A DNA stretch of 50,068 bases from Gammaproteobacteria bacterium (GTDB taxonomy: Bacteria > Pseudomonadota > Gammaproteobacteria > Nitrococcales > Nitrococcaceae), in NCBI GenBank assembly GCA_030433275.1, contig JAUILK010000025.1, forward strand, positions 1-50,068. Reading direction: 5' to 3'. Of the stretch, positions 1 through 50,068 are shown in pieces. The translations under genes were made by a program, and so were the position numbers. A model generated the notes under the pieces. It was given only the letters and a program-made list of their open reading frames with translations, was not told the DNA's origin and searched no databases. Every line of letters begins with the position of its first letter. Position 1 is the stretch's first letter.

Positions 1-1214
1 GTATCGATCTGTGACACGTTGCCGAGGCAGACAATTTTGGTGCCCGGCCCTGCTCGGGTGATAAGTGCCTTCAATTGTTTGGCGGTCAGATTCTGGGCCT
101 CGTCTACGATGATGTAACGGTTGAGGAAGGTCCGCCCGCGCATGAAGTTGAGTGAGCGTATCTTGATCCGGCTGCGCAGCACATCTTGGGTTGCGGCTTG
201 GCCCCAGCGGGTTGCATCCTCAGGTTGGCCAAGCACTTCTAGGTTATCCATCAGCGCTCCCATCCAAGGGGTCATTTTTTCCTCTTCGGTGCCTGGGAGA
301 AAGCCGATGTCCTCACCAATGGGAACGGTGGCGCGCGTCATTATTATCTCCCGATAATGGTGCATTTCCAGGGTCTGTGCGAGGCCGGCGGCCAGCGCCA
401 GAAGTGTCTTGCCAGTGCCGGCGACGCCGAGCAGGCTGAGGAAGTCCACCTCCGGGTCGAGCAGCAGGTTGAGCGCGAAGTTTTGTTCCGGATTGCGGGC
501 CTGCACGCCCCACACGGCCTCGCCCTGCGCGCGGTGGTTGGTTACCGCGCTGGCCAGCGCGCGTTGCGCATGAATCTTGCGCACGATGCCTTCGAAGCGG
601 CCGTCCTCGGTGGTAACGCACAGATTCGGATAGCACTCATTGGGGTTGATGAGAAATTCCAGTGTTCGCTCGGTGTGGGCGACGATGCGGTCTGTTTTGA
701 CGAGCAGCGCTCCGGTGTGGAGTAGATCGACGTCATCGAGGACCTGGTCACTGTGGTAATCTTCGGCATTGAGTCCTAAGGCCATTGCCTGTATCCGCAG
801 GGTGATATCCTTCGCCACTAGGGTCACTGCGATATCGGGCCGACTCTCCTGCAGCCGGAGGGCCGCAGTTAGGATGTCGTCCTCTTGGGGTGGGGAATGG
901 GGCTCGTTCTGGCGCAGAAAATACAGTCGCCCCCCGGCGGCCGGGCCGCGCAATGTCGTCTTGGCGAGGGTTAAGCCCGATTCGATCGCCTCCGGGCTTG
1001 TTTGGCCCAGTAATTGGTCCAGAAAGCGGCTCACTTGGCGCACATTGCGTGCCTCTTCTGAGAGCCCTTTTTTGCCGGTGTCGAGCGCGTGCAGGACGGC
1101 CATCGGTAGGAAAAGATCGTGCTCTTGGAAGCGGAACAGTGCAGTGGGATCATGCATCAGTACGGATGTATCGAGTACGAATACTCGCCGTCCAGCGCGG
1201 GATCTTGTAGGCAT
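1..1214 (-). CDS. PIN-PhoH family ATPase (PhoH2-type), C-terminus cut by window edge
   Basis: The reading frame is open from the ATG at 1214 to the window edge, giving 404 residues without a stop. An N-terminal PIN domain begins with the acidic VFVLDTSVLMHD motif (D15). A PhoH-type P-loop ATPase domain follows, with Walker A (GVAGTGKT, about residue 262) and a VDEAQ Walker B near residue 368. PIN-PhoH fusions are known as RNA helicase/RNase proteins (PhoH2), sometimes paired with toxin-antitoxin-like genes; no antitoxin-like partner is visible upstream here. About 50-60 C-terminal residues are probably missing. The next gene on the strand is bcp, 25 bp upstream, so the two may be cotranscribed. 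The family call is secure; the physiological role is not established. Confidence 0.9.
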   Translation of the reverse strand, partial: MPTRSRAGRRVFVLDTSVLMHDPTALFRFQEHDLFLPMAVLHALDTGKKGLSEEARNVRQVSRFLDQLLGQTSPEAIESGLTLAKTTLRGPAAGGRLYFLRQNEPHSPPQEDDILTAALRLQESRPDIAVTLVAKDITLRIQAMALGLNAEDYHSDQVLDDVDLLHTGALLVKTDRIVAHTERTLEFLINPNECYPNLCVTTEDGRFEGIVRKIHAQRALASAVTNHRAQGEAVWGVQARNPEQNFALNLLLDPEVDFLSLLGVAGTGKTLLALAAGLAQTLEMHHYREIIMTRATVPIGEDIGFLPGTEEEKMTPWMGALMDNLEVLGQPEDATRWGQAATQDVLRSRIKIRSLNFMRGRTFLNRYIIVDEAQNLTAKQLKALITRAGPGTKIVCLGNVSQID

Positions 1215-1239
1215 TACAGCGCGTCGACTCAAGGATCGA

Positions 1240-1713
1240 TTATTCGGTTAGGGCTTTAGCGGCCTGTAAAGCCTCATCGGCATGGCCGTGTACCTTGACA
1301 CCACGCCACTCGCGGCGCAGTACGCCGGCGGAGTCGAGTAGAAATGTGCTGCGCTCCACTCCGAGCGTCTTGCGACCGAAGCGGTTTTTTTCCTTAAGTA
1401 CGCCGAAGCGCTCACAGAGCTCCTGCTCCGTGTCGCAGAGCAGCTCGAATGGGAAACCGTATTTGTTTTTGAAATTCTGTTGTGCCTTCAAAGTATCGCG
1501 TGAGATGCCGAGAATCACTGTGTTGACCGCTACAAAATCCGCGTGTCGGTCGCGAAAATCTGCTCCCTCCTGAGTGCAACCGGGAGTGTCTGCTTTCGGG
1601 TAGAAATAGAGCAGCACGTTGCGACCGCGCAGATCGGATAGGCGAAGCGCGTTACCGCCTGTGGCTAAAAGTTCGAAATCGGGTACGGTCGTGCCGAGCT
1701 GGATTTCGTTCAT
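1240..1713 (-). CDS. bcp: Thiol peroxidase Bcp (PrxQ-type peroxiredoxin)
   Basis: The 157-residue protein has the usual length and thioredoxin fold of bacterioferritin comigratory protein, a cytoplasmic peroxidase that reduces H2O2 and organic hydroperoxides at the expense of thioredoxin. The active-site signature YPKADTPGCT places the peroxidatic cysteine at C46 with T43 and P44 in front. The position that carries the resolving cysteine in E. coli Bcp (five residues later) is alanine here. C93 and C100 are the only other cysteines, so resolution must use one of them or an external thiol. The gene lies downstream of gcvR on the same strand, as in many gammaproteobacteria, separated by a long perfect inverted repeat. 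Confidence 0.95.
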   Translation of the reverse strand: MNEIQLGTTVPDFELLATGGNALRLSDLRGRNVLLYFYPKADTPGCTQEGADFRDRHADFVAVNTVILGISRDTLKAQQNFKNKYGFPFELLCDTEQELCERFGVLKEKNRFGRKTLGVERSTFLLDSAGVLRREWRGVKVHGHADEALQAAKALTE

Positions 1714-1736
1714 GGGGGGCTCCTAATATTTTGGGG

Positions 1737-1780
1737 TCTTTTAACGAGTACCCGCGGTGTCGCGGGTACTCGTTAAAAGA
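1737..1780. repeat. Perfect 20-bp inverted repeat between gcvR and bcp
   Basis: Positions 1737-1756 and 1761-1780 are exact reverse complements separated by a 4-nt loop (GTGT). The arms begin TCTTTTAACG and end CGTTAAAAGA, so in both orientations the hairpin is followed by purines or C, not a U-tract. It is therefore not a standard intrinsic terminator. It sits 24 bp before the bcp start codon and 58 bp after the gcvR stop. Possible roles are mRNA processing or stabilisation, a protein-binding palindrome, or a relic of a palindromic repeat element. Confidence 0.9.
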
Positions 1781-1838
1781 GCCTAGTTCTCGATGCGATC
1801 AGTCGGTGTCAGTACGGCTACGAATGGGCGCTCGGCCC

Positions 1839-2372
1839 TCACCCTTTGACCGGTTCGATGACGGCATCCAAATTGAGCTGATCGCAGAAATCCATGAATT
1901 CTTCCCGCAAACGAGCAATATGCACCGCCGCCGGAACGTCCACGGTGATGTGCACGGAGAACATCGGGGTACCGGTATGTGCGGCGGCATAGGTAGTGGT
2001 CGCCATGTCGCGAATGCTGATCTCACGCGATGAGAAGAAGCTCGCGAGCTGATGGACGATGCCGGGATGATCGATGGCAACCACCTCGACGGAATAGGGA
2101 AGCAGATTCCCTTCGTGCCGGCTCGGTGTGGTGCGCTTGGAATTGACGGTCAACCCGAGTCGCCGGCCCAGGCTGGGGAGCGCTGCCTCCAGCTTGGCCA
2201 GCTTGTTCCAGCGACCCTCCGCGAGAAGGATGATCGCGAATTCACCGCCGAGTACAGTCATCCGGCTGTCTTCGATGTTACAGCCGTTTTCGGCGATGAT
2301 CCGGGAAAGTTCGTTGACGATGCCTGGGCGATCTTCGCCAAGGGCCGAGATCACCAAAAAATTATTATGCAT
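1839..2372 (-). CDS. gcvR: Glycine cleavage system regulatory protein GcvR
   Basis: The 177-residue protein has two ACT domains: the first starts at VISALGEDRPGIVNELSRII, the second near residue 95 at VVAIDHPGIVHQLA. This architecture and length match GcvR, which in E. coli binds GcvA and, with glycine as signal, relieves or imposes repression of the gcvTHP operon. There is no DNA-binding domain, as expected. The gene is divergent from dapA across 239 bp and upstream of bcp, the conserved gammaproteobacterial arrangement. The name is by family; whether it acts through a GcvA here cannot be seen. Confidence 0.88.
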   Translation of the reverse strand: MHNNFLVISALGEDRPGIVNELSRIIAENGCNIEDSRMTVLGGEFAIILLAEGRWNKLAKLEAALPSLGRRLGLTVNSKRTTPSRHEGNLLPYSVEVVAIDHPGIVHQLASFFSSREISIRDMATTTYAAAHTGTPMFSVHITVDVPAAVHIARLREEFMDFCDQLNLDAVIEPVKG

Positions 2373-2550
2373 GTCTTATCCGAGTGAATAGCCGCTGCAG
2401 CTACCCAAAAACCAAACGTAAAGAAGTGTAGCATGATCGCGCACCTGAGTCGGCGCCACCAATCGCGGCGACAAGATGGCGCTGGACGGCTTCGGATGCA
2501 ATGAAGTGATGCCGTTCGGGCGAGTGCAGGACGGTCTGCGCGGCTGGCAG

Positions 2551-2579
2551 TTGTCAGCTCTCGGGTGGGCAAGTACTAT
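2551..2579 (+). promoter_or_regulatory. Sigma-70 promoter of dapA
   Basis: TTGTCA at 2551-2556 and TACTAT at 2574-2579 are separated by exactly 17 bp and each has one or two differences from consensus. Transcription would start near 2586, leaving a leader of about 26 nt that contains the GGAG at 2600-2603 before the dapA ATG. Confidence 0.65.
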
Positions 2580-2611
2580 GCGGCTATCGGATTCAGCTCG
2601 GAGAAAGGTCT

Positions 2612-3487
2612 ATGTTCCGCGGCAGCATGGTAGCGCTTGTCACGCCGATGCATGACGACGGAACCATAGACGAAAAGGCCCTGCAGCGTTTGGTCGAGTT
2701 CCACGTCGAGCAAGGCAGCGACGCGATAGTGGCCGTGGGCACGACAGGCGAGTCGGCCACACTAGATTATGATGAGCACTGTTATGTTATGCGTCGGGTC
2801 GTCGAGATGGCGCGTGGGCGAATCCCGGTCATTGGCGGCACCGGGTCGAACTCCACTTGGGAGGCCATCAAGCTCACGCGCTGCGCCATGGAAGGTGGCT
2901 GTGATGCGGCTTTGCTCGTCACGCCATACTATAATAGGCCAACTCAGGAAGGCTTGTTTCGGCACTTCGAAGCCGTGGCCGAGGCCGTGCCGATCCCACA
3001 GATCCTGTACAACGTGCCCAGTCGCACGGCGTGTGATCTTTTGCCGGATACGGTTGCACGGTTGGCCGGAATTTCCAACATCGTGGGCATAAAAGAGGCT
3101 TCCGGCCACGTTGACCGGGTTCACGAGCTTTTGGATCGTTGCGGGGGGCAGCTTGATGTCTACTGCGGCGAGGATGTAAAAGACCTGGAGGTTATTCTGG
3201 CCGGTGGCAAGGGGGCGATCTCTGTCACCGCCAACGTGGCACCGAGGTTGATGCACGAGATGTGCCGTGCTGCGCTCGCCGGCGAGGCCGAGGAGGCCGA
3301 GCGTATCGACGCCCGACTAGCGGCATTGCACAAGACGTTGTTTGTGGAAACCAATCCTATCCCTGTGAAGTGGGGAGTATATCGGCTTGGTCTGGCTGGA
3401 CAGGGAATCCGTTTGCCAATGACGCCCTTGTCCGAGCATCATCATGAAAGCGTCCTGCAAGCCATGAAACTTGCCGGTCTGCTCTGA
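2612..3487 (+). CDS. dapA: 4-hydroxy-tetrahydrodipicolinate synthase
   Basis: This 291-residue class I aldolase condenses pyruvate with aspartate semialdehyde, the first committed step to diaminopimelate and lysine. All hallmark residues fall at the E. coli numbering: GTTGES with T44 and T45, catalytic Y133 in ILYNVPSRT, R138, and the Schiff-base lysine K161 in GIKEASG. The start is supported by GGAG at 2600-2603 and by an upstream promoter with a short leader. bamC follows 21 bp downstream, the conserved dapA-bamC pairing. Confidence 0.98.
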   Translation: MFRGSMVALVTPMHDDGTIDEKALQRLVEFHVEQGSDAIVAVGTTGESATLDYDEHCYVMRRVVEMARGRIPVIGGTGSNSTWEAIKLTRCAMEGGCDAALLVTPYYNRPTQEGLFRHFEAVAEAVPIPQILYNVPSRTACDLLPDTVARLAGISNIVGIKEASGHVDRVHELLDRCGGQLDVYCGEDVKDLEVILAGGKGAISVTANVAPRLMHEMCRAALAGEAEEAERIDARLAALHKTLFVETNPIPVKWGVYRLGLAGQGIRLPMTPLSEHHHESVLQAMKLAGLL

Positions 3488-3508
3488 ACGGAAAGTTACC
3501 TACCGGTG

Positions 3509-4561
3509 ATGTTGCGGCTTATCCCCGTCGTGCTTGTCACGCTTAGTCTATTTGTGCTCGTGAGCTGCATGTCGGTAAAAGACTCCACGCCTGATGAGGC
3601 ATCGGGTGGGTCGCTCACGCTTCCTCCGGATCTAAAGCCGGAGCAGAATTCTATGGCGATGGCCATTCCCGCTGGGTCAGCCGACAGTACGGGCAATAGC
3701 CAGCGGCAGGAGAACGACGAACCGATCTTGCCAAAACCCGAACACGTCACGCTGCACTGGAATGGGCATGAGCATTGGCTCGATATAGAGGCTCCGCCCA
3801 GTCAGGTGTGGCGTTGGCTAGGGGCTTTCGTCAAGCGCCACGAACTCGAACTCGCGCGCAGTGATCCCCGGCTTGGCGTTATGGAGACCGCTTGGCTTTA
3901 CAGCGAATCGCCCCGGACCCGAGGTCTCTTGGCCCCCTCAGTGGTCGACCGAAAGGCTGCCAGCGTGGCGGATCGTTACCTCATCCGTGTGGAGGAGGGT
4001 GGCGGTCAAGGCACTGCCGAGGTGTTCGTCGCCCAACGTCGCCTCGTCCGCGACGAGCAGGGTAAGTGGCGATTGGGTACTGCAGATCGCTTCCTGGAAG
4101 CGGAGCTCTTGCGAGCGCTGTTGGTCGAGCTGGGAGGAGAGGCTGCAGCCGCATCGGCTCGCTCGCCCCGAGCTGATACCGACGCGGCGCAGCCCAAGGT
4201 GCTGCAGCTTGATGATGGTACCTCTGCGTTGGTTGTGCGCGACCGGTTTTTCGAGGCTTGGCGGCGAGTCGGTTTGGCCCTAGACCGGGCCGGTTTCACC
4301 GTGGTCGATCGGGACCGTAGCGCGCGGCATTATTTCGTTCGTTACGATACGCGCGCCGAATTGGGGCCGAAGAGTAAGGGCCTGTTGGATACAGTGGCCT
4401 TCTGGCGCGAAGAAATTCCGGATACAGTCGAGAAGTACCGGATCGATTTGATCGAAGTGGATGGCAGTACTCAGGTGACGGTACACCGTTTCGACGGCGC
4501 CCCAGCGACCAAAGATATTACCGGAAAGATACTCGGGTTAGTCGAAGAGCAACTGCACTAA
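3509..4561 (+). CDS. bamC: Outer membrane assembly lipoprotein BamC (NlpB)
   Basis: The protein of about 350 residues starts with a lipoprotein signal peptide whose lipobox LVSC puts the lipidated cysteine near residue 20. A low-complexity, presumably unstructured segment follows (to about residue 80), then two helix-grip regions separated by a linker, as in BamC of the BAM complex that inserts beta-barrels in the outer membrane. A GTG at 3506 directly precedes the ATG at 3509; either could initiate. Position immediately after dapA is characteristic. Sequence conservation of BamC is low, so length, lipobox and synteny carry much of the call. Confidence 0.88.
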   Translation: MLRLIPVVLVTLSLFVLVSCMSVKDSTPDEASGGSLTLPPDLKPEQNSMAMAIPAGSADSTGNSQRQENDEPILPKPEHVTLHWNGHEHWLDIEAPPSQVWRWLGAFVKRHELELARSDPRLGVMETAWLYSESPRTRGLLAPSVVDRKAASVADRYLIRVEEGGGQGTAEVFVAQRRLVRDEQGKWRLGTADRFLEAELLRALLVELGGEAAAASARSPRADTDAAQPKVLQLDDGTSALVVRDRFFEAWRRVGLALDRAGFTVVDRDRSARHYFVRYDTRAELGPKSKGLLDTVAFWREEIPDTVEKYRIDLIEVDGSTQVTVHRFDGAPATKDITGKILGLVEEQLH

Positions 4562-4618
4562 GGTCGCGCGTCCTGTCGGCGGGCGCCATTCCTCCATTAA
4601 TGCGGGCCACTGTAAGCC

Positions 4619-7600
4619 ATGCTGAGTTTTACCGGCCGCTCCGCGTTATCGTTCTTTCGGACTGAGCAGTTAACCAACGATCTCAAACGGGCGGTGGATC
4701 GGCTGCGGTCGGTCAGCGCGCGCTATATGTATTTCGTCGACTGCGAGATCCGCTTGAGTGCGGATAAGTGCACCGTCTTGCAAAACTTGCTTGGTTGCGA
4801 AGCGGATTGGGCTGTTACCAAGCCGGATGTGCCGTTGCTCCTGGTGGTGCCGCGTTTGGGCACGATCTCGCCCTGGGCGAGCAAGGCAACCGAAATCGCC
4901 CACCACTGCGGTCTGGACGAGGTGCGCCGTATCGAGCGGGGCATCGTTTACCATTTGCAGATCCAGGACGATGAGCCGATTAGCGGGCTCGAATGCCAGG
5001 CCGTGCTTGGTCTTATCCACGATCGTATGACCGAATCCGTGCTCACGGAAATCGATGCGGCGGAGGCGCTGTTTCATCTGAGTGAGCCGGCCCCGCTGAA
5101 GTGCATCGATGTTCTCGGTGGCGGGCAGGCCGCTCTTGAGTGCGCTGACCGTGATTTGGGATTGGCGCTGGCGCGCGATGAAATCGATTATCTAGTGGAG
5201 AGCTACCTGGAATTGGGGCGCAACCCGACCGACGTCGAGTTGATGATGTTCGCTCAAGCCAACTCCGAGCACTGTCGGCACAAGCTATTCAATGCCGATT
5301 GGGTTATTGGCGGCAAACCACGGCCGCACTCTTTGTTCCGGATGATTCGGCACAGCTATGAACGTTCTCCTCAAGGGGTGCTTTCAGCTTATCGAGACAA
5401 TGCCGCGGTTATCCAGGGGCATCCGGCGCGGCGGTTCGTTGCTGATCCGGGAACGGGGGTTTATCGGCTCCTTGAGGAGCCGGCGCATCTGGTTCTGAAG
5501 GTGGAAACCCATAACCATCCCACTGCAATTGCGCCGTTTGCCGGGGCAGCCACCGGTGTCGGTGGTGAGATCCGAGACGAAGCAGCCACCGGTTGTGGTG
5601 CCAAGCCTAAGGCCGGTCTGGCCGGATTCTCGGTCTCGAATCTGCGGTTGCCGGACGCGCTGCAGCCTTGGGAACAGGATTATGGATATCCGGAGCGTAT
5701 CGCCAATGCGCTTAGCGTCATGTTGCAGGCGCCGATTGGCGCGGCCTCGTATGCCAATGAATTCGGGCGCCCCAGCCTGGGCGGTTATTTCCGAACCTTC
5801 GAGATGGCCGTGCCAGGGCCGGAGGGCGTCGCGGTGCGCGGCTACCACAAGCCGATCATGATCGCCGGTGGCGTGGGCAACATTCACCCGCAGCACGTCG
5901 TCAAGAAGCCGATAATGGTCGCTGCGCCGTTGGTGGTGCTGGGCGGACCGGCAATGCTGATCGGTCTCGGTGGCGGCGCGGCCTCGTCTTTGGTTAGCGG
6001 TGAGAGTGCGGCCGCACTGGATTTTGCCTCAGTTCAGCGCAGTAACCCCGAGATGGAGCGTCGCTGTCAGGAAGTGATCGACGGTTGCTGGCGGTTGGGG
6101 GAACGTAACCCGATTCTGTCTATCCACGACGTGGGTGCGGGCGGCCTTGCCAACGCCTTGCCGGAGCTGCTCGATGAGTTCGCCCGGGGCGGTCGCATTG
6201 AGCTGCGTACGATTCCCCATGCCGATTCTCGTATGTCACCGTTGGAATTGTGGTGCAATGAATCCCAGGAACGCTATGTACTGGCGATCGAGCCGGGTCG
6301 TTTCGAATCATTCCGTCGTATCTGTGAGCGCGAACGCTGTCCTTATGCGACTGTCGGCGAGGCCACCGAGGAGCGTCGCCTGCTCGTCGGCGATGGGCAC
6401 TTTGACAATACACCGGTGGATTTGCCCATGGAGCTGCTATTCGGTAAGCCACCGAAGATGCTGCGCTATGCTCGTTACCGACCGAGGGACAAGGCCAAAC
6501 TCGAGCTCTCGGGAATCGATCCGCTCGCGGCAGCGCAGCGGATCCTGCGCCTGCCTTGTGTCGCCGCCAAGAATTTCCTGATCACCATCGGTGACCGTAG
6601 TGTCTCCGGCTTGGTCGCCCGTGAGCAAATGGTAGGCCCTTGGCAAATCCCGGTCGCGGATGTGGCCGTGACCTTGGCTGACTATCTCGGTTACACCGGC
6701 GAGGCCATGGCCATGGGTGAGCGGACGCCTGTCGCATTACTGCATGCTCCGGCGTCCGGACGTCTGGCGGTGGGTGAGGCACTTACCAACATTGCGGCGG
6801 CCGCGGTTGGGGGCATTCGGCGGGTGAGCCTATCGGCCAATTGGATGGCAGCGGCTGGTTACCACGATGAAGACGCGCGTCTTTACGATACGGTGCAAGC
6901 CGTGGCGATGGAACTGTGCCCGAAGCTCGGCATTGCCATTCCGGTCGGCAAGGATTCGCTGGCCATGCGCACGGTCTGGGAAGAAGCCGGCGAGTCGAAG
7001 AGTGTGGCAGCTCCGTTGTCATTGATCGTCAGCGCCTTCGCGGCGGTGGATGATGCCCGTCAAACGCTTACGCCCCAGCTGCGGACCGACTGTGGCGAGA
7101 CCGATCTCATCCTGATCGATCTGGGGAAAGGCCGCAATCGCTTGGGCGCCTCGGCTCTGGCGCAGGTATACGGCCAGCTGGGTCATGAGCCGGCGGACCT
7201 GGACGACCCAGAGGCGTTGGTGCGGATGTTCGACACGGTGCAGGCGCTGCTCCGTGCGGAGCTGTTGTTGGCGTATCATGATCGCTCCGACGGCGGTCTC
7301 TTCGTCACGTTGGCGGAAATGGCATTTGCCGGCCACGCAGGCTTGGAGATCGATCTCGACGCGCTTGGTTCGGTTCCCCTTGCCGCGTTGTTCAGTGAAG
7401 AGTTGGGGGCCGTCGTGCAAATCCGACACACCTGTCGTGATCAGGTGTTGGGGGTGTTGCACGAGGCCGGGTTGGGGCGGCACTGCCATGTCTTGGGCGG
7501 TTTGCGTGACGACGGGCGCTTGGTGTTCAGCCACGGTGGTGCGCCGGTGCTCGAGGCGCGGCGAGTCGATCTCCAACGAGCTTGGTCCGAGACGACCTGG

Positions 7601-8518
7601 CGTATGCAAACCTTAAGGGACAACCCGCAGTGCGCGCTTGAAGAATACGATGCCTTGCTGGAGGAGGCGGATCCGGGGCTGCACGCCGTGCTCACTTTCG
7701 ATCCTGGGTATGACGTCAGTGCGCCATATATCGGCCGGGGCGAACGTCCGCGCGTGGCGGTGCTGCGTGAGCAGGGAGTCAATGGACACGTGGAGTTGGC
7801 GGCTGCATTCGATCGCGCCGGCTTTACGGCGGTGGACGTGCATATGAGCGATGTGCTCGCCGGCCGGTGCGATTTACGTGCATTCCAAGGCCTTGCCGCC
7901 GCCGGTGGGTTTTCCTACGGTGACGTGTTGGGGGCCGGCGGCGGTTGGGCCAAGTCCATTCTCTATAACTCGCGTGCCCGCGAGACGTTCGCGGCTTTCT
8001 GCGAGCGGCCCGATGTGTTCGGCTTGGGTGTATGTAACGGTTGTCAGATGCTGGCCGAATTACGCCAACTGATACCGGGCACCGATCTTTGGCCGCGTTT
8101 CGTTCGCAACCGCTCCGAGCAGTTCGAGGCTCGGCTGGCCATGGTGGAGATATTGGACTGCCCGTCGATTTTCCTGGAGGGTATGGCCGGTTCGCGTCTG
8201 CCCATCGCGGTGGCGCACGGCGAGGGCCGGGCGTTGTTCGACACTGAGATGGCGGCGCAGCAGGCGCTTGCGACCGGCGCCGCCGCCATGCGCTATGTGG
8301 ATAACTTCGGTCGGCCTGCGCAGCGTTACCCTGCGAATCCGAACGGCTCGCCCCTCGGGGTGACGGGTTTCAGTAGTCGCGACGGTCGTTTCACGATTCT
8401 CATGCCACATCCGGAGCGGGTGTTCCGTACGATCCAGCTCGCTTGGCATCCTCGGGAGTGGGCGGAAGACAGTCCCTGGTTGCGTTTGTTTCGCAATGCG
8501 CGCAAGGCCTGTGGCTAG
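4619..8518 (+). CDS. purL: Phosphoribosylformylglycinamidine synthase (large single-chain PurL)
   Basis: The 1299-residue enzyme catalyses the glutamine- and ATP-dependent conversion of FGAR to FGAM in purine synthesis. The length is that of the fused gammaproteobacterial type. In order there are an N-terminal PurS-like region, a FGAR synthetase core with ANSEHCRHK near residue 220 and [11 protein letters not shown] near 295, a repeated second half, and a C-terminal class I glutaminase. The glutaminase has its nucleophile cysteine in GVCNGCQM (about residue 1138) and its His-Glu pair in HPER (about 1263). No frameshift is seen. It lies 57 bp after bamC, where purC is often found in relatives. 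Confidence 0.98.
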
Positions 8519-8578
8519 CGCGATCAGTTTGTGTGGTGGGTCAACTTGACGGGTGGGGGCGCTTGTTATCGGTGCGGT

Positions 8579-9850
8579 TCAGTTACAGCGTGCATAGCGG
8601 GCAAGCGTGAGTCCATCGAGGTCGAGCGCGGGCCGGCGCCCGCTTATAATATCGGCAAGTGCATAGGCGCAGCCGGCCGCAAAGGTCCAACCGAGGTGAC
8701 CGGAGCCCACGTTCAACAATAAGTTGGATACCGGTGTGTGGCCCAGGATAGGGGGGCCGTCCACAGTGAGCGGTCTCAGGCAGGCCCAGCTGGAGGCGGA
8801 GTCGCGATCTACGCTCGCGGCGAGCTGTGGCAGGTTACTCAGGGCCTGTTCGATGATGGTGCGTACGCGCTGCGCCTGGATACTATAGTCGTAGCCGGCG
8901 AACTCGGCGGTACCTGCAATCCGCAGGCGTTCGCCAAGCTGGGTCATAACCACCTTATGTCGTTCGTCGATGATGGGCACTTGCGGCACTCCGGAACAAC
9001 CGCTGATGGGCAGACTTGCCGAGTAGCCTTTCACCGGGCGGATGGGCAGCTCAATACCGAACGGTCTAGCAAGCAGCGGTGCATCCGCGCCCGCGGCGAG
9101 CACATAGCAGTCTGCCTGGCGTATCCCGCGGCTGGTCAAAAGCTGATGAACGCAGTCGCCTTTGAGCTCTATGCGCTGTACCTCCGTGCGCAGCTCGAAA
9201 CAGACCCCTTGCCGCCGCGCCAGTTCGCCCAGGCGGCGAGTAAACAGGCAGGCGTCCCCGCTTTCGTCGTCCGGATAATAGATCGCACCGACGAGCTCTT
9301 TATATATTCCCTTCAGTGCTGGTTCCAGAACCAGCGTTTCGGATACGTCGAGAACCTCGTGGCGGACGCCCAGTTCGGCCGTGAGGGCTGCTGTTAGGGC
9401 TGCCTTGTCGAGCTCACGCTGGGAACGGAAGATCTTGATAATGCCAAGTTGCGCCTCATCGTAGCGGATCCCGGTCTGTTCCCGAATCTGTCGTGTCATC
9501 TGCTGGCTGTAGCGGGCCAACCGGGTGTTGATGCGCGTGTTGCGCCGATGGTAATAGGGTTGACTGTAGCGTAGGAAGCCCATGCCCCAGCCTATGAGAT
9601 GGGGTAGCTGCGAGAGACGTAAGAGCAACGGCGAATTCTCGCGTCCTATCCAACCGATGAGCTGGCCAATCGCGGCGGGGGTGTTCCAGGGTTCGGTGTG
9701 GCTCGCATGGAGCATGCCGCCGTTGGCGAAACTTCCCTCGGCGGCCAGAGTGCTCGCCCGATCCAGGACCGTGACCTCATGGCCATCCTGGCGCAAACAC
9801 CAGGCGGTGGTTGTGCCGATGACTCCGCCGCCGATCACCAGAACCTTCAT
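8579..9850 (-). CDS. dadA: D-amino acid dehydrogenase small subunit
   Basis: This 423-residue FAD-dependent oxidoreductase of the DAO family opens with the dinucleotide-binding motif VIGGGVIGTTTAW. The conserved GSFANGGMLHASHTEPWN segment (about residues 38-55) and a C-terminal GSGHLGWTFAAG FAD-binding motif match DadA. The enzyme oxidises D-amino acids, typically D-alanine, to 2-oxo acids and feeds electrons to the respiratory chain at the inner membrane. No alanine racemase (dadX) or Lrp-family regulator adjoins it. The gene is convergent with purL across a 60-bp spacer. Confidence 0.92.
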   Translation of the reverse strand: MKVLVIGGGVIGTTTAWCLRQDGHEVTVLDRASTLAAEGSFANGGMLHASHTEPWNTPAAIGQLIGWIGRENSPLLLRLSQLPHLIGWGMGFLRYSQPYYHRRNTRINTRLARYSQQMTRQIREQTGIRYDEAQLGIIKIFRSQRELDKAALTAALTAELGVRHEVLDVSETLVLEPALKGIYKELVGAIYYPDDESGDACLFTRRLGELARRQGVCFELRTEVQRIELKGDCVHQLLTSRGIRQADCYVLAAGADAPLLARPFGIELPIRPVKGYSASLPISGCSGVPQVPIIDERHKVVMTQLGERLRIAGTAEFAGYDYSIQAQRVRTIIEQALSNLPQLAASVDRDSASSWACLRPLTVDGPPILGHTPVSNLLLNVGSGHLGWTFAAGCAYALADIISGRRPALDLDGLTLARYARCN

Positions 9851-10245
9851 CGACCGCTTACTTGATACGCTTGGGGCGGGTGTCCGGCGGGGAAACGGCC
9901 GGGCATATTCGAGCGTTGCCGCATGATTTTAATGACTCTTTCGGCCGACCCTTTGTTACCCAAGGGTGGGTTCCCGATAAATTTATTCCACGTCGGCTTC
10001 CTGATTCAGGGCTCAACGACCGGCTACCACCATCATTTATGCCAAGGTGCGAATGACGGTCAAAGCCGCCGCGCAAACGAGCGCCCAGGGTTTTACGGGA
10101 TCGGTGTTGCCACATGTCAGACTTATATTATGGCATGCTCTGTGCTTATGGTGCTGCTCTGCGCCGCTCCGTAAAGAAGACAGTAGCACCTTTGGATAGC
10201 CGCCGAAGCGGCGTCGTTGTCTGCAATGCGTCACGGCATGTGCCG
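9851..10245. other. Intergenic region, dadA 5' side to comM 3' end
   Basis: About 395 bp lie upstream of dadA and downstream of comM. I see no RNA gene, repeat or coding frame with recognisable features here. The dadA promoter must lie in its left part but I cannot point to a convincing pair of boxes. A short inverted repeat (CCGC-CGAA-GCGG) occurs near 10200. Confidence 0.5.
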
Positions 10246-11745
10246 TTAAGATGTCTGCGTCCAGTGCCGATAAGCGATCGCTTCGGCCAGATGATTACAG
10301 CCGATGGTATCAGCGCCGGCCAGGTCCGCGATACTGCGCGCGAGCTTCAGGCAACGATGATAGGCACGGGCCGAGAATTTCAGTCGCTCCATCGCCTGGT
10401 GCAGAAGCTGTGTCTCCGATTCGCCGAGCGGGCAAGCCGCCTCTGCCTCGCTCGCGGTGAGACGGGCGGCTGCTTTGCCGTCGCGCTCATGTTGCCGTCG
10501 TCGGGCGCGTGCGACGCGTTCCCGGACTATGGCCGTGGACTCGCCCGTTACGTTACCGCGCATTTCGGCCGGAGCCAGCCGAGGAACGACAACGTGCATG
10601 TCAATGCGATCGAGCAGCGGACCGCTGAGCCGGCCCCGATAGCGGGCGATTTGATCCATCGTACAGCGGCAAGCCGTTAGCGTATCCCCCAGATAACCGC
10701 ATGGGCATGGGTTCATGGCGGCCACGAGTTGGAAACTGGCCGGGTACTCGGCCTTGGCTGCGGCACGGGAGATGATCACCCGACCGGTTTCGATGGGCTC
10801 GCGCAGCGCCTCTAGTGCCGGGCGGCTGAATTCGGGCAGTTCATCAAGAAAGAGTACGCCGTTGTGGGCCAATGAAATCTCGCCCGGACGGGGCCGAGTT
10901 CCGCCACCGGTCAGTGCAACGTTGGAAGCGCTGTGGTGGGGAGCTCGAAACGGTCGCTGAGCCCAGCGCTCGGGATGGAAACCACCGTCGGCAATCGATA
11001 ACACTGCCGCCGTCTCCAGGCTTTCTTGCTTGGACATGGGCGGCAGTAGCCCGGGTAGGCGCTTGGCGAGCATGCTCTTACCGGTTCCGGGCGGCCCGAT
11101 TAGCAACAGGCTGTGTTCCCCGGCGGCGGCGATTTCCAGGCAGCGTTTGGCTTGCTGCTGGCCGCGTACCTCAGCAAGCTCCGGGCCGGCCGTGCTCGGT
11201 GTGCAATGGGGCGCTTCGACGGCCTTGAGTCGGGTTGTTCCGGTGAGGTGGGCGCAAACGTCGAGCAAATGCTGCGCTCCGAGCGCGCGATCCCCGGCGG
11301 CTAGCGCCGCCTCAGGCGCGTTATCGAACGGTAGGATCAGCCATCGCCCGGCCTCTCGGGTATGCAGAGCCATTGGCAAAACGGCGCTTACGGACCGTAG
11401 CTTACCGGTAAGAGCGAGCTCACCGGCAAATTCGTAGCGATCCAGTTCGTTGCAGCGCAGTTGGCCCGAGGCAGCCAAAATACCCACGGCGATAGGTAGG
11501 TCGAAACGGCCACCTTCTTTGGGAAGATCGGCTGGGGCGAGATTGACGGTAATCCGGCGTGTGGGAAACGCAAAGCCGCTGGTGAGTATGGCGCTGCGGA
11601 CGCGGTCTTTCGCCTCTTTTACGGCCGTTTCCGCAAGCCCAACCACGGACAACGAGGGCAGTCCATTGGTCAGGTGAACCTCTACGGCGACCGAGGGTGC
11701 TTGCACCCCGAGGGCTGCGCGCCCGTAGGCGATGGCAACAGACAC
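10246..11745 (-). CDS. comM: YifB/ComM family Mg-chelatase-like AAA+ ATPase
   Basis: The 499-residue protein has an N-terminal Lon-protease-like S5 fold (about residues 20-170) and a Mg-chelatase-type AAA+ domain with Walker A GPPGTGKS (about residues 217-224). A CPCGY...CRC cysteine cluster lies near residue 350 and a C-terminal Mg_chelatase_C segment follows. ComM is a hexameric helicase that promotes branch migration during integration of transforming DNA; the family also occurs widely in species not known to be competent. Presence alone is therefore not proof of natural transformation. It sits 54 bp downstream of ubiK on the same strand, a common gammaproteobacterial pair. Confidence 0.93.
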   Translation of the reverse strand: MSVAIAYGRAALGVQAPSVAVEVHLTNGLPSLSVVGLAETAVKEAKDRVRSAILTSGFAFPTRRITVNLAPADLPKEGGRFDLPIAVGILAASGQLRCNELDRYEFAGELALTGKLRSVSAVLPMALHTREAGRWLILPFDNAPEAALAAGDRALGAQHLLDVCAHLTGTTRLKAVEAPHCTPSTAGPELAEVRGQQQAKRCLEIAAAGEHSLLLIGPPGTGKSMLAKRLPGLLPPMSKQESLETAAVLSIADGGFHPERWAQRPFRAPHHSASNVALTGGGTRPRPGEISLAHNGVLFLDELPEFSRPALEALREPIETGRVIISRAAAKAEYPASFQLVAAMNPCPCGYLGDTLTACRCTMDQIARYRGRLSGPLLDRIDMHVVVPRLAPAEMRGNVTGESTAIVRERVARARRRQHERDGKAAARLTASEAEAACPLGESETQLLHQAMERLKFSARAYHRCLKLARSIADLAGADTIGCNHLAEAIAYRHWTQTS

Positions 11746-11799
11746 GGCGCCCTCCTTAGCCGACGCGAGCGGTCCATATTCTTCATTGTGAATGGGCCG

Positions 11800-12150
11800 T
11801 CAATCGTTGCTGGTTTGCGGGTCCTTCCCTGTCGTGCCGCGGGCGCGTCGCGTCGCGGCCTTTCCGGTGGCTTTGCCCGTCGCCGTCGATTCGCTGGGTG
11901 CAGGGCTTTTCAGCGCCGATTCGAGTGTTTCGACCTGCTTTTCGAGCTCTTGCAGCCGGGCCCGCGTGCGCGCCAGGGTTTTTGCCTGCGCGTCGAATTC
12001 ATCGCGTGTAATCAAATCCATTCGGGCGAAGGCGGACTGCATCGCAGCCCGTACGTTCCGCTCCACCTCCTGCTGAAATTCGCGTATGCCTGGCGGCAGG
12101 CTCTCAGTGAAACGGCGTGCAAGTTCATCGAGTTGCTTGGGATCGAGCAT
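11800..12150 (-). CDS. ubiK: Ubiquinone biosynthesis accessory factor UbiK
   Basis: The 116-residue protein begins MLDPKQLDELARRF, typical of the BMFP/YqiC family, and has an amphipathic N-terminal helix followed by a coiled-coil region (about residues 55-85, KQVETLESAL). UbiK binds UbiJ and supports the soluble Ubi metabolon for aerobic ubiquinone synthesis; it is also described as a membrane-fusogenic trimer. The Ala/Thr/Lys-rich tail after residue 88 is longer than in E. coli. It is followed by comM and is divergent from the porin gene. Confidence 0.9.
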   Translation of the reverse strand: MLDPKQLDELARRFTESLPPGIREFQQEVERNVRAAMQSAFARMDLITRDEFDAQAKTLARTRARLQELEKQVETLESALKSPAPSESTATGKATGKAATRRARGTTGKDPQTSND

Positions 12151-12233
12151 TGGGCTGCCTCCCTAATGATGGCCTGATTCATTGTAAGTCGCCCGTGTAC
12201 CAGCCGCTAGAGTCGGTCCACTCCACATTGCAG

Positions 12234-12250
12234 TGCACTGTGCCGGTGCC
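12234..12250. promoter_or_regulatory. NtrC-type binding site upstream of the porin gene
   Basis: TGCACT at 12234-12239 and GGTGCC at 12245-12250 fit the NtrC (GlnG) consensus TGCACY-N5-RGTGCA with one mismatch, containing an exact GCAC-N7-GTGC core. A further inverted GGTGC/GCACC pair overlaps its right side. It lies about 65 bp before a TATAAT at 12315-12320. I find no GG-N10-GC sigma-54 element between this site and the gene, so any NtrC action on the porin is uncertain. Confidence 0.4.
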
Positions 12251-12337
12251 TGATGCACCAAATTATGCCGTGGGCGCCACGGCGAGTACCCGGGATTGTG
12301 GTTAACTAATTGATTATAATAAAAATTAATAAATGGA

Positions 12338-13576
12338 ATGAAGTTTGCATTATTGCTGCGATGGCAAAGTAAGCGGGAACTGGTAGTGGTAATAAGTATT
12401 TTGGGCAATGGGATTTTTACCCGTTTCGCCGGTGCAGTATTGTGCGGATTGCTATTGGTTGTCTCTCCGAATCTCTGGGCGAAGGAGCGGTGTCAGTGTG
12501 CCGACTGTGGCGAGACTGATGCGGCCGAGGCTAAAGTATTCCGTATCGATTCGCTAATGGGCGATGATCCGCCATTCACCATTGGTGGTTGGACAGAGCT
12601 TGGCTACCATGCTCACAGTACCGGCGTGTTCAACACGCATCCAAACGAGATCAACCTTCATCAGCAATGGCTCTATGCTGGTCGGGTTGCTGATGGTCGT
12701 TGTGGACCGGACTTCGGTTTCTGGGTCGATCTCCTCTATGGCACGGATGCTCAGAATACGCAGAGTTTTGGCGAACCATCTCCACAGCGCCACTGGGATA
12801 ACGAGTGGGATTTTGGCATCTATGGGTGGGCTCTGCCGCAGGCGTTTGTCGAGTTTGCCTACGGTGATTGGTCCGTCAAGCTCGGTCACTTCTATACGCT
12901 CATAGGCTACGAAGCCGTTCCCGCTCTGACTAACTTTTTTTACAGCCATTCGTTCACGTTTAATTTCAACGAACCGTTCACCCACACTGGCGTGCTGGGT
13001 GCCTATAAGGCGTCGAAGGCGGTCACCCTTTATGGCAGTTGGACGGCTGGCTGGGATACTGGATTCAATCGTTTCAGCGCGGCCGGCCACTCCAAGGGCA
13101 GCAGTTTTCTGGGCGGCATGAGGGTTACTTTGGGCAACTCCGTGGTCGCCACCTACATTCTTACAGCCGGTAATCTGGGTTTCCCGCAAGGTAAAGGTTA
13201 CAGTCACAGTCTCGTGGTACATGCGACCCCCGCCAAGAATTGGGCTTACGTCTTCCAGTATGATCTTGTCGAAGTCGATGCCGACCCGCTGGGGCCGGAT
13301 ACCAACCACCGTTCCGCCTTCAATAATTACCTCTTCTATACGGTCACCGACGTTCTCAAAGTAGGCGTGCGGGGCGAATGGTTCCGCTCCGGTGATCATT
13401 CACTCTATGAAATTACTGCTGGTGTGAACTTGAGGCCTCTAGCGAATCTCAATATCCGCCCAGAAGTTCGCTGGCAGTCCGGGGGAAGTAACTCGGATAA
13501 TCGATTTTTCGAGAGTCAGTTCGGCGTGCCGACCGGTAAGACGATCTTCGGCATCGATGCCGTGTTGATGTATTGA
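12338..13576 (+). CDS. Outer membrane porin, BBP2 (OmpL-like) family
   Basis: Up to 412 residues, with a signal peptide ending in SPNLWA. A short cysteine-rich stretch (CQCADC) precedes a beta-barrel domain. The conserved block around GWALPQAFVEFAYGDWSVKLGHF and EPFTHTGVLGAYK, with GWDTGFNRF, matches the putative beta-barrel porin-2 family (PF07642). The chain ends in Tyr, as expected for a BAM substrate. The start is uncertain: TATAAT at 12315-12320 would leave only an 11-nt leader for the ATG at 12338, while a GTG at 12386 gives a shorter signal peptide. The glnK-amtB unit follows and an NtrC-like site lies upstream, so a role in uptake of a nitrogenous solute is plausible but not shown. 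Confidence 0.8.
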   Translation: MKFALLLRWQSKRELVVVISILGNGIFTRFAGAVLCGLLLVVSPNLWAKERCQCADCGETDAAEAKVFRIDSLMGDDPPFTIGGWTELGYHAHSTGVFNTHPNEINLHQQWLYAGRVADGRCGPDFGFWVDLLYGTDAQNTQSFGEPSPQRHWDNEWDFGIYGWALPQAFVEFAYGDWSVKLGHFYTLIGYEAVPALTNFFYSHSFTFNFNEPFTHTGVLGAYKASKAVTLYGSWTAGWDTGFNRFSAAGHSKGSSFLGGMRVTLGNSVVATYILTAGNLGFPQGKGYSHSLVVHATPAKNWAYVFQYDLVEVDADPLGPDTNHRSAFNNYLFYTVTDVLKVGVRGEWFRSGDHSLYEITAGVNLRPLANLNIRPEVRWQSGGSNSDNRFFESQFGVPTGKTIFGIDAVLMY

Positions 13577-13686
13577 GTATTGCGCAGGTCTGAAGAATCA
13601 GTGGACGGCCGGACTGTGGGCGTTTATTGGGGGGCATCTAATAGCAAGCAGGCGAGTCCCGCCATGTGGGGCAGTTTGCGTCGGCT

Positions 13687-13703
13687 TGCACCAAGGTGAT
13701 GCT
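13687..13703 (+). promoter_or_regulatory. Possible NtrC enhancer of glnK-amtB
   Basis: TGCACC-AAGGT-GATGCT at 13687-13703 matches 10 of the 12 defined positions of TGCACY-N5-RGTGCA. It lies about 45 bp upstream of the sigma-54 -24 element, closer than a typical enhancer. Confidence 0.4.
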
Positions 13704-13746
13704 CCGTTGTGCTGAGGTAGCATGCCGGAGATGTGTAAATATTATT

Positions 13747-13762
13747 TGGCGCATATTATGCA
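13747..13762 (+). promoter_or_regulatory. Sigma-54 promoter of glnK-amtB
   Basis: TGGC at 13747-13750 and TGCA at 13759-13762 contain the invariant GG (13748-13749) and GC (13760-13761) separated by exactly 10 bp. Transcription would start near 13773, about 68 nt before the glnK ATG. Sigma-54/NtrC control of glnK-amtB is the rule in proteobacteria, which supports the assignment. Confidence 0.75.
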
Positions 13763-13840
13763 TTAACGCCTATGGCAGGCTTGCAAGCCACGGTTGCCTG
13801 TTGCCACCGGTAAGAACAAAACACTGCAGGGACATCCCAT

Positions 13841-14179
13841 ATGAAATTCGTAGTTGCGGTAATCAAGCCGTTCAAGCTGCATGACGTTCGCGAAGCACTT
13901 TCCAGGATCGGGCTGCAAGGCCTCACTGTATCCGAGGTGAAGGGATTCGGCCGCCAAAAGGGTCATGCCGAGCTTTATCGTGGCACGGAGTATAGGCTGG
14001 ATCTCCTACCCAAGATCAAGATCGAGGCGGCCCTGGATGATGATCGCGTAGAACAGGCAATCGAGGCGATCGGTCAAGCTGCGCACACGGGCGAGGTGGG
14101 CGACGGTAAGATCTTCGTTTTGCCGCTTGAACAGAGTGTGCGCATCCGCACGGATGAGACCGGAAAAGCGGCGCTGTAG
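13841..14179 (+). CDS. glnK: PII nitrogen regulatory protein GlnK
   Basis: The 112-residue PII protein senses glutamine, 2-oxoglutarate and ATP/ADP, and blocks the ammonium channel AmtB when nitrogen is sufficient. The T-loop contains the uridylylation tyrosine Y51 (YRGTEYRLD), and the PII signature spans about 83-96 (TGEVGDGKIFVLPL). The T-loop sequence EYRLDLLPK departs from the commoner EYVVDFLPK. The ATG is preceded by AGGGA. amtB follows with a 32-bp spacer, and a sigma-54 promoter lies upstream, so the product is GlnK rather than GlnB. Confidence 0.95.
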   Translation: MKFVVAVIKPFKLHDVREALSRIGLQGLTVSEVKGFGRQKGHAELYRGTEYRLDLLPKIKIEAALDDDRVEQAIEAIGQAAHTGEVGDGKIFVLPLEQSVRIRTDETGKAAL

Positions 14180-14211
14180 TGGGCAACAGAATAGTCACGG
14201 GGGATGTATTC

Positions 14212-15519
14212 ATGAACGAAAGGTTATTTCGAGCGGCCCGCCTGTTGGCGATGTGTTTGCCGTTGTGCGCGCCGGTCGCAGCGGCTGCGGCCGGCGAGGT
14301 GGATTCGGGCGACACGGCTTGGATGTTGACCGCTACAGCGTTAGTGCTGCTTATGACGATCCCAGGTCTTTCTCTATTCTATGCTGGCATGGTGCGTAGT
14401 AAGAATGCCTTGTCGGTCATGATGCAGTGCTTTGCCATCACTTGTCTGGTCAGCGTGCTGTGGGCTGTCTACGGTTACAGTCTTGCGTTCGGCGATGGCG
14501 GAGAGTTGCAGGCCATCCTGGGCTCGCTTGAGAAGTCTTTTCTGGTCGGGGTCGATGGGATTGCGCCTGGTGGTTATCGTATCCCGGAGACCGTATTCAT
14601 TATGTTCCAGCTGAGCTTTGCGGTCATTACCCCGGCTCTTATCGTCGGGGCCTTCGCCGAGCGTATGAAGTTCTCTGCCATGCTCTGGTTTGTCGGTCTT
14701 TGGCTGACGCTGGTCTATGTCCCGGTCGCTCATTGGGTATGGGGCGGGGGGTGGCTCGGCGCTTTCGGGGTGTTGGATTTTGCGGGTGGCACGGTGGTGC
14801 ACGTCAATGCCGGAGTGGCAGGTCTGGTCACGGCACTGGTATTGGGTAAGCGCCGTGGTTACCCGGCTACACCGATGATGCCGCACAATATGGTGTTCAC
14901 TCTAGTTGGCGCTGGCATGCTATGGGTTGGTTGGTTCGGCTTCAATGCTGGCAGCGCGCTGGCCGCCGACGGCATCGCCGGCCGGGCTGTGCTCGTGACT
15001 CAGCTCGCCACGGCGGTGGCGGCTCTGGTCTGGATGATCGTGGAATGGCTCGACCATGGGAAGCCGAGCGCGTTGGGTATTGCCTCGGGTGCCGTCGCCG
15101 GTTTGGTGGCCATCACTCCGGCCTCTGGATATGTTGGCGCCTTGGGGGCTCTGGTGATCGGGGGCAGTGCTGCGCTCGCCTGCTTCTATGCGGTTACCCG
15201 TGCCAAGCCCGCATTCGGCTACGATGATGCCTTAGACTGTTTTGGGGTGCACGGGGTTGGTGGAATCGTTGGTGCGCTTGCTATGGGTGTATTCGTAGTC
15301 AAGTCGCTGGGCGGTGTTGGCCTTCCGGACGGAGTCCCGATCGGGTGGCAAGTGGCTAAGCAGGTTATGGGCGTGGCAGTAACGATCATCTATGATGGAT
15401 TATTCACTTTTCTTATCCTAAAGGGCATCGATGGCACCATTGGATTACGTGTTACGGATGAGCAGGAGACGGCAGGGTTGGATATCGCCTTGCATGATGA
15501 GCGCGGTTACAATCTCTGA
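14212..15519 (+). CDS. amtB: Ammonium transporter AmtB
   Basis: About 435 residues from the ATG at 14212, which has GGGGGA upstream. An in-frame GTG overlapping the glnK stop at 14179 is a less likely start. The N-terminus is a cleavable signal peptide (ending near PVAAAAAG), usual for AmtB, and eleven membrane segments follow. The twin pore histidines are in HVNAGVAGL and HGVGGIVGAL. The channel conducts NH4+/NH3 across the inner membrane and is gated by GlnK. The gene is cotranscribed with glnK. Confidence 0.96.
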   Translation: MNERLFRAARLLAMCLPLCAPVAAAAAGEVDSGDTAWMLTATALVLLMTIPGLSLFYAGMVRSKNALSVMMQCFAITCLVSVLWAVYGYSLAFGDGGELQAILGSLEKSFLVGVDGIAPGGYRIPETVFIMFQLSFAVITPALIVGAFAERMKFSAMLWFVGLWLTLVYVPVAHWVWGGGWLGAFGVLDFAGGTVVHVNAGVAGLVTALVLGKRRGYPATPMMPHNMVFTLVGAGMLWVGWFGFNAGSALAADGIAGRAVLVTQLATAVAALVWMIVEWLDHGKPSALGIASGAVAGLVAITPASGYVGALGALVIGGSAALACFYAVTRAKPAFGYDDALDCFGVHGVGGIVGALAMGVFVVKSLGGVGLPDGVPIGWQVAKQVMGVAVTIIYDGLFTFLILKGIDGTIGLRVTDEQETAGLDIALHDERGYNL

Positions 15520-15709
15520 AAGCCTGCTCGTTTGACTATGATTCTGCGCCTTGGTGCGTGGTGATGGTGGCCGCGTGCACTGCTGCGGTAGCGGCGTCGG
15601 CCACCGTGGTCGCGGGTATTTCTATTCGGTTGTATGGTTCGTCCAGTGCTGGTTTTGCCGGGGATGGCACCGCTCTCGAAGGGTGGTAGGAGATGACGGA
15701 TGAGGGATA

Positions 15710-16312
15710 ATGAGCGCGTGCTTGGTCATCGAGAATCTCGATTGTGGAAGTGTTCGTGATGTGAATCTCACGCTCGCCGTGGGCGAATGCGTCAGCCTCG
15801 CAGGCGCCTCTGGCAGTGGCAAGACGCGGTTGTTGCGCGCAATTGCGGATTTGGACGTGCATTCCGGTACGGTCCATCTGAGTGGCAAAGATCGGCGGTG
15901 CTTTACCCCTGCGCAGTGGCGCCGTCGGGTTGTGATGGTTCCGGCCGAGAGCCACTGGTGGGCCGATACGGTCGGTGTGCATCTCAACGGTAGCCCGGAT
16001 GTGGATCTCGAAGCGCTTGGTTTCGGTCCCGAGGTGCGTGGTTGGGCAGTGCGCCGGCTGTCCTCCGGCGAGCGCCAGCGCTTGGGGTTGGCCCGGGCGG
16101 CGGCCTTGGAGCCGATGGTTATGTTGCTCGATGAGCCGACCGCCAATTTGGATGCCGAGACCACCGAGCGCGTCGAGCACTGGCTTGCCGAGCGGCGCCA
16201 TCGAAACGGTACGGCCATATTTTGGGTTACTCACAATGCCGCCCAGGCCGCGCGCGTTGCCCAGCGCGGCTATCGGATCACGGCCAGCATGTTGCAACGG
16301 GTATTTCCGTGA
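15710..16312 (+). CDS. fetA: ABC transporter ATP-binding protein, FetA-like
   Basis: The 200-residue ATPase has Walker A GASGSGKT (residues 32-39), signature LSSGERQR (from about 117) and Walker B VMLLDEPT (D141, E142). Its size and its partner, a UPF0014 permease that overlaps it by 4 bp (GTGA), match FetAB/YbbLM. In E. coli FetAB exports iron and improves resistance to oxidative stress. The substrate here is inferred only from that homology. Confidence 0.82.
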   Translation: MSACLVIENLDCGSVRDVNLTLAVGECVSLAGASGSGKTRLLRAIADLDVHSGTVHLSGKDRRCFTPAQWRRRVVMVPAESHWWADTVGVHLNGSPDVDLEALGFGPEVRGWAVRRLSSGERQRLGLARAAALEPMVMLLDEPTANLDAETTERVEHWLAERRHRNGTAIFWVTHNAAQAARVAQRGYRITASMLQRVFP

Positions 16313-17115
16313 CGCTGGTGCAACTGGGATGGGCGGATCTCAGTGTCGCCGCGGCTTTGACCGTGCTGTTGGCTGCCCTCGCTACCTGGGCGCGGTTGGA
16401 GGTGAGCCGCCCGCTGCTGATATCGGCCGCGCGTATGGTGGTACAGCTTGCGCTGGTCGGTTTCGTGTTGGAGACTTTGTTTGCTCACGCCGCACTTTAT
16501 TGGGTCTCGTTGATGGCTCTGGTGATGTTGCTGCTCGCCGGTCGGGAGGTGGTGGCTCGGCAACGCCGCCGTTTGGCCGGGTGGTGGGGGTTCGGTATCA
16601 GCACCGGCGCCATGTTCATCTCCTCGTTTGCCGTAACCGTGTTCGCGCTGACTGCTCTTGTGCAGGCAACACCTTGGTATGAACCGAGGTATGCCATCCC
16701 CCTGCTCGGAATGCTTCTTGGCAATACGATGAATGGGGTGGCGCTCAGCCAGGATCGGCTGATCGAGGGTGCGTGGCAGCAGCGCGACGTCATCGAGGCA
16801 CGCTTGATGCTCGGCCAGGGTTGGCAGGAGGCGGTAGGGTCGGTCAGCCGCGAGAGCATGCGCAGTGGCATGATCCCTCTGATCAATGGTATGGCCGCCG
16901 CAGGTGTGGTGAGCTTGCCGGGTATGATGACTGGCCAGATTCTGGCCGGCAGTCCGCCGGTGGAGGCTGTCAAGTATCAGATCCTGATCTTTCTGCTGAT
17001 CACCGTCGGGAGCGGTTTTGGCACGCTGCTGGCCAATCGTCTGGTGGCCCGGCGGCTGTTTGATGAGCGTGAGCGGCTGCGTGTGGACCGCCTCGTTAGG
17101 GCGCAGTCGCGCTGA
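16309..17115 (+). CDS. fetB: ABC transporter permease, FetB-like (UPF0014)
   Basis: A 268-residue integral membrane protein of the UPF0014/YbbM family with about seven hydrophobic segments. Family hallmarks are VQLALVGFVLE, the GMLLGNTMNGVALS motif and GMIPLINGMAAAGVVSLPGMMTGQILAG. I chose the GTG at 16309, which overlaps the fetA stop as GTGA and gives the normal N-terminus. It forms the membrane half of the putative iron exporter with the preceding ATPase. Confidence 0.88.
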   Translation: MTLVQLGWADLSVAAALTVLLAALATWARLEVSRPLLISAARMVVQLALVGFVLETLFAHAALYWVSLMALVMLLLAGREVVARQRRRLAGWWGFGISTGAMFISSFAVTVFALTALVQATPWYEPRYAIPLLGMLLGNTMNGVALSQDRLIEGAWQQRDVIEARLMLGQGWQEAVGSVSRESMRSGMIPLINGMAAAGVVSLPGMMTGQILAGSPPVEAVKYQILIFLLITVGSGFGTLLANRLVARRLFDERERLRVDRLVRAQSR

Positions 17116-17242
17116 TCCATAAACACAAGTCCCCCGACTCGTCCGATTTGCGATTGTCTTGGCGCAGGCCGCGCCTATACACCGGTTTCTGTCTGTTAGC
17201 GGCGGTGCCGCGCGGTGATTACGTGGCAATGATCGTTTTGTG

Positions 17243-17260
17243 GACGGCAGCGGTGCCGTC
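17243..17260. terminator. Hairpin between convergent fetB and speE
   Basis: GACGGCA at 17243-17249 pairs perfectly with TGCCGTC at 17254-17260 around a 4-nt loop, between the 3' ends of two convergent genes. Neither side carries a clear U-tract, so this is at best a weak or Rho-assisted terminator. Confidence 0.3.
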
Positions 17261-17310
17261 TATGGCTGTACGAGGCTGACAAGGGGCGCAAGGCCGCCGG
17301 CGAAGAGCCC

Positions 17311-18177
17311 TCAACGGGGGCAGCCATCGAACACGCTGCGGCAGAACTCGGGTACTGCCAGTGAGCCACGATGCACATCCTCATTATAGTAGCGGGTCGT
17401 AAACGGCCGCGCCGCAGCCGCCGCGTGGCGGAAGTCACGTACGTCACGCGCCTTTCCGGCGAGCGTGCAACTCCACCAGCCGCTGGGATAGCTGGGTACT
17501 GGGAAGGAAAGGGTCGCTCGGTGTGCGAAACCCGCTTCCGATAAGCTACGATGCAGTGGCTTGAGGATATTTTTCTCATGCAACAAGGGCGATTCACTCT
17601 GCTGTGCCAGCACACCGCCCGATCGCAGTATGCGGTGGGTCTGACGCAGGAAATCGCTGCCGAACAACTCTTGCGCTGGCCCGATCGGGTCCGTGCTATC
17701 GATGATGATCACATCAAAGCATGCCGTGGGTGTCCTGCGAACGAACTCCACCCCGTCTTCGAACCGCAAATTACAGCGTGGGTCTCCGTTCATGGCTGTG
17801 AGTTCGGGAAAGAAGCGTTCGGCAATACGGGTTACCCGCTCGTCGATTTCCACCTGCACGACCCGTTCCACGTTGGGGTGACGCAGCACTTCCTGCAAGG
17901 TGCCGCAATCGCCGCCTCCGATGATCAACACGGCTTGCGGCTCGGCGTGTGTGAACAAGGCGGGGTGCGCCATCATTTCGTGGTAGAGAAAATTATCGCG
18001 CTCGGTGAGCATGACACAGCCATCGATGGCCATCAGGCGACCCCAGCGCACGGTTTCAAAAACCTCGATGCGTTGATAGGGAGATTGTTCACCATGCAGC
18101 CTCTCCTTAATGCGAAGCGAGAAAGCGAGACCCTCGTTAAGTACTTTTTCCGTGAACCACTTCTCGTCAAGTGCCAT
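17311..18177 (-). CDS. speE: Spermidine synthase (polyamine aminopropyltransferase)
   Basis: The 288-residue enzyme transfers an aminopropyl group from decarboxylated SAM to putrescine. The SAM-type motif is GGGDC (residues 87-91) where most relatives have GGGDG. The catalytic acidic residues are in VIIIDSTDPIGPA (D160, D163), with the E. coli-like YHEMMAHPALFTH segment near residue 65. It is divergent from speA, which makes the agmatine precursor of putrescine. No adjacent SAM decarboxylase (speD) or agmatinase is in the window. Confidence 0.96.
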   Translation of the reverse strand: MALDEKWFTEKVLNEGLAFSLRIKERLHGEQSPYQRIEVFETVRWGRLMAIDGCVMLTERDNFLYHEMMAHPALFTHAEPQAVLIIGGGDCGTLQEVLRHPNVERVVQVEIDERVTRIAERFFPELTAMNGDPRCNLRFEDGVEFVRRTPTACFDVIIIDSTDPIGPAQELFGSDFLRQTHRILRSGGVLAQQSESPLLHEKNILKPLHRSLSEAGFAHRATLSFPVPSYPSGWWSCTLAGKARDVRDFRHAAAAARPFTTRYYNEDVHRGSLAVPEFCRSVFDGCPR

Positions 18178-18215
18178 GGTGGTTATGTTCCCAGACGGCT
18201 GGTTGTCTATTGGGT

Positions 18216-18239
18216 GCGCTCCCGACCGGGCGGGAGCGC
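18216..18239. repeat. Inverted repeat in the speE-speA divergent region
   Basis: GCGCTCCCG at 18216-18224 is perfectly complementary to CGGGAGCGC at 18231-18239 with a 6-nt loop. It would lie in the leader of speE (38 nt before its ATG) or upstream of speA. Its position suits an RNA hairpin or an operator controlling polyamine genes, but no known motif is recognised. Confidence 0.6.
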
Positions 18240-18381
18240 CGTGCAGCCGCGCAATCGATGCAGCCGCTGGCCAGCTTGGGCGGGTTAGTCAAATTCGACC
18301 GCCAGAGTGTTGCCGGGTTCCGCCGGTGGCAGCGGGTGATAAACTGAGCTTTGTTGTGGATTGCGCTGGTAGTAATTGTAC

Positions 18382-20301
18382 ATGGATTATACGAGCGTTC
18401 ACTCGGCTCGTGAGCTCTATAATATCGGCCATTGGGGCGGCGGCTATTTCGATATCACGGAGGCCGGACGGCTGATTGCGCGCCCCGGCGGTTGCCGGCA
18501 CGGCGCGGAAGTCGATCTCTATGAACTCGCCCATCAGATACGCCGGGCGGGGCTTGCGTTGCCGGTTTTGGTGCGCTTCACCGATATCCTCCATGATCGG
18601 GTGAGGCGCCTGTGCCGGGCTTTTCGCCAGGCGATGAGTACGCACGGCTATGCTGGGTCCTATACGGCCGTCTACCCGATCAAGGTCAATCAGCAGCGCC
18701 GCGTGGTGCAGGAGATTTTGGCCGGTGCAGATGATGGTGTCGGCCTCGAATGCGGGAGCAAACCAGAGCTCATGGGAGCCATCGCGGTCGCGCCCGTCGC
18801 GGGGCGTATCATCTGCAATGGCTATAAGGATCGAGAATACATTCGCCTTGCGTTGCGTTCCCTTCAGCTGGGGTTGGATTGTTGGATCGTCGTCGAGAAA
18901 TGCTCTGAGCTTGAACTGGTCATTGCGGAGTCACGTCGCTTAGGAGTGGAGCCGCGTCTTGGCTTGCGGGTGCGGCTGGCCTCCATCGGCGAGGGGAAAT
19001 GGCAGAATACGGGGGGCGAGAAGTCCAAATTCGGCCTATCTGCCGCGCAGGCCTTGGCGGTAGTCGAGCGCCTGCGTGCGGTGGATGGGCTCGCTTCGCT
19101 GCGGATGCTGCATTTTCACCTCGGATCGCAAATCGCCAACATCGCCGATATCCAGCGCGGGATGCGCGAAGCGGCCCGTTATTATGTGGAGCTCCACCGA
19201 TTGGGAGCGCCGATTGGCTGTGTGGACGTTGGCGGTGGTTTAGGGGTGGATTACGAGGGTACCCGCTCGCGCAGCTTTTGCTCCATGAATTATACGGTGG
19301 AGGAATACGCTCACAATATCGTCCATACTCTGGGCGAGCTTGCCAGTGCGGCCGGTTTGGACCATCCGGATATCGTGACCGAATCGGGTCGTGCCATGAC
19401 CGCTCATCATGCGGTACTGATTACTGATGTGATCGATGTCGATCGGATTCCGGAAACAGCCGATTTGACTGCCCCCGCCGAGGAGGCTCCGGCAATTCTG
19501 CGTGACCTCTATCAGGGCTTCGCGCAGGGCGAGCGACGCTCGCCCTTGGAGGTCTATCACGATGCCTGCCACTGGCTGGATGAGGCCCAGGGCATGTATA
19601 CGCATGGCCTGCTCAACTTGGCGCAGCGGGCAGAGGCGGAGCGCATCTATCAAGCTACTTGCCGGCGTGTGCACAGCCGGTTGGATCCTCAGGTGCGCGC
19701 TCATCGCGATGTGCTCGATGAGCTCAACGAGAAGCTCGCCGACAAGTTGTTCGGCAATTTCTCGCTGTTCCAATCCATGCCCGATATCTGGGCTATCGAT
19801 CAACTCTTCCCGATTTTGCCGCTGCACCGGCTTAATGAGCCGCTGCTCAGGCGTTGTATATTGCAGGATTTGACTTGTGACTCCGACGGAACGGTGCGCC
19901 TGTATGTGGATCGGGCCGGCGTGGAGCGTACGCTGCCGCTGCCGGTTTGTCGACCCGGTGCACCGTTGCTGCTCGGCGTGTTTCTGGTGGGGGCCTACCA
20001 GGAAATTCTGGGTGATATCCATAATCTTTTTGGTGATACGGATTCGGTCAACGTTATCCTGACGCCCGAGGGCTATCGCTTGGCGGATGCCCACAACGGA
20101 GACAGCATCGAAGCCGTGTTGCGCCAAGTGCATTTCGACGGGCATGAACTGTTGCAGAGTTATCGGCGGCGCGTCGTGGCCGCGCCGCTCGATGAGATCG
20201 AGCGCCGCGAGTGTCTGCGAGAACTGGAGGCGGGGCTGCAAGGCTACACGTATCTCAGCGGCCCGTATGGCAGCGGCGAATGTGACGAGGAAGGCAAGTG
20301 A
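18382..20301 (+). CDS. speA: Biosynthetic arginine decarboxylase
   Basis: The 639-residue PLP enzyme of the alanine-racemase/ornithine-decarboxylase fold converts arginine to agmatine. The PLP lysine lies in YPIKVNQQRRVV (about residue 98). A glycine-rich phosphate-binding segment VDVGGGLGVDYEGT, the FHLGSQIANI motif and the long C-terminal part are as in SpeA; E. coli SpeA has 658 residues. An in-frame TTG at 18376 precedes the chosen ATG. The following dehydrogenase gene overlaps the stop as TGATG, implying translational coupling. Confidence 0.97.
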   Translation: MDYTSVHSARELYNIGHWGGGYFDITEAGRLIARPGGCRHGAEVDLYELAHQIRRAGLALPVLVRFTDILHDRVRRLCRAFRQAMSTHGYAGSYTAVYPIKVNQQRRVVQEILAGADDGVGLECGSKPELMGAIAVAPVAGRIICNGYKDREYIRLALRSLQLGLDCWIVVEKCSELELVIAESRRLGVEPRLGLRVRLASIGEGKWQNTGGEKSKFGLSAAQALAVVERLRAVDGLASLRMLHFHLGSQIANIADIQRGMREAARYYVELHRLGAPIGCVDVGGGLGVDYEGTRSRSFCSMNYTVEEYAHNIVHTLGELASAAGLDHPDIVTESGRAMTAHHAVLITDVIDVDRIPETADLTAPAEEAPAILRDLYQGFAQGERRSPLEVYHDACHWLDEAQGMYTHGLLNLAQRAEAERIYQATCRRVHSRLDPQVRAHRDVLDELNEKLADKLFGNFSLFQSMPDIWAIDQLFPILPLHRLNEPLLRRCILQDLTCDSDGTVRLYVDRAGVERTLPLPVCRPGAPLLLGVFLVGAYQEILGDIHNLFGDTDSVNVILTPEGYRLADAHNGDSIEAVLRQVHFDGHELLQSYRRRVVAAPLDEIERRECLRELEAGLQGYTYLSGPYGSGECDEEGK

Positions 20302-21185
20302 TGAAAGTAGGACTCATCGGGCTTGGGGCTATGGGCCGCGGTATGGCGCAGCGGTTGGCGCGAGCGCAGCTGCTGAGCGCCGTTTGGAACCGCACCCGGT
20401 CGACCGCTGCGGTGCTTGCCGAAGACCTGGGTGTCGCCGCATGCAATGATCCGGCTACATTGGCGGATGAGTGCGATCTCATCGTTATCTCGGTTTCGGC
20501 GGATGCCGATGTGCTTGAGGTTTTGGCGGCGATGCAAGGTGGACTCGGCCACGGCAAGATCGTCGTGGACACTTCGACCATCGGCGTGGACACGGTTCTG
20601 CAGGCGGCCCAACGCGCTGCTGACAGCGGTGCTTGGTTCATCGATGCACCTGTTTCGGGTGGGGTGGAAGGTGCGCATTCGGGCACTCTGGTGGTAATGG
20701 CGGGCGGTGATGCCGCCGTGATCGAACGCGCGATGCCCGTGCTCAAGGCAATCGCCAAGCGGGTGGTGCGTGTAGGTGAGTCCGGCCAGGGCCAAGCCGC
20801 GAAGGCCGTTAATCAGGTCATGTGCGCCGGTATCAATCAGGCGGTTTGCGAGGCATTGGCCTTCGGTGAGGCCTTGGACCTCAATATGACCGCCGTCATC
20901 GAACTGCTCCGTGGCGGCGCGGCGGGCAACTGGTTCCTCGAGCACCGTGGCCTGACGATGTTGTGTGGCTCATTCGAAGCCGGTTTCAAGTGCAGCTTGC
21001 ATTACAAGGATCTGTCCATCTGCCAACGCATGCTCGATGGGTTGGGTGTGGCGCTACCAGTGGTGGAAATGACGCTCAGGCACTACCAGCGTCTACTGGA
21101 CCAAGGCTATGGGGAGGAGGACATATCGACACTCTATCGACTCAAGCAAGCGATGTTTATAAGTGGCAATAAACGCAGCCTGTGA
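20301..21185 (+). CDS. NAD(P)-dependent beta-hydroxyacid dehydrogenase (GarR/GlxR-like)
   Basis: The 294-residue protein has the Rossmann motif GLIGLGAMGRGMA at the N-terminus, the substrate-binding signature DAPVSGGVEGAHSGTL (about residues 115-130) and the catalytic lysine in GQAAKAVNQVM (about 170). These define the 3-hydroxyisobutyrate/tartronate-semialdehyde reductase family. The exact substrate (tartronate semialdehyde, succinic semialdehyde, 3-hydroxyisobutyrate) cannot be decided from motifs. Coupling to speA hints at reduction of a semialdehyde from polyamine breakdown, but this is inference. Confidence 0.88.
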   Translation: MKVGLIGLGAMGRGMAQRLARAQLLSAVWNRTRSTAAVLAEDLGVAACNDPATLADECDLIVISVSADADVLEVLAAMQGGLGHGKIVVDTSTIGVDTVLQAAQRAADSGAWFIDAPVSGGVEGAHSGTLVVMAGGDAAVIERAMPVLKAIAKRVVRVGESGQGQAAKAVNQVMCAGINQAVCEALAFGEALDLNMTAVIELLRGGAAGNWFLEHRGLTMLCGSFEAGFKCSLHYKDLSICQRMLDGLGVALPVVEMTLRHYQRLLDQGYGEEDISTLYRLKQAMFISGNKRSL

Positions 21186-21502
21186 GCGAGACGGGGATAC
21201 ATTCTCAATTTACTGGTGTGTTTAGCAGGGGGGAGTGTTTGCTCGTATGTGATCCGACGCCTTAACTATGTCGGCCTCGGAGGGGTACACTATCGGGCGT
21301 AATGGGGGCAGTACCCGTAGCGATAGCTAAACCGCGCTGGCGTTTTCAACGCCAGACAGGTCGTTGCTGCCACGAGCCGCCCACCTTCGCGGATGTTGAC
21401 CAAGTTCGGTGGTCCGAGCAGGGTGATCGCTTGTTTGCCGGCCCTGTCTGCCCTTTGCTCTGCGCGCAAGGCTATCCGGATGTGAAGGAGGGTCTTACTT
21501 AC
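21186..21502 (+). promoter_or_regulatory. Intergenic region upstream of the UPF0104 gene
   Basis: About 317 bp. The reading frame of the downstream protein stays open back to 21302, but that extension has no signal or domain character and is probably not translated. A possible promoter, TTAACT-N18-TACACT, lies near 21264-21293. No RNA gene is seen. Confidence 0.3.
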
Positions 21503-22519
21503 GTGAAGCGCTATTCGTGGGGGTTGCTGGTCCTCGTCAGTCTGGCGGTAAGCCTCTCGCTGCCGCTCATGTATGGCGGTTGGGATAGTTTTGGACAGCT
21601 TGCGACCTTATCACCAGCAGTGGTGATTTTGTTGCTTGGAATGGTCGCGGTCGGTTGGGTGTGCAATGCCGGGCGCATCCGAATTTTGGCGCGTGGGCTC
21701 GGTGTTCGGTTGAGCTCGCGTGAAGCGCTGCGCACCGTGGTCAGTGCCGAGTTCGCTGCTGTGGCGACGCCGGCGGCGACCGGCGGAGCGGCCACCTACA
21801 TCTTTTTGCTGTCCCGGCGGGGGCTGCGTTTGGGTGAGGCTGCCGCCATCGTTGCGTTCGATCAAGTCATGGACTTGATCTTTTTCGCAACGGCGATGCC
21901 GGTCGCATTATTGCTGTTTCTCACCGGTCAGGGTATTACCCAGTCACTGGGTGCACCCGCCATGTTGGTCGGTATGCTCGCGTTCGGGGTTATTCTGCTG
22001 CTGTGGCTGCCACGCCACTACCGTCCGCTGGCCATTTGGCTGGGCCGGGTAATCCGCCGTGTGCCGGGATTGCGCCGGCTGCGCTATCGCTTAGCGCGCT
22101 GGTTGATCCAGTTTCGCAGCAGCGTTGCTTTGTTGCTCCGCCTCGGCGTGAGCCGTTTGTTGTTGATCTATGCGCTTTGCGTCGGGCACTGGATGCTCCG
22201 CTATGGAGTGTTACCGGTGCTGCTGTATTTCATGGACTACTCAGGGCATTGGTCCTATATATTTCTCGCCCAGGGGTTGATGTTCTTGGTCGGTCACTTG
22301 TCGTTTCTACCTGGCGGAGCCGGTGGGGTAGAGCTGGTTTTTGGCGCTCTGCTTCGGCCTTATTTGGACGGCGGCACCACGGCTGCGGCCATTCTGGTTT
22401 GGCGCTTCTGCACTTTTTATTGGTATCTGCTCGCGGGTGCTCCGGTATTCATATTTACTACCGGCCGGCGGGTATTGGGTGTCGCTGACAAACCAGCCGG
22501 CCTTAGCCGCCGCGCTTGA
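21503..22519 (+). CDS. Lysylphosphatidylglycerol synthase TM region/UPF0104 membrane protein
   Basis: The protein of about 338 residues has seven to eight hydrophobic segments and the family blocks SAEFAAVATPAATGGAA (about residue 65), FDQVMDL and FLPGGAGGVEL. These mark the flippase-like UPF0104/YbhN family (LPG_synthase_TM), which in MprF forms the lipid-flipping half; here there is no C-terminal aminoacyltransferase domain. Start: GTG at 21503 preceded by AGGAGGG at a good distance. The 3' end overlaps that of the convergent SPOR gene by 17 bp. The transported lipid is unknown. Confidence 0.82.
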   Translation: MKRYSWGLLVLVSLAVSLSLPLMYGGWDSFGQLATLSPAVVILLLGMVAVGWVCNAGRIRILARGLGVRLSSREALRTVVSAEFAAVATPAATGGAATYIFLLSRRGLRLGEAAAIVAFDQVMDLIFFATAMPVALLLFLTGQGITQSLGAPAMLVGMLAFGVILLLWLPRHYRPLAIWLGRVIRRVPGLRRLRYRLARWLIQFRSSVALLLRLGVSRLLLIYALCVGHWMLRYGVLPVLLYFMDYSGHWSYIFLAQGLMFLVGHLSFLPGGAGGVELVFGALLRPYLDGGTTAAAILVWRFCTFYWYLLAGAPVFIFTTGRRVLGVADKPAGLSRRA

Positions 22520-23174
22520 GCAGAATGGCATGAATGTTATCCGTCTTTAGACGTTCACGGATGGCGTTGAGGTGCTCGCGATCGCTAAACGGCCCAATCC
22601 GGACCCGATGCCAGGTCTCGCCGCTGGCAAGCTCTACGTCCTGGATCGAGGCCTCGACTCCTAACAAGGCCAGTTGCGCCTTAAGCTGATCGGCGTCATC
22701 GGGGTTGCGAAAAGAGCCTACTTGCAACAAATAGCTTGCGCTCGTTGATCCACTATCCGGGGGGGTCGCTGTTGCTGAGGTTTGCGGACGTGGGTGCTCG
22801 GCATTGCTTCGGTGATCGGCTCTCGGCTGCTTGGCTATGGGAGTTGCTAGATGCGGCTCCGATGCGGGTACCTCCACCTCTTGATCAGGCAGCAACTTAT
22901 AGAATTCGAACCGAGGTTGGGTCGGCTCGTTCGGTATGGGCGGGCGCTCGGTAGCCGGCTCGATGGGGTTGTCGGTAGCGCTCTTTCGTGGTTGAAGCAG
23001 ACTGGTAACGGCTGCGGTATTGCTTGGTGCCGAATGATGCAACTGGACCAGCAGAGCAATGAACAGGCCGATGCTAAGCCCCACAAGTCCCCAGACCCAG
23101 CCTGGTAGTGATGGTCGCCGGAGGGTTGAGTGCCGACTTGCCTGCCGTGCGCGTTTGTTAGCTTCTCGAGCCAT
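22503..23174 (-). CDS. FtsN-like SPOR-domain cell division protein
   Basis: 223 residues with a basic cytoplasmic N-terminus (KRARQASRHSTLRR) and one transmembrane helix (about 26-46). A Pro/Ala/Thr-rich periplasmic linker and a C-terminal SPOR domain from about residue 147 (YLLQVGSFRNPDDADQLKAQL) follow. SPOR domains bind denuded peptidoglycan at the septum. The bitopic layout equals FtsN and the location near priA fits the usual priA-(argS)-ftsN neighbourhood, although argS is absent between them. Confidence 0.85.
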   Translation of the reverse strand: MAREANKRARQASRHSTLRRPSLPGWVWGLVGLSIGLFIALLVQLHHSAPSNTAAVTSLLQPRKSATDNPIEPATERPPIPNEPTQPRFEFYKLLPDQEVEVPASEPHLATPIAKQPRADHRSNAEHPRPQTSATATPPDSGSTSASYLLQVGSFRNPDDADQLKAQLALLGVEASIQDVELASGETWHRVRIGPFSDREHLNAIRERLKTDNIHAILLKRGG

Positions 23175-23712
23175 GGTTACCTGCTCTGCGGCGCGCAGGC
23201 GCCCTATATCGTAAGGTCATTACGTAGAATGTCCCCATGTGGCGGATATCAGAAGGAACCGGGTGTTGTGTGATTCCAGGCTCTATATTAAAAATGAGTG
23301 GGTGCTTTAAGTAGATAAGCAAACCGCTTGTCAGCTTCCGTAGGTAATGATCGAGTTGAAGTGGCTCGTGAGCGAAAGCGGTGGCCACTGTCGGTGCCGG
23401 GGAATAGCTTGGCTGAGCCGCCGGGCAAGAGATAAGCCCGGCAAATCATTGCCCATAGTCCACGCCGAACTCTACCAGATTCGTGCAGCTGTCGGTGGGA
23501 ATCGCCTGCAGAGCGGTTTGCTGTAACGCAAGGCTTGCAGGTTTTCCTCGTGGCGCGCCTGCATTTTCCGCGGCCAGCCGGAGAGGGGCATGCGGAGAAC
23601 GGGCGAGCTGATCCCTGTTGAGGATTGGTTGTGTTGGCTGCGCGTACTGTATAGTCGTGCATTATCGCGGCTGTGATGAAGTGTGCAAGGAGGTTGTTTG
23701 GCTGCCTTCATT
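23175..23712. other. 538-bp region without a recognisable gene between ftsN-like gene and priA
   Basis: argS often lies between or beside these genes in relatives; none of the six frames here shows an ArgS motif. Short open frames on the minus strand (up to 124 codons) have no domain, signal or codon-usage support. A perfect 7-bp inverted repeat, GCCGGGC and GCCCGGC, spans 23420-23442 with a 9-nt loop. The segment is not obviously an RNA gene, but a small RNA cannot be excluded. Confidence 0.5.
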
Positions 23713-25917
23713 TCACAGCATCTCCAATGGGTCGACGTCCACCGACCAGCGCACGTGACGCGCTTGTTTAAGCTCGGTCAAGCGTGGTACCCAGGTGCGT
23801 AGCAAAGCTTGTAACACATCGCGATGTGTTGTCTGCAACAGCAGCTGGGCGCGATAGCGCCCGGCACGGCGTTCCATGGGGGCTGGAACCGGGCCTAGCA
23901 TGGTTACCCCTTGCGCCGGTTGGGCAGCTGCCTTCGCTTGATTCAAGAACGCGTGCGGTGTGTCCGCAGTGTGCGCTTCGGCACGGAGTAGTGCCATAGC
24001 GGAGAACGGCGGTAAATGGGCTTGTTCGCGCTCTTTGAGTGCCATCTCGGAAAAGTCTTTATAGCCTTTGTGGATCAGTATTTGCAGCAAGGGGTGTTCG
24101 GGATGATGCGTTTGTATGATGACTTCGCCGGGGCGTGCGGCTCGCCCGGCTCGCCCGGCTACCTGAATGAGGAGCTGGGCGAACCGCTCCGGCGCACGAA
24201 AATCCGATCCGAACAGTCCTTGGTCGGCGTCGATGATTGCCACGAGCGTTACTTCTGGTAGGTGATGGCCTTTGGCGAGCATTTGAGTGCCAAGCAGGAT
24301 TTGCGCTTCACCGCGCTGAGCCGCCGCCATCCGGGCCTCGAAGGCGCCTTTGCCGCGGGTGCTGTCGCGATCGATTCGTAACAGACCGACGTCAGGAAAA
24401 GCCAGACGCAGCGCGGCCTCGACGCGTTGGGTTCCCAAGCCGAGGGGGCGCAAATCGGGGCCGGCGCAGTGTGGGCAATGGGCAGGTACGGGGTGGCCAT
24501 AGTCGCAGTGATGACAGCGGACCCGGTTACCTGAATGGTGGTAAATCAACCGCGCATCACAACGGCGGCACAGCGCGATCCAGCCGCATTCGTGACACAA
24601 CAGCGTTGGCGCAAAGCCGCGGCGATTGAGTAGCAGCAGCGCCTGCTGGCCAGCATCTAAATGCATTTTTAGCCGCTGCGTTAAAGATTGGGATAGTCCC
24701 TCACGCAATGATTTGCCCCGCACATCGAGAACTTGAAATCTGGGTGTAACGGCCCCTCCCGCCCGCTGCGGTAGGCGCAGCTGTCGATAACGTCCGCGGC
24801 GCACATTGTAGAGCGTCTCGAGCGAAGGCGTGGCCGAGCCCAGGACGATCGGAATACTCAAGCGCTGGGCGCGAACCACGGCCAAATCACGCGCTGAATA
24901 GCGAAAACCGTCCTGCTGTTTAAGTGAGGTATCGTGTTCTTCGTCGACGACGATCAGTCCTGGGCGCGCAAGTGGTGCAAACACGGCTGAGCGGGTCCCG
25001 ATGACGACCGGTGTGGTACCGCTGCCGGCGGCATGCCAGGCCTTCAACCGCTCTGCAGCGGAGAGGCCCGAGTGTAACAAGGCAAGAGGTACATCGAGCC
25101 GGTTGGTGAACCGTGCCACGAGTTGCGGAGTGAGCCCGATCTCGGGTACGAGGAGGAGCACTTGTCGACCTGCGGCGAGAACGGCGTCGGTTGCAGCTAA
25201 GTACACCTCTGTCTTGCCGCTGCCAGTCACGCCTTCCAGAAGCAGCGTTTGAAAACCGCTCAAGGCGGCGGTGATGTCCCGAACCGCCTGGCTCTGGGCT
25301 GTATTAAGTGCCGGTGCGGCGCTTTGGGTGTGGCTGTGCCGCAGGGTGTAGACTGGCCGATTCGACGCTTCTACCCAGCCTCTGACGACTAAGCGCTCGA
25401 GGGCGCCGCGCCAATCACCGTCCGCATCCACTAACTCGGTGCAGCCCATGGGTTGCGCCGATTGTTGCAGGATCTCCAGTAGCCTGGCCTGGCGAGGAGC
25501 GCGACGGCGCAACGTGTTCGCCGTGATGGATTGGCCCGTTGGCGTGATTTGCCAGACCCGTTCAAGCGCCGATTCGGTTGGCCGACCATGACGCAGCAAG
25601 CTGGGCAGTGCTGTAGCTAGGCATTCGCCGATAGGATGTTGATAATAGCGGCTGGCCCATAAAAGCAGCTTCAAGAGTTCTTCCGGTAGCACAGGTTGGG
25701 CATCGAGCACTGTCTCGATCGCGCGCAGGCGCCGTTGTTCGATCAGCGTCTCGGTGGTCAGCCCTGTGACCAAGCCAACTACACGGCGTTTGCCGAAGGG
25801 CACTAGAACACGCCCCCCCACGCAGGGGGGGGGCGCAGCGTCGGGCAGTCGGTAGTCGAACAAGTGGTGAAAAGGGGCAGGCACGGCAACCTGGACGATT
25901 GCACCGCAATTGGCCAT
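23713..25917 (-). CDS. priA: Primosomal replication restart helicase PriA
   Basis: The 734-residue DNA helicase restarts stalled forks by loading DnaB. It shows an N-terminal DNA-binding domain, a DEAH-type ATPase with Walker A GVTGSGKTE and VDEEHD, and the two-zinc cysteine block CHECGWIALCRRC...CHHCDYGHP...CPHC. Helicase motifs LGTQMLAKGHHLPEV and QVAGRAGRA follow. The length is typical of the family. Near the N-terminus the DNA has runs of seven C and nine G that form a strong hairpin within the APPPCVGG coding segment. Confidence 0.97.
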   Translation of the reverse strand: MANCGAIVQVAVPAPFHHLFDYRLPDAAPPPCVGGRVLVPFGKRRVVGLVTGLTTETLIEQRRLRAIETVLDAQPVLPEELLKLLLWASRYYQHPIGECLATALPSLLRHGRPTESALERVWQITPTGQSITANTLRRRAPRQARLLEILQQSAQPMGCTELVDADGDWRGALERLVVRGWVEASNRPVYTLRHSHTQSAAPALNTAQSQAVRDITAALSGFQTLLLEGVTGSGKTEVYLAATDAVLAAGRQVLLLVPEIGLTPQLVARFTNRLDVPLALLHSGLSAAERLKAWHAAGSGTTPVVIGTRSAVFAPLARPGLIVVDEEHDTSLKQQDGFRYSARDLAVVRAQRLSIPIVLGSATPSLETLYNVRRGRYRQLRLPQRAGGAVTPRFQVLDVRGKSLREGLSQSLTQRLKMHLDAGQQALLLLNRRGFAPTLLCHECGWIALCRRCDARLIYHHSGNRVRCHHCDYGHPVPAHCPHCAGPDLRPLGLGTQRVEAALRLAFPDVGLLRIDRDSTRGKGAFEARMAAAQRGEAQILLGTQMLAKGHHLPEVTLVAIIDADQGLFGSDFRAPERFAQLLIQVAGRAGRAARPGEVIIQTHHPEHPLLQILIHKGYKDFSEMALKEREQAHLPPFSAMALLRAEAHTADTPHAFLNQAKAAAQPAQGVTMLGPVPAPMERRAGRYRAQLLLQTTHRDVLQALLRTWVPRLTELKQARHVRWSVDVDPLEML

Positions 25918-26221
25918 GTTGTCACCGTCCTAGACGGTGCGGTGGGCAATAGGGTCTTTGTCCTAGCATCGCTAGCCGCTGTCTGCATCGGGATGGTTTC
26001 GCGCCGCTGCACTGCCGCTCCAATAACGCTGTCGGCTTAGGAGCCGGGGCGGGGGCATAGGTAGAGTGTAAGTCAGTTGGCGTGGTTGAGGCGCTAGCCG
26101 GCCAGTGATGATAATAAGCGGGAATTATCAGTCCGAGGGTCGGGTCTCTGGAGGACAACGATTCATCCCTGTGGAGGTGAACCTTGTGTCGATCGGCTAC
26201 TGTGCTGTTGTGCGGCCTTGT

Positions 26222-26791
26222 ATGGGTGGGCTCGGCGTGACCTGGACTAAGTGTAAGTGCTGCATAGCTGGGCTCCGAGGTGTTTGCACGGCGCGCATTA
26301 TAAGGGGCGCGGCGTGGCTTTGGTTGCTCGCTAGCCTGCCGCTCCAGGCTGGAGGAGTGCCTGACCAGCAGGGAGCGCTCGGTGTATGGACCAATGAGAA
26401 GTCGACCGTGGCGGTACGCATTGTGGCCTGTGGCTCTGAGCTCTGCGGTCATATTGTCTGGCTCGCCAAGCCTTATCGCGGCACTGGAGCGCTCAAGCGT
26501 GATTGGCATAATCCAAATCCTGGCAAGCGCGAGCAGCCCCTGTGCGGACTGCGCGTGCTCAGGGGCTTCCGACAAACGGCTGAGCATAGTTGGGACGGCG
26601 GTCTGATTTATGATCCTCGCAAGGGGAAGACCTACCATAGCTATCTGACGCTCTCCGAACCCGATCAATTACGGGTTCGTGCCTACATGTTCTTGCCGCT
26701 GTTTGGCAAGACCCAGACGTGGCGCCGCGCGACGGTTCCTCCAGGCTACGAATGTCCGCGCCAGCCGCGGGCGACTTCCCCCGCGGGTTAG
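26222..26791 (+). CDS. DUF2147 family exported protein
   Basis: The mature region GVWTNEKSTVAVRIVACG...LCGHIVW through YHSYLTLSEPDQLRVRAYMFLPLFGKTQTWRR matches DUF2147, a small periplasmic fold of unknown function. It is preceded by a hydrophobic export segment (GAAWLWLLASLPLQAGG). The frame is open back to 26105, so the start is uncertain; ATG 26222 gives 189 residues but still leaves a long n-region with four cysteines. About 304 bp to priA hold no other gene. The gene is convergent with the sphingolipid arm and is not evidently part of it. Confidence 0.7.
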   Translation: MGGLGVTWTKCKCCIAGLRGVCTARIIRGAAWLWLLASLPLQAGGVPDQQGALGVWTNEKSTVAVRIVACGSELCGHIVWLAKPYRGTGALKRDWHNPNPGKREQPLCGLRVLRGFRQTAEHSWDGGLIYDPRKGKTYHSYLTLSEPDQLRVRAYMFLPLFGKTQTWRRATVPPGYECPRQPRATSPAG

Positions 26792-26819
26792 GTTGGTAGG
26801 CATGCTTATGGGCACGTAG

Positions 26820-26848
26820 CCACCGATTTGTGCTGTCTGAATCGGTGG
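26820..26848 (-). terminator. Hairpin just after the serine palmitoyltransferase gene
   Basis: CCACCGATT at 26820-26828 is perfectly complementary to AATCGGTGG at 26840-26848, with an 11-nt loop. It begins 3 nt after the stop codon of the minus-strand operon and faces the convergent DUF2147 gene. There is no U-tract, so it is a candidate 3'-end hairpin rather than a proven intrinsic terminator. Confidence 0.4.
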
Positions 26849-26851
26849 TGT

Positions 26852-28072
26852 TCAGCTGCCATGGGAATCCACCAGCGCGTCTGGTTGCTCAAGTATCGCT
26901 CGCAGATCGGCAAAAGCCTGGCAGATGATGTCGATCTGGGCAGGGGTATGGGCCGCGCTGACGCTGCAACGAACCAACGTATAGCCACCGGGTGCAGCCG
27001 GCGGTAGCACCAGATTGACGTAGATGCCACGCTCGAGGAGGCCCTGCCAGAATGCCACGGCCTGCTGTCGGGATCCGAGCAAGGTAGCCACCACCGGACT
27101 CGGCTCGGGACCGAGTCGGTAGCCTAGTGCCTGCAGCTGGCGATAGAGTTGGGTGGCGTTGGCCCATAGGCGCTCACGCAGCTGTGGACGACTACGCAGT
27201 AACTGTAACGCGGCGCGCGTGGATGCAATAACGGAAGGTGACGGTGATGCCGTGAAGATGTACGGTCGGCTGGCGTAGCGTAAGAATTCGGATTCGGGGT
27301 GATTACTGGCGAGAAATCCGCCTACGGCCCCTAAGCTTTTGCTAAATGTGCCAAGTATGAAGTCGACCTCGGTGGCCACGCCGGCTTCCTCTGACAGCCC
27401 GCGGCCATGCTCGCCAAGGACTCCCAGTGAATGGGCCTCATCGACCACCAAATAACCACCGTAGCGACGTTTGACCGCGACAATTTCGGCCAATGGTGCC
27501 CGGTCACCGAGCATGCTATAGATCCCTTCGACCACGATGAGTGTGTTATCAGCATGTTTTTTTAGTCGTTGCAGGCGCTTTTCGAGATCGGCAACGTCAT
27601 TGTGTCGAAACCGTATGATTTGAGCGCCGCTGAGTCGGCAGGCATCGTAGATGCTGGCATGGCAATCCGCATCGAGCAGTATGATGTCTTGCGCTCCAGC
27701 CAATGTGCCGATCAGGCCCAAGCTGGCGAGATAGCCGGTAGAGAAAACAATCACCGAATTACTTTGATAAAAGTCTCCGAGTTCGGCTTCCAAAGCACAG
27801 TGGCCGCCGTAGCTGCCGTTGGCCATCCGCGAGCCGGTGGTCCCCGTGCCTTCCCGCTCAACGGCTTTTTGGGCCGCCTCGATGCATTCGGGCGCGAAGG
27901 TCAGGCCGAGATAATTATTGGTGCCGGCGAGCAGTACCCGTCGTCCGCCGATGCGTGCCTCTGTGGGTGAATAGACCTCCTCAATCCGGGTCTCAAAAGG
28001 GCTGAGACCGGTGGGAAAGAGCTCTGCGCGTTCGCTGGCGAGTTTATTGAACTTATCGAACAATGCCATCAT
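26852..28072 (-). CDS. spt: Serine palmitoyltransferase (alpha-oxoamine synthase family)
   Basis: This 406-residue PLP enzyme would condense serine with a fatty acyl thioester to 3-ketosphinganine, the entry step of sphingolipid synthesis. It carries DADCHAS with the PLP-stacking H139, VVDEAHSLGVLG (D211, H214) and the Schiff-base lysine K245 in TFSKSLGAVGG. Family members include BioF, Kbl and HemA. SPT is preferred because of the overlapping acyl carrier protein gene (ATGA overlap), the acyl-AMP ligase and epimerase upstream, the EGTGTTGSRMANGSYGGH segment, and the absence of bio genes. Specificity needs biochemistry, but the context is strong. Confidence 0.85.
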   Translation of the reverse strand: MMALFDKFNKLASERAELFPTGLSPFETRIEEVYSPTEARIGGRRVLLAGTNNYLGLTFAPECIEAAQKAVEREGTGTTGSRMANGSYGGHCALEAELGDFYQSNSVIVFSTGYLASLGLIGTLAGAQDIILLDADCHASIYDACRLSGAQIIRFRHNDVADLEKRLQRLKKHADNTLIVVEGIYSMLGDRAPLAEIVAVKRRYGGYLVVDEAHSLGVLGEHGRGLSEEAGVATEVDFILGTFSKSLGAVGGFLASNHPESEFLRYASRPYIFTASPSPSVIASTRAALQLLRSRPQLRERLWANATQLYRQLQALGYRLGPEPSPVVATLLGSRQQAVAFWQGLLERGIYVNLVLPPAAPGGYTLVRCSVSAAHTPAQIDIICQAFADLRAILEQPDALVDSHGS

Positions 28073-28317
28073 TCCGCCTCCAGCAACCGAATGATTGTGC
28101 AGGCGAGATCCTTGGGCGTGCGAATATCGGCGAGAAGGTTCAGCGGCACGGATATATCGAAATCCTCTTCGACTTCCAGCAACAGATCCATGACGTTGAC
28201 GGAGTCCAAGCCGAACTCGCTGATCAGGTCTGTGTCTTCGTCCAAGGTTGTGCCTTGCGGCGCCATGGGGCGCAGGTGGGTGTAGAGTCGGTCTAGAATT
28301 TGTTGATACTCTGCCAT
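28069..28317 (-). CDS. Acyl carrier protein dedicated to the sphingolipid pathway
   Basis: This 82-residue acidic four-helix protein has the phosphopantetheine attachment site FGLDSVNVMDL (S39). It is translationally coupled to the serine palmitoyltransferase (4-bp overlap) and lies downstream of a fatty acyl-AMP ligase and an epimerase. It therefore probably carries the acyl chain used by SPT, as reported for the specialised ACP beside spt in Caulobacter. It is distinct from a housekeeping AcpP, which would sit with fab genes. Confidence 0.88.
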   Translation of the reverse strand: MAEYQQILDRLYTHLRPMAPQGTTLDEDTDLISEFGLDSVNVMDLLLEVEEDFDISVPLNLLADIRTPKDLACTIIRLLEAE

Positions 28318-28369
28318 GGCTTGCCAGCCCCTTTTAGACTGCGTGTCTACGCTTCGGGTGGTGGCGGCT

Positions 28370-29290
28370 TCATCCGTTCAACCCTTTCCGCATGGCGTAT
28401 TCCAGATCGATGCTGGGTCGCCAGTCGAGCGCCGCTGCGAGCGCGCCATTGTCGCATATCCAATCGGGATGCCGAAGTTCCCTTAATTTTCCCGGTGTAA
28501 GCATCGGTTGATAGCCGAGCCAGCGTGCGAGGTGGAGATTGACCGCAGCGGCCAAGTTCAGGCCGGTAGGCGGCAGGTGCAGCAACCGCACCGGGCGGCC
28601 TTGGACCCGAGCCGCGATCGCAGCGATGGTCTGCCAGCTGTAGCCGCCGGTCCGCCCATCATGGAGCTCGAACGTTCCTGTTGCGGGAAAGGAGGAATCG
28701 AGCCAACGCAGTACCGCGGTGATTAGATCGTGGACGTGCAGCAGGGTCAGCCGTGCCTGTTGGTTGCCTGGTACGGGCAGCCAACCGAGGCGTAGGAGTC
28801 GGAAAAGGGGGCTAAGTTCTCGATCACCAGGTCCGTAAACGGCTGTGGGGCGGAAGATGGTGAGAGCAAGCGCACCGCTTTGCTGCTGCAAGACCTCCTC
28901 AGCATGGCGTTTGGAGGTGGCGTACCAGGATAAAGTCGGCTCACGGGCGGCCAGCGATGATATGAAAAGGAAGCGAGCGCAGTGCGATTCAGCCTGGGCC
29001 GTCCGTAGCAAGCGCTCGGAGCCATGGACATTGATCCGCTCGAAGGCTTCGAGGGACCGACCACGGACCGCGCCTGCGCAGTGGATGACGGCATCGGCGT
29101 TGGCCATAAGCTGATGCAGCGCCGCAACATCATTGAGATCACCACGAATCCATTCGATTTTACCCGCCAGCGTATCGCCGCGGTTTTGCCGTACTAGCGC
29201 GCGAACCCTCCAGCCGGCTTGGGCGAGTGGTTGGCACAGGGCGCCGCCGATGAAACCCGTCGCGCCGGTTAGCGCTACTATGCCTGCCAT
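28370..29290 (-). CDS. NAD-dependent epimerase/dehydratase, candidate ceramide reductase (CerR-like)
   Basis: This 306-residue extended short-chain dehydrogenase has the NAD(P) motif TGATGFIGGAL (residues 8-18) and the catalytic YATSK pair (about residues 121-125), with FRPTAVYGPGD as in the epimerase family. In Caulobacter a gene of this family (cerR) reduces the 3-oxo group of the sphingoid backbone, after N-acylation according to published work. It lies between the acyl-AMP ligase (7-bp gap) and the ACP gene. The reductase role is inferred from family and context. Confidence 0.72.
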   Translation of the reverse strand: MAGIVALTGATGFIGGALCQPLAQAGWRVRALVRQNRGDTLAGKIEWIRGDLNDVAALHQLMANADAVIHCAGAVRGRSLEAFERINVHGSERLLRTAQAESHCARFLFISSLAAREPTLSWYATSKRHAEEVLQQQSGALALTIFRPTAVYGPGDRELSPLFRLLRLGWLPVPGNQQARLTLLHVHDLITAVLRWLDSSFPATGTFELHDGRTGGYSWQTIAAIAARVQGRPVRLLHLPPTGLNLAAAVNLHLARWLGYQPMLTPGKLRELRHPDWICDNGALAAALDWRPSIDLEYAMRKGLNG

Positions 29291-29297
29291 CGAATCT

Positions 29298-31067
29298 TCA
29301 GCTGGAGGCGGCGGCCCTGGGTGCCTCCGCGATGATCTCGCTGTGTTGATTCCAGCCGACTCTTTGAATAAATCGGCGTCTCGCCTCCGAGCGCGAGAGT
29401 TTACCGGAGGAAGTTCTCGGCAGCGTCTTGGGTGGAACTAACTCGATGCGGCATTTTATGCCGAATTCGCTGTAGGTCATTCGCTGCAGCCGGCTTATCA
29501 GGTCGGTGCGGCGCTCGTTTTCAGTCAGGCGACACTGGACCAGCATGACCACGACCTCGCCGCCCTGGGGGTGAGATGTGACGAAGGCGGTAACGTCGCC
29601 GACCCGCACTTCCGGCTGCTCTTCGGCGAGGCGCTCCATATCTTGGGGCCAGATATTGCGCCCATTGACAATGATCAGATCCTTGCAGCGTCCCGTTATG
29701 AACAGTCCGGCTTCGGTTAAATAGCCCAGATCGCCGGTGTCGAGCCAACCGTCCGGCCCCAGAGCATCGCGGGTGCTGGCCGCATCCTGGAAATAACCGG
29801 ACATCAGACTCGGTCCTCTGACACTGACAATGCCGACATGGCGATGGGGCAGCGCTTGGTAGTCGGCGCTGCGAACGACCACCTCGTGTCCGGGCAACGG
29901 CTGACCACAGTTGACGAACGCCCTAACGCGCTCGCCATGCCCGTTCGTTGCCGCGGTCGCAGTCATATGGTCTTCCAAGTCTCGGCGATCGACGTGATCT
30001 ACGGACATGCCTTGATCGAGCGCCGCGAATGTGACGGCCAGTGAGCTCTCTGCTAGCCCGTAACAGGGTAGGAAGGCGTGGCGGTTAAAGCCGGCCGGCG
30101 CCATGAAATCAGCAAAGCGCTCCAATGTCTCGGCATGAATCGTCTCGGCGCCAACGCCGGCTACGCGCCAAGAGCTAAGATCATAGCGATCGATCTCGGC
30201 GCGATGGACACGGCGGGCGCAGATGTCGTAGCCGAACGGGGGTGCAAAGGCGATCGTGCCACGGTTGTTGCTGATCAATGCCAGCCATTGTCGTGGGCGC
30301 ATGGCAAAGTCGCGGGTACCGAGGTAATCGACGGAGAGTTGCGAGGCCAACGGACCTAGGACGAACCCGACCAACCCCATGTCGTGGTAAAAAGGCAACC
30401 ATGAGACGCAGCGATCACCGGAGCGTACGGCAAGTCCTGAGCCTACGATACCAGCCAGGTTTGCCATGACTGCTTGTTGAGTAATGACTACCCCGCGTGG
30501 GAAACGCGTGCTTCCAGACGTATATTGTAAATAGGCGATCTCATCCGGTCCGCTGGGCTCGAGTTCCACCGCCGGTTCATCAAGCGCATAAAGATCCGCC
30601 GGGCTGCCTATGAAGCGCAGCTCAAGGCCGTCAGCGGCTTCTTGCAGGAACGATAGGAATTCTGCGGGCGCCATGGCGGCCGTGGCGCAGCAACTATGGA
30701 GCAGGCGGCGCAGGCGTTCGATATAGCTTCCCCGGCTGCCGAGGTTGATTGTGATGGGCAGGGGAACCGGGACGAATCCACCGTATTGGCAGGCATAGAA
30801 AAATTCCATGAACTCCGGACAAGTCTCGGCGATCAATGCGACCCGTTCACCCCGTTTCAAGCCGAGTCCGTGGAGACGCTTGGCCGTGGTCCGCGCGCGT
30901 TGCCGAAGTTCGGCGTACGGCAGCGCCGCTCGTAACCGCCCGCGACCGTCGTAGAAATTATACCCAGTGACGCCTTGCGCAGCATAATCCAACGCTTGCG
31001 CGAGCGTTGGAAAATCCGCGCAGCGCAGAGGGCGATTATTGATTGTTGGCGTGGCCGTTCTAATCAA
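29298..31067 (-). CDS. Fatty acyl-AMP ligase (FAAL-type)
   Basis: This 589-residue adenylating enzyme has the AMP-binding core YLQYTSGSTRFPRG, the FAAL-like stretch SWLPFYHDMGLVGFVLGPL, and the C-terminal hinge DTGDLGYL...GRCKDLIIVNGRNIWPQD with lysine in PRTSSGKLSR. FAALs activate fatty acids as acyl-AMP and pass them to an ACP rather than to CoA, which fits the ACP two genes downstream. Translation probably starts at the TTG at 31067 with GGAAGG upstream; no ATG or GTG gives the normal N-terminus. It is the first gene of the minus-strand arm. Confidence 0.87.
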   Translation of the reverse strand: MIRTATPTINNRPLRCADFPTLAQALDYAAQGVTGYNFYDGRGRLRAALPYAELRQRARTTAKRLHGLGLKRGERVALIAETCPEFMEFFYACQYGGFVPVPLPITINLGSRGSYIERLRRLLHSCCATAAMAPAEFLSFLQEAADGLELRFIGSPADLYALDEPAVELEPSGPDEIAYLQYTSGSTRFPRGVVITQQAVMANLAGIVGSGLAVRSGDRCVSWLPFYHDMGLVGFVLGPLASQLSVDYLGTRDFAMRPRQWLALISNNRGTIAFAPPFGYDICARRVHRAEIDRYDLSSWRVAGVGAETIHAETLERFADFMAPAGFNRHAFLPCYGLAESSLAVTFAALDQGMSVDHVDRRDLEDHMTATAATNGHGERVRAFVNCGQPLPGHEVVVRSADYQALPHRHVGIVSVRGPSLMSGYFQDAASTRDALGPDGWLDTGDLGYLTEAGLFITGRCKDLIIVNGRNIWPQDMERLAEEQPEVRVGDVTAFVTSHPQGGEVVVMLVQCRLTENERRTDLISRLQRMTYSEFGIKCRIELVPPKTLPRTSSGKLSRSEARRRFIQRVGWNQHSEIIAEAPRAAASS

Positions 31068-31807
31068 TTCAGGTACCTTCCGCTTTCTTTGTCCCTAGCT
31101 CTCCGACCATTGCGGTCGCAGTGGCGGTTGGCCGCGGACCGACGCTTTCCGCCCGCCTCCGTGCAAGGCTCGTCAGAGAGAGCCCATGTGAGCCTATAAC
31201 GCGGCCGCTATAGGGTCCGCTAGTAAATTGCCCGCTGCGCAGGATAATCTTGCGAATCGGGTGCTGCACGCGGTAGAGGGTGCATCCAGTGCCCGGCGAA
31301 TGCCTCTGCCGCTGTTGTTGTTTGTGCGCTTCAATACCCGTATGGTGGTTATATTAGCGTTGGTATGCTGGCTCGAATCGTGACGAAATACACGGGTAAG
31401 CCATGACTTTTTCGATGACCGCGCCACCTGCCAGCATCCCACCTCCCATGCAAGGGCGGGGCACTTTCCGCTATCATGCTGCACCGTGCTTAGCCATTGC
31501 TTGTCTAGAGCCGAATGAGGATCTTCCATGGCGTCTTTAGTCAAAATGCAGTAAAGCTTCAGTCTGCTGAACTTGAGAATCTACGTTAAGTTCAGAGTCT
31601 ACATGAATATGAAACAACAGTCGTATAAAAACAAGCAAGATTTTCATAGCAAGCAAGATGCGTATAACAGAAGGTCAGGCATTGCACCCGCTTAAAAATT
31701 TGACCTCCACGCTTGGTGGTAGTTCGAAATAGTCATTAACCGCACTTTGCCTCAACCCGGTCTGCCTTTACGTCATTCGGGCTGGAGCGCCGGAGAGATC
31801 GCCACAT
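31068..31807. promoter_or_regulatory. Divergent control region of the sphingolipid locus
   Basis: About 740 bp separate the two divergent arms. The right part (31550-31760) is clearly richer in A+T than its surroundings. It contains AGCAAGAT twice within 40 bp and a 30-codon open frame at 31603-31695 (MNMKQQSYKN..., no convincing ribosome site). Just before the plus-strand arm lie GGAGAG and ATG. A minus-strand frame of 116 codons (31194-31544) has no domain or codon support. Promoters for both arms should be here; I cannot assign boxes with confidence. Confidence 0.45.
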
Positions 31808-32986
31808 ATGGAAAAACGCGCCGCAACGAATCGCCGTGGGCATTACGGTCGCCAGAATTTGCCGGTCGTTGTTCGGTCGTTGCTTGGACGTGGTGATTTT
31901 GCCACATTTTTGAGTTTGCCGCGACAATTTTACCACAGTGATCCGCATTGGATTGAACCGTTGCAGTTGGAGCGCCGCCAGCACCTATCGAAGCGCAACC
32001 CGGTGTTCGAGCATCTTGATTGGCAAGGATGGATTGCCTGGCGTGATGCCCGTCCGATAGGGCGGATTACGGCCCAGTTGGATCGGTTGCATCAGCAGTG
32101 TCATGGGGATCATACAGGCTATTTCGGGATGCTCGAGGCCATAGATGACGCCGCTGCGTTTGCGGCCTTGACAGCGACCGCGGAGGATTGGTTGCGCCAG
32201 CGCGGTGCCCGCCGGGTGCGTGGGCCGTTCAATTTATCCATAAACGACGAGTGCGGCCTCCTGGTGGAGGGGTTCGACTGTCCACCGATGTTCATGATGG
32301 GGCATACCCGGCCTTACTATGCTCATCGTTTAGAAGAACAAGGTTATAGCGTAGCCAAGGACCTTCTCGCCTACTGGATGCCGTCTGCCGAGTTATCCTT
32401 CACTCCGTCGATGCGCCGGCTGATGGCGCGTTATCAAACTCGGATCCGTGTGCGCCCTACCAGCCGGGAACGATTTGCGGCTGATATGGAGATATTGCGG
32501 GATATTTTCAATGATGCTTGGTCCGAGAACTGGGGATTCGTGCCTTTTACTGCGGCGGAGTTCCGCGAACTGGGGCGCAATCTGCGGCTATTCGTCGCCT
32601 ACGATCTCATCCAAATCGCTGAAATCGACGGTGTACCGGTGGCTTTTATCGTGGCGCTGCCCAACCTCAACGAGGTAATTCGCGATTTGGGCGGCCGTCT
32701 AATGCCTTTCGGTTGGATGAAATTGCTCTGGCGCTTGAAAGTGCGCTATCCGCTGACTGGCCGGATTCCGCTCATGGGGGTGGCTAAACGCTATCAGTTC
32801 AGTCGGCTCGGGCCGACGTTGGCGCTTACGCTGATTGCCGCTATTCAGGGGCCGGTGATGAAAAAGGGTATTCGAGCGGTTGAGATGTCGTGGATTCTCG
32901 AGGATAACGCGGGCATGCGCAATATACTGGAGAATATCGGTGCCGAGCCTTACAAACGTTATCGTCTCTACCAGAAGGCGCTTTAG
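31808..32986 (+). CDS. GNAT-fold N-acyltransferase, candidate bacterial ceramide synthase (bCerS)
   Basis: This 392-residue soluble protein has a C-terminal GNAT-like core (about residues 225-390: IRDLGGRLMPFGWMKLLWRLK, EMSWILEDNAGMRNILENIGA, YKRYRLYQKAL). Its N-terminal half carries VRGPFNLSINDECGLLVEGFD. Proteins of this family are often misannotated as dATP pyrophosphohydrolase or plain N-acetyltransferase; one is the ceramide synthase of Caulobacter (CC_1154), unrelated to eukaryotic CerS. It heads the plus-strand arm, divergent from the FAAL-CerR-ACP-SPT arm. N-acylation of 3-ketosphinganine is the proposed role, strong by context and moderate by sequence. Confidence 0.72.
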   Translation: MEKRAATNRRGHYGRQNLPVVVRSLLGRGDFATFLSLPRQFYHSDPHWIEPLQLERRQHLSKRNPVFEHLDWQGWIAWRDARPIGRITAQLDRLHQQCHGDHTGYFGMLEAIDDAAAFAALTATAEDWLRQRGARRVRGPFNLSINDECGLLVEGFDCPPMFMMGHTRPYYAHRLEEQGYSVAKDLLAYWMPSAELSFTPSMRRLMARYQTRIRVRPTSRERFAADMEILRDIFNDAWSENWGFVPFTAAEFRELGRNLRLFVAYDLIQIAEIDGVPVAFIVALPNLNEVIRDLGGRLMPFGWMKLLWRLKVRYPLTGRIPLMGVAKRYQFSRLGPTLALTLIAAIQGPVMKKGIRAVEMSWILEDNAGMRNILENIGAEPYKRYRLYQKAL

Positions 32987-33010
32987 GGCGATCGACTCGG
33001 CTCTCCAGAG

Positions 33011-33874
33011 ATGAGTGCGCGTACTTTGAGCCAGTCTTGTGCCTTAACCGACTCGGCGACGCACCGAGTGGCGGCCATCGTATTGGCGGGCGACCGCAAG
33101 ACCCCGGATGCTGTAGCCGAGGAGGCCGGCACGCAGTGTAAGGCGCTTGCGCCGGTGGCCGGCGCGCCGATGCTGCAGCGGGTGTTGCAGGCGCTGTGGG
33201 ATAGCGCTTTGCTTGATCGAATTATTCTATGCGGGCCGGCGCAAGAGATCGTTGCGAGCTCGCCGGTGCTCCAAGAGCTGCTGTCTGCCTCGCGCATCGA
33301 CTGGGTCGCCTGTGCTGATTCGCCCAGTGCGAGCGCGCTCGATGCGTTCGCGGCTCTGCCGCCAGAGCGGATCACTTTGCTCACCACCGCGGACCACGCG
33401 TTGCTCAGTGCGCCGATGATTCGCTATTTTCTGCACCGGGCGCAGATCGGTAACTGGGACTTGGCGGTTGCGGTAGCCGAGCAACGGATCGTATCGGCCC
33501 GGTTTCCGGCCGCTCGGCGCACCGCTATCCGTTTGCGAGGAGGGCCGTATTGCGGCTGCAATCTGTATGCGTTCCTAACCCCCCATAGTCGGCAGTTGGC
33601 GGATTATTGGCGGAAGGTGGAGCAGGAGCGCAAGCGGCCCTGGCGAATCGTCGTACGATTGCTCGGTTGGCGGGCCGTGCTGGACTACGCTTTGGGTCGG
33701 CTCACTCTGGAGAAAGCCCTGCAGCAGCTCTCACGTCGCCTGGGAATACGGATAGGCGCCATTGTTTTACCCTATCCGGAGGCGGCAGTGGATGTCGATA
33801 CGCCGGCCGACCGGAAGCTTGCCGAGGCGGTGCTGATCGAGCGCGCTGAAGCGCAGGGGAATAATCGGCCGTAA
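33011..33874 (+). CDS. MobA-like NTP transferase of the sphingolipid locus
   Basis: The 287-residue protein has the nucleotidyltransferase start AAIVLAGDRKTPDAVAEE...CKALAPVAGAPMLQRVLQALWDS (about residues 21-65). A TTADHALLSAPMI segment (about 122-134) has the metal-binding aspartate, and VDVDTPAD lies near the C-terminus. The fold is that of MobA/GlmU-type enzymes that make NDP-sugars or CDP-alcohols. Set between a candidate ceramide synthase and lipid-transport genes, it may activate a headgroup or its precursor. The substrate is unknown. Confidence 0.7.
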   Translation: MSARTLSQSCALTDSATHRVAAIVLAGDRKTPDAVAEEAGTQCKALAPVAGAPMLQRVLQALWDSALLDRIILCGPAQEIVASSPVLQELLSASRIDWVACADSPSASALDAFAALPPERITLLTTADHALLSAPMIRYFLHRAQIGNWDLAVAVAEQRIVSARFPAARRTAIRLRGGPYCGCNLYAFLTPHSRQLADYWRKVEQERKRPWRIVVRLLGWRAVLDYALGRLTLEKALQQLSRRLGIRIGAIVLPYPEAAVDVDTPADRKLAEAVLIERAEAQGNNRP

Positions 33875-33996
33875 CGATGGCGACTGATTCGCTCGTGTGG
33901 GTATCGACTCAAGGCCGTTTTGTGCAAGGGGCTCGCCCCAGTAGGGCGTGTTCCCGCCGGATTGGGCCGACACCGTTGGGCGAAGGTGCATAATCC

Positions 33997-35076
33997 GTGT
34001 TGCTGATTGAACGTTACCTGATTGCGGAGGTGCGACGTCCGCTGATCGCTGTGGTCTGCGTCCTGAGCTTCATTTTTGCGAGCTACACGGCCGCGCACTA
34101 TCTCGCGGATGCGCTCAGCGAGACCCTCGGGATGCAGATGATTGCGCTGATGGTAGTGTTCCGGACCCTGATTGCGCTCGAGGTTCTCATTCCGGTAGCG
34201 CTTTATGCCTCGGTGGTAATTGGCCTGGGGCGCCTCTACAACGATCAGGAGATGACTGTCCTCGGCGCGGTCGGTATCAGTTCGGTCCGTGTTTACTGGG
34301 CGATTCTACTGCTCGCGCTGCCGGTTGCCCTCGTTGTCGGCGTGCTGTCGTTGCTCGGCCGACCTTGGGCCTACCAGCAAGCCTATCAGGCCGAAGCGCG
34401 TGCGCATGTGGAAATTCCCTTGGAGCGGTTGCGCGCCGAGCATTTCTATGTGGACTCGCAGACCGGGCGTATGATTCTCGCGCAAAAAGTGGACAACCAA
34501 CGCGGCTTACTGCACGGCGTGCTGATCTATCAGCATGCAGGGGGGGTGACGCACCTGATCAAGGCTCGACAAGCGCAGCAACTACCGCGGGGGCAGCGGT
34601 CTGGCGAAGCGCGGCTGATACTGCATAACGGGATTGCTTATTTGCTTGATCGAGCGGGGAGCCATGACCGGATTCTGCGTTTCGGTGAGCTTTCGCTGCG
34701 TTTGAGCCAGCCGCAACCAGTGGTGGGCTACAAACGCAAGGCCGCATCTACGGTTGCGCTTGCGCGCTCGGCTAGCCCCGCTGAACTCGCCGAACTGCAG
34801 TGGCGTCTCTCTCGCCCTCTGACGACCGTCTTGCTCGCGCTGTTCGGGGTACCGCTTAGCCGCACGGCGCCACGCCGCGGCCGGTTCTCCAAGGTCCTAC
34901 TGGCCGCGCTCGTCTATGCCTTGATATACAATGCCAGCGGTTTGGCGAAAACCTGGGTGGAGCATGGCGTGGTCGGAGCTGTACCCGGTATTTGGTGGAT
35001 CGATGCGGTCATGCTCGTCGCGCTTGTCGCCTTCATCAGTCATGACTCGCAATGGCGGCGACGGTCGCGGGCATGA
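33997..35076 (+). CDS. LptF/YjgP-family lipid-transport permease
   Basis: The 359-residue protein has the YjgP/YjgQ layout: a pair of N-terminal membrane helices, a periplasmic beta-jellyroll (about residues 130-250, HVEIPLERLRAEHFYVD), and C-terminal helices (PLTTVLLALFGVPLSRTAPRRGR). The GTG at 33997 gives LLIERYLIAEV, a normal LptF N-terminus. LptF pairs with LptG and the LptB ATPase to extract LPS from the inner membrane. Here both genes sit in a sphingolipid locus, not at the usual pepA-lptFG site. It may be the only copy or a paralogue for ceramide lipids; the window cannot tell. Confidence 0.85.
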   Translation: MLLIERYLIAEVRRPLIAVVCVLSFIFASYTAAHYLADALSETLGMQMIALMVVFRTLIALEVLIPVALYASVVIGLGRLYNDQEMTVLGAVGISSVRVYWAILLLALPVALVVGVLSLLGRPWAYQQAYQAEARAHVEIPLERLRAEHFYVDSQTGRMILAQKVDNQRGLLHGVLIYQHAGGVTHLIKARQAQQLPRGQRSGEARLILHNGIAYLLDRAGSHDRILRFGELSLRLSQPQPVVGYKRKAASTVALARSASPAELAELQWRLSRPLTTVLLALFGVPLSRTAPRRGRFSKVLLAALVYALIYNASGLAKTWVEHGVVGAVPGIWWIDAVMLVALVAFISHDSQWRRRSRA

Positions 35077-36155
35077 AGACGGCGGAACGTTATCTCATGC
35101 GTGCCGTGGTCGGTGGTTTCGTGGTGGCCGCAGCCGTGTTGCTACCGCTGTTTAGTTTCGTTGACTTGGTAGAACAGTTGGATGACACAGGGCAGGGCAG
35201 TTACCATATCGTCCAGGCGTTTGCCTACGTCGGTCTTACACTGCCACGGCGGCTGATCGAGCTTGGCCCCTTCATCGCACTGTTGGGCACCATCGTTGCA
35301 CTTGGAGGCTTGGCTAGCCATCTGGAACTGACTGCGCTTCGATCGGTCGGTGTTTCACCCGGGCGCATCGCGTTGGCCGCGCTCAAAGCCGGTATTTTGT
35401 TGATTCTGCTCTTGGCTGCGATCGATCAATTTGTCGCCTCGCCGTTACAACAGTACGCTTTCGGGATGCGCTCCGATGCGCTGAGTGGTGGCAGTAACGC
35501 TAGGCTTGAGAGCGGGGCTGCATTGTGGGCGCGGCACGGCGATCGTGTGCTACGCGTCGGTGCCCTCCGCCTGGGCCGCATTCCAGCGGATATCGAGATT
35601 TTTCATTTCAATCCCAAGGGGCATCTCATAAAGTATATTCACGCCGATCATGCCGAGATTCACCATCGCGCGCCATGGCAGCTCAATACAGTGCTGGTCA
35701 AGGCTTTCATAGCCGGTACACCGGTAACGACTCGGCGTATCAGCATGGCGTGGCAGACTTTTCTGACCCCTGCCCAGATCGGATTGCTTGAGAAACCGGC
35801 GAAGAGTCTCTCTCCGGTACAGCTCTATGGTTACGTGCATTATTTGCGCGCTACCGGCCAATCATCGGCTGTGTATGCCGTGATGCTTTGGCAGAAATTG
35901 GGCGTGCCTCTGACCGCCGCGGCAATGATTCTACTTGCGGTGCCTTTCAGCATTGGTGCGCCGCGTGGCACCAGTATTGGCAGCCGAATTGCGTTGGGGG
36001 CCATCGCGGGTTTGGGCGTGTACTTGGCCGATCAAATTATCGCCAATATGGGTTTGTTGCTCGATTTCAGCCCGCCGTTGATCGCGCTGGGACCAGGTGT
36101 CGTGTTACTTACGGTGGCGCTGGCGGTGCTTGGCAAGGTCGCCACCCGGCATTGA
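35073..36155 (+). CDS. LptG/YjgQ-family lipid-transport permease
   Basis: The 360-residue partner of the preceding permease. The ATG at 35073 overlaps the stop of the LptF-like gene as ATGA and gives the typical start MKTAERYLMRAVV; another in-frame ATG at 35052 is less likely. Three N-terminal helices with LEQLDD-like VDLVEQLDDTG, a periplasmic jellyroll (about residues 140-255) and C-terminal helices are all present. Translational coupling indicates a heteromeric pair with the LptF-like protein. An LptB ATPase would have to be supplied from elsewhere. Confidence 0.86.
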   Translation: MKTAERYLMRAVVGGFVVAAAVLLPLFSFVDLVEQLDDTGQGSYHIVQAFAYVGLTLPRRLIELGPFIALLGTIVALGGLASHLELTALRSVGVSPGRIALAALKAGILLILLLAAIDQFVASPLQQYAFGMRSDALSGGSNARLESGAALWARHGDRVLRVGALRLGRIPADIEIFHFNPKGHLIKYIHADHAEIHHRAPWQLNTVLVKAFIAGTPVTTRRISMAWQTFLTPAQIGLLEKPAKSLSPVQLYGYVHYLRATGQSSAVYAVMLWQKLGVPLTAAAMILLAVPFSIGAPRGTSIGSRIALGAIAGLGVYLADQIIANMGLLLDFSPPLIALGPGVVLLTVALAVLGKVATRH

Positions 36156-36228
36156 TCGGTCGATCCAGCAGCATCGGTGGCGGTGACGGGGGGCAATACA
36201 TTGCTTGGGGAGTGTTTGGCATAACGCA

Positions 36229-37230
36229 ATGAGGCTCAGTCAATCGAGTGAATCCGAAGTTTTGGCGCCCCGGCGGATTGGGGTGCTCTGCAATCCGAAC
36301 AGTGGGCGCAATCGGCGTTGCTTGCGGGAAGTTCGGGAAGAGGTGCGGCGGCTTCCTGGTGCTGTATATCGGGAAGCGGTCTGCCCAGCGGAAACGGCGT
36401 TCGGTATTCAAAAACTGCTTGCCAGTGGAGCGGAATTGCTGGCCATAAACGGCGGTGATGGGACGCTGCAGGCGGCACTGAGCTATCTGTTAGGACCGGG
36501 AAAGCGACGAGGGAAGCCGCCGCCGCTCATAGTGCTTGCAGGCGGCACGACCAACATGACAGCGGTCGACGTCGGTGCCCGGAAAGCGCCGCAGCATGCA
36601 TTGCGGGCGCTCGGTGCATGGCTTTCTGGAGCCTGCGCCGGGCCGCGGCGCACCGAACGCGCCGTGTTGCGAGTGGCGGCGTCAGATCGGCCGACACTCT
36701 ATGGTATGTTCTTCGGCGCCGGTGCGATCTACACGGGGGTGGAGTATTTTCATCGCCGTATCGCGGCTTGGCGTACCGGTGGCAAGATCGGTCCCGGGCT
36801 TGCATGCGCCCGGTTGTTGCTCGCATTGGCGCGACCCGCCCAGAGCCGAGTTCAGCCGGTACGGCTGAGGTTACGGCTGGATGATGGTGCCCTCCAAGTA
36901 GGAGACTATTTGTTGATCCTTGTCAGCGGTTTGGAGCGTCTCCTGCTGGGTTCGAAGCCCTATTGGGGCGTCGAGCCGGCGCCATTGCACTATACTGCGA
37001 TTCGGCATCGCCCTAGGCGCTTGTTACGTTCCCTGCCAGCCGTGCTCAGAGGCGGCGCTGACGCAGTGCTACGCGAGCAGGATGGCTATTTCAGTCATAA
37101 CATCAACACCTTGGCGCTTGAGTTCGACGGCGGGTTCGTGTTGGATGGGGAGCGTTACCAAGTCGATCGATCGCAAGGCCCGCTGCATTTGTCGCAGGGT
37201 GGGCGAGTAACATTTTTGTCATTCCAATAA
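36229..37230 (+). CDS. Diacylglycerol-kinase-fold lipid kinase, candidate ceramide kinase
   Basis: The 333-residue protein has the DAGK catalytic motifs NPNSG (22-26) and NGGDGTLQ (74-81), and a C-terminal beta-sandwich half with FFGAG. This LCB5/YegS-like family phosphorylates lipid hydroxyls. In Caulobacter a protein of this fold (CpgB) phosphorylates ceramide for ceramide phosphoglycerate synthesis. Given the neighbours, ceramide or a related long-chain base is the likely substrate. The ATG at 36229 is preferred over an upstream TTG at 36205. The gene ends 23 bp before the Tam41-like gene. Confidence 0.78.
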   Translation: MRLSQSSESEVLAPRRIGVLCNPNSGRNRRCLREVREEVRRLPGAVYREAVCPAETAFGIQKLLASGAELLAINGGDGTLQAALSYLLGPGKRRGKPPPLIVLAGGTTNMTAVDVGARKAPQHALRALGAWLSGACAGPRRTERAVLRVAASDRPTLYGMFFGAGAIYTGVEYFHRRIAAWRTGGKIGPGLACARLLLALARPAQSRVQPVRLRLRLDDGALQVGDYLLILVSGLERLLLGSKPYWGVEPAPLHYTAIRHRPRRLLRSLPAVLRGGADAVLREQDGYFSHNINTLALEFDGGFVLDGERYQVDRSQGPLHLSQGGRVTFLSFQ

Positions 37231-37253
37231 CCCAGCCGGTGGAGTGATCGCCG

Positions 37254-38237
37254 ATGCGATGCGCGCTCGTGCGGACCCGCCGCACAAACTCAGAGCCTCC
37301 TGCTGCTTTGATCGCCGTGGTGGCGGCACAGAGTGCCCGCTCGGTAGCTCCCGCGCTACACCGGCTTTGTGAGCGTATGATTGCTCGCTTCGGTGCGGCT
37401 GTAGCAGGCGTGATTTTTTATGGCTCGTGTCTGCGCAGTGGTGAACCTAGGGCCGGCGTGGTGGATTTATACGTTGTGGTCGATCGCTACGCGGCGGTGT
37501 ACGACAGCGCCCTGTTGTGCTGGCTCAATACTCTGTTGCCACCGAATGTCTTCTATCATGAATCAGCCGACGCTGATGGTGCGACCCTTCGCGCCAAATG
37601 TGCCGTTCTCTCCTTGCAGGATCTGGAGCTCGGTACGGCGCAGTGGTTTCATTCCTATCTGTGGGGACGCTTCGCCCAGCCCGTGCGTTTGGTCTATGTG
37701 CGCGATGAGCTGACCCGGGGGCGCATTGAGCGTGCCTTGGCCAGAGCCGTGGTAACGCTGCTCGAGCGCACGTTACCCTGCCTGCCCGAACGGTTTAACA
37801 GCGCCGAGTGTTGGCAGCGTGCCTTGGCATTGAGTTACGCAGCCGAGCTGCGACCGGAATCGCCGCAGCGCGCCGCCGACCTGGTGTACCATGACTTATC
37901 TGACTACCGCCGGCGCATAGCGGCGACGGTAGCCGGTCTGCCGGGCATGGCGGCGGTTAATGAGGGCGATTGGTACATCAATCGAATGTCCTCGGGGCAA
38001 GGGTATTTCTCGTCGAACTGGAGTTGGTCCGTACGACGGGGGCAGGGGCGCATTTTGACCGTGCTGCGATTGATGAAGTCGGCGTTCACCTTCGAGAATG
38101 GAGTCGATTATATCGCCTGGAAGCTTGAACGGCATACAGGGGTGGCGTTGGAGCTTACAGATTACCAGCGCCGCTATCCGCTGTTATTCGGTTGGCGCGT
38201 TTTGTGGCGATTGTTGCGGCAGGGTTCATTGCGCTAA
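37254..38237 (+). CDS. Tam41-like (Mmp37 family) CTP:phospholipid cytidylyltransferase
   Basis: The 327-residue protein aligns by eye with mitochondrial Tam41, which converts phosphatidate and CTP to CDP-diacylglycerol. Matching blocks in order are FYGSCL with D71 (nucleotidyltransferase GS...D), KCAVLSLQDLE (115-125; Tam41 KYGVxSxxxLL), YLWGRFAQPVRL (135-146; Tam41 YLAGRLQKPVKI), ALSYAAELR (Tam41 ALSYAGDIR) and a C-terminal RILTVLRLMKSAFTF helix. Following a DAGK-fold kinase in a ceramide locus, it may activate ceramide-1-phosphate as CDP-ceramide, or another phospholipid. Family assignment is good; the substrate is inferred. Its end overlaps the convergent TIGR02444 gene by 4 bp. Confidence 0.78.
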   Translation: MRCALVRTRRTNSEPPAALIAVVAAQSARSVAPALHRLCERMIARFGAAVAGVIFYGSCLRSGEPRAGVVDLYVVVDRYAAVYDSALLCWLNTLLPPNVFYHESADADGATLRAKCAVLSLQDLELGTAQWFHSYLWGRFAQPVRLVYVRDELTRGRIERALARAVVTLLERTLPCLPERFNSAECWQRALALSYAAELRPESPQRAADLVYHDLSDYRRRIAATVAGLPGMAAVNEGDWYINRMSSGQGYFSSNWSWSVRRGQGRILTVLRLMKSAFTFENGVDYIAWKLERHTGVALELTDYQRRYPLLFGWRVLWRLLRQGSLR

Positions 38238-38824
38238 CCAGCCCGCCAGACCGCCTCGGTTTCGCGCGCAAGTCCGGCGGGCGCTACTCTCGGAAACGTT
38301 GTTTGCAAGATGTGCCCCAGCGCCTCCAGGGCCTGCGGCTCTGGCTGTGGGCAACTTTTTCGGGTAAGCAGGGCGGCATTGGTGGCGGCGTCACGCCAGC
38401 GCTCCACTGTTGGAGCGGCTGGGCGGCCGGGCGGAAAATCTTCCAAGAATAGCCGTTGCTCGATCCGCTCTGCCTCCAGTTCCTGCTCCAGTAGCCGGTG
38501 CCGCAGCCGTTCCGTGCGGCGCTCGAGGCCTTGTGGTGGCTGTTGTCGCAGGCGACGGCGCAGCGCGCGGAGTGGTTCGATGATCTCTCGATGCCATTCC
38601 ATACCGCGGCGGATTGCAGTCTCGAGTTCTGTAGCACCGAGCCGGCCGTAACCGTTGGCACCTGCCCAGATGCTGCCCAGCAGAAGACTGATGCTTAGTC
38701 CATAACGGGCCTGGATACTGAGACAGGCCTGCTTCACCGTCTCGACTTCGTAGAGCGTGAGTGCAAACTCCCAAAGGCGTTGAGCCTCGCCATCGATATC
38801 GCTGTGCTCGGTATCGACCGACAT
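38234..38824 (-). CDS. TIGR02444/DUF2390 family protein
   Basis: The 196-residue protein is soluble, without a signal peptide. The N-terminal half (LWEFALTLYEVETVKQACLSIQARYGLSISLLLGS...WHREIIEPLRALRRRL) matches TIGR02444/DUF2390, a gammaproteobacterial family without assigned function. The arginine- and glutamate-rich middle is predicted helical. It lies 12 bp downstream of pntB and is probably read from the pnt promoter. Confidence 0.8.
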   Translation of the reverse strand: MSVDTEHSDIDGEAQRLWEFALTLYEVETVKQACLSIQARYGLSISLLLGSIWAGANGYGRLGATELETAIRRGMEWHREIIEPLRALRRRLRQQPPQGLERRTERLRHRLLEQELEAERIEQRLFLEDFPPGRPAAPTVERWRDAATNAALLTRKSCPQPEPQALEALGHILQTTFPRVAPAGLARETEAVWRAG

Positions 38825-38836
38825 GGGGAGAACGAC

Positions 38837-40309
38837 CTAAAGCTTCTTTAGCACCTGGATGAGTTCGCTGGCTGCCTTCTGACCATCATTGAAGAGCATG
38901 CGGCAGTTGTCTGCAAAGAACAAATGGTTTTCCACTCCGGAAAAGCCTTTGCCTTTGCCGCGTTTGACGACGATTACGTTGTGCGCGGCAGCCACGTCCA
39001 AGATTGGCATGCCGTAGATGGGACTTGAAGGATCGTTTTTGGCCGCTGGGTTGACTACGTCATTGGCACCGATTACGACGACCACGTCGGTGCGCTCGAA
39101 TTCGGCGTTGATCTCTTCCATATCATAGATAAGATCATAGGGCACGCCGGCCTCGGCGAGCAGGACGTTCATATGCCCGGGCATGCGCCCCGCTACCGGA
39201 TGAATGGCGAACTTGACACTGACATCTCGCTCCTGGAGCAGCTCCACAAGTTCCCAGACCTTGTGCTGGGCCTGCGCAACGGCCATGCCGTAGCCGGGTG
39301 CAATGACGACCTGGTTGGCATAGCCCATCATAATGGCGGCGTCCTCGGCTTGGATCGCTTTCATCTCGCCTTCCGGATCGCTGCTTGTGCCCGCTGCGGC
39401 GGTGCCGAATCCACTGAACAGCACATTGGTCAAGGGCCGATTCATGGCTTTCGCCATCAGTTGGGTGAGCAGGCTGCCGGCGGCGCCCACGACGGTGCCG
39501 GCGATGATCATGGCCGGATTGCCGAGTAAATAGCCCTCAAAGCCGACGGCGAGCCCCGTCAGGGCATTGAACAATGAGATGACCACTGGCATATCCGCCC
39601 CGCCGATCGGGATCGCCATGAATACGCCGAAGACCAGCGCGAGGACGAAGAAAGCGATGATCACTGTTGATCCAGCAGTATAGTAGCTGAGAATGGCGAA
39701 CAGGACGGTCGCGGCGAATACGCCCAAGTTTACAAGCTGTTGAGCCGGTAGCAGTTGGTTGCGGTGCAGTCGACCGTCCAGTTTGGCCCAGGCGACGAGT
39801 GAGCCGGAGAACGCAACGGTACCGATGAGTGCGCCGCTGATGCCGAGTACGGCATGGTCGGCCCCGAGCAGGCCGCCGACGTAGCCCTGGCCCGCGACGA
39901 ACTGCCCGGCCTGCTCCAGGCTCGAACTATGTTGGGCGGTGAGGTGCTGTGTCTGGGCGGCCCCGATCTGGCTTACGGCCTTGAACAACTCCACGGCTCC
40001 GATTGCGGCCGCGGCACCACCGCCCATACCGTTATACAGAGCCACCATCTGGGGCATATCGGTCATCGGTACGCGTTTGCCGGACCACCAGGCGAGCCCG
40101 CCGCTGATGGCGATGGCGAAAATAATGAGTAGGTAGTTGACGGCGTGATGCAAATCCGGGTGGAAGAAGGTTGCGGCTGTCGCAAGCACCATGCCGATAC
40201 CTGCCCAGACGATGCCTTTGCGGGCGGTTCGGGGCGAACTCATGCCCTTCAATCCGAGGATGAACAAAACGGCGGCTACAAAGTAGCAGAGTTGGACGAC
40301 GGTGTTCAT
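38837..40309 (-). CDS. pntB: NAD(P) transhydrogenase subunit beta
   Basis: The 490-residue subunit comprises about nine membrane helices (domain II) followed by the NADP(H)-binding domain III. Domain III shows GYGMAVAQAQH, HPVAGRMPGHMNVLLAEA, GANDVVNPAA and the terminal VVKRGKGKGFSGVENHLFF. With the alpha chains it couples proton entry to hydride transfer from NADH to NADP+ in the inner membrane. Its ATG overlaps the pntAB stop by 4 nt (ATGA). Confidence 0.97.
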   Translation of the reverse strand: MNTVVQLCYFVAAVLFILGLKGMSSPRTARKGIVWAGIGMVLATAATFFHPDLHHAVNYLLIIFAIAISGGLAWWSGKRVPMTDMPQMVALYNGMGGGAAAAIGAVELFKAVSQIGAAQTQHLTAQHSSSLEQAGQFVAGQGYVGGLLGADHAVLGISGALIGTVAFSGSLVAWAKLDGRLHRNQLLPAQQLVNLGVFAATVLFAILSYYTAGSTVIIAFFVLALVFGVFMAIPIGGADMPVVISLFNALTGLAVGFEGYLLGNPAMIIAGTVVGAAGSLLTQLMAKAMNRPLTNVLFSGFGTAAAGTSSDPEGEMKAIQAEDAAIMMGYANQVVIAPGYGMAVAQAQHKVWELVELLQERDVSVKFAIHPVAGRMPGHMNVLLAEAGVPYDLIYDMEEINAEFERTDVVVVIGANDVVNPAAKNDPSSPIYGMPILDVAAAHNVIVVKRGKGKGFSGVENHLFFADNCRMLFNDGQKAASELIQVLKKL

Positions 40310-40614
40310 TTTTGCCCTCCTTTCTTGTTTTGCTCGTCCTTGGTTTTGAACATTTCGAGCATGCGTTCGGTCACCACATAGCCGCCGACGGCGTTGCCTG
40401 CCGCGAGGATTACGGCGATGAAGCCGATCAGCTGCTCGGTTGCGCTACTGGCTTCGCCGAGTGCGACCATGGCACCCACAAGTACGATTCCATGGACGAA
40501 ATTCGAGCCCGACATCAACGGGGTGTGCAGGATAACGGGCACGCGGCTGATCACTTCATAGCCGGTAAAGGCGGCGAGCATGAAGATCCATAGCGCGATC
40601 AATCCTTCAATCAT
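40306..40614 (-). CDS. pntAB: NAD(P) transhydrogenase alpha subunit, membrane part
   Basis: The 102-residue protein, from the ATG at 40614, has three to four hydrophobic helices (IEGLIALWIFMLAAFTGYEVI; SNFVHGIVLVGAMVAL; LIGFIAVILAAGNAVGGYVV). It equals the C-terminal membrane part of single-chain PntA. The split alpha subunit (pntAA plus pntAB) is the Rhodospirillum-type three-gene arrangement, unlike the two-gene E. coli form. Coupled by ATGA overlaps to both neighbours, with strong GGAGG sites inside the preceding genes. Confidence 0.95.
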   Translation of the reverse strand: MIEGLIALWIFMLAAFTGYEVISRVPVILHTPLMSGSNFVHGIVLVGAMVALGEASSATEQLIGFIAVILAAGNAVGGYVVTERMLEMFKTKDEQNKKGGQK

Positions 40615-41741
40615 TTTTTGCCTCCTTCCACACGCTCCCGAGTCGGTGTGTGGCGGATTTCGCCGCCATGGGTTAGGCAACTGTCCGCGATGACCTGATC
40701 GTTCCAGTCGAGCTGTTGCGCGCCGTCCTTTACCATCAGCACGAGTAGGTTGTAGAGGTTGCGGGCGTACATCTCGCTGGCATGGGTGGCTGCGGTGCTG
40801 GTGATGTTCTCCGGCCCATAGATCACGACACCGCGGTGATCGATTTGCTTGCCCGCCTGGGTCAACTCGCAGTTACCTCCGCTCTCCGCAGCCAAATCGA
40901 TGATTACCGAGCCGCGTTTCATCCGCTCTACGGTCGCCTTGTCGATGATTTTCGGTGCCGGCCGGCCGGGTATGGCTGCGGTTGAGATTACGGCATCGGC
41001 TTGGGTGATGCGTTCGGCAAGCACTTCTTGCTGTTGCTGTCGCTCGGCCGCTGTGAGTTCTCGCGCATAGCCACCTTCTCCCTCAGCTTTGACGCCGGTG
41101 TCGATGAATTTGCCGCCGAGTGATTCCACTTGCTCTTTGGTCGCCGTGCGTACGTCATAGGCCTCGGTGATGGCACCTAAGCGTTTGGTGGTTGCGATGG
41201 CCTGCAGTCCGGCCACGCCCGCGCCGATGATCAGGGCTTTGGCTGGCCGGATGGTGCCGGCTGCCGTAGTGAGCATGGGAAACAAGCGTGGACATAGGCT
41301 CGCCGCTAACAACGCGGCTTTATAGCCGGCGATGCTGGCCTGTGAGGAAAGCGCGTCAATGGATTGGGCGCGAGTGATCCGCGGCACTAATTCCATGGCA
41401 AAGGCACTCACTTTGCGCTCGAGCAGCTTGCTGATCCGGCCATCCCCCGTGTGTGGCGCGAGGAAGCTGAGCAAGACGCTGCCTTCTTTGAGCTTTCCGG
41501 CCTCGTCGACGGTGGGTGGTTGGACCTTGAGCAGAATATCCGCCTGCTTATAGAGCGAATCGGCGGTGACCAGTTCGACGCCTTGATAGTCGATGTCATC
41601 GAAACCGCTGTTTTCCCCGGCGCCTTTTTCCATCAGGACCTTGACACCCAGTTTGGCGAGCGGCTTGATCACGCTCGGGACAAGTGCGACGCGGCGTTCA
41701 CCGGGAGCCGACTCTTTGGGTACGGCTAAAGTTAACGTCAT
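40611..41741 (-). CDS. pntAA: NAD(P) transhydrogenase alpha subunit, NAD-binding part
   Basis: The 376-residue soluble domain I binds NAD(H). It has the alanine-dehydrogenase/PNT N-terminal motif VPKESAPGERRVALVPS, the Rossmann segment ALIIGAGVAGLQAIATTKRLGA, and the conserved RxxxTxxQxxxxLxSQxxxxGYxA block near residue 130. The frame is open further back to 41771, but ATG 41741 gives the normal start and has GGGAGA upstream. First gene of pntAA-pntAB-pntB and the trailing TIGR02444 gene. Confidence 0.95.
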   Translation of the reverse strand: MTLTLAVPKESAPGERRVALVPSVIKPLAKLGVKVLMEKGAGENSGFDDIDYQGVELVTADSLYKQADILLKVQPPTVDEAGKLKEGSVLLSFLAPHTGDGRISKLLERKVSAFAMELVPRITRAQSIDALSSQASIAGYKAALLAASLCPRLFPMLTTAAGTIRPAKALIIGAGVAGLQAIATTKRLGAITEAYDVRTATKEQVESLGGKFIDTGVKAEGEGGYARELTAAERQQQQEVLAERITQADAVISTAAIPGRPAPKIIDKATVERMKRGSVIIDLAAESGGNCELTQAGKQIDHRGVVIYGPENITSTAATHASEMYARNLYNLLVLMVKDGAQQLDWNDQVIADSCLTHGGEIRHTPTRERVEGGKK

Positions 41742-42399
41742 TGTGCTCTCCCGCCTGTTCTCATTCGTCAAGGGGTATATCGTTACCGGACGACCTTATT
41801 GTTTGCGCCAGTGCGGCCTGATCTTGACGGCGCTCGCGGGCGCCGGGTCCATGCATGTGGCCGTGGACGCTCTGGCGAGCCGCGCATGCGCTTGGTCAGC
41901 GACTTTGGGAAACGCGTACCATCGGGCGGCGCCTTGGGTTATAGGCATGCGGAGACAATCCTCGGGGAGGCCGAGTGGCGAACTCCGGCGTTATCGACCA
42001 AGTTGGCCGCTGCATACAACGATTCACTTTGGTTTTTTTATCATTTAACGATTTGGCTACGGCCTGTTTGGGTGCACTCGGCGCAGTGATGGACCGACGC
42101 CCCTCCATAAACATTCAGTGAACGCTCGACCCGCTGGCTTACGGTGTTGATCGCTCTGTGCGCTCGCCTGCTCAGCGCAATCGGCAAGTATATGCGGATC
42201 AGCGCTAGGCACCCAACTCGATACGCTATTCCGCTTAAGATGAAAAAGGCCTATGCATAGTCGTAAACGTTGGCGCCGTTGTCTGTCACGCATCGTGCTT
42301 GCGCGGTAGGAGTTGCGCCATACCGGGCATCTGTGGAATAAATTGGCGTAACCGCGCTTGGATGAACAGCCCGCCGGGTGCGGATAAAGGGTTATCATC
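41742..42399. other. 658-bp divergent intergenic region, pntAA to HNH gene
   Basis: Contains the presumed promoters of pntAA and the HNH gene. Several overlapping open frames occur on both strands (for example 41593-42048) but none has a domain, a signal or a good ribosome site. No RNA gene or repeat recognised. Confidence 0.4.
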
Positions 42400-43029
42400 G
42401 TGCTCAGCCTTCAGCATGACATACTGCGCACCGACATCTCGGGTATGCCACTGGAGTGGATCAGCTACCAGAGTGCCGTGCGTCTCTACTACCTCGAGCA
42501 GGTGGCCTATAGCTGCGGGCGCCTGCTGTACCGTATTCATGGGGGCTACAATGCGGCGACTGGTCAGCGTAGCGTCATCGAAGTGAACTCGATTATCGCT
42601 ACGGACGGGTCGGTTCAGGCTTCGATGAAAGGCCGATCAGGATACACGCCCCCTCTGAGCAATGCCACGCTGTTCCGACGCGATGGTTTTCTTTGCATGT
42701 ATTGCGGCGGGCGCCAGCGTCAATCCGAGCTTTCCAGGGATCATGTGCGGCCGATCAGTCGGGGCGGCGAAGACGCCTGGAACAATGTCGTTACAGCCTG
42801 CAAGCACTGCAATAGTCATAAAGGCAATCGCGGCCCGGAGGAGGCCGGGATGCAATTGCTGGCCGTTCCATTTACGCCCACGCATGCCGAGTACGTCTAC
42901 TTGCAGGGGCGGCGTATCTTGGCGGATCAAATGGAGTTTCTGCGTGCGCATTTCCCGCGCCGCAGTCCGTTGCGCGAACGGCTCAAAAGCGTCACCGAGC
43001 CGAGTAATCCGGTCCATTTCCTCTCATGA
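42400..43029 (+). CDS. HNH endonuclease family protein
   Basis: The 209-residue protein has a C-terminal HNH/McrA-type motif at about residues 100-145: CMYCGG, SRDHVRPISRGGEDAWNNVV and CKHCNSHKGNR. This gives two zinc CxxC pairs and the catalytic His plus Asn-His pattern. This chromosomal single-gene form has no partner methylase or capsid genes here, so it is not evidently a restriction or phage enzyme. It starts at GTG 42400. The next gene starts inside its stop (ATGA), suggesting cotranscription. Confidence 0.85.
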   Translation: MLSLQHDILRTDISGMPLEWISYQSAVRLYYLEQVAYSCGRLLYRIHGGYNAATGQRSVIEVNSIIATDGSVQASMKGRSGYTPPLSNATLFRRDGFLCMYCGGRQRQSELSRDHVRPISRGGEDAWNNVVTACKHCNSHKGNRGPEEAGMQLLAVPFTPTHAEYVYLQGRRILADQMEFLRAHFPRRSPLRERLKSVTEPSNPVHFLS

Positions 43030-43913
43030 GCCTGCAAAATGACATCAGTGCTGCGATCGAGCGGGCCACCGGCTCGGTCGTGTCGGGCGACTCGCCATGG
43101 TTGATCGCAGGCGGCAGCATCAATCGTACGGCAACTATCGGTGCGGGCGAGGTGCGCTATTTCGTCAAACTCAACGATGCCCCGGCAAGTCTCGAGATGT
43201 TCGAAGCAGAGGCAGCCGGTCTGCGGCTGCTGGCGCAACCCGGGGCGCTGCGGGTGCCGCAACCGATCTGTTCCGGCACGAGTGGGGCCATCGCCTATTT
43301 GGTTCTAGAGTACATCGAATTTGGGCACGGCGGATCGAGGGGGGGGGCGGCTCTGGGCGCCGGGCTGGCGAGTATCCATAGGATGACCCGGGCTTGGTTC
43401 GGCTGGAACCGGGACAATACCATTGGCTCGACCCCGCAGGTCAATCGTCCAACCGATGAATGGGTCACTTTCTATCGCGACCATCGATTGGGTTTTCAGC
43501 TCGAGCTTGCCGAGCGCAACGGCTATCGCGGCCCGTTGACCAAGGCGGGTTTCCGGCTGCTGGAGAAGCTGCCGCTGGTCTGCGCCGACCATCACCCGGT
43601 CGCTTCACTGCTGCACGGTGACTTGTGGAGTGGTAACGCCGCTTTTGATCGCGACGGCGCGCCGGTAATCTATGATCCGGCAGTGTATTTCGGCGATCGT
43701 GAAACCGATCTTGCTATGACCGAGCTGTTCGGTGGCTTCGATACAAGCTTCTACCGGGCTTATCAGGCGGCTTGGCCGCTTGCTGCCGGTTATGAACTGC
43801 GCCGCGACCTCTATCAGCTCTATCACGTCCTCAACCATCTTAATCTATTCGGCGCTGGTTATGCCGGCCAGGCACGACGGCTTATCGATCGCTTGCTGGC
43901 GGCGGTTCGCTAG
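43026..43913 (+). CDS. Fructosamine/ketosamine-3-kinase family protein
   Basis: The 295-residue protein has an aminoglycoside-phosphotransferase-like fold. It shows the catalytic loop LLHGDLWSGNAAF (about residues 195-207), the metal-binding IYDPAVYFGDRETDLAMTELFGGF, and the N-terminal GGSINRTATI. The family phosphorylates protein-bound ketosamines so that glycated proteins can be repaired. It is coupled to the HNH gene and its 3' end overlaps mlaA by 32 bp on the opposite strand. Confidence 0.92.
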   Translation: MSLQNDISAAIERATGSVVSGDSPWLIAGGSINRTATIGAGEVRYFVKLNDAPASLEMFEAEAAGLRLLAQPGALRVPQPICSGTSGAIAYLVLEYIEFGHGGSRGGAALGAGLASIHRMTRAWFGWNRDNTIGSTPQVNRPTDEWVTFYRDHRLGFQLELAERNGYRGPLTKAGFRLLEKLPLVCADHHPVASLLHGDLWSGNAAFDRDGAPVIYDPAVYFGDRETDLAMTELFGGFDTSFYRAYQAAWPLAAGYELRRDLYQLYHVLNHLNLFGAGYAGQARRLIDRLLAAVR

Positions 43914-44703
43914 ATTCTCCGGTGTTTTTCTGCGCCGGTGGCTCGTCGGGGGGTAGATCCTCCTCGAACAGATCCTCGTCGTAGAGTTCCTCGAACGGCG
44001 GAGCACCATCGTAGATTTGACTGAGACGTTGCTGCTGATAGGCCGAACGGATGAAAGCGTAGTGGTCTACTGCGGCCTCGCGGCTGATGCGCACCGCCTT
44101 GTCCAGCTGCGCCCGAGTATTGACGGCCTGTAGGGTCGACAGCCCCGCGCGTATTGCGGTCGAAGAGAGGATGAAGGTCAGGGTGTTGGAAAACAGATCC
44201 ACCGACAACCCACCTGTATCACGAAAGTTCGACGGACCTAGCACGGGAAGGACAAGGTAGGGGCCCGGGCCACTGCCCCAAGCTGCGAGTGTCTGCCCGA
44301 AGTCTTCGCGGTGGTCGCTCAGCCCCAGGCTGGCGGCGGGGTCGAACAGACCGGCGATACCCAATGTGGAGTTGATTGTAAAACGTAACAGATCCTGGCC
44401 GGCATCGAAGGTCTTACCCTGTAAAATCTCGTTGAGTACCACCCCTGGGTAGGTCAGGTTGACGAAGAAGTTGCCGATGGCTTCGCGCACGGAGCTGGGC
44501 GTTATGAATATCCAACCCTGAGCGAGGGGTTGGAGCACGTAACGGTCGACTTGGTCGTTGAACTGGAAGGTTTTCCGATTCATCGATTCGAGCGGATCGT
44601 AGACGTCGTGCTGTGCCGGGTTGCTGGCGCAGCCGGCGAGCAGCGTGGTAAGGAGCACGAACCCCAGCCAGAGCTTCGCCCGGGTGGTGATCGTTTCGCT
44701 CAT
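43882..44703 (-). CDS. mlaA: Outer membrane lipoprotein MlaA (VacJ)
   Basis: The 273-residue lipoprotein starts at the ATG at 44703, preceded by a strong AGGAGG, and has the lipobox LLAGC (C25). The core NPAQHDVYDPLESMNRKTFQFND through FGQTLAAWGSGPGPYLVLPVLGPSNFRDTGG is the VacJ/MlaA signature. MlaA removes phospholipids from the outer leaflet of the outer membrane and delivers them to MlaC. The acidic, proline-rich tail after about residue 240 is an extension. No mlaBCDEF genes are in the window. Confidence 0.95.
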   Translation of the reverse strand: MSETITTRAKLWLGFVLLTTLLAGCASNPAQHDVYDPLESMNRKTFQFNDQVDRYVLQPLAQGWIFITPSSVREAIGNFFVNLTYPGVVLNEILQGKTFDAGQDLLRFTINSTLGIAGLFDPAASLGLSDHREDFGQTLAAWGSGPGPYLVLPVLGPSNFRDTGGLSVDLFSNTLTFILSSTAIRAGLSTLQAVNTRAQLDKAVRISREAAVDHYAFIRSAYQQQRLSQIYDGAPPFEELYDEDLFEEDLPPDEPPAQKNTGESSEPPPASDR

Positions 44704-44913
44704 TGGCTCCTCCTGGGTTTTTGATTTTTCTGCGCAGGCGATACGGGTAAAGTGGGCAGAAGCGAGTTCGGAAAATACGCTGTAAAGCAGCCTTTGCTGC
44801 GGATGTCGTTTGGTCACCGGGGTTCACGGTCGAGTCGAGAGTCTGCATGGCTGATTTTGTGAGGCAACGTTTCGTACCGCGGCCGGTTCGACTCATGCCT
44901 CGTGGTCATCAGG

Positions 44914-45927
44914 CTACGAGTCGGTGGCGTATTCGAACGAGTCATAAAAGAGATGGTCCGGGTCGAGCCCGTGCGCGATAAACTCATCTAACGCTGCGTT
45001 GATCATGGCCGGTGGTCCGCTCATGTAGACGTCGAAATCGTCCAGATCCGGATAGTCATCCAGCAACGCACTATGGACCCAGCCGGTCTTGCCGGGCCAG
45101 TCGGCATCCGCCTCGGGTTCGGAGAGTACTGGCGTATATTGAAAGCTTTCGTGCTCTTGCGCCCAGCGCCGCGGCAACTCGTCGAGATAAAGGTCGCGTC
45201 GGGTACGCGCACCCCAGTACAAATGAATCGGTCGCTCGATACCGATGTGGAACGCATGCTCGAGCATACCCTTGAGTGGGGCAAAGCCGGTGCCGCCACC
45301 CATCATCAGAATCGGGTTCGGAGAATTCTCGCGCAGGTAGAAATTACCCAGCGGACCTTCGAAGCGAAGCAAGGTTTCCGGTTCGATTCCCTCGAAGACG
45401 TAATTCGTGAATTCCCCTCCAGGTATACGGCGGATATGCAGTTCGAGCAGTTCGTTGTCATGCGGTGGGTTGGCCAATGAAAAGCTACGCCGGCGGCCAC
45501 CGTGGAGCAAAATATCAATGTATTGCCCTGCGAACAGCTCCAGACGCTCCTTGCCGGGCGTGCGCAGGTAGAGTCGGCGCACGTCGTGGCACAGATCCTC
45601 GATGCGCGCAACTCGGCACGGTAGCTGACGCGGTTCTATAAACGGTTCAGGTGGCCGCCGCGGGAATTCAATGATTAGATCGGTGAGCGGCTGTGCCTGG
45701 CATAATAGAGCTTTGCCGAGAGTTTCCGCGGCCGGTAACGCCGAGGTCCGCCCTTCTGGGTAAGCCACCTCGCCCTCGATCACCTTGCTCGCACACGTTC
45801 CACAGGTGCCGCTACGGCAGTTGAACGGGAATGACAGCCCTTCCCGCAGGGCGGCATCGAGTATCGACTCGCCTGCGTTGACCGTAAACTCGAGTTCGGT
45901 GTTGTCGATTCGGACGCAGTAGCTCAT
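44914..45927 (-). CDS. 2Fe-2S ferredoxin-type NAD(P)H flavin reductase (AscD-like)
   Basis: The 337-residue protein has an N-terminal plant-type 2Fe-2S domain (C37, C42, C45, C76; CRSGTCGTC...LLCQ), an FAD domain with RRRSFSLANPP, and an NAD domain with MMGGGTGFAPLKGMLEHA. The layout equals CDP-6-deoxy-delta-3,4-glucoseen reductase and related oxygenase reductases. No deoxysugar genes are nearby, so the name reflects homology only; a general electron-transfer role is as likely. Confidence 0.85.
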   Translation of the reverse strand: MSYCVRIDNTELEFTVNAGESILDAALREGLSFPFNCRSGTCGTCASKVIEGEVAYPEGRTSALPAAETLGKALLCQAQPLTDLIIEFPRRPPEPFIEPRQLPCRVARIEDLCHDVRRLYLRTPGKERLELFAGQYIDILLHGGRRRSFSLANPPHDNELLELHIRRIPGGEFTNYVFEGIEPETLLRFEGPLGNFYLRENSPNPILMMGGGTGFAPLKGMLEHAFHIGIERPIHLYWGARTRRDLYLDELPRRWAQEHESFQYTPVLSEPEADADWPGKTGWVHSALLDDYPDLDDFDVYMSGPPAMINAALDEFIAHGLDPDHLFYDSFEYATDS

Positions 45928-46526
45928 CTGGTTTCACGCGTCAGCAGAGAATAATTTTCATTTTGGCCGATTCTCTAATAACGAGCAAAGCGTCCGTGCT
46001 TGTGTTGCGCTCTACTCAAGTCGGACTTTGCGCCGCGCGGTCAAAGCAACCGTCTCTACCCGGCAGGGAAGGGTAACTGCCGAGGTGGTATCCACATTAC
46101 GCTGTCAAGTAACCACGGCTGGTTGCCAATCGAATGCTACGCGGCGTTGTGGACGCCTTGGGCAGGGTGGCCCTGCCCAAGGCGTGGTTCTCCGATTAAA
46201 TGTCGCGCCCGCAGTTTCCGCCAGCCTGGCGTTCAGCTTTTTCTATACATGAATTTATATGGGCAACACAAGCCAAGCCCCTTGGGTGTCAACGAAATTT
46301 GCTCATTCAGGAGCGCTTAGTGTTGCCGTGCAGCAATCGAGAATTCTTCAAATTTATAAGGATGGCAATCTATACTGTTTGCGGTATTAGCTGATTCGTC
46401 AACAGGTTGTATATTGCAATGGTGACTTTTGGAAGGTCGTATTGATGCTAGAATCGTAAAAGGGGGTACGAAACGCGACAACCGCAAAGCGCACAGGAAC
46501 GGTGCATTTGTGGGGGGCTTTGGGCA
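45928..46526. other. 599-bp intergenic region upstream of the VpsR-like regulator
   Basis: Separates the divergent reductase and activator genes. It contains a perfect 15-bp inverted repeat at 46153-46185, and a region rich in A+T from about 46320 to 46450. A TAGAAT at 46449-46454 may be the -10 of the activator gene. No convincing coding frame or RNA gene. Confidence 0.45.
46153..46185. repeat. Perfect 15-bp inverted repeat with 3-nt loop
   Basis: ACGCCTTGGGCAGGG (46153-46167) and its exact complement CCCTGCCCAAGGCGT (46171-46185) enclose TGG. The hairpin is very GC-rich, but no U-tract follows on either strand. It is about 225 bp upstream of the divergent reductase start and about 340 bp before the activator start. 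Confidence 0.9.
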
Positions 46527-47861
46527 ATGGAAAAACGAAAACTGCTTTATCTCGATGCGTATGGAACCGGTGTGCTCCCTAACCTAGGGGTATTGACAGA
46601 GCAGTGGGATATCCATACGGCAACGGACCTGGATCAGGCTCGGCAATTGATCGAGTGCTCCGATTTCAAAGTGGGCCTGGCGTGGTTGGAAGAAAAAGAG
46701 AGCAAATTGTCCGCTTGTGAGGACGTTTTCCTCTGCGGCAAGCAGATGGCATGGGTGGCTTTGCTTGATCGAACCTCTTTGCAACGCCCATCCCTGCGGC
46801 GTCTGATTCATCAGATTTTTTTTGATTATCATACACTACCGGCCGATATCGATCGGCTCGCGCTTTCGTTAGGGCATGCCTACGGGATGGCTGCGCTGAA
46901 GACGTCCACCCTGCCCAGCGAGGGGCAGCAAGGCGAATACGAGATGGTGGGGGTCAGCCCCCTGATGCGTGAACTCTTCAAGACCATTCGCAAAATGGCG
47001 TCAGTGGATGCGCCGGTGCTTATCCAAGGTGAAAGCGGCACGGGAAAGGAACTCGCCGCTGCAGCGATTCATGAGCGCTCCCGCAGGGCCGAAGGGCCAT
47101 TTGTCGTGGTCAACTGTGGTGCGCTACCCGCCAGCCTCATTCAGTCGGAACTCTTTGGGTATGAACGGGGTGCGTTTACGGGCGCCCAGCAGCGCAAGAT
47201 CGGTCGCATCGAGGCGGCTCATGGCGGCACGCTGTTTTTGGACGAGATCGGCGATTTACCCTTTGATATGCAAGTGAATCTCTTGCGTTTTCTCCAAGAA
47301 CAGACCATCGATCGGGTCGGTGGAAGAGAGCCGATCGAGGTAGATGTACGTGTGATTGCAGCAACGCACATGGACTTAGACAAGGCGGTAACGGAGAAAG
47401 GGCGCTTCCGAGAGGATCTGTATTTTCGGTTGAATGTGCTGCGCTTGCATATGCCGCCACTGCGTGACCGCCAAGACGATATCGAATTGTTGGCCTGGTT
47501 CTTCTTCAACCGTTTCGTCGCCGAGCATGGCCCTGCGCTGAAAGGCTTCGGCCGCCAGGCCATAGAGGCGATGAACCAGCATAATTGGCCGGGCAATGTG
47601 CGCGAGTTGATCAATCGGGTACGTCGCGCCGTGGTATTGTGTGACAAACGCTTAATTACCCCGGCCGATTTGGGGCTGGAGCGGCGTCAGACGGTGCGCC
47701 GAACGATGACGCTCGCCAAAGCGAGGGATGCGGCCGAGCGCGCCGCCATAATGGGCGCTCTGCGCCAAGCCGACGGCAATGTCTCGCAAGCTGCGCGCCA
47801 GCTCAGCGTCTCACGCGTTACACTATACCGGTTAATGGAGAAGTATCGAATTCGCTTGTGA
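46527..47861 (+). CDS. VpsR-like sigma-54-dependent transcriptional activator
   Basis: The 444-residue enhancer-binding protein has an N-terminal receiver-like domain of VpsR type (about 1-130). An AAA+ domain has Walker A GESGTGKE (168-175), the sigma-54 contact loop GAFTGA (215-220) and LFLDE. A Fis-type helix-turn-helix lies at about 410-440 (NVSQAARQLSVSRVTLYRLM). The receiver lacks an aspartate at the expected phosphoacceptor position (KVGLAWLEE), so control by a small ligand is more likely; VpsR responds to c-di-GMP. It has no partner histidine kinase. A sigma-54 promoter lies just downstream and is its obvious target. Confidence 0.9.
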   Translation: MEKRKLLYLDAYGTGVLPNLGVLTEQWDIHTATDLDQARQLIECSDFKVGLAWLEEKESKLSACEDVFLCGKQMAWVALLDRTSLQRPSLRRLIHQIFFDYHTLPADIDRLALSLGHAYGMAALKTSTLPSEGQQGEYEMVGVSPLMRELFKTIRKMASVDAPVLIQGESGTGKELAAAAIHERSRRAEGPFVVVNCGALPASLIQSELFGYERGAFTGAQQRKIGRIEAAHGGTLFLDEIGDLPFDMQVNLLRFLQEQTIDRVGGREPIEVDVRVIAATHMDLDKAVTEKGRFREDLYFRLNVLRLHMPPLRDRQDDIELLAWFFFNRFVAEHGPALKGFGRQAIEAMNQHNWPGNVRELINRVRRAVVLCDKRLITPADLGLERRQTVRRTMTLAKARDAAERAAIMGALRQADGNVSQAARQLSVSRVTLYRLMEKYRIRL

Positions 47862-47959
47862 ACTTGGGCGGGCAGTGTTTACTCGGTGTTACAAATAGAA
47901 TGCAGAGAGGTTCCTTGATAACCATATAAAAAATAATAAAATCATGTAGATGATGATTT

Positions 47960-47975
47960 GGGCATGCGGATTGCC
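47960..47975 (+). promoter_or_regulatory. Sigma-54 promoter of the small secreted protein gene
   Basis: GGGCATG at 47960-47966 and TTGCC at 47971-47975 contain GG (47961-47962) and GC (47973-47974) exactly 10 bp apart. They match TGGCACG-N4-TTGCW at most positions. Transcription would start near 47986, about 33 nt before the GTG start. It follows directly after a sigma-54 activator gene. Confidence 0.72.
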
Positions 47976-48018
47976 TTATTCTTTATTACGGCAGGACGGC
48001 TGAGGTGAGGACAACGCA

Positions 48019-48426
48019 GTGAGCACACAAACCCAGAGAGTCGATATCTGCCCACGGCGTTATCGGTGCCGGCGGAAAATTCTCTGCTACAGTGCCGTGT
48101 TTGCGCTTGTTGTTGCGGGCGGACTGATGTCGCCGAGTTATGCGGAGGAGCGCTTAGCCCAGCCTGATGAGGCTTCGGCGCTAGCTCCAGTAGCGCATTT
48201 TCGATCCGAACGGTTGCTGGATGAGAAGGCGCTGAGCGCCATCCATGGCAAAGGTGGTGCGGGCGTGCCGCAACCGCTGATCAACCTCAGCATTATCCTA
48301 TGGGATGAACCGGGTCATGGTGGCTCTAGCAAACCTCAAGCGCTAGCGGGAAATTATCTCGGTAATTCGGCGCGCGGAGTGGTTGTCAACAGCTCCCGTG
48401 GTGTATCCATTAGCCACAGCAAATAA
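48019..48426 (+). CDS. Small exported protein with double-glycine-leader-like motif
   Basis: The 135-residue protein has no recognised domain. It shows a basic n-region (RRYRCRRK), a hydrophobic core (about 24-38) and a Sec-type cleavage site after SYA (residue 42). At 67-78 it has L-D-E-K-A-L-S-A-I-H-G-K, in register with the bacteriocin leader consensus LSxxELxxIxGG. A glycine pair (79-80) and a Gly/Ser/Asn-rich region follow. The start is a GTG with GAGG upstream and a sigma-54 promoter. It may be a substrate for maturation and export together with the adjacent outer-membrane barrel; function is unknown. Confidence 0.8.
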   Translation: MSTQTQRVDICPRRYRCRRKILCYSAVFALVVAGGLMSPSYAEERLAQPDEASALAPVAHFRSERLLDEKALSAIHGKGGAGVPQPLINLSIILWDEPGHGGSSKPQALAGNYLGNSARGVVVNSSRGVSISHSK

Positions 48427-48757
48427 CGCGACCGAGTGACATCTTATAATGCGTCTGAATGAGAAAGGGCAGGATGCGAATCGGTAACCGTTACAACGCG
48501 TGTATGGCGGGCTGGGGGAGGAACGTATTGGGGTATTTGGCGGCGAAGTTAGCGCTTTGATCGAGTTGAGTTGCTTTGTATGCAAAAGGGAGCTCCCTTG
48601 GCGGCACGTGTTCTAGCGGGGCCGGGTTCACCGTGGGCCGGGCCGCTAAGTGTCGGGGAGGCGTAGCGAGCATGTTCGTAAATGAGGTTTTCGGTCACGA
48701 AGGCCTCGGTAGGGGGGGGGCATCTCGCTACTTCGGACAGTGAAGAGGCTTGATTCT
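48427..48757 (+). other. Intergenic region between the small exported protein and the barrel gene
   Basis: About 330 bp. A run of nine G lies near 48712-48720. No sigma-54 element with a GG-N10-GC spacing was found, and short frames lack support. The barrel gene may be read from the upstream sigma-54 promoter or from its own unrecognised one. Confidence 0.4.
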
Positions 48758-49939
48758 ATGTCCAAAAGGAATATCAGTTGGTCTTGTCTAGGCCTTGTGG
48801 TCGCGCTGTTCTCGGGGGTAAGCGCTGCGCAGGATGGTCGCTACAGTAGCCACGAACCACAACGGTCCAACTATTGGCAGCTGGCGCAAGCGAATACCGG
48901 GCAAAAACAGCCACAGGAGGCGCAACGTCCGGTCGGACAGGCACCGCGCAAGCAGAAGCCGGTCGGACAGGCACCGCGTAAGGAAAAACCAGTGGTGCCG
49001 CGTGTGCAAACGATTCCCCAGTTGGGGGGCGTGCTGGCGCCCCAAGGCACACTGATCGTCACACCCTCGCTCCAACTCTCGACGGCGCAGGTCAACCGTT
49101 TCAATTTCAACGGCGTCTCGGTCCTTGACACCCTGTTGATCGGACTCATCAATGCCGAAGATACCGATCGGGACCTGGCGGAAGGCGCGTTGACCTTTCG
49201 TTTGGGGGTGACCAATCGGTTCGAAGTCGGGGTCAAAGTGCCTTATATCTATCGTCGGGAGAGGAGCACGCTCACTCTCGTCTCGCTCGATAACAGTTCT
49301 CCGAATGCGGAAGAGGAGCAAACGCGCGAGAATGCGGGCCTTGGTGACGTAGAAGCCTATCTGCACTATCAGCTCAATGGAGGTCTGAACGGTTGGCCTT
49401 TCTTTGTGGCGAATCTGCGCTATAAGTCCACCACCGGCACGGGTCCGTTCGATGTGAGCCGCAATGCGCAGGGCCTTCCCACCGAGCTGGCTACGGGTTC
49501 CGGTTTCCACGGCGTGGAGCCCAGTATGACCATCCTATTGCCTTCGGATCCTGCGGTTTACTTCGCCAATTTCGGCTATTTGTTCAACCTGCAGTCCAAT
49601 GTGGGTAAAACCATCGGCGCCGATGATCTGGCTCGCCGGATCGGTGATGTGGATCCGGGGGATGCGTTTCGCATGAGTTTCGGCATGGCCTATGCCATGA
49701 ATCAATACACCTCGTTCACGCTCGGCTACAAAAACGACTACATCTTTCCTACCCGCACAGAGATCAATGGGCAGACCTTTAAATCGGATCGGCTCATCGT
49801 GGGGTCATTTCTGCTCGGCTTCAGCTATGCGCTCTCCCCGCGTTCTCAGCTCGCTGTTAATCTCGAGGTAGGAGCTACCGCGGACGCCCCCGATGTCGTG
49901 CTCAGCTTCCGGGCGCCATTCGCGTTCGGTCTCTTTTAA
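48758..49939 (+). CDS. Outer membrane beta-barrel transporter (Phenol_MetA_deg-like)
   Basis: About 393 residues from the ATG at 48758, which has AGAGG nine bases upstream; the in-frame GTG at 48740 lacks a ribosome site. A signal peptide (ending VSAAQ), a Gln/Pro/Lys-rich periplasmic segment with two near-identical VGQAPRKxKP units, then a beta-barrel domain (from about residue 95) with LTFRLGVTNRFEVGVKVPYIYR and the C-terminal FAFGLF. The barrel resembles the MetA-pathway/phenol transporter family (PF13557). The N-terminal periplasmic extension plus barrel recalls FapF-type exporters, but this is only an analogy of layout. Confidence 0.75.
   Translation: MSKRNISWSCLGLVVALFSGVSAAQDGRYSSHEPQRSNYWQLAQANTGQKQPQEAQRPVGQAPRKQKPVGQAPRKEKPVVPRVQTIPQLGGVLAPQGTLIVTPSLQLSTAQVNRFNFNGVSVLDTLLIGLINAEDTDRDLAEGALTFRLGVTNRFEVGVKVPYIYRRERSTLTLVSLDNSSPNAEEEQTRENAGLGDVEAYLHYQLNGGLNGWPFFVANLRYKSTTGTGPFDVSRNAQGLPTELATGSGFHGVEPSMTILLPSDPAVYFANFGYLFNLQSNVGKTIGADDLARRIGDVDPGDAFRMSFGMAYAMNQYTSFTLGYKNDYIFPTRTEINGQTFKSDRLIVGSFLLGFSYALSPRSQLAVNLEVGATADAPDVVLSFRAPFAFGLF
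48929..48988 (+). repeat. Tandem 30-bp repeat in the barrel gene
   Basis: Two 30-bp units, 48929-48958 and 48959-48988, are identical over their first 20 bp and encode the repeated PVGQAPRKxK segment. The repeat changes residue number in the periplasmic linker without altering the frame. Confidence 0.85.
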
Positions 49940-50068
49940 AAAGTCGACCCTGAAAAACGCCTAACGCGTTGATGAGCTGGTGCTATTGGGGTTTTCCCGT
50001 GTTCTGAAATTGCCGGATTTTGGTATTCTGGCGGCGTTTCCTTGCAAAATTGGACGGTGTAAATGGAC

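Follow-up and report, generated by a model that had tools for sequence, protein, structure and literature searches.

The route of bacterial sphingolipids to the outer membrane was called unknown in 2024, according to the accessible text of two reports (PMC11324152; PMC11087976). In that year, LptC2, LptF2 and LptG2 of Caulobacter crescentus (CC_1168, CC_1156 and CC_1155) were put forward as carriers of phosphosphingolipids to the outer membrane, without a transport test in the accessible part of the report, and the mutant of CC_1156 (lptF2) was given a cofitness of 0.60 with CC_1159 (PMC11324152). The idea of sphingolipid export by LptF2G2 is already in print. The same report lists orthologues in N. 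eutropha. Sphingomonas, cited in the accessible part of the same report as a sphingolipid bacterium without LPS, and Nitrosomonas europaea resemble the lipid-A-less genomes described below in having sphingolipid genes but no longer lipid A synthesis (PMC11324152; PMC3087551). The available portions of these two papers do not tie the loss of lipid A to which LptFG pair survives. One paper proposing LptF2/LptG2, and none connecting the proposal with lipid A loss, was found in the open literature, a search for which subscription papers and most preprints were out of scope.

Here we describe an lptFG pair, lptF2-lptG2, in a stretch of 50,068 nucleotides (the window), which is contig C75 of the 3.41 Mb draft genome of a gammaproteobacterium of the Nitrococcaceae (GCA_030433275.1, JAUILK010000025.1). 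As far as the accessible text on Caulobacter goes, a second LptFG lies beside cerS and phosphosphingolipid genes in both organisms, and the gene set of the window resembles the Caulobacter ceramide/phosphosphingolipid cluster; the two differ in that a second LptC (CC_1168) is proposed there, whereas the source genome of the window has a single LptC (PMC11324152). Two further differences concern relatives: the sampled alpha-like cer-linked pairs belong to a clade termed B here and the window pair to clade A (no Caulobacter row is present in our trees), and the gene order is FG-cerS-NTP in the alpha-like loci L154 and L149 but cerS-NTP-FG in the window. With canonical LptB2FG (E. coli lptFG; PDB 6mhu, 6s8h and 9dok) the window pair shares the family models, six transmembrane helices with a β-jellyroll, and the coupling glutamate and loop-2 arginine. 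It differs from canonical LptB2FG in falling in a separate clade, in lying in a sphingolipid operon instead of beside pepA, and in the residues P14, R121, Y125, Y/F129 and K247 (E. coli numbering) of clade-A LptF. What the present analysis adds is a phylogeny of LptFG with a distinct clade, the sole survival of this pair upon lipid A gene loss, a probable second origin, and candidate specificity residues.

The lptF2-lptG2 pair and its gene cluster

The preliminary description of this DNA placed a coupled LptF/LptG pair at 33997-36155 inside a sphingolipid cluster, and both the family models and the neighbouring genes bear this out (Table 1). LptF2 scores 192.9 bits against PF03739 and, over its full length, 292.4 bits against TIGR04407 (cut-off 230); LptG2 scores 206 bits against PF03739 and, also full-length, 302.8 bits against TIGR04408 (cut-off 240). 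The start of lptG2 is likelier to be at 35073 than at 35052, in which case it overlaps the lptF2 stop in an ATGA. The pair belongs to a run of six plus-strand genes (31808-38237) with intergenic gaps of -25 to 122 bases, in the order cerS-like, NTP transferase, LptF, LptG, DAGK-type kinase and Tam41-like. The ceramide synthase/NTP transferase functions earlier placed on one side of the pair are both present, but in two genes rather than one.

Table 1 Genes of the sphingolipid cluster, with their positions in the window and the basis of each assignment
Feature	Position	Strand	Assignment and basis
lptF2	33997..35076	+	LptF-family permease, sphingolipid-linked clade A; TIGR04407, PF03739; trees; model fold
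lptG2	35052..36155	+	LptG-family permease; TIGR04408, PF03739; nearest solved chains by sequence are LptG
cerS-like	31808..32986	+	bacterial ceramide synthase; named through cluster make-up matching the accessible part of PMC11324152, without a family model
NTP-transferase-like protein	33011..33874	+	PF12804, 47.7 bits; CC_1153-like, inferred from position and family
DAGK-type lipid kinase	36205..37230	+	PF00781, 41.7 bits; probable ceramide kinase, CC_1160-like, inferred from position and family
Tam41/CDP-DAG-synthase-like protein	37254..38237	+	PF09139, 31.8 bits; CC_1161-like (inferred)
fatty acyl-AMP ligase, aasR-like	29298..31067	-	NF006624, 828.5 bits (cut-off 600)
SDR oxidoreductase, cerR-like	28370..29290	-	PF01370, 97.1 bits
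acyl carrier protein (82 aa), acpR-like by position	28069..28317	-	PF00550, 40.3 bits
spt, serine palmitoyltransferase	26852..28072	-	NF047599 equivalog, 627.5 bits (cut-off 500)

It should be noted that the cluster genes were named from family and position, without comparison to the Caulobacter sequences. The cerS-like protein had no match in a Pfam and NCBIfam search; it is 90% identical to its counterpart in Nitrococcus mobilis Nb-231, and on this ground the source organism is assigned to Nitrococcus, a nitrite oxidiser. A CDP-alcohol phosphotransferase (PF01066), sought with a 395-aa open reading frame of L021 that is presumed to be CC_1159-like, matched in 10 of the 15 stretches tried but neither in the window nor in L018. 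Scans of 31000-38500 for promoters and terminators returned nothing above the level of shuffled sequence.

Two permease pairs and one set of other Lpt parts

The source genome has four PF03739 matches, which form two pairs: the one in the window and another on contig C34, which adjoins an M17 aminopeptidase gene, pepA. LptF1 and LptF2 are 35% identical and LptG1 and LptG2 29%. LpxC and LpxB are both encoded. The preliminary description held that the sphingolipid link would probably be coincidental if the window pair were the only lptFG of its genome and grouped with canonical copies. The C34 pair rules out the former and, as shown in the next section, the trees rule out the latter, so that this refutation fails on both counts. 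A second lptB, raised along with the second lptFG, was not found: one LptB lies above the cut-off (382 bits), and the next best of 49 matches reaches 163 bits against a cut-off of 240. LptA and LptD were each found once, and PF06835 has a single match, LptC. A private LptC for LptF2G2 is thereby excluded; no private LptB was seen, although one of the 48 weaker ABC matches could still be a distant replacement.

Since one of each was found, LptB, LptC, LptA and LptD would be shared with LPS export. Between an exporter dedicated to ceramide lipids and a common LPS route, the two possibilities previously entertained, a mixture is favoured, with a permease pair of its own and shared other parts. 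We consider it fairly probable that LptF2G2 moves (phospho)sphingolipid via the common ATPase and bridge; transport is inferred, with no biochemistry or mutant behind it. In the proposed mechanism, LptF2G2 is a paralogous pair whose cargo would be the (phospho)ceramide lipid made by the neighbouring genes. It would join the LptB of the cell to form LptB2F2G2. Lipid would enter this complex by its lateral gates, from the periplasmic leaflet of the inner membrane, and pass on to the LptC-LptA-LptD bridge, which would carry it to the outer leaflet. The cargo, the direct use of LptB, LptC, LptA and LptD and the direction of transport are all inferences. What can be read from sequence is limited to the two pairs, the single copies of the other parts, the clade, the operon context, the coupling residues and the sole retention of the pair where LpxC and LpxB are missing.

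A distinct clade linked to sphingolipid genes

Relatives of cerS numbered at least 576, and the best 80 loci were fetched. An LptFG gene piece was present at 45 of these 80, and it lay no more than 6 kb away in 37 of the 61 loci having at least 5 kb downstream. Whole-genome PF03739 searches covered 40 of the 80, a set chosen by eye to favour named isolates, long contigs and diversity, and hence non-random; the cerS locus contains an LptFG pair in 25 of the 40 genomes, and the total is one pair in 17.

In a quick tree of 74 pairs, rooted on E. coli (SH-aLRT only), clade A, with a support of 100, holds all 41 cerS-locus pairs and 8 others, and the window pair falls within it, apart from canonical pairs. 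The support of clade A is 100/99 in a careful tree built under a mixture model from 51 pairs, out of 65 available rows, and 99 in a quick tree of 85 pairs that adds 20 from the phylum sample considered below. The comparison with canonical LptF/G that had been suggested as a check therefore sets the window pair in a separate, strongly supported clade, and its placement in all three trees excludes a grouping with canonical copies. The trees omit pairs in which LptF or LptG is shorter than 250 aa or was not recovered (e.g., L121, L123, L124, L125, L126, L107, L108 and L112). Deep forks in a quick cerS tree were weakly supported, and that tree was left unused.

Clade membership goes together with gene context. 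Among nine clade-A pairs lying outside the fetched cerS loci (one of which, L121, was assigned by BLAST score only), eight are near another sphingolipid gene and none is near pepA. Loci with LptFG outside clade A have a pepA match in the fetched flank in 44 of 54 cases, in agreement with the earlier remark that lptFG usually lies next to pepA, and none of the seven sphingolipid genes tried against these 54 loci gave a match. The 54 include a few halves of split pairs on separate contigs, and several stop at a contig edge.

The tree also bears on an alternative, namely that LptF2G2 is a broad-range permease for LPS and sphingolipid, or for anionic lipids generally, and that the cerS linkage reflects joint regulation rather than specificity. 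One each of LptB, LptC, LptA and LptD was found, so the route beyond the permease would be shared, which suits this alternative. It is opposed by the two-pair genomes of the 74-pair tree, all 18 of which have one pair inside clade A and retain a separate pair outside it. We regard a broad-range permease as unlikely, while keeping it in view for further observations given below, and prefer the sphingolipid-export reading.

Nitrosomonads apparently without lipid A

LpxC was found in 32 of 41 genomes. The remaining nine coincide with the nine Nitrosomonas, Nitrosospira or Nitrosovibrio records (Nitrosomonadaceae, ammonia oxidisers) whose single LptFG pair lies in the cerS locus (G023, G025, G026, G029, G030, G032, G033, G035 and G040). 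LpxB, present in 29 of the 41, is absent from the same nine and from G016, G034 and G037. These two genes were the only lipid A markers used, and two of the nine genomes are MAGs (L052 and L056). The nine retain LptC, LptA, LptB and LptD, the LptD search having covered 13 of the 41 genomes. Of nine lipid A genes, lpxK alone is reported from Nitrosomonas europaea, in the accessible part of PMC3087551. From the retained Lpt genes of these nine genomes and the gene loss of N. europaea, it appears that in this family of ammonia oxidisers Lpt outlived lipid A synthesis and that the surviving permease is the sphingolipid-linked one. We regard this experiment of nature as the strongest of the new lines of evidence.

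Sole survival without LpxC and LpxB, together with the distinct clade and the recurrent linkage, leaves little room for the view that LptF2G2 is an ordinary redundant copy of the LPS exporter that sits in the cluster by chance. NCBIfam equivalog models do call both proteins LPS export permeases; even so, we find this view scarcely tenable.

A further alternative is that the cargo of the pair is some other lipid or polymer, such as a phospholipid or another surface glycolipid, which is kept in LPS-less bacteria, the cerS linkage being secondary. The cargo of LptF2G2 is, after all, only inferred, and in 4 of the 9 lipid-A-less nitrosomonad regions the KdsC-like HAD hydrolase gene that precedes lptC still has a homologue, which makes another Kdo-containing surface polymer possible. 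This alternative is countered by the recurrence of the linkage to sphingolipid genes in beta-, gamma- and delta-like and Nitrospirota records, and also, with a different clade, in alpha-like ones. It is in our opinion quite improbable, and a sphingolipid remains the preferred cargo.

Conserved residues and predicted structure

The model of LptF2 (pLDDT 84.2) has six transmembrane helices and a periplasmic β-jellyroll, and its top Foldseek matches are LptF chains of LptB2FG structures. The residues through which the permease is coupled to LptB are conserved in clade A: LptF E84 and R292 in 53 of 53 sequences each, LptG E88 in 51 of 51 and LptG R301 in 50 of 51. The counterparts in the window are E85 and R293 of LptF and E92 and R305 of LptG. 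LptF E84 and LptG E88 we take to be the glutamates with coupling roles. The roles of LptF R292 and LptG R301 as LptB-coupling arginines are described in the accessible part of PMC6744409. Given this conservation, coupling to LptB should be intact.

The residues known to contact lipid A are less informative. In Shigella LptB2FG, LptG K34, K40 and R133 contact the phosphates and K41 the inner core (PMC6744409, accessible part). The window has D, D and D at K34, K40 and K41 and F at R133, and canonical copies are mixed at most contact sites. Other phosphate contacts remain basic in the window (LptG K62, which is R66, and R136, which is R140; LptF K317, which is K). Neither lateral-gate nor lipid A contact residues therefore discriminate between cargoes in these alignments, given the variation among canonical copies and the basic charge retained at other phosphate contacts. 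The remaining basic contacts would suit any phosphate-bearing lipid. Basic residues persist at some phosphate-contact positions in clade A, too, which is one of the points that favour a broad-range permease; another is the binding of cardiolipin by P. aeruginosa LptB2FGC, reported in the part of PMC12738788 that is accessible.

Clade A is better characterised by a small set of LptF positions (E. coli numbering). R121 occurs in 53 of 53 clade-A sequences and in none of 11 clade-B and 50 other sequences. P14 is found in all 53 of clade A and all 11 of clade B, and in 3 of the 50 others (L109, L119 and L135, which sit closest to clade A in the 74-pair tree). Y125 and K247 are each present in 52 of 53 clade-A sequences, and position 129 is Y or F in all 53. 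Residues R121, Y125 and Y129 are spaced by one helical turn on the model helix that spans window residues 96-137, and LptF position 129 aligns with LptG R133. In the numbering of the window protein these three are R122, Y126 and Y130, and P14 is P15. We propose, without proof, that this R121-Y125-Y/F129 face reads the phosphoceramide head group.

A second sphingolipid-linked lineage

A tool-drawn sample of 249 genomes of the phylum, which includes the source genome, contains 21 genomes with cerS and 21 in which LpxC is missing; 20 of the latter are among the matches listed, and the last is taken to be G281. LpxC is absent from 13 of 21 cerS genomes versus 8 of 228 others (Fisher p 2e-11) and, when only genomes with a completeness of 90% or more and a contamination of 5% or less are counted, from 13 of 21 versus 1 of 179 (p 3e-14). 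Five genomes (G000, G079, G107, G135 and G154) have four PF03739 matches. Where LpxC is present, such a set is found in 4 of 8 genomes with cerS (3 of 7 without the source genome) versus 1 of 220 lacking it (p 3e-6, source genome counted). All these p-values are descriptive only, related genomes not being independent.

LptFG lies within the fetched ~20 kb around cerS in 11 of the 13 genomes that have cerS and lack LpxC. The pair of G142 belongs to clade A, where its neighbour in the tree is Nitrosomonas marina. The remaining ten come from families f33 and f37, outside the class of the window; these are inferred to be alphaproteobacteria, f37 probably sphingomonads. Together with the cerS-linked pair of G135, a genome with LpxC and with another pair, linked to pepA, these ten make up clade B, which is supported by 100/100 in the careful tree (8 of 11 rows) and by 100 in the quick 85-pair tree (all 11). 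Its neighbours are other pairs from outside the class of the window, not clade A. A single origin of both clades is rejected: monophyly of A and B has an AU p of 0.00013, though A and B were defined only once the quick tree had been inspected. Most clade-A loci share the gene order of the window, as against that of the clade-B loci L154 and L149. A transfer of the whole cluster from alphaproteobacteria to gammaproteobacteria, as suggested in the accessible part of PMC11324152, does not fit the sampled LptFG genes, since the grouping of A with B is rejected and the gene order is different. Our best reading of these sequence comparisons is that LptFG may have been recruited twice, in clades A and B, for a sphingolipid-linked role.

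Exceptions and implications for cargo

Several genomes do not conform to the sphingolipid-export reading. In G179, a single contig of 5.4 Mb, cerS is present and neither LpxC nor LptFG gave a match; LptFG is thus not obligatory for sphingolipids. Seven cerS genomes have a canonical pair only (G005, G006, G008, G015 and G017, which are five of the 40-genome set, and G081 and G141); in these, either LPS and sphingolipids have a common route, or the outer membrane does not receive sphingolipids in this way. A single pair away from cerS was found in G227 and G231, in both of which its clade is untyped, and in G143, which has cerS and no LpxC.

The third kind of exception, which also bears on a broad-range permease, is that G016, G019 and G037 have LpxC and yet only a clade-A pair was found in them. 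No LptC match was obtained in these three, nor in G011, which has both pairs. The missing LptC matches make it possible that the three assemblies are incomplete, which weakens the case that they lend to a broad-range permease; otherwise, clade-A FG may carry LPS there. The recognition of G016 as the third such genome, together with the phosphate contacts that stay basic, slightly lowered our confidence that LptF2G2 moves sphingolipid.

A wider reading of all these data, in which we place about as much belief as doubt, is that sphingolipid export by Lpt arose at least twice by duplication of LptFG alone, the common ATPase and bridge being kept, and that after the loss of lipid A the whole bridge would have become a sphingolipid conveyor. 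LptFG would then set the cargo of the bridge, and LPS-less bacteria would keep their "LPS transport" genes because the cargo changed. Specificity in clade A may sit in the R121-Y125-Y/F129 face of LptF, in TM3, at positions that would correspond to the LptG stretch ending at R133, a lipid A phosphate contact. If LptF2G2 is indeed the permease, Lpt would be modular, the permease pair choosing the lipid and one ATPase and bridge serving both, and the lipid-A-less ammonia oxidisers would be a naturally occurring case of Lpt working on a cargo other than LPS. It would also follow, on a practical note, that automatic equivalog annotation as an LPS export permease can mislead as to cargo.

Distribution of the sphingolipid-linked cluster

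The ceramide synthase-like gene cerS and a clade A lptFG pair, i.e., one of the window type, occur together in four loci from metagenome-assembled genomes (L034, L046, L051, and L087), the records of which are named Nitrospirae, Nitrospirales, Desulfobacterales, and Deltaproteobacteria. Because of these co-occurrences, the cluster seems to extend outside Pseudomonadota, a conclusion that is based on MAG record names.

Three pairs, L109 (genome G010), L119 (G018), and L135 (G038), lie outside clade A, yet are its nearest pairs in the 74-pair tree, in which L119 and L135 form long branches. Among the rows belonging to neither clade A nor the alpha-like clade B, only these three have proline at LptF position 14, and no pepA match was found in their flanks. 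The three may mark a stage preceding the divergence of clade A, with the reservation that two of them are long-branched.

Sphingolipid genes and LptFG apart

Genome G179, a single contig of 5.4 Mb, has matches to cerS, spt, cerR, and aasR; neither LpxC nor LptF/LptG was matched in it. G179 is thus a case of sphingolipid genes without LptFG. Sphingolipid clusters of Salinicola and Halomonas (L024 and L025) contain no lptFG within the fetched ~20 kb, and the canonical pair is the sole LptFG of these genomes.

In G067 (1.5 Mb), two LptF/LptG matches are present although neither LpxC nor cerS was matched. Within the phylum sample, four LptF/LptG matches in the absence of a cerS match occur in G107 alone.

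Accessory genes

A CDP-alcohol phosphotransferase, presumably similar to Caulobacter CC_1159, was matched in 10 of the 15 stretches tried and was unmatched throughout the window and in stretch L018. The phosphosphingolipid of Nitrococcus may be a simpler one, provided that the gene is not located elsewhere in the genome, of which only this stretch was covered.

Among the nine regions from lipid-A-less ammonia oxidisers, the fetched stretches of five (Nitrosomonas) contain no homologue of the KdsC-like HAD hydrolase; in the other four, Nitrosospira and Nitrosovibrio records (L138, L140, L142, and L144), such a homologue lies upstream of lptC.
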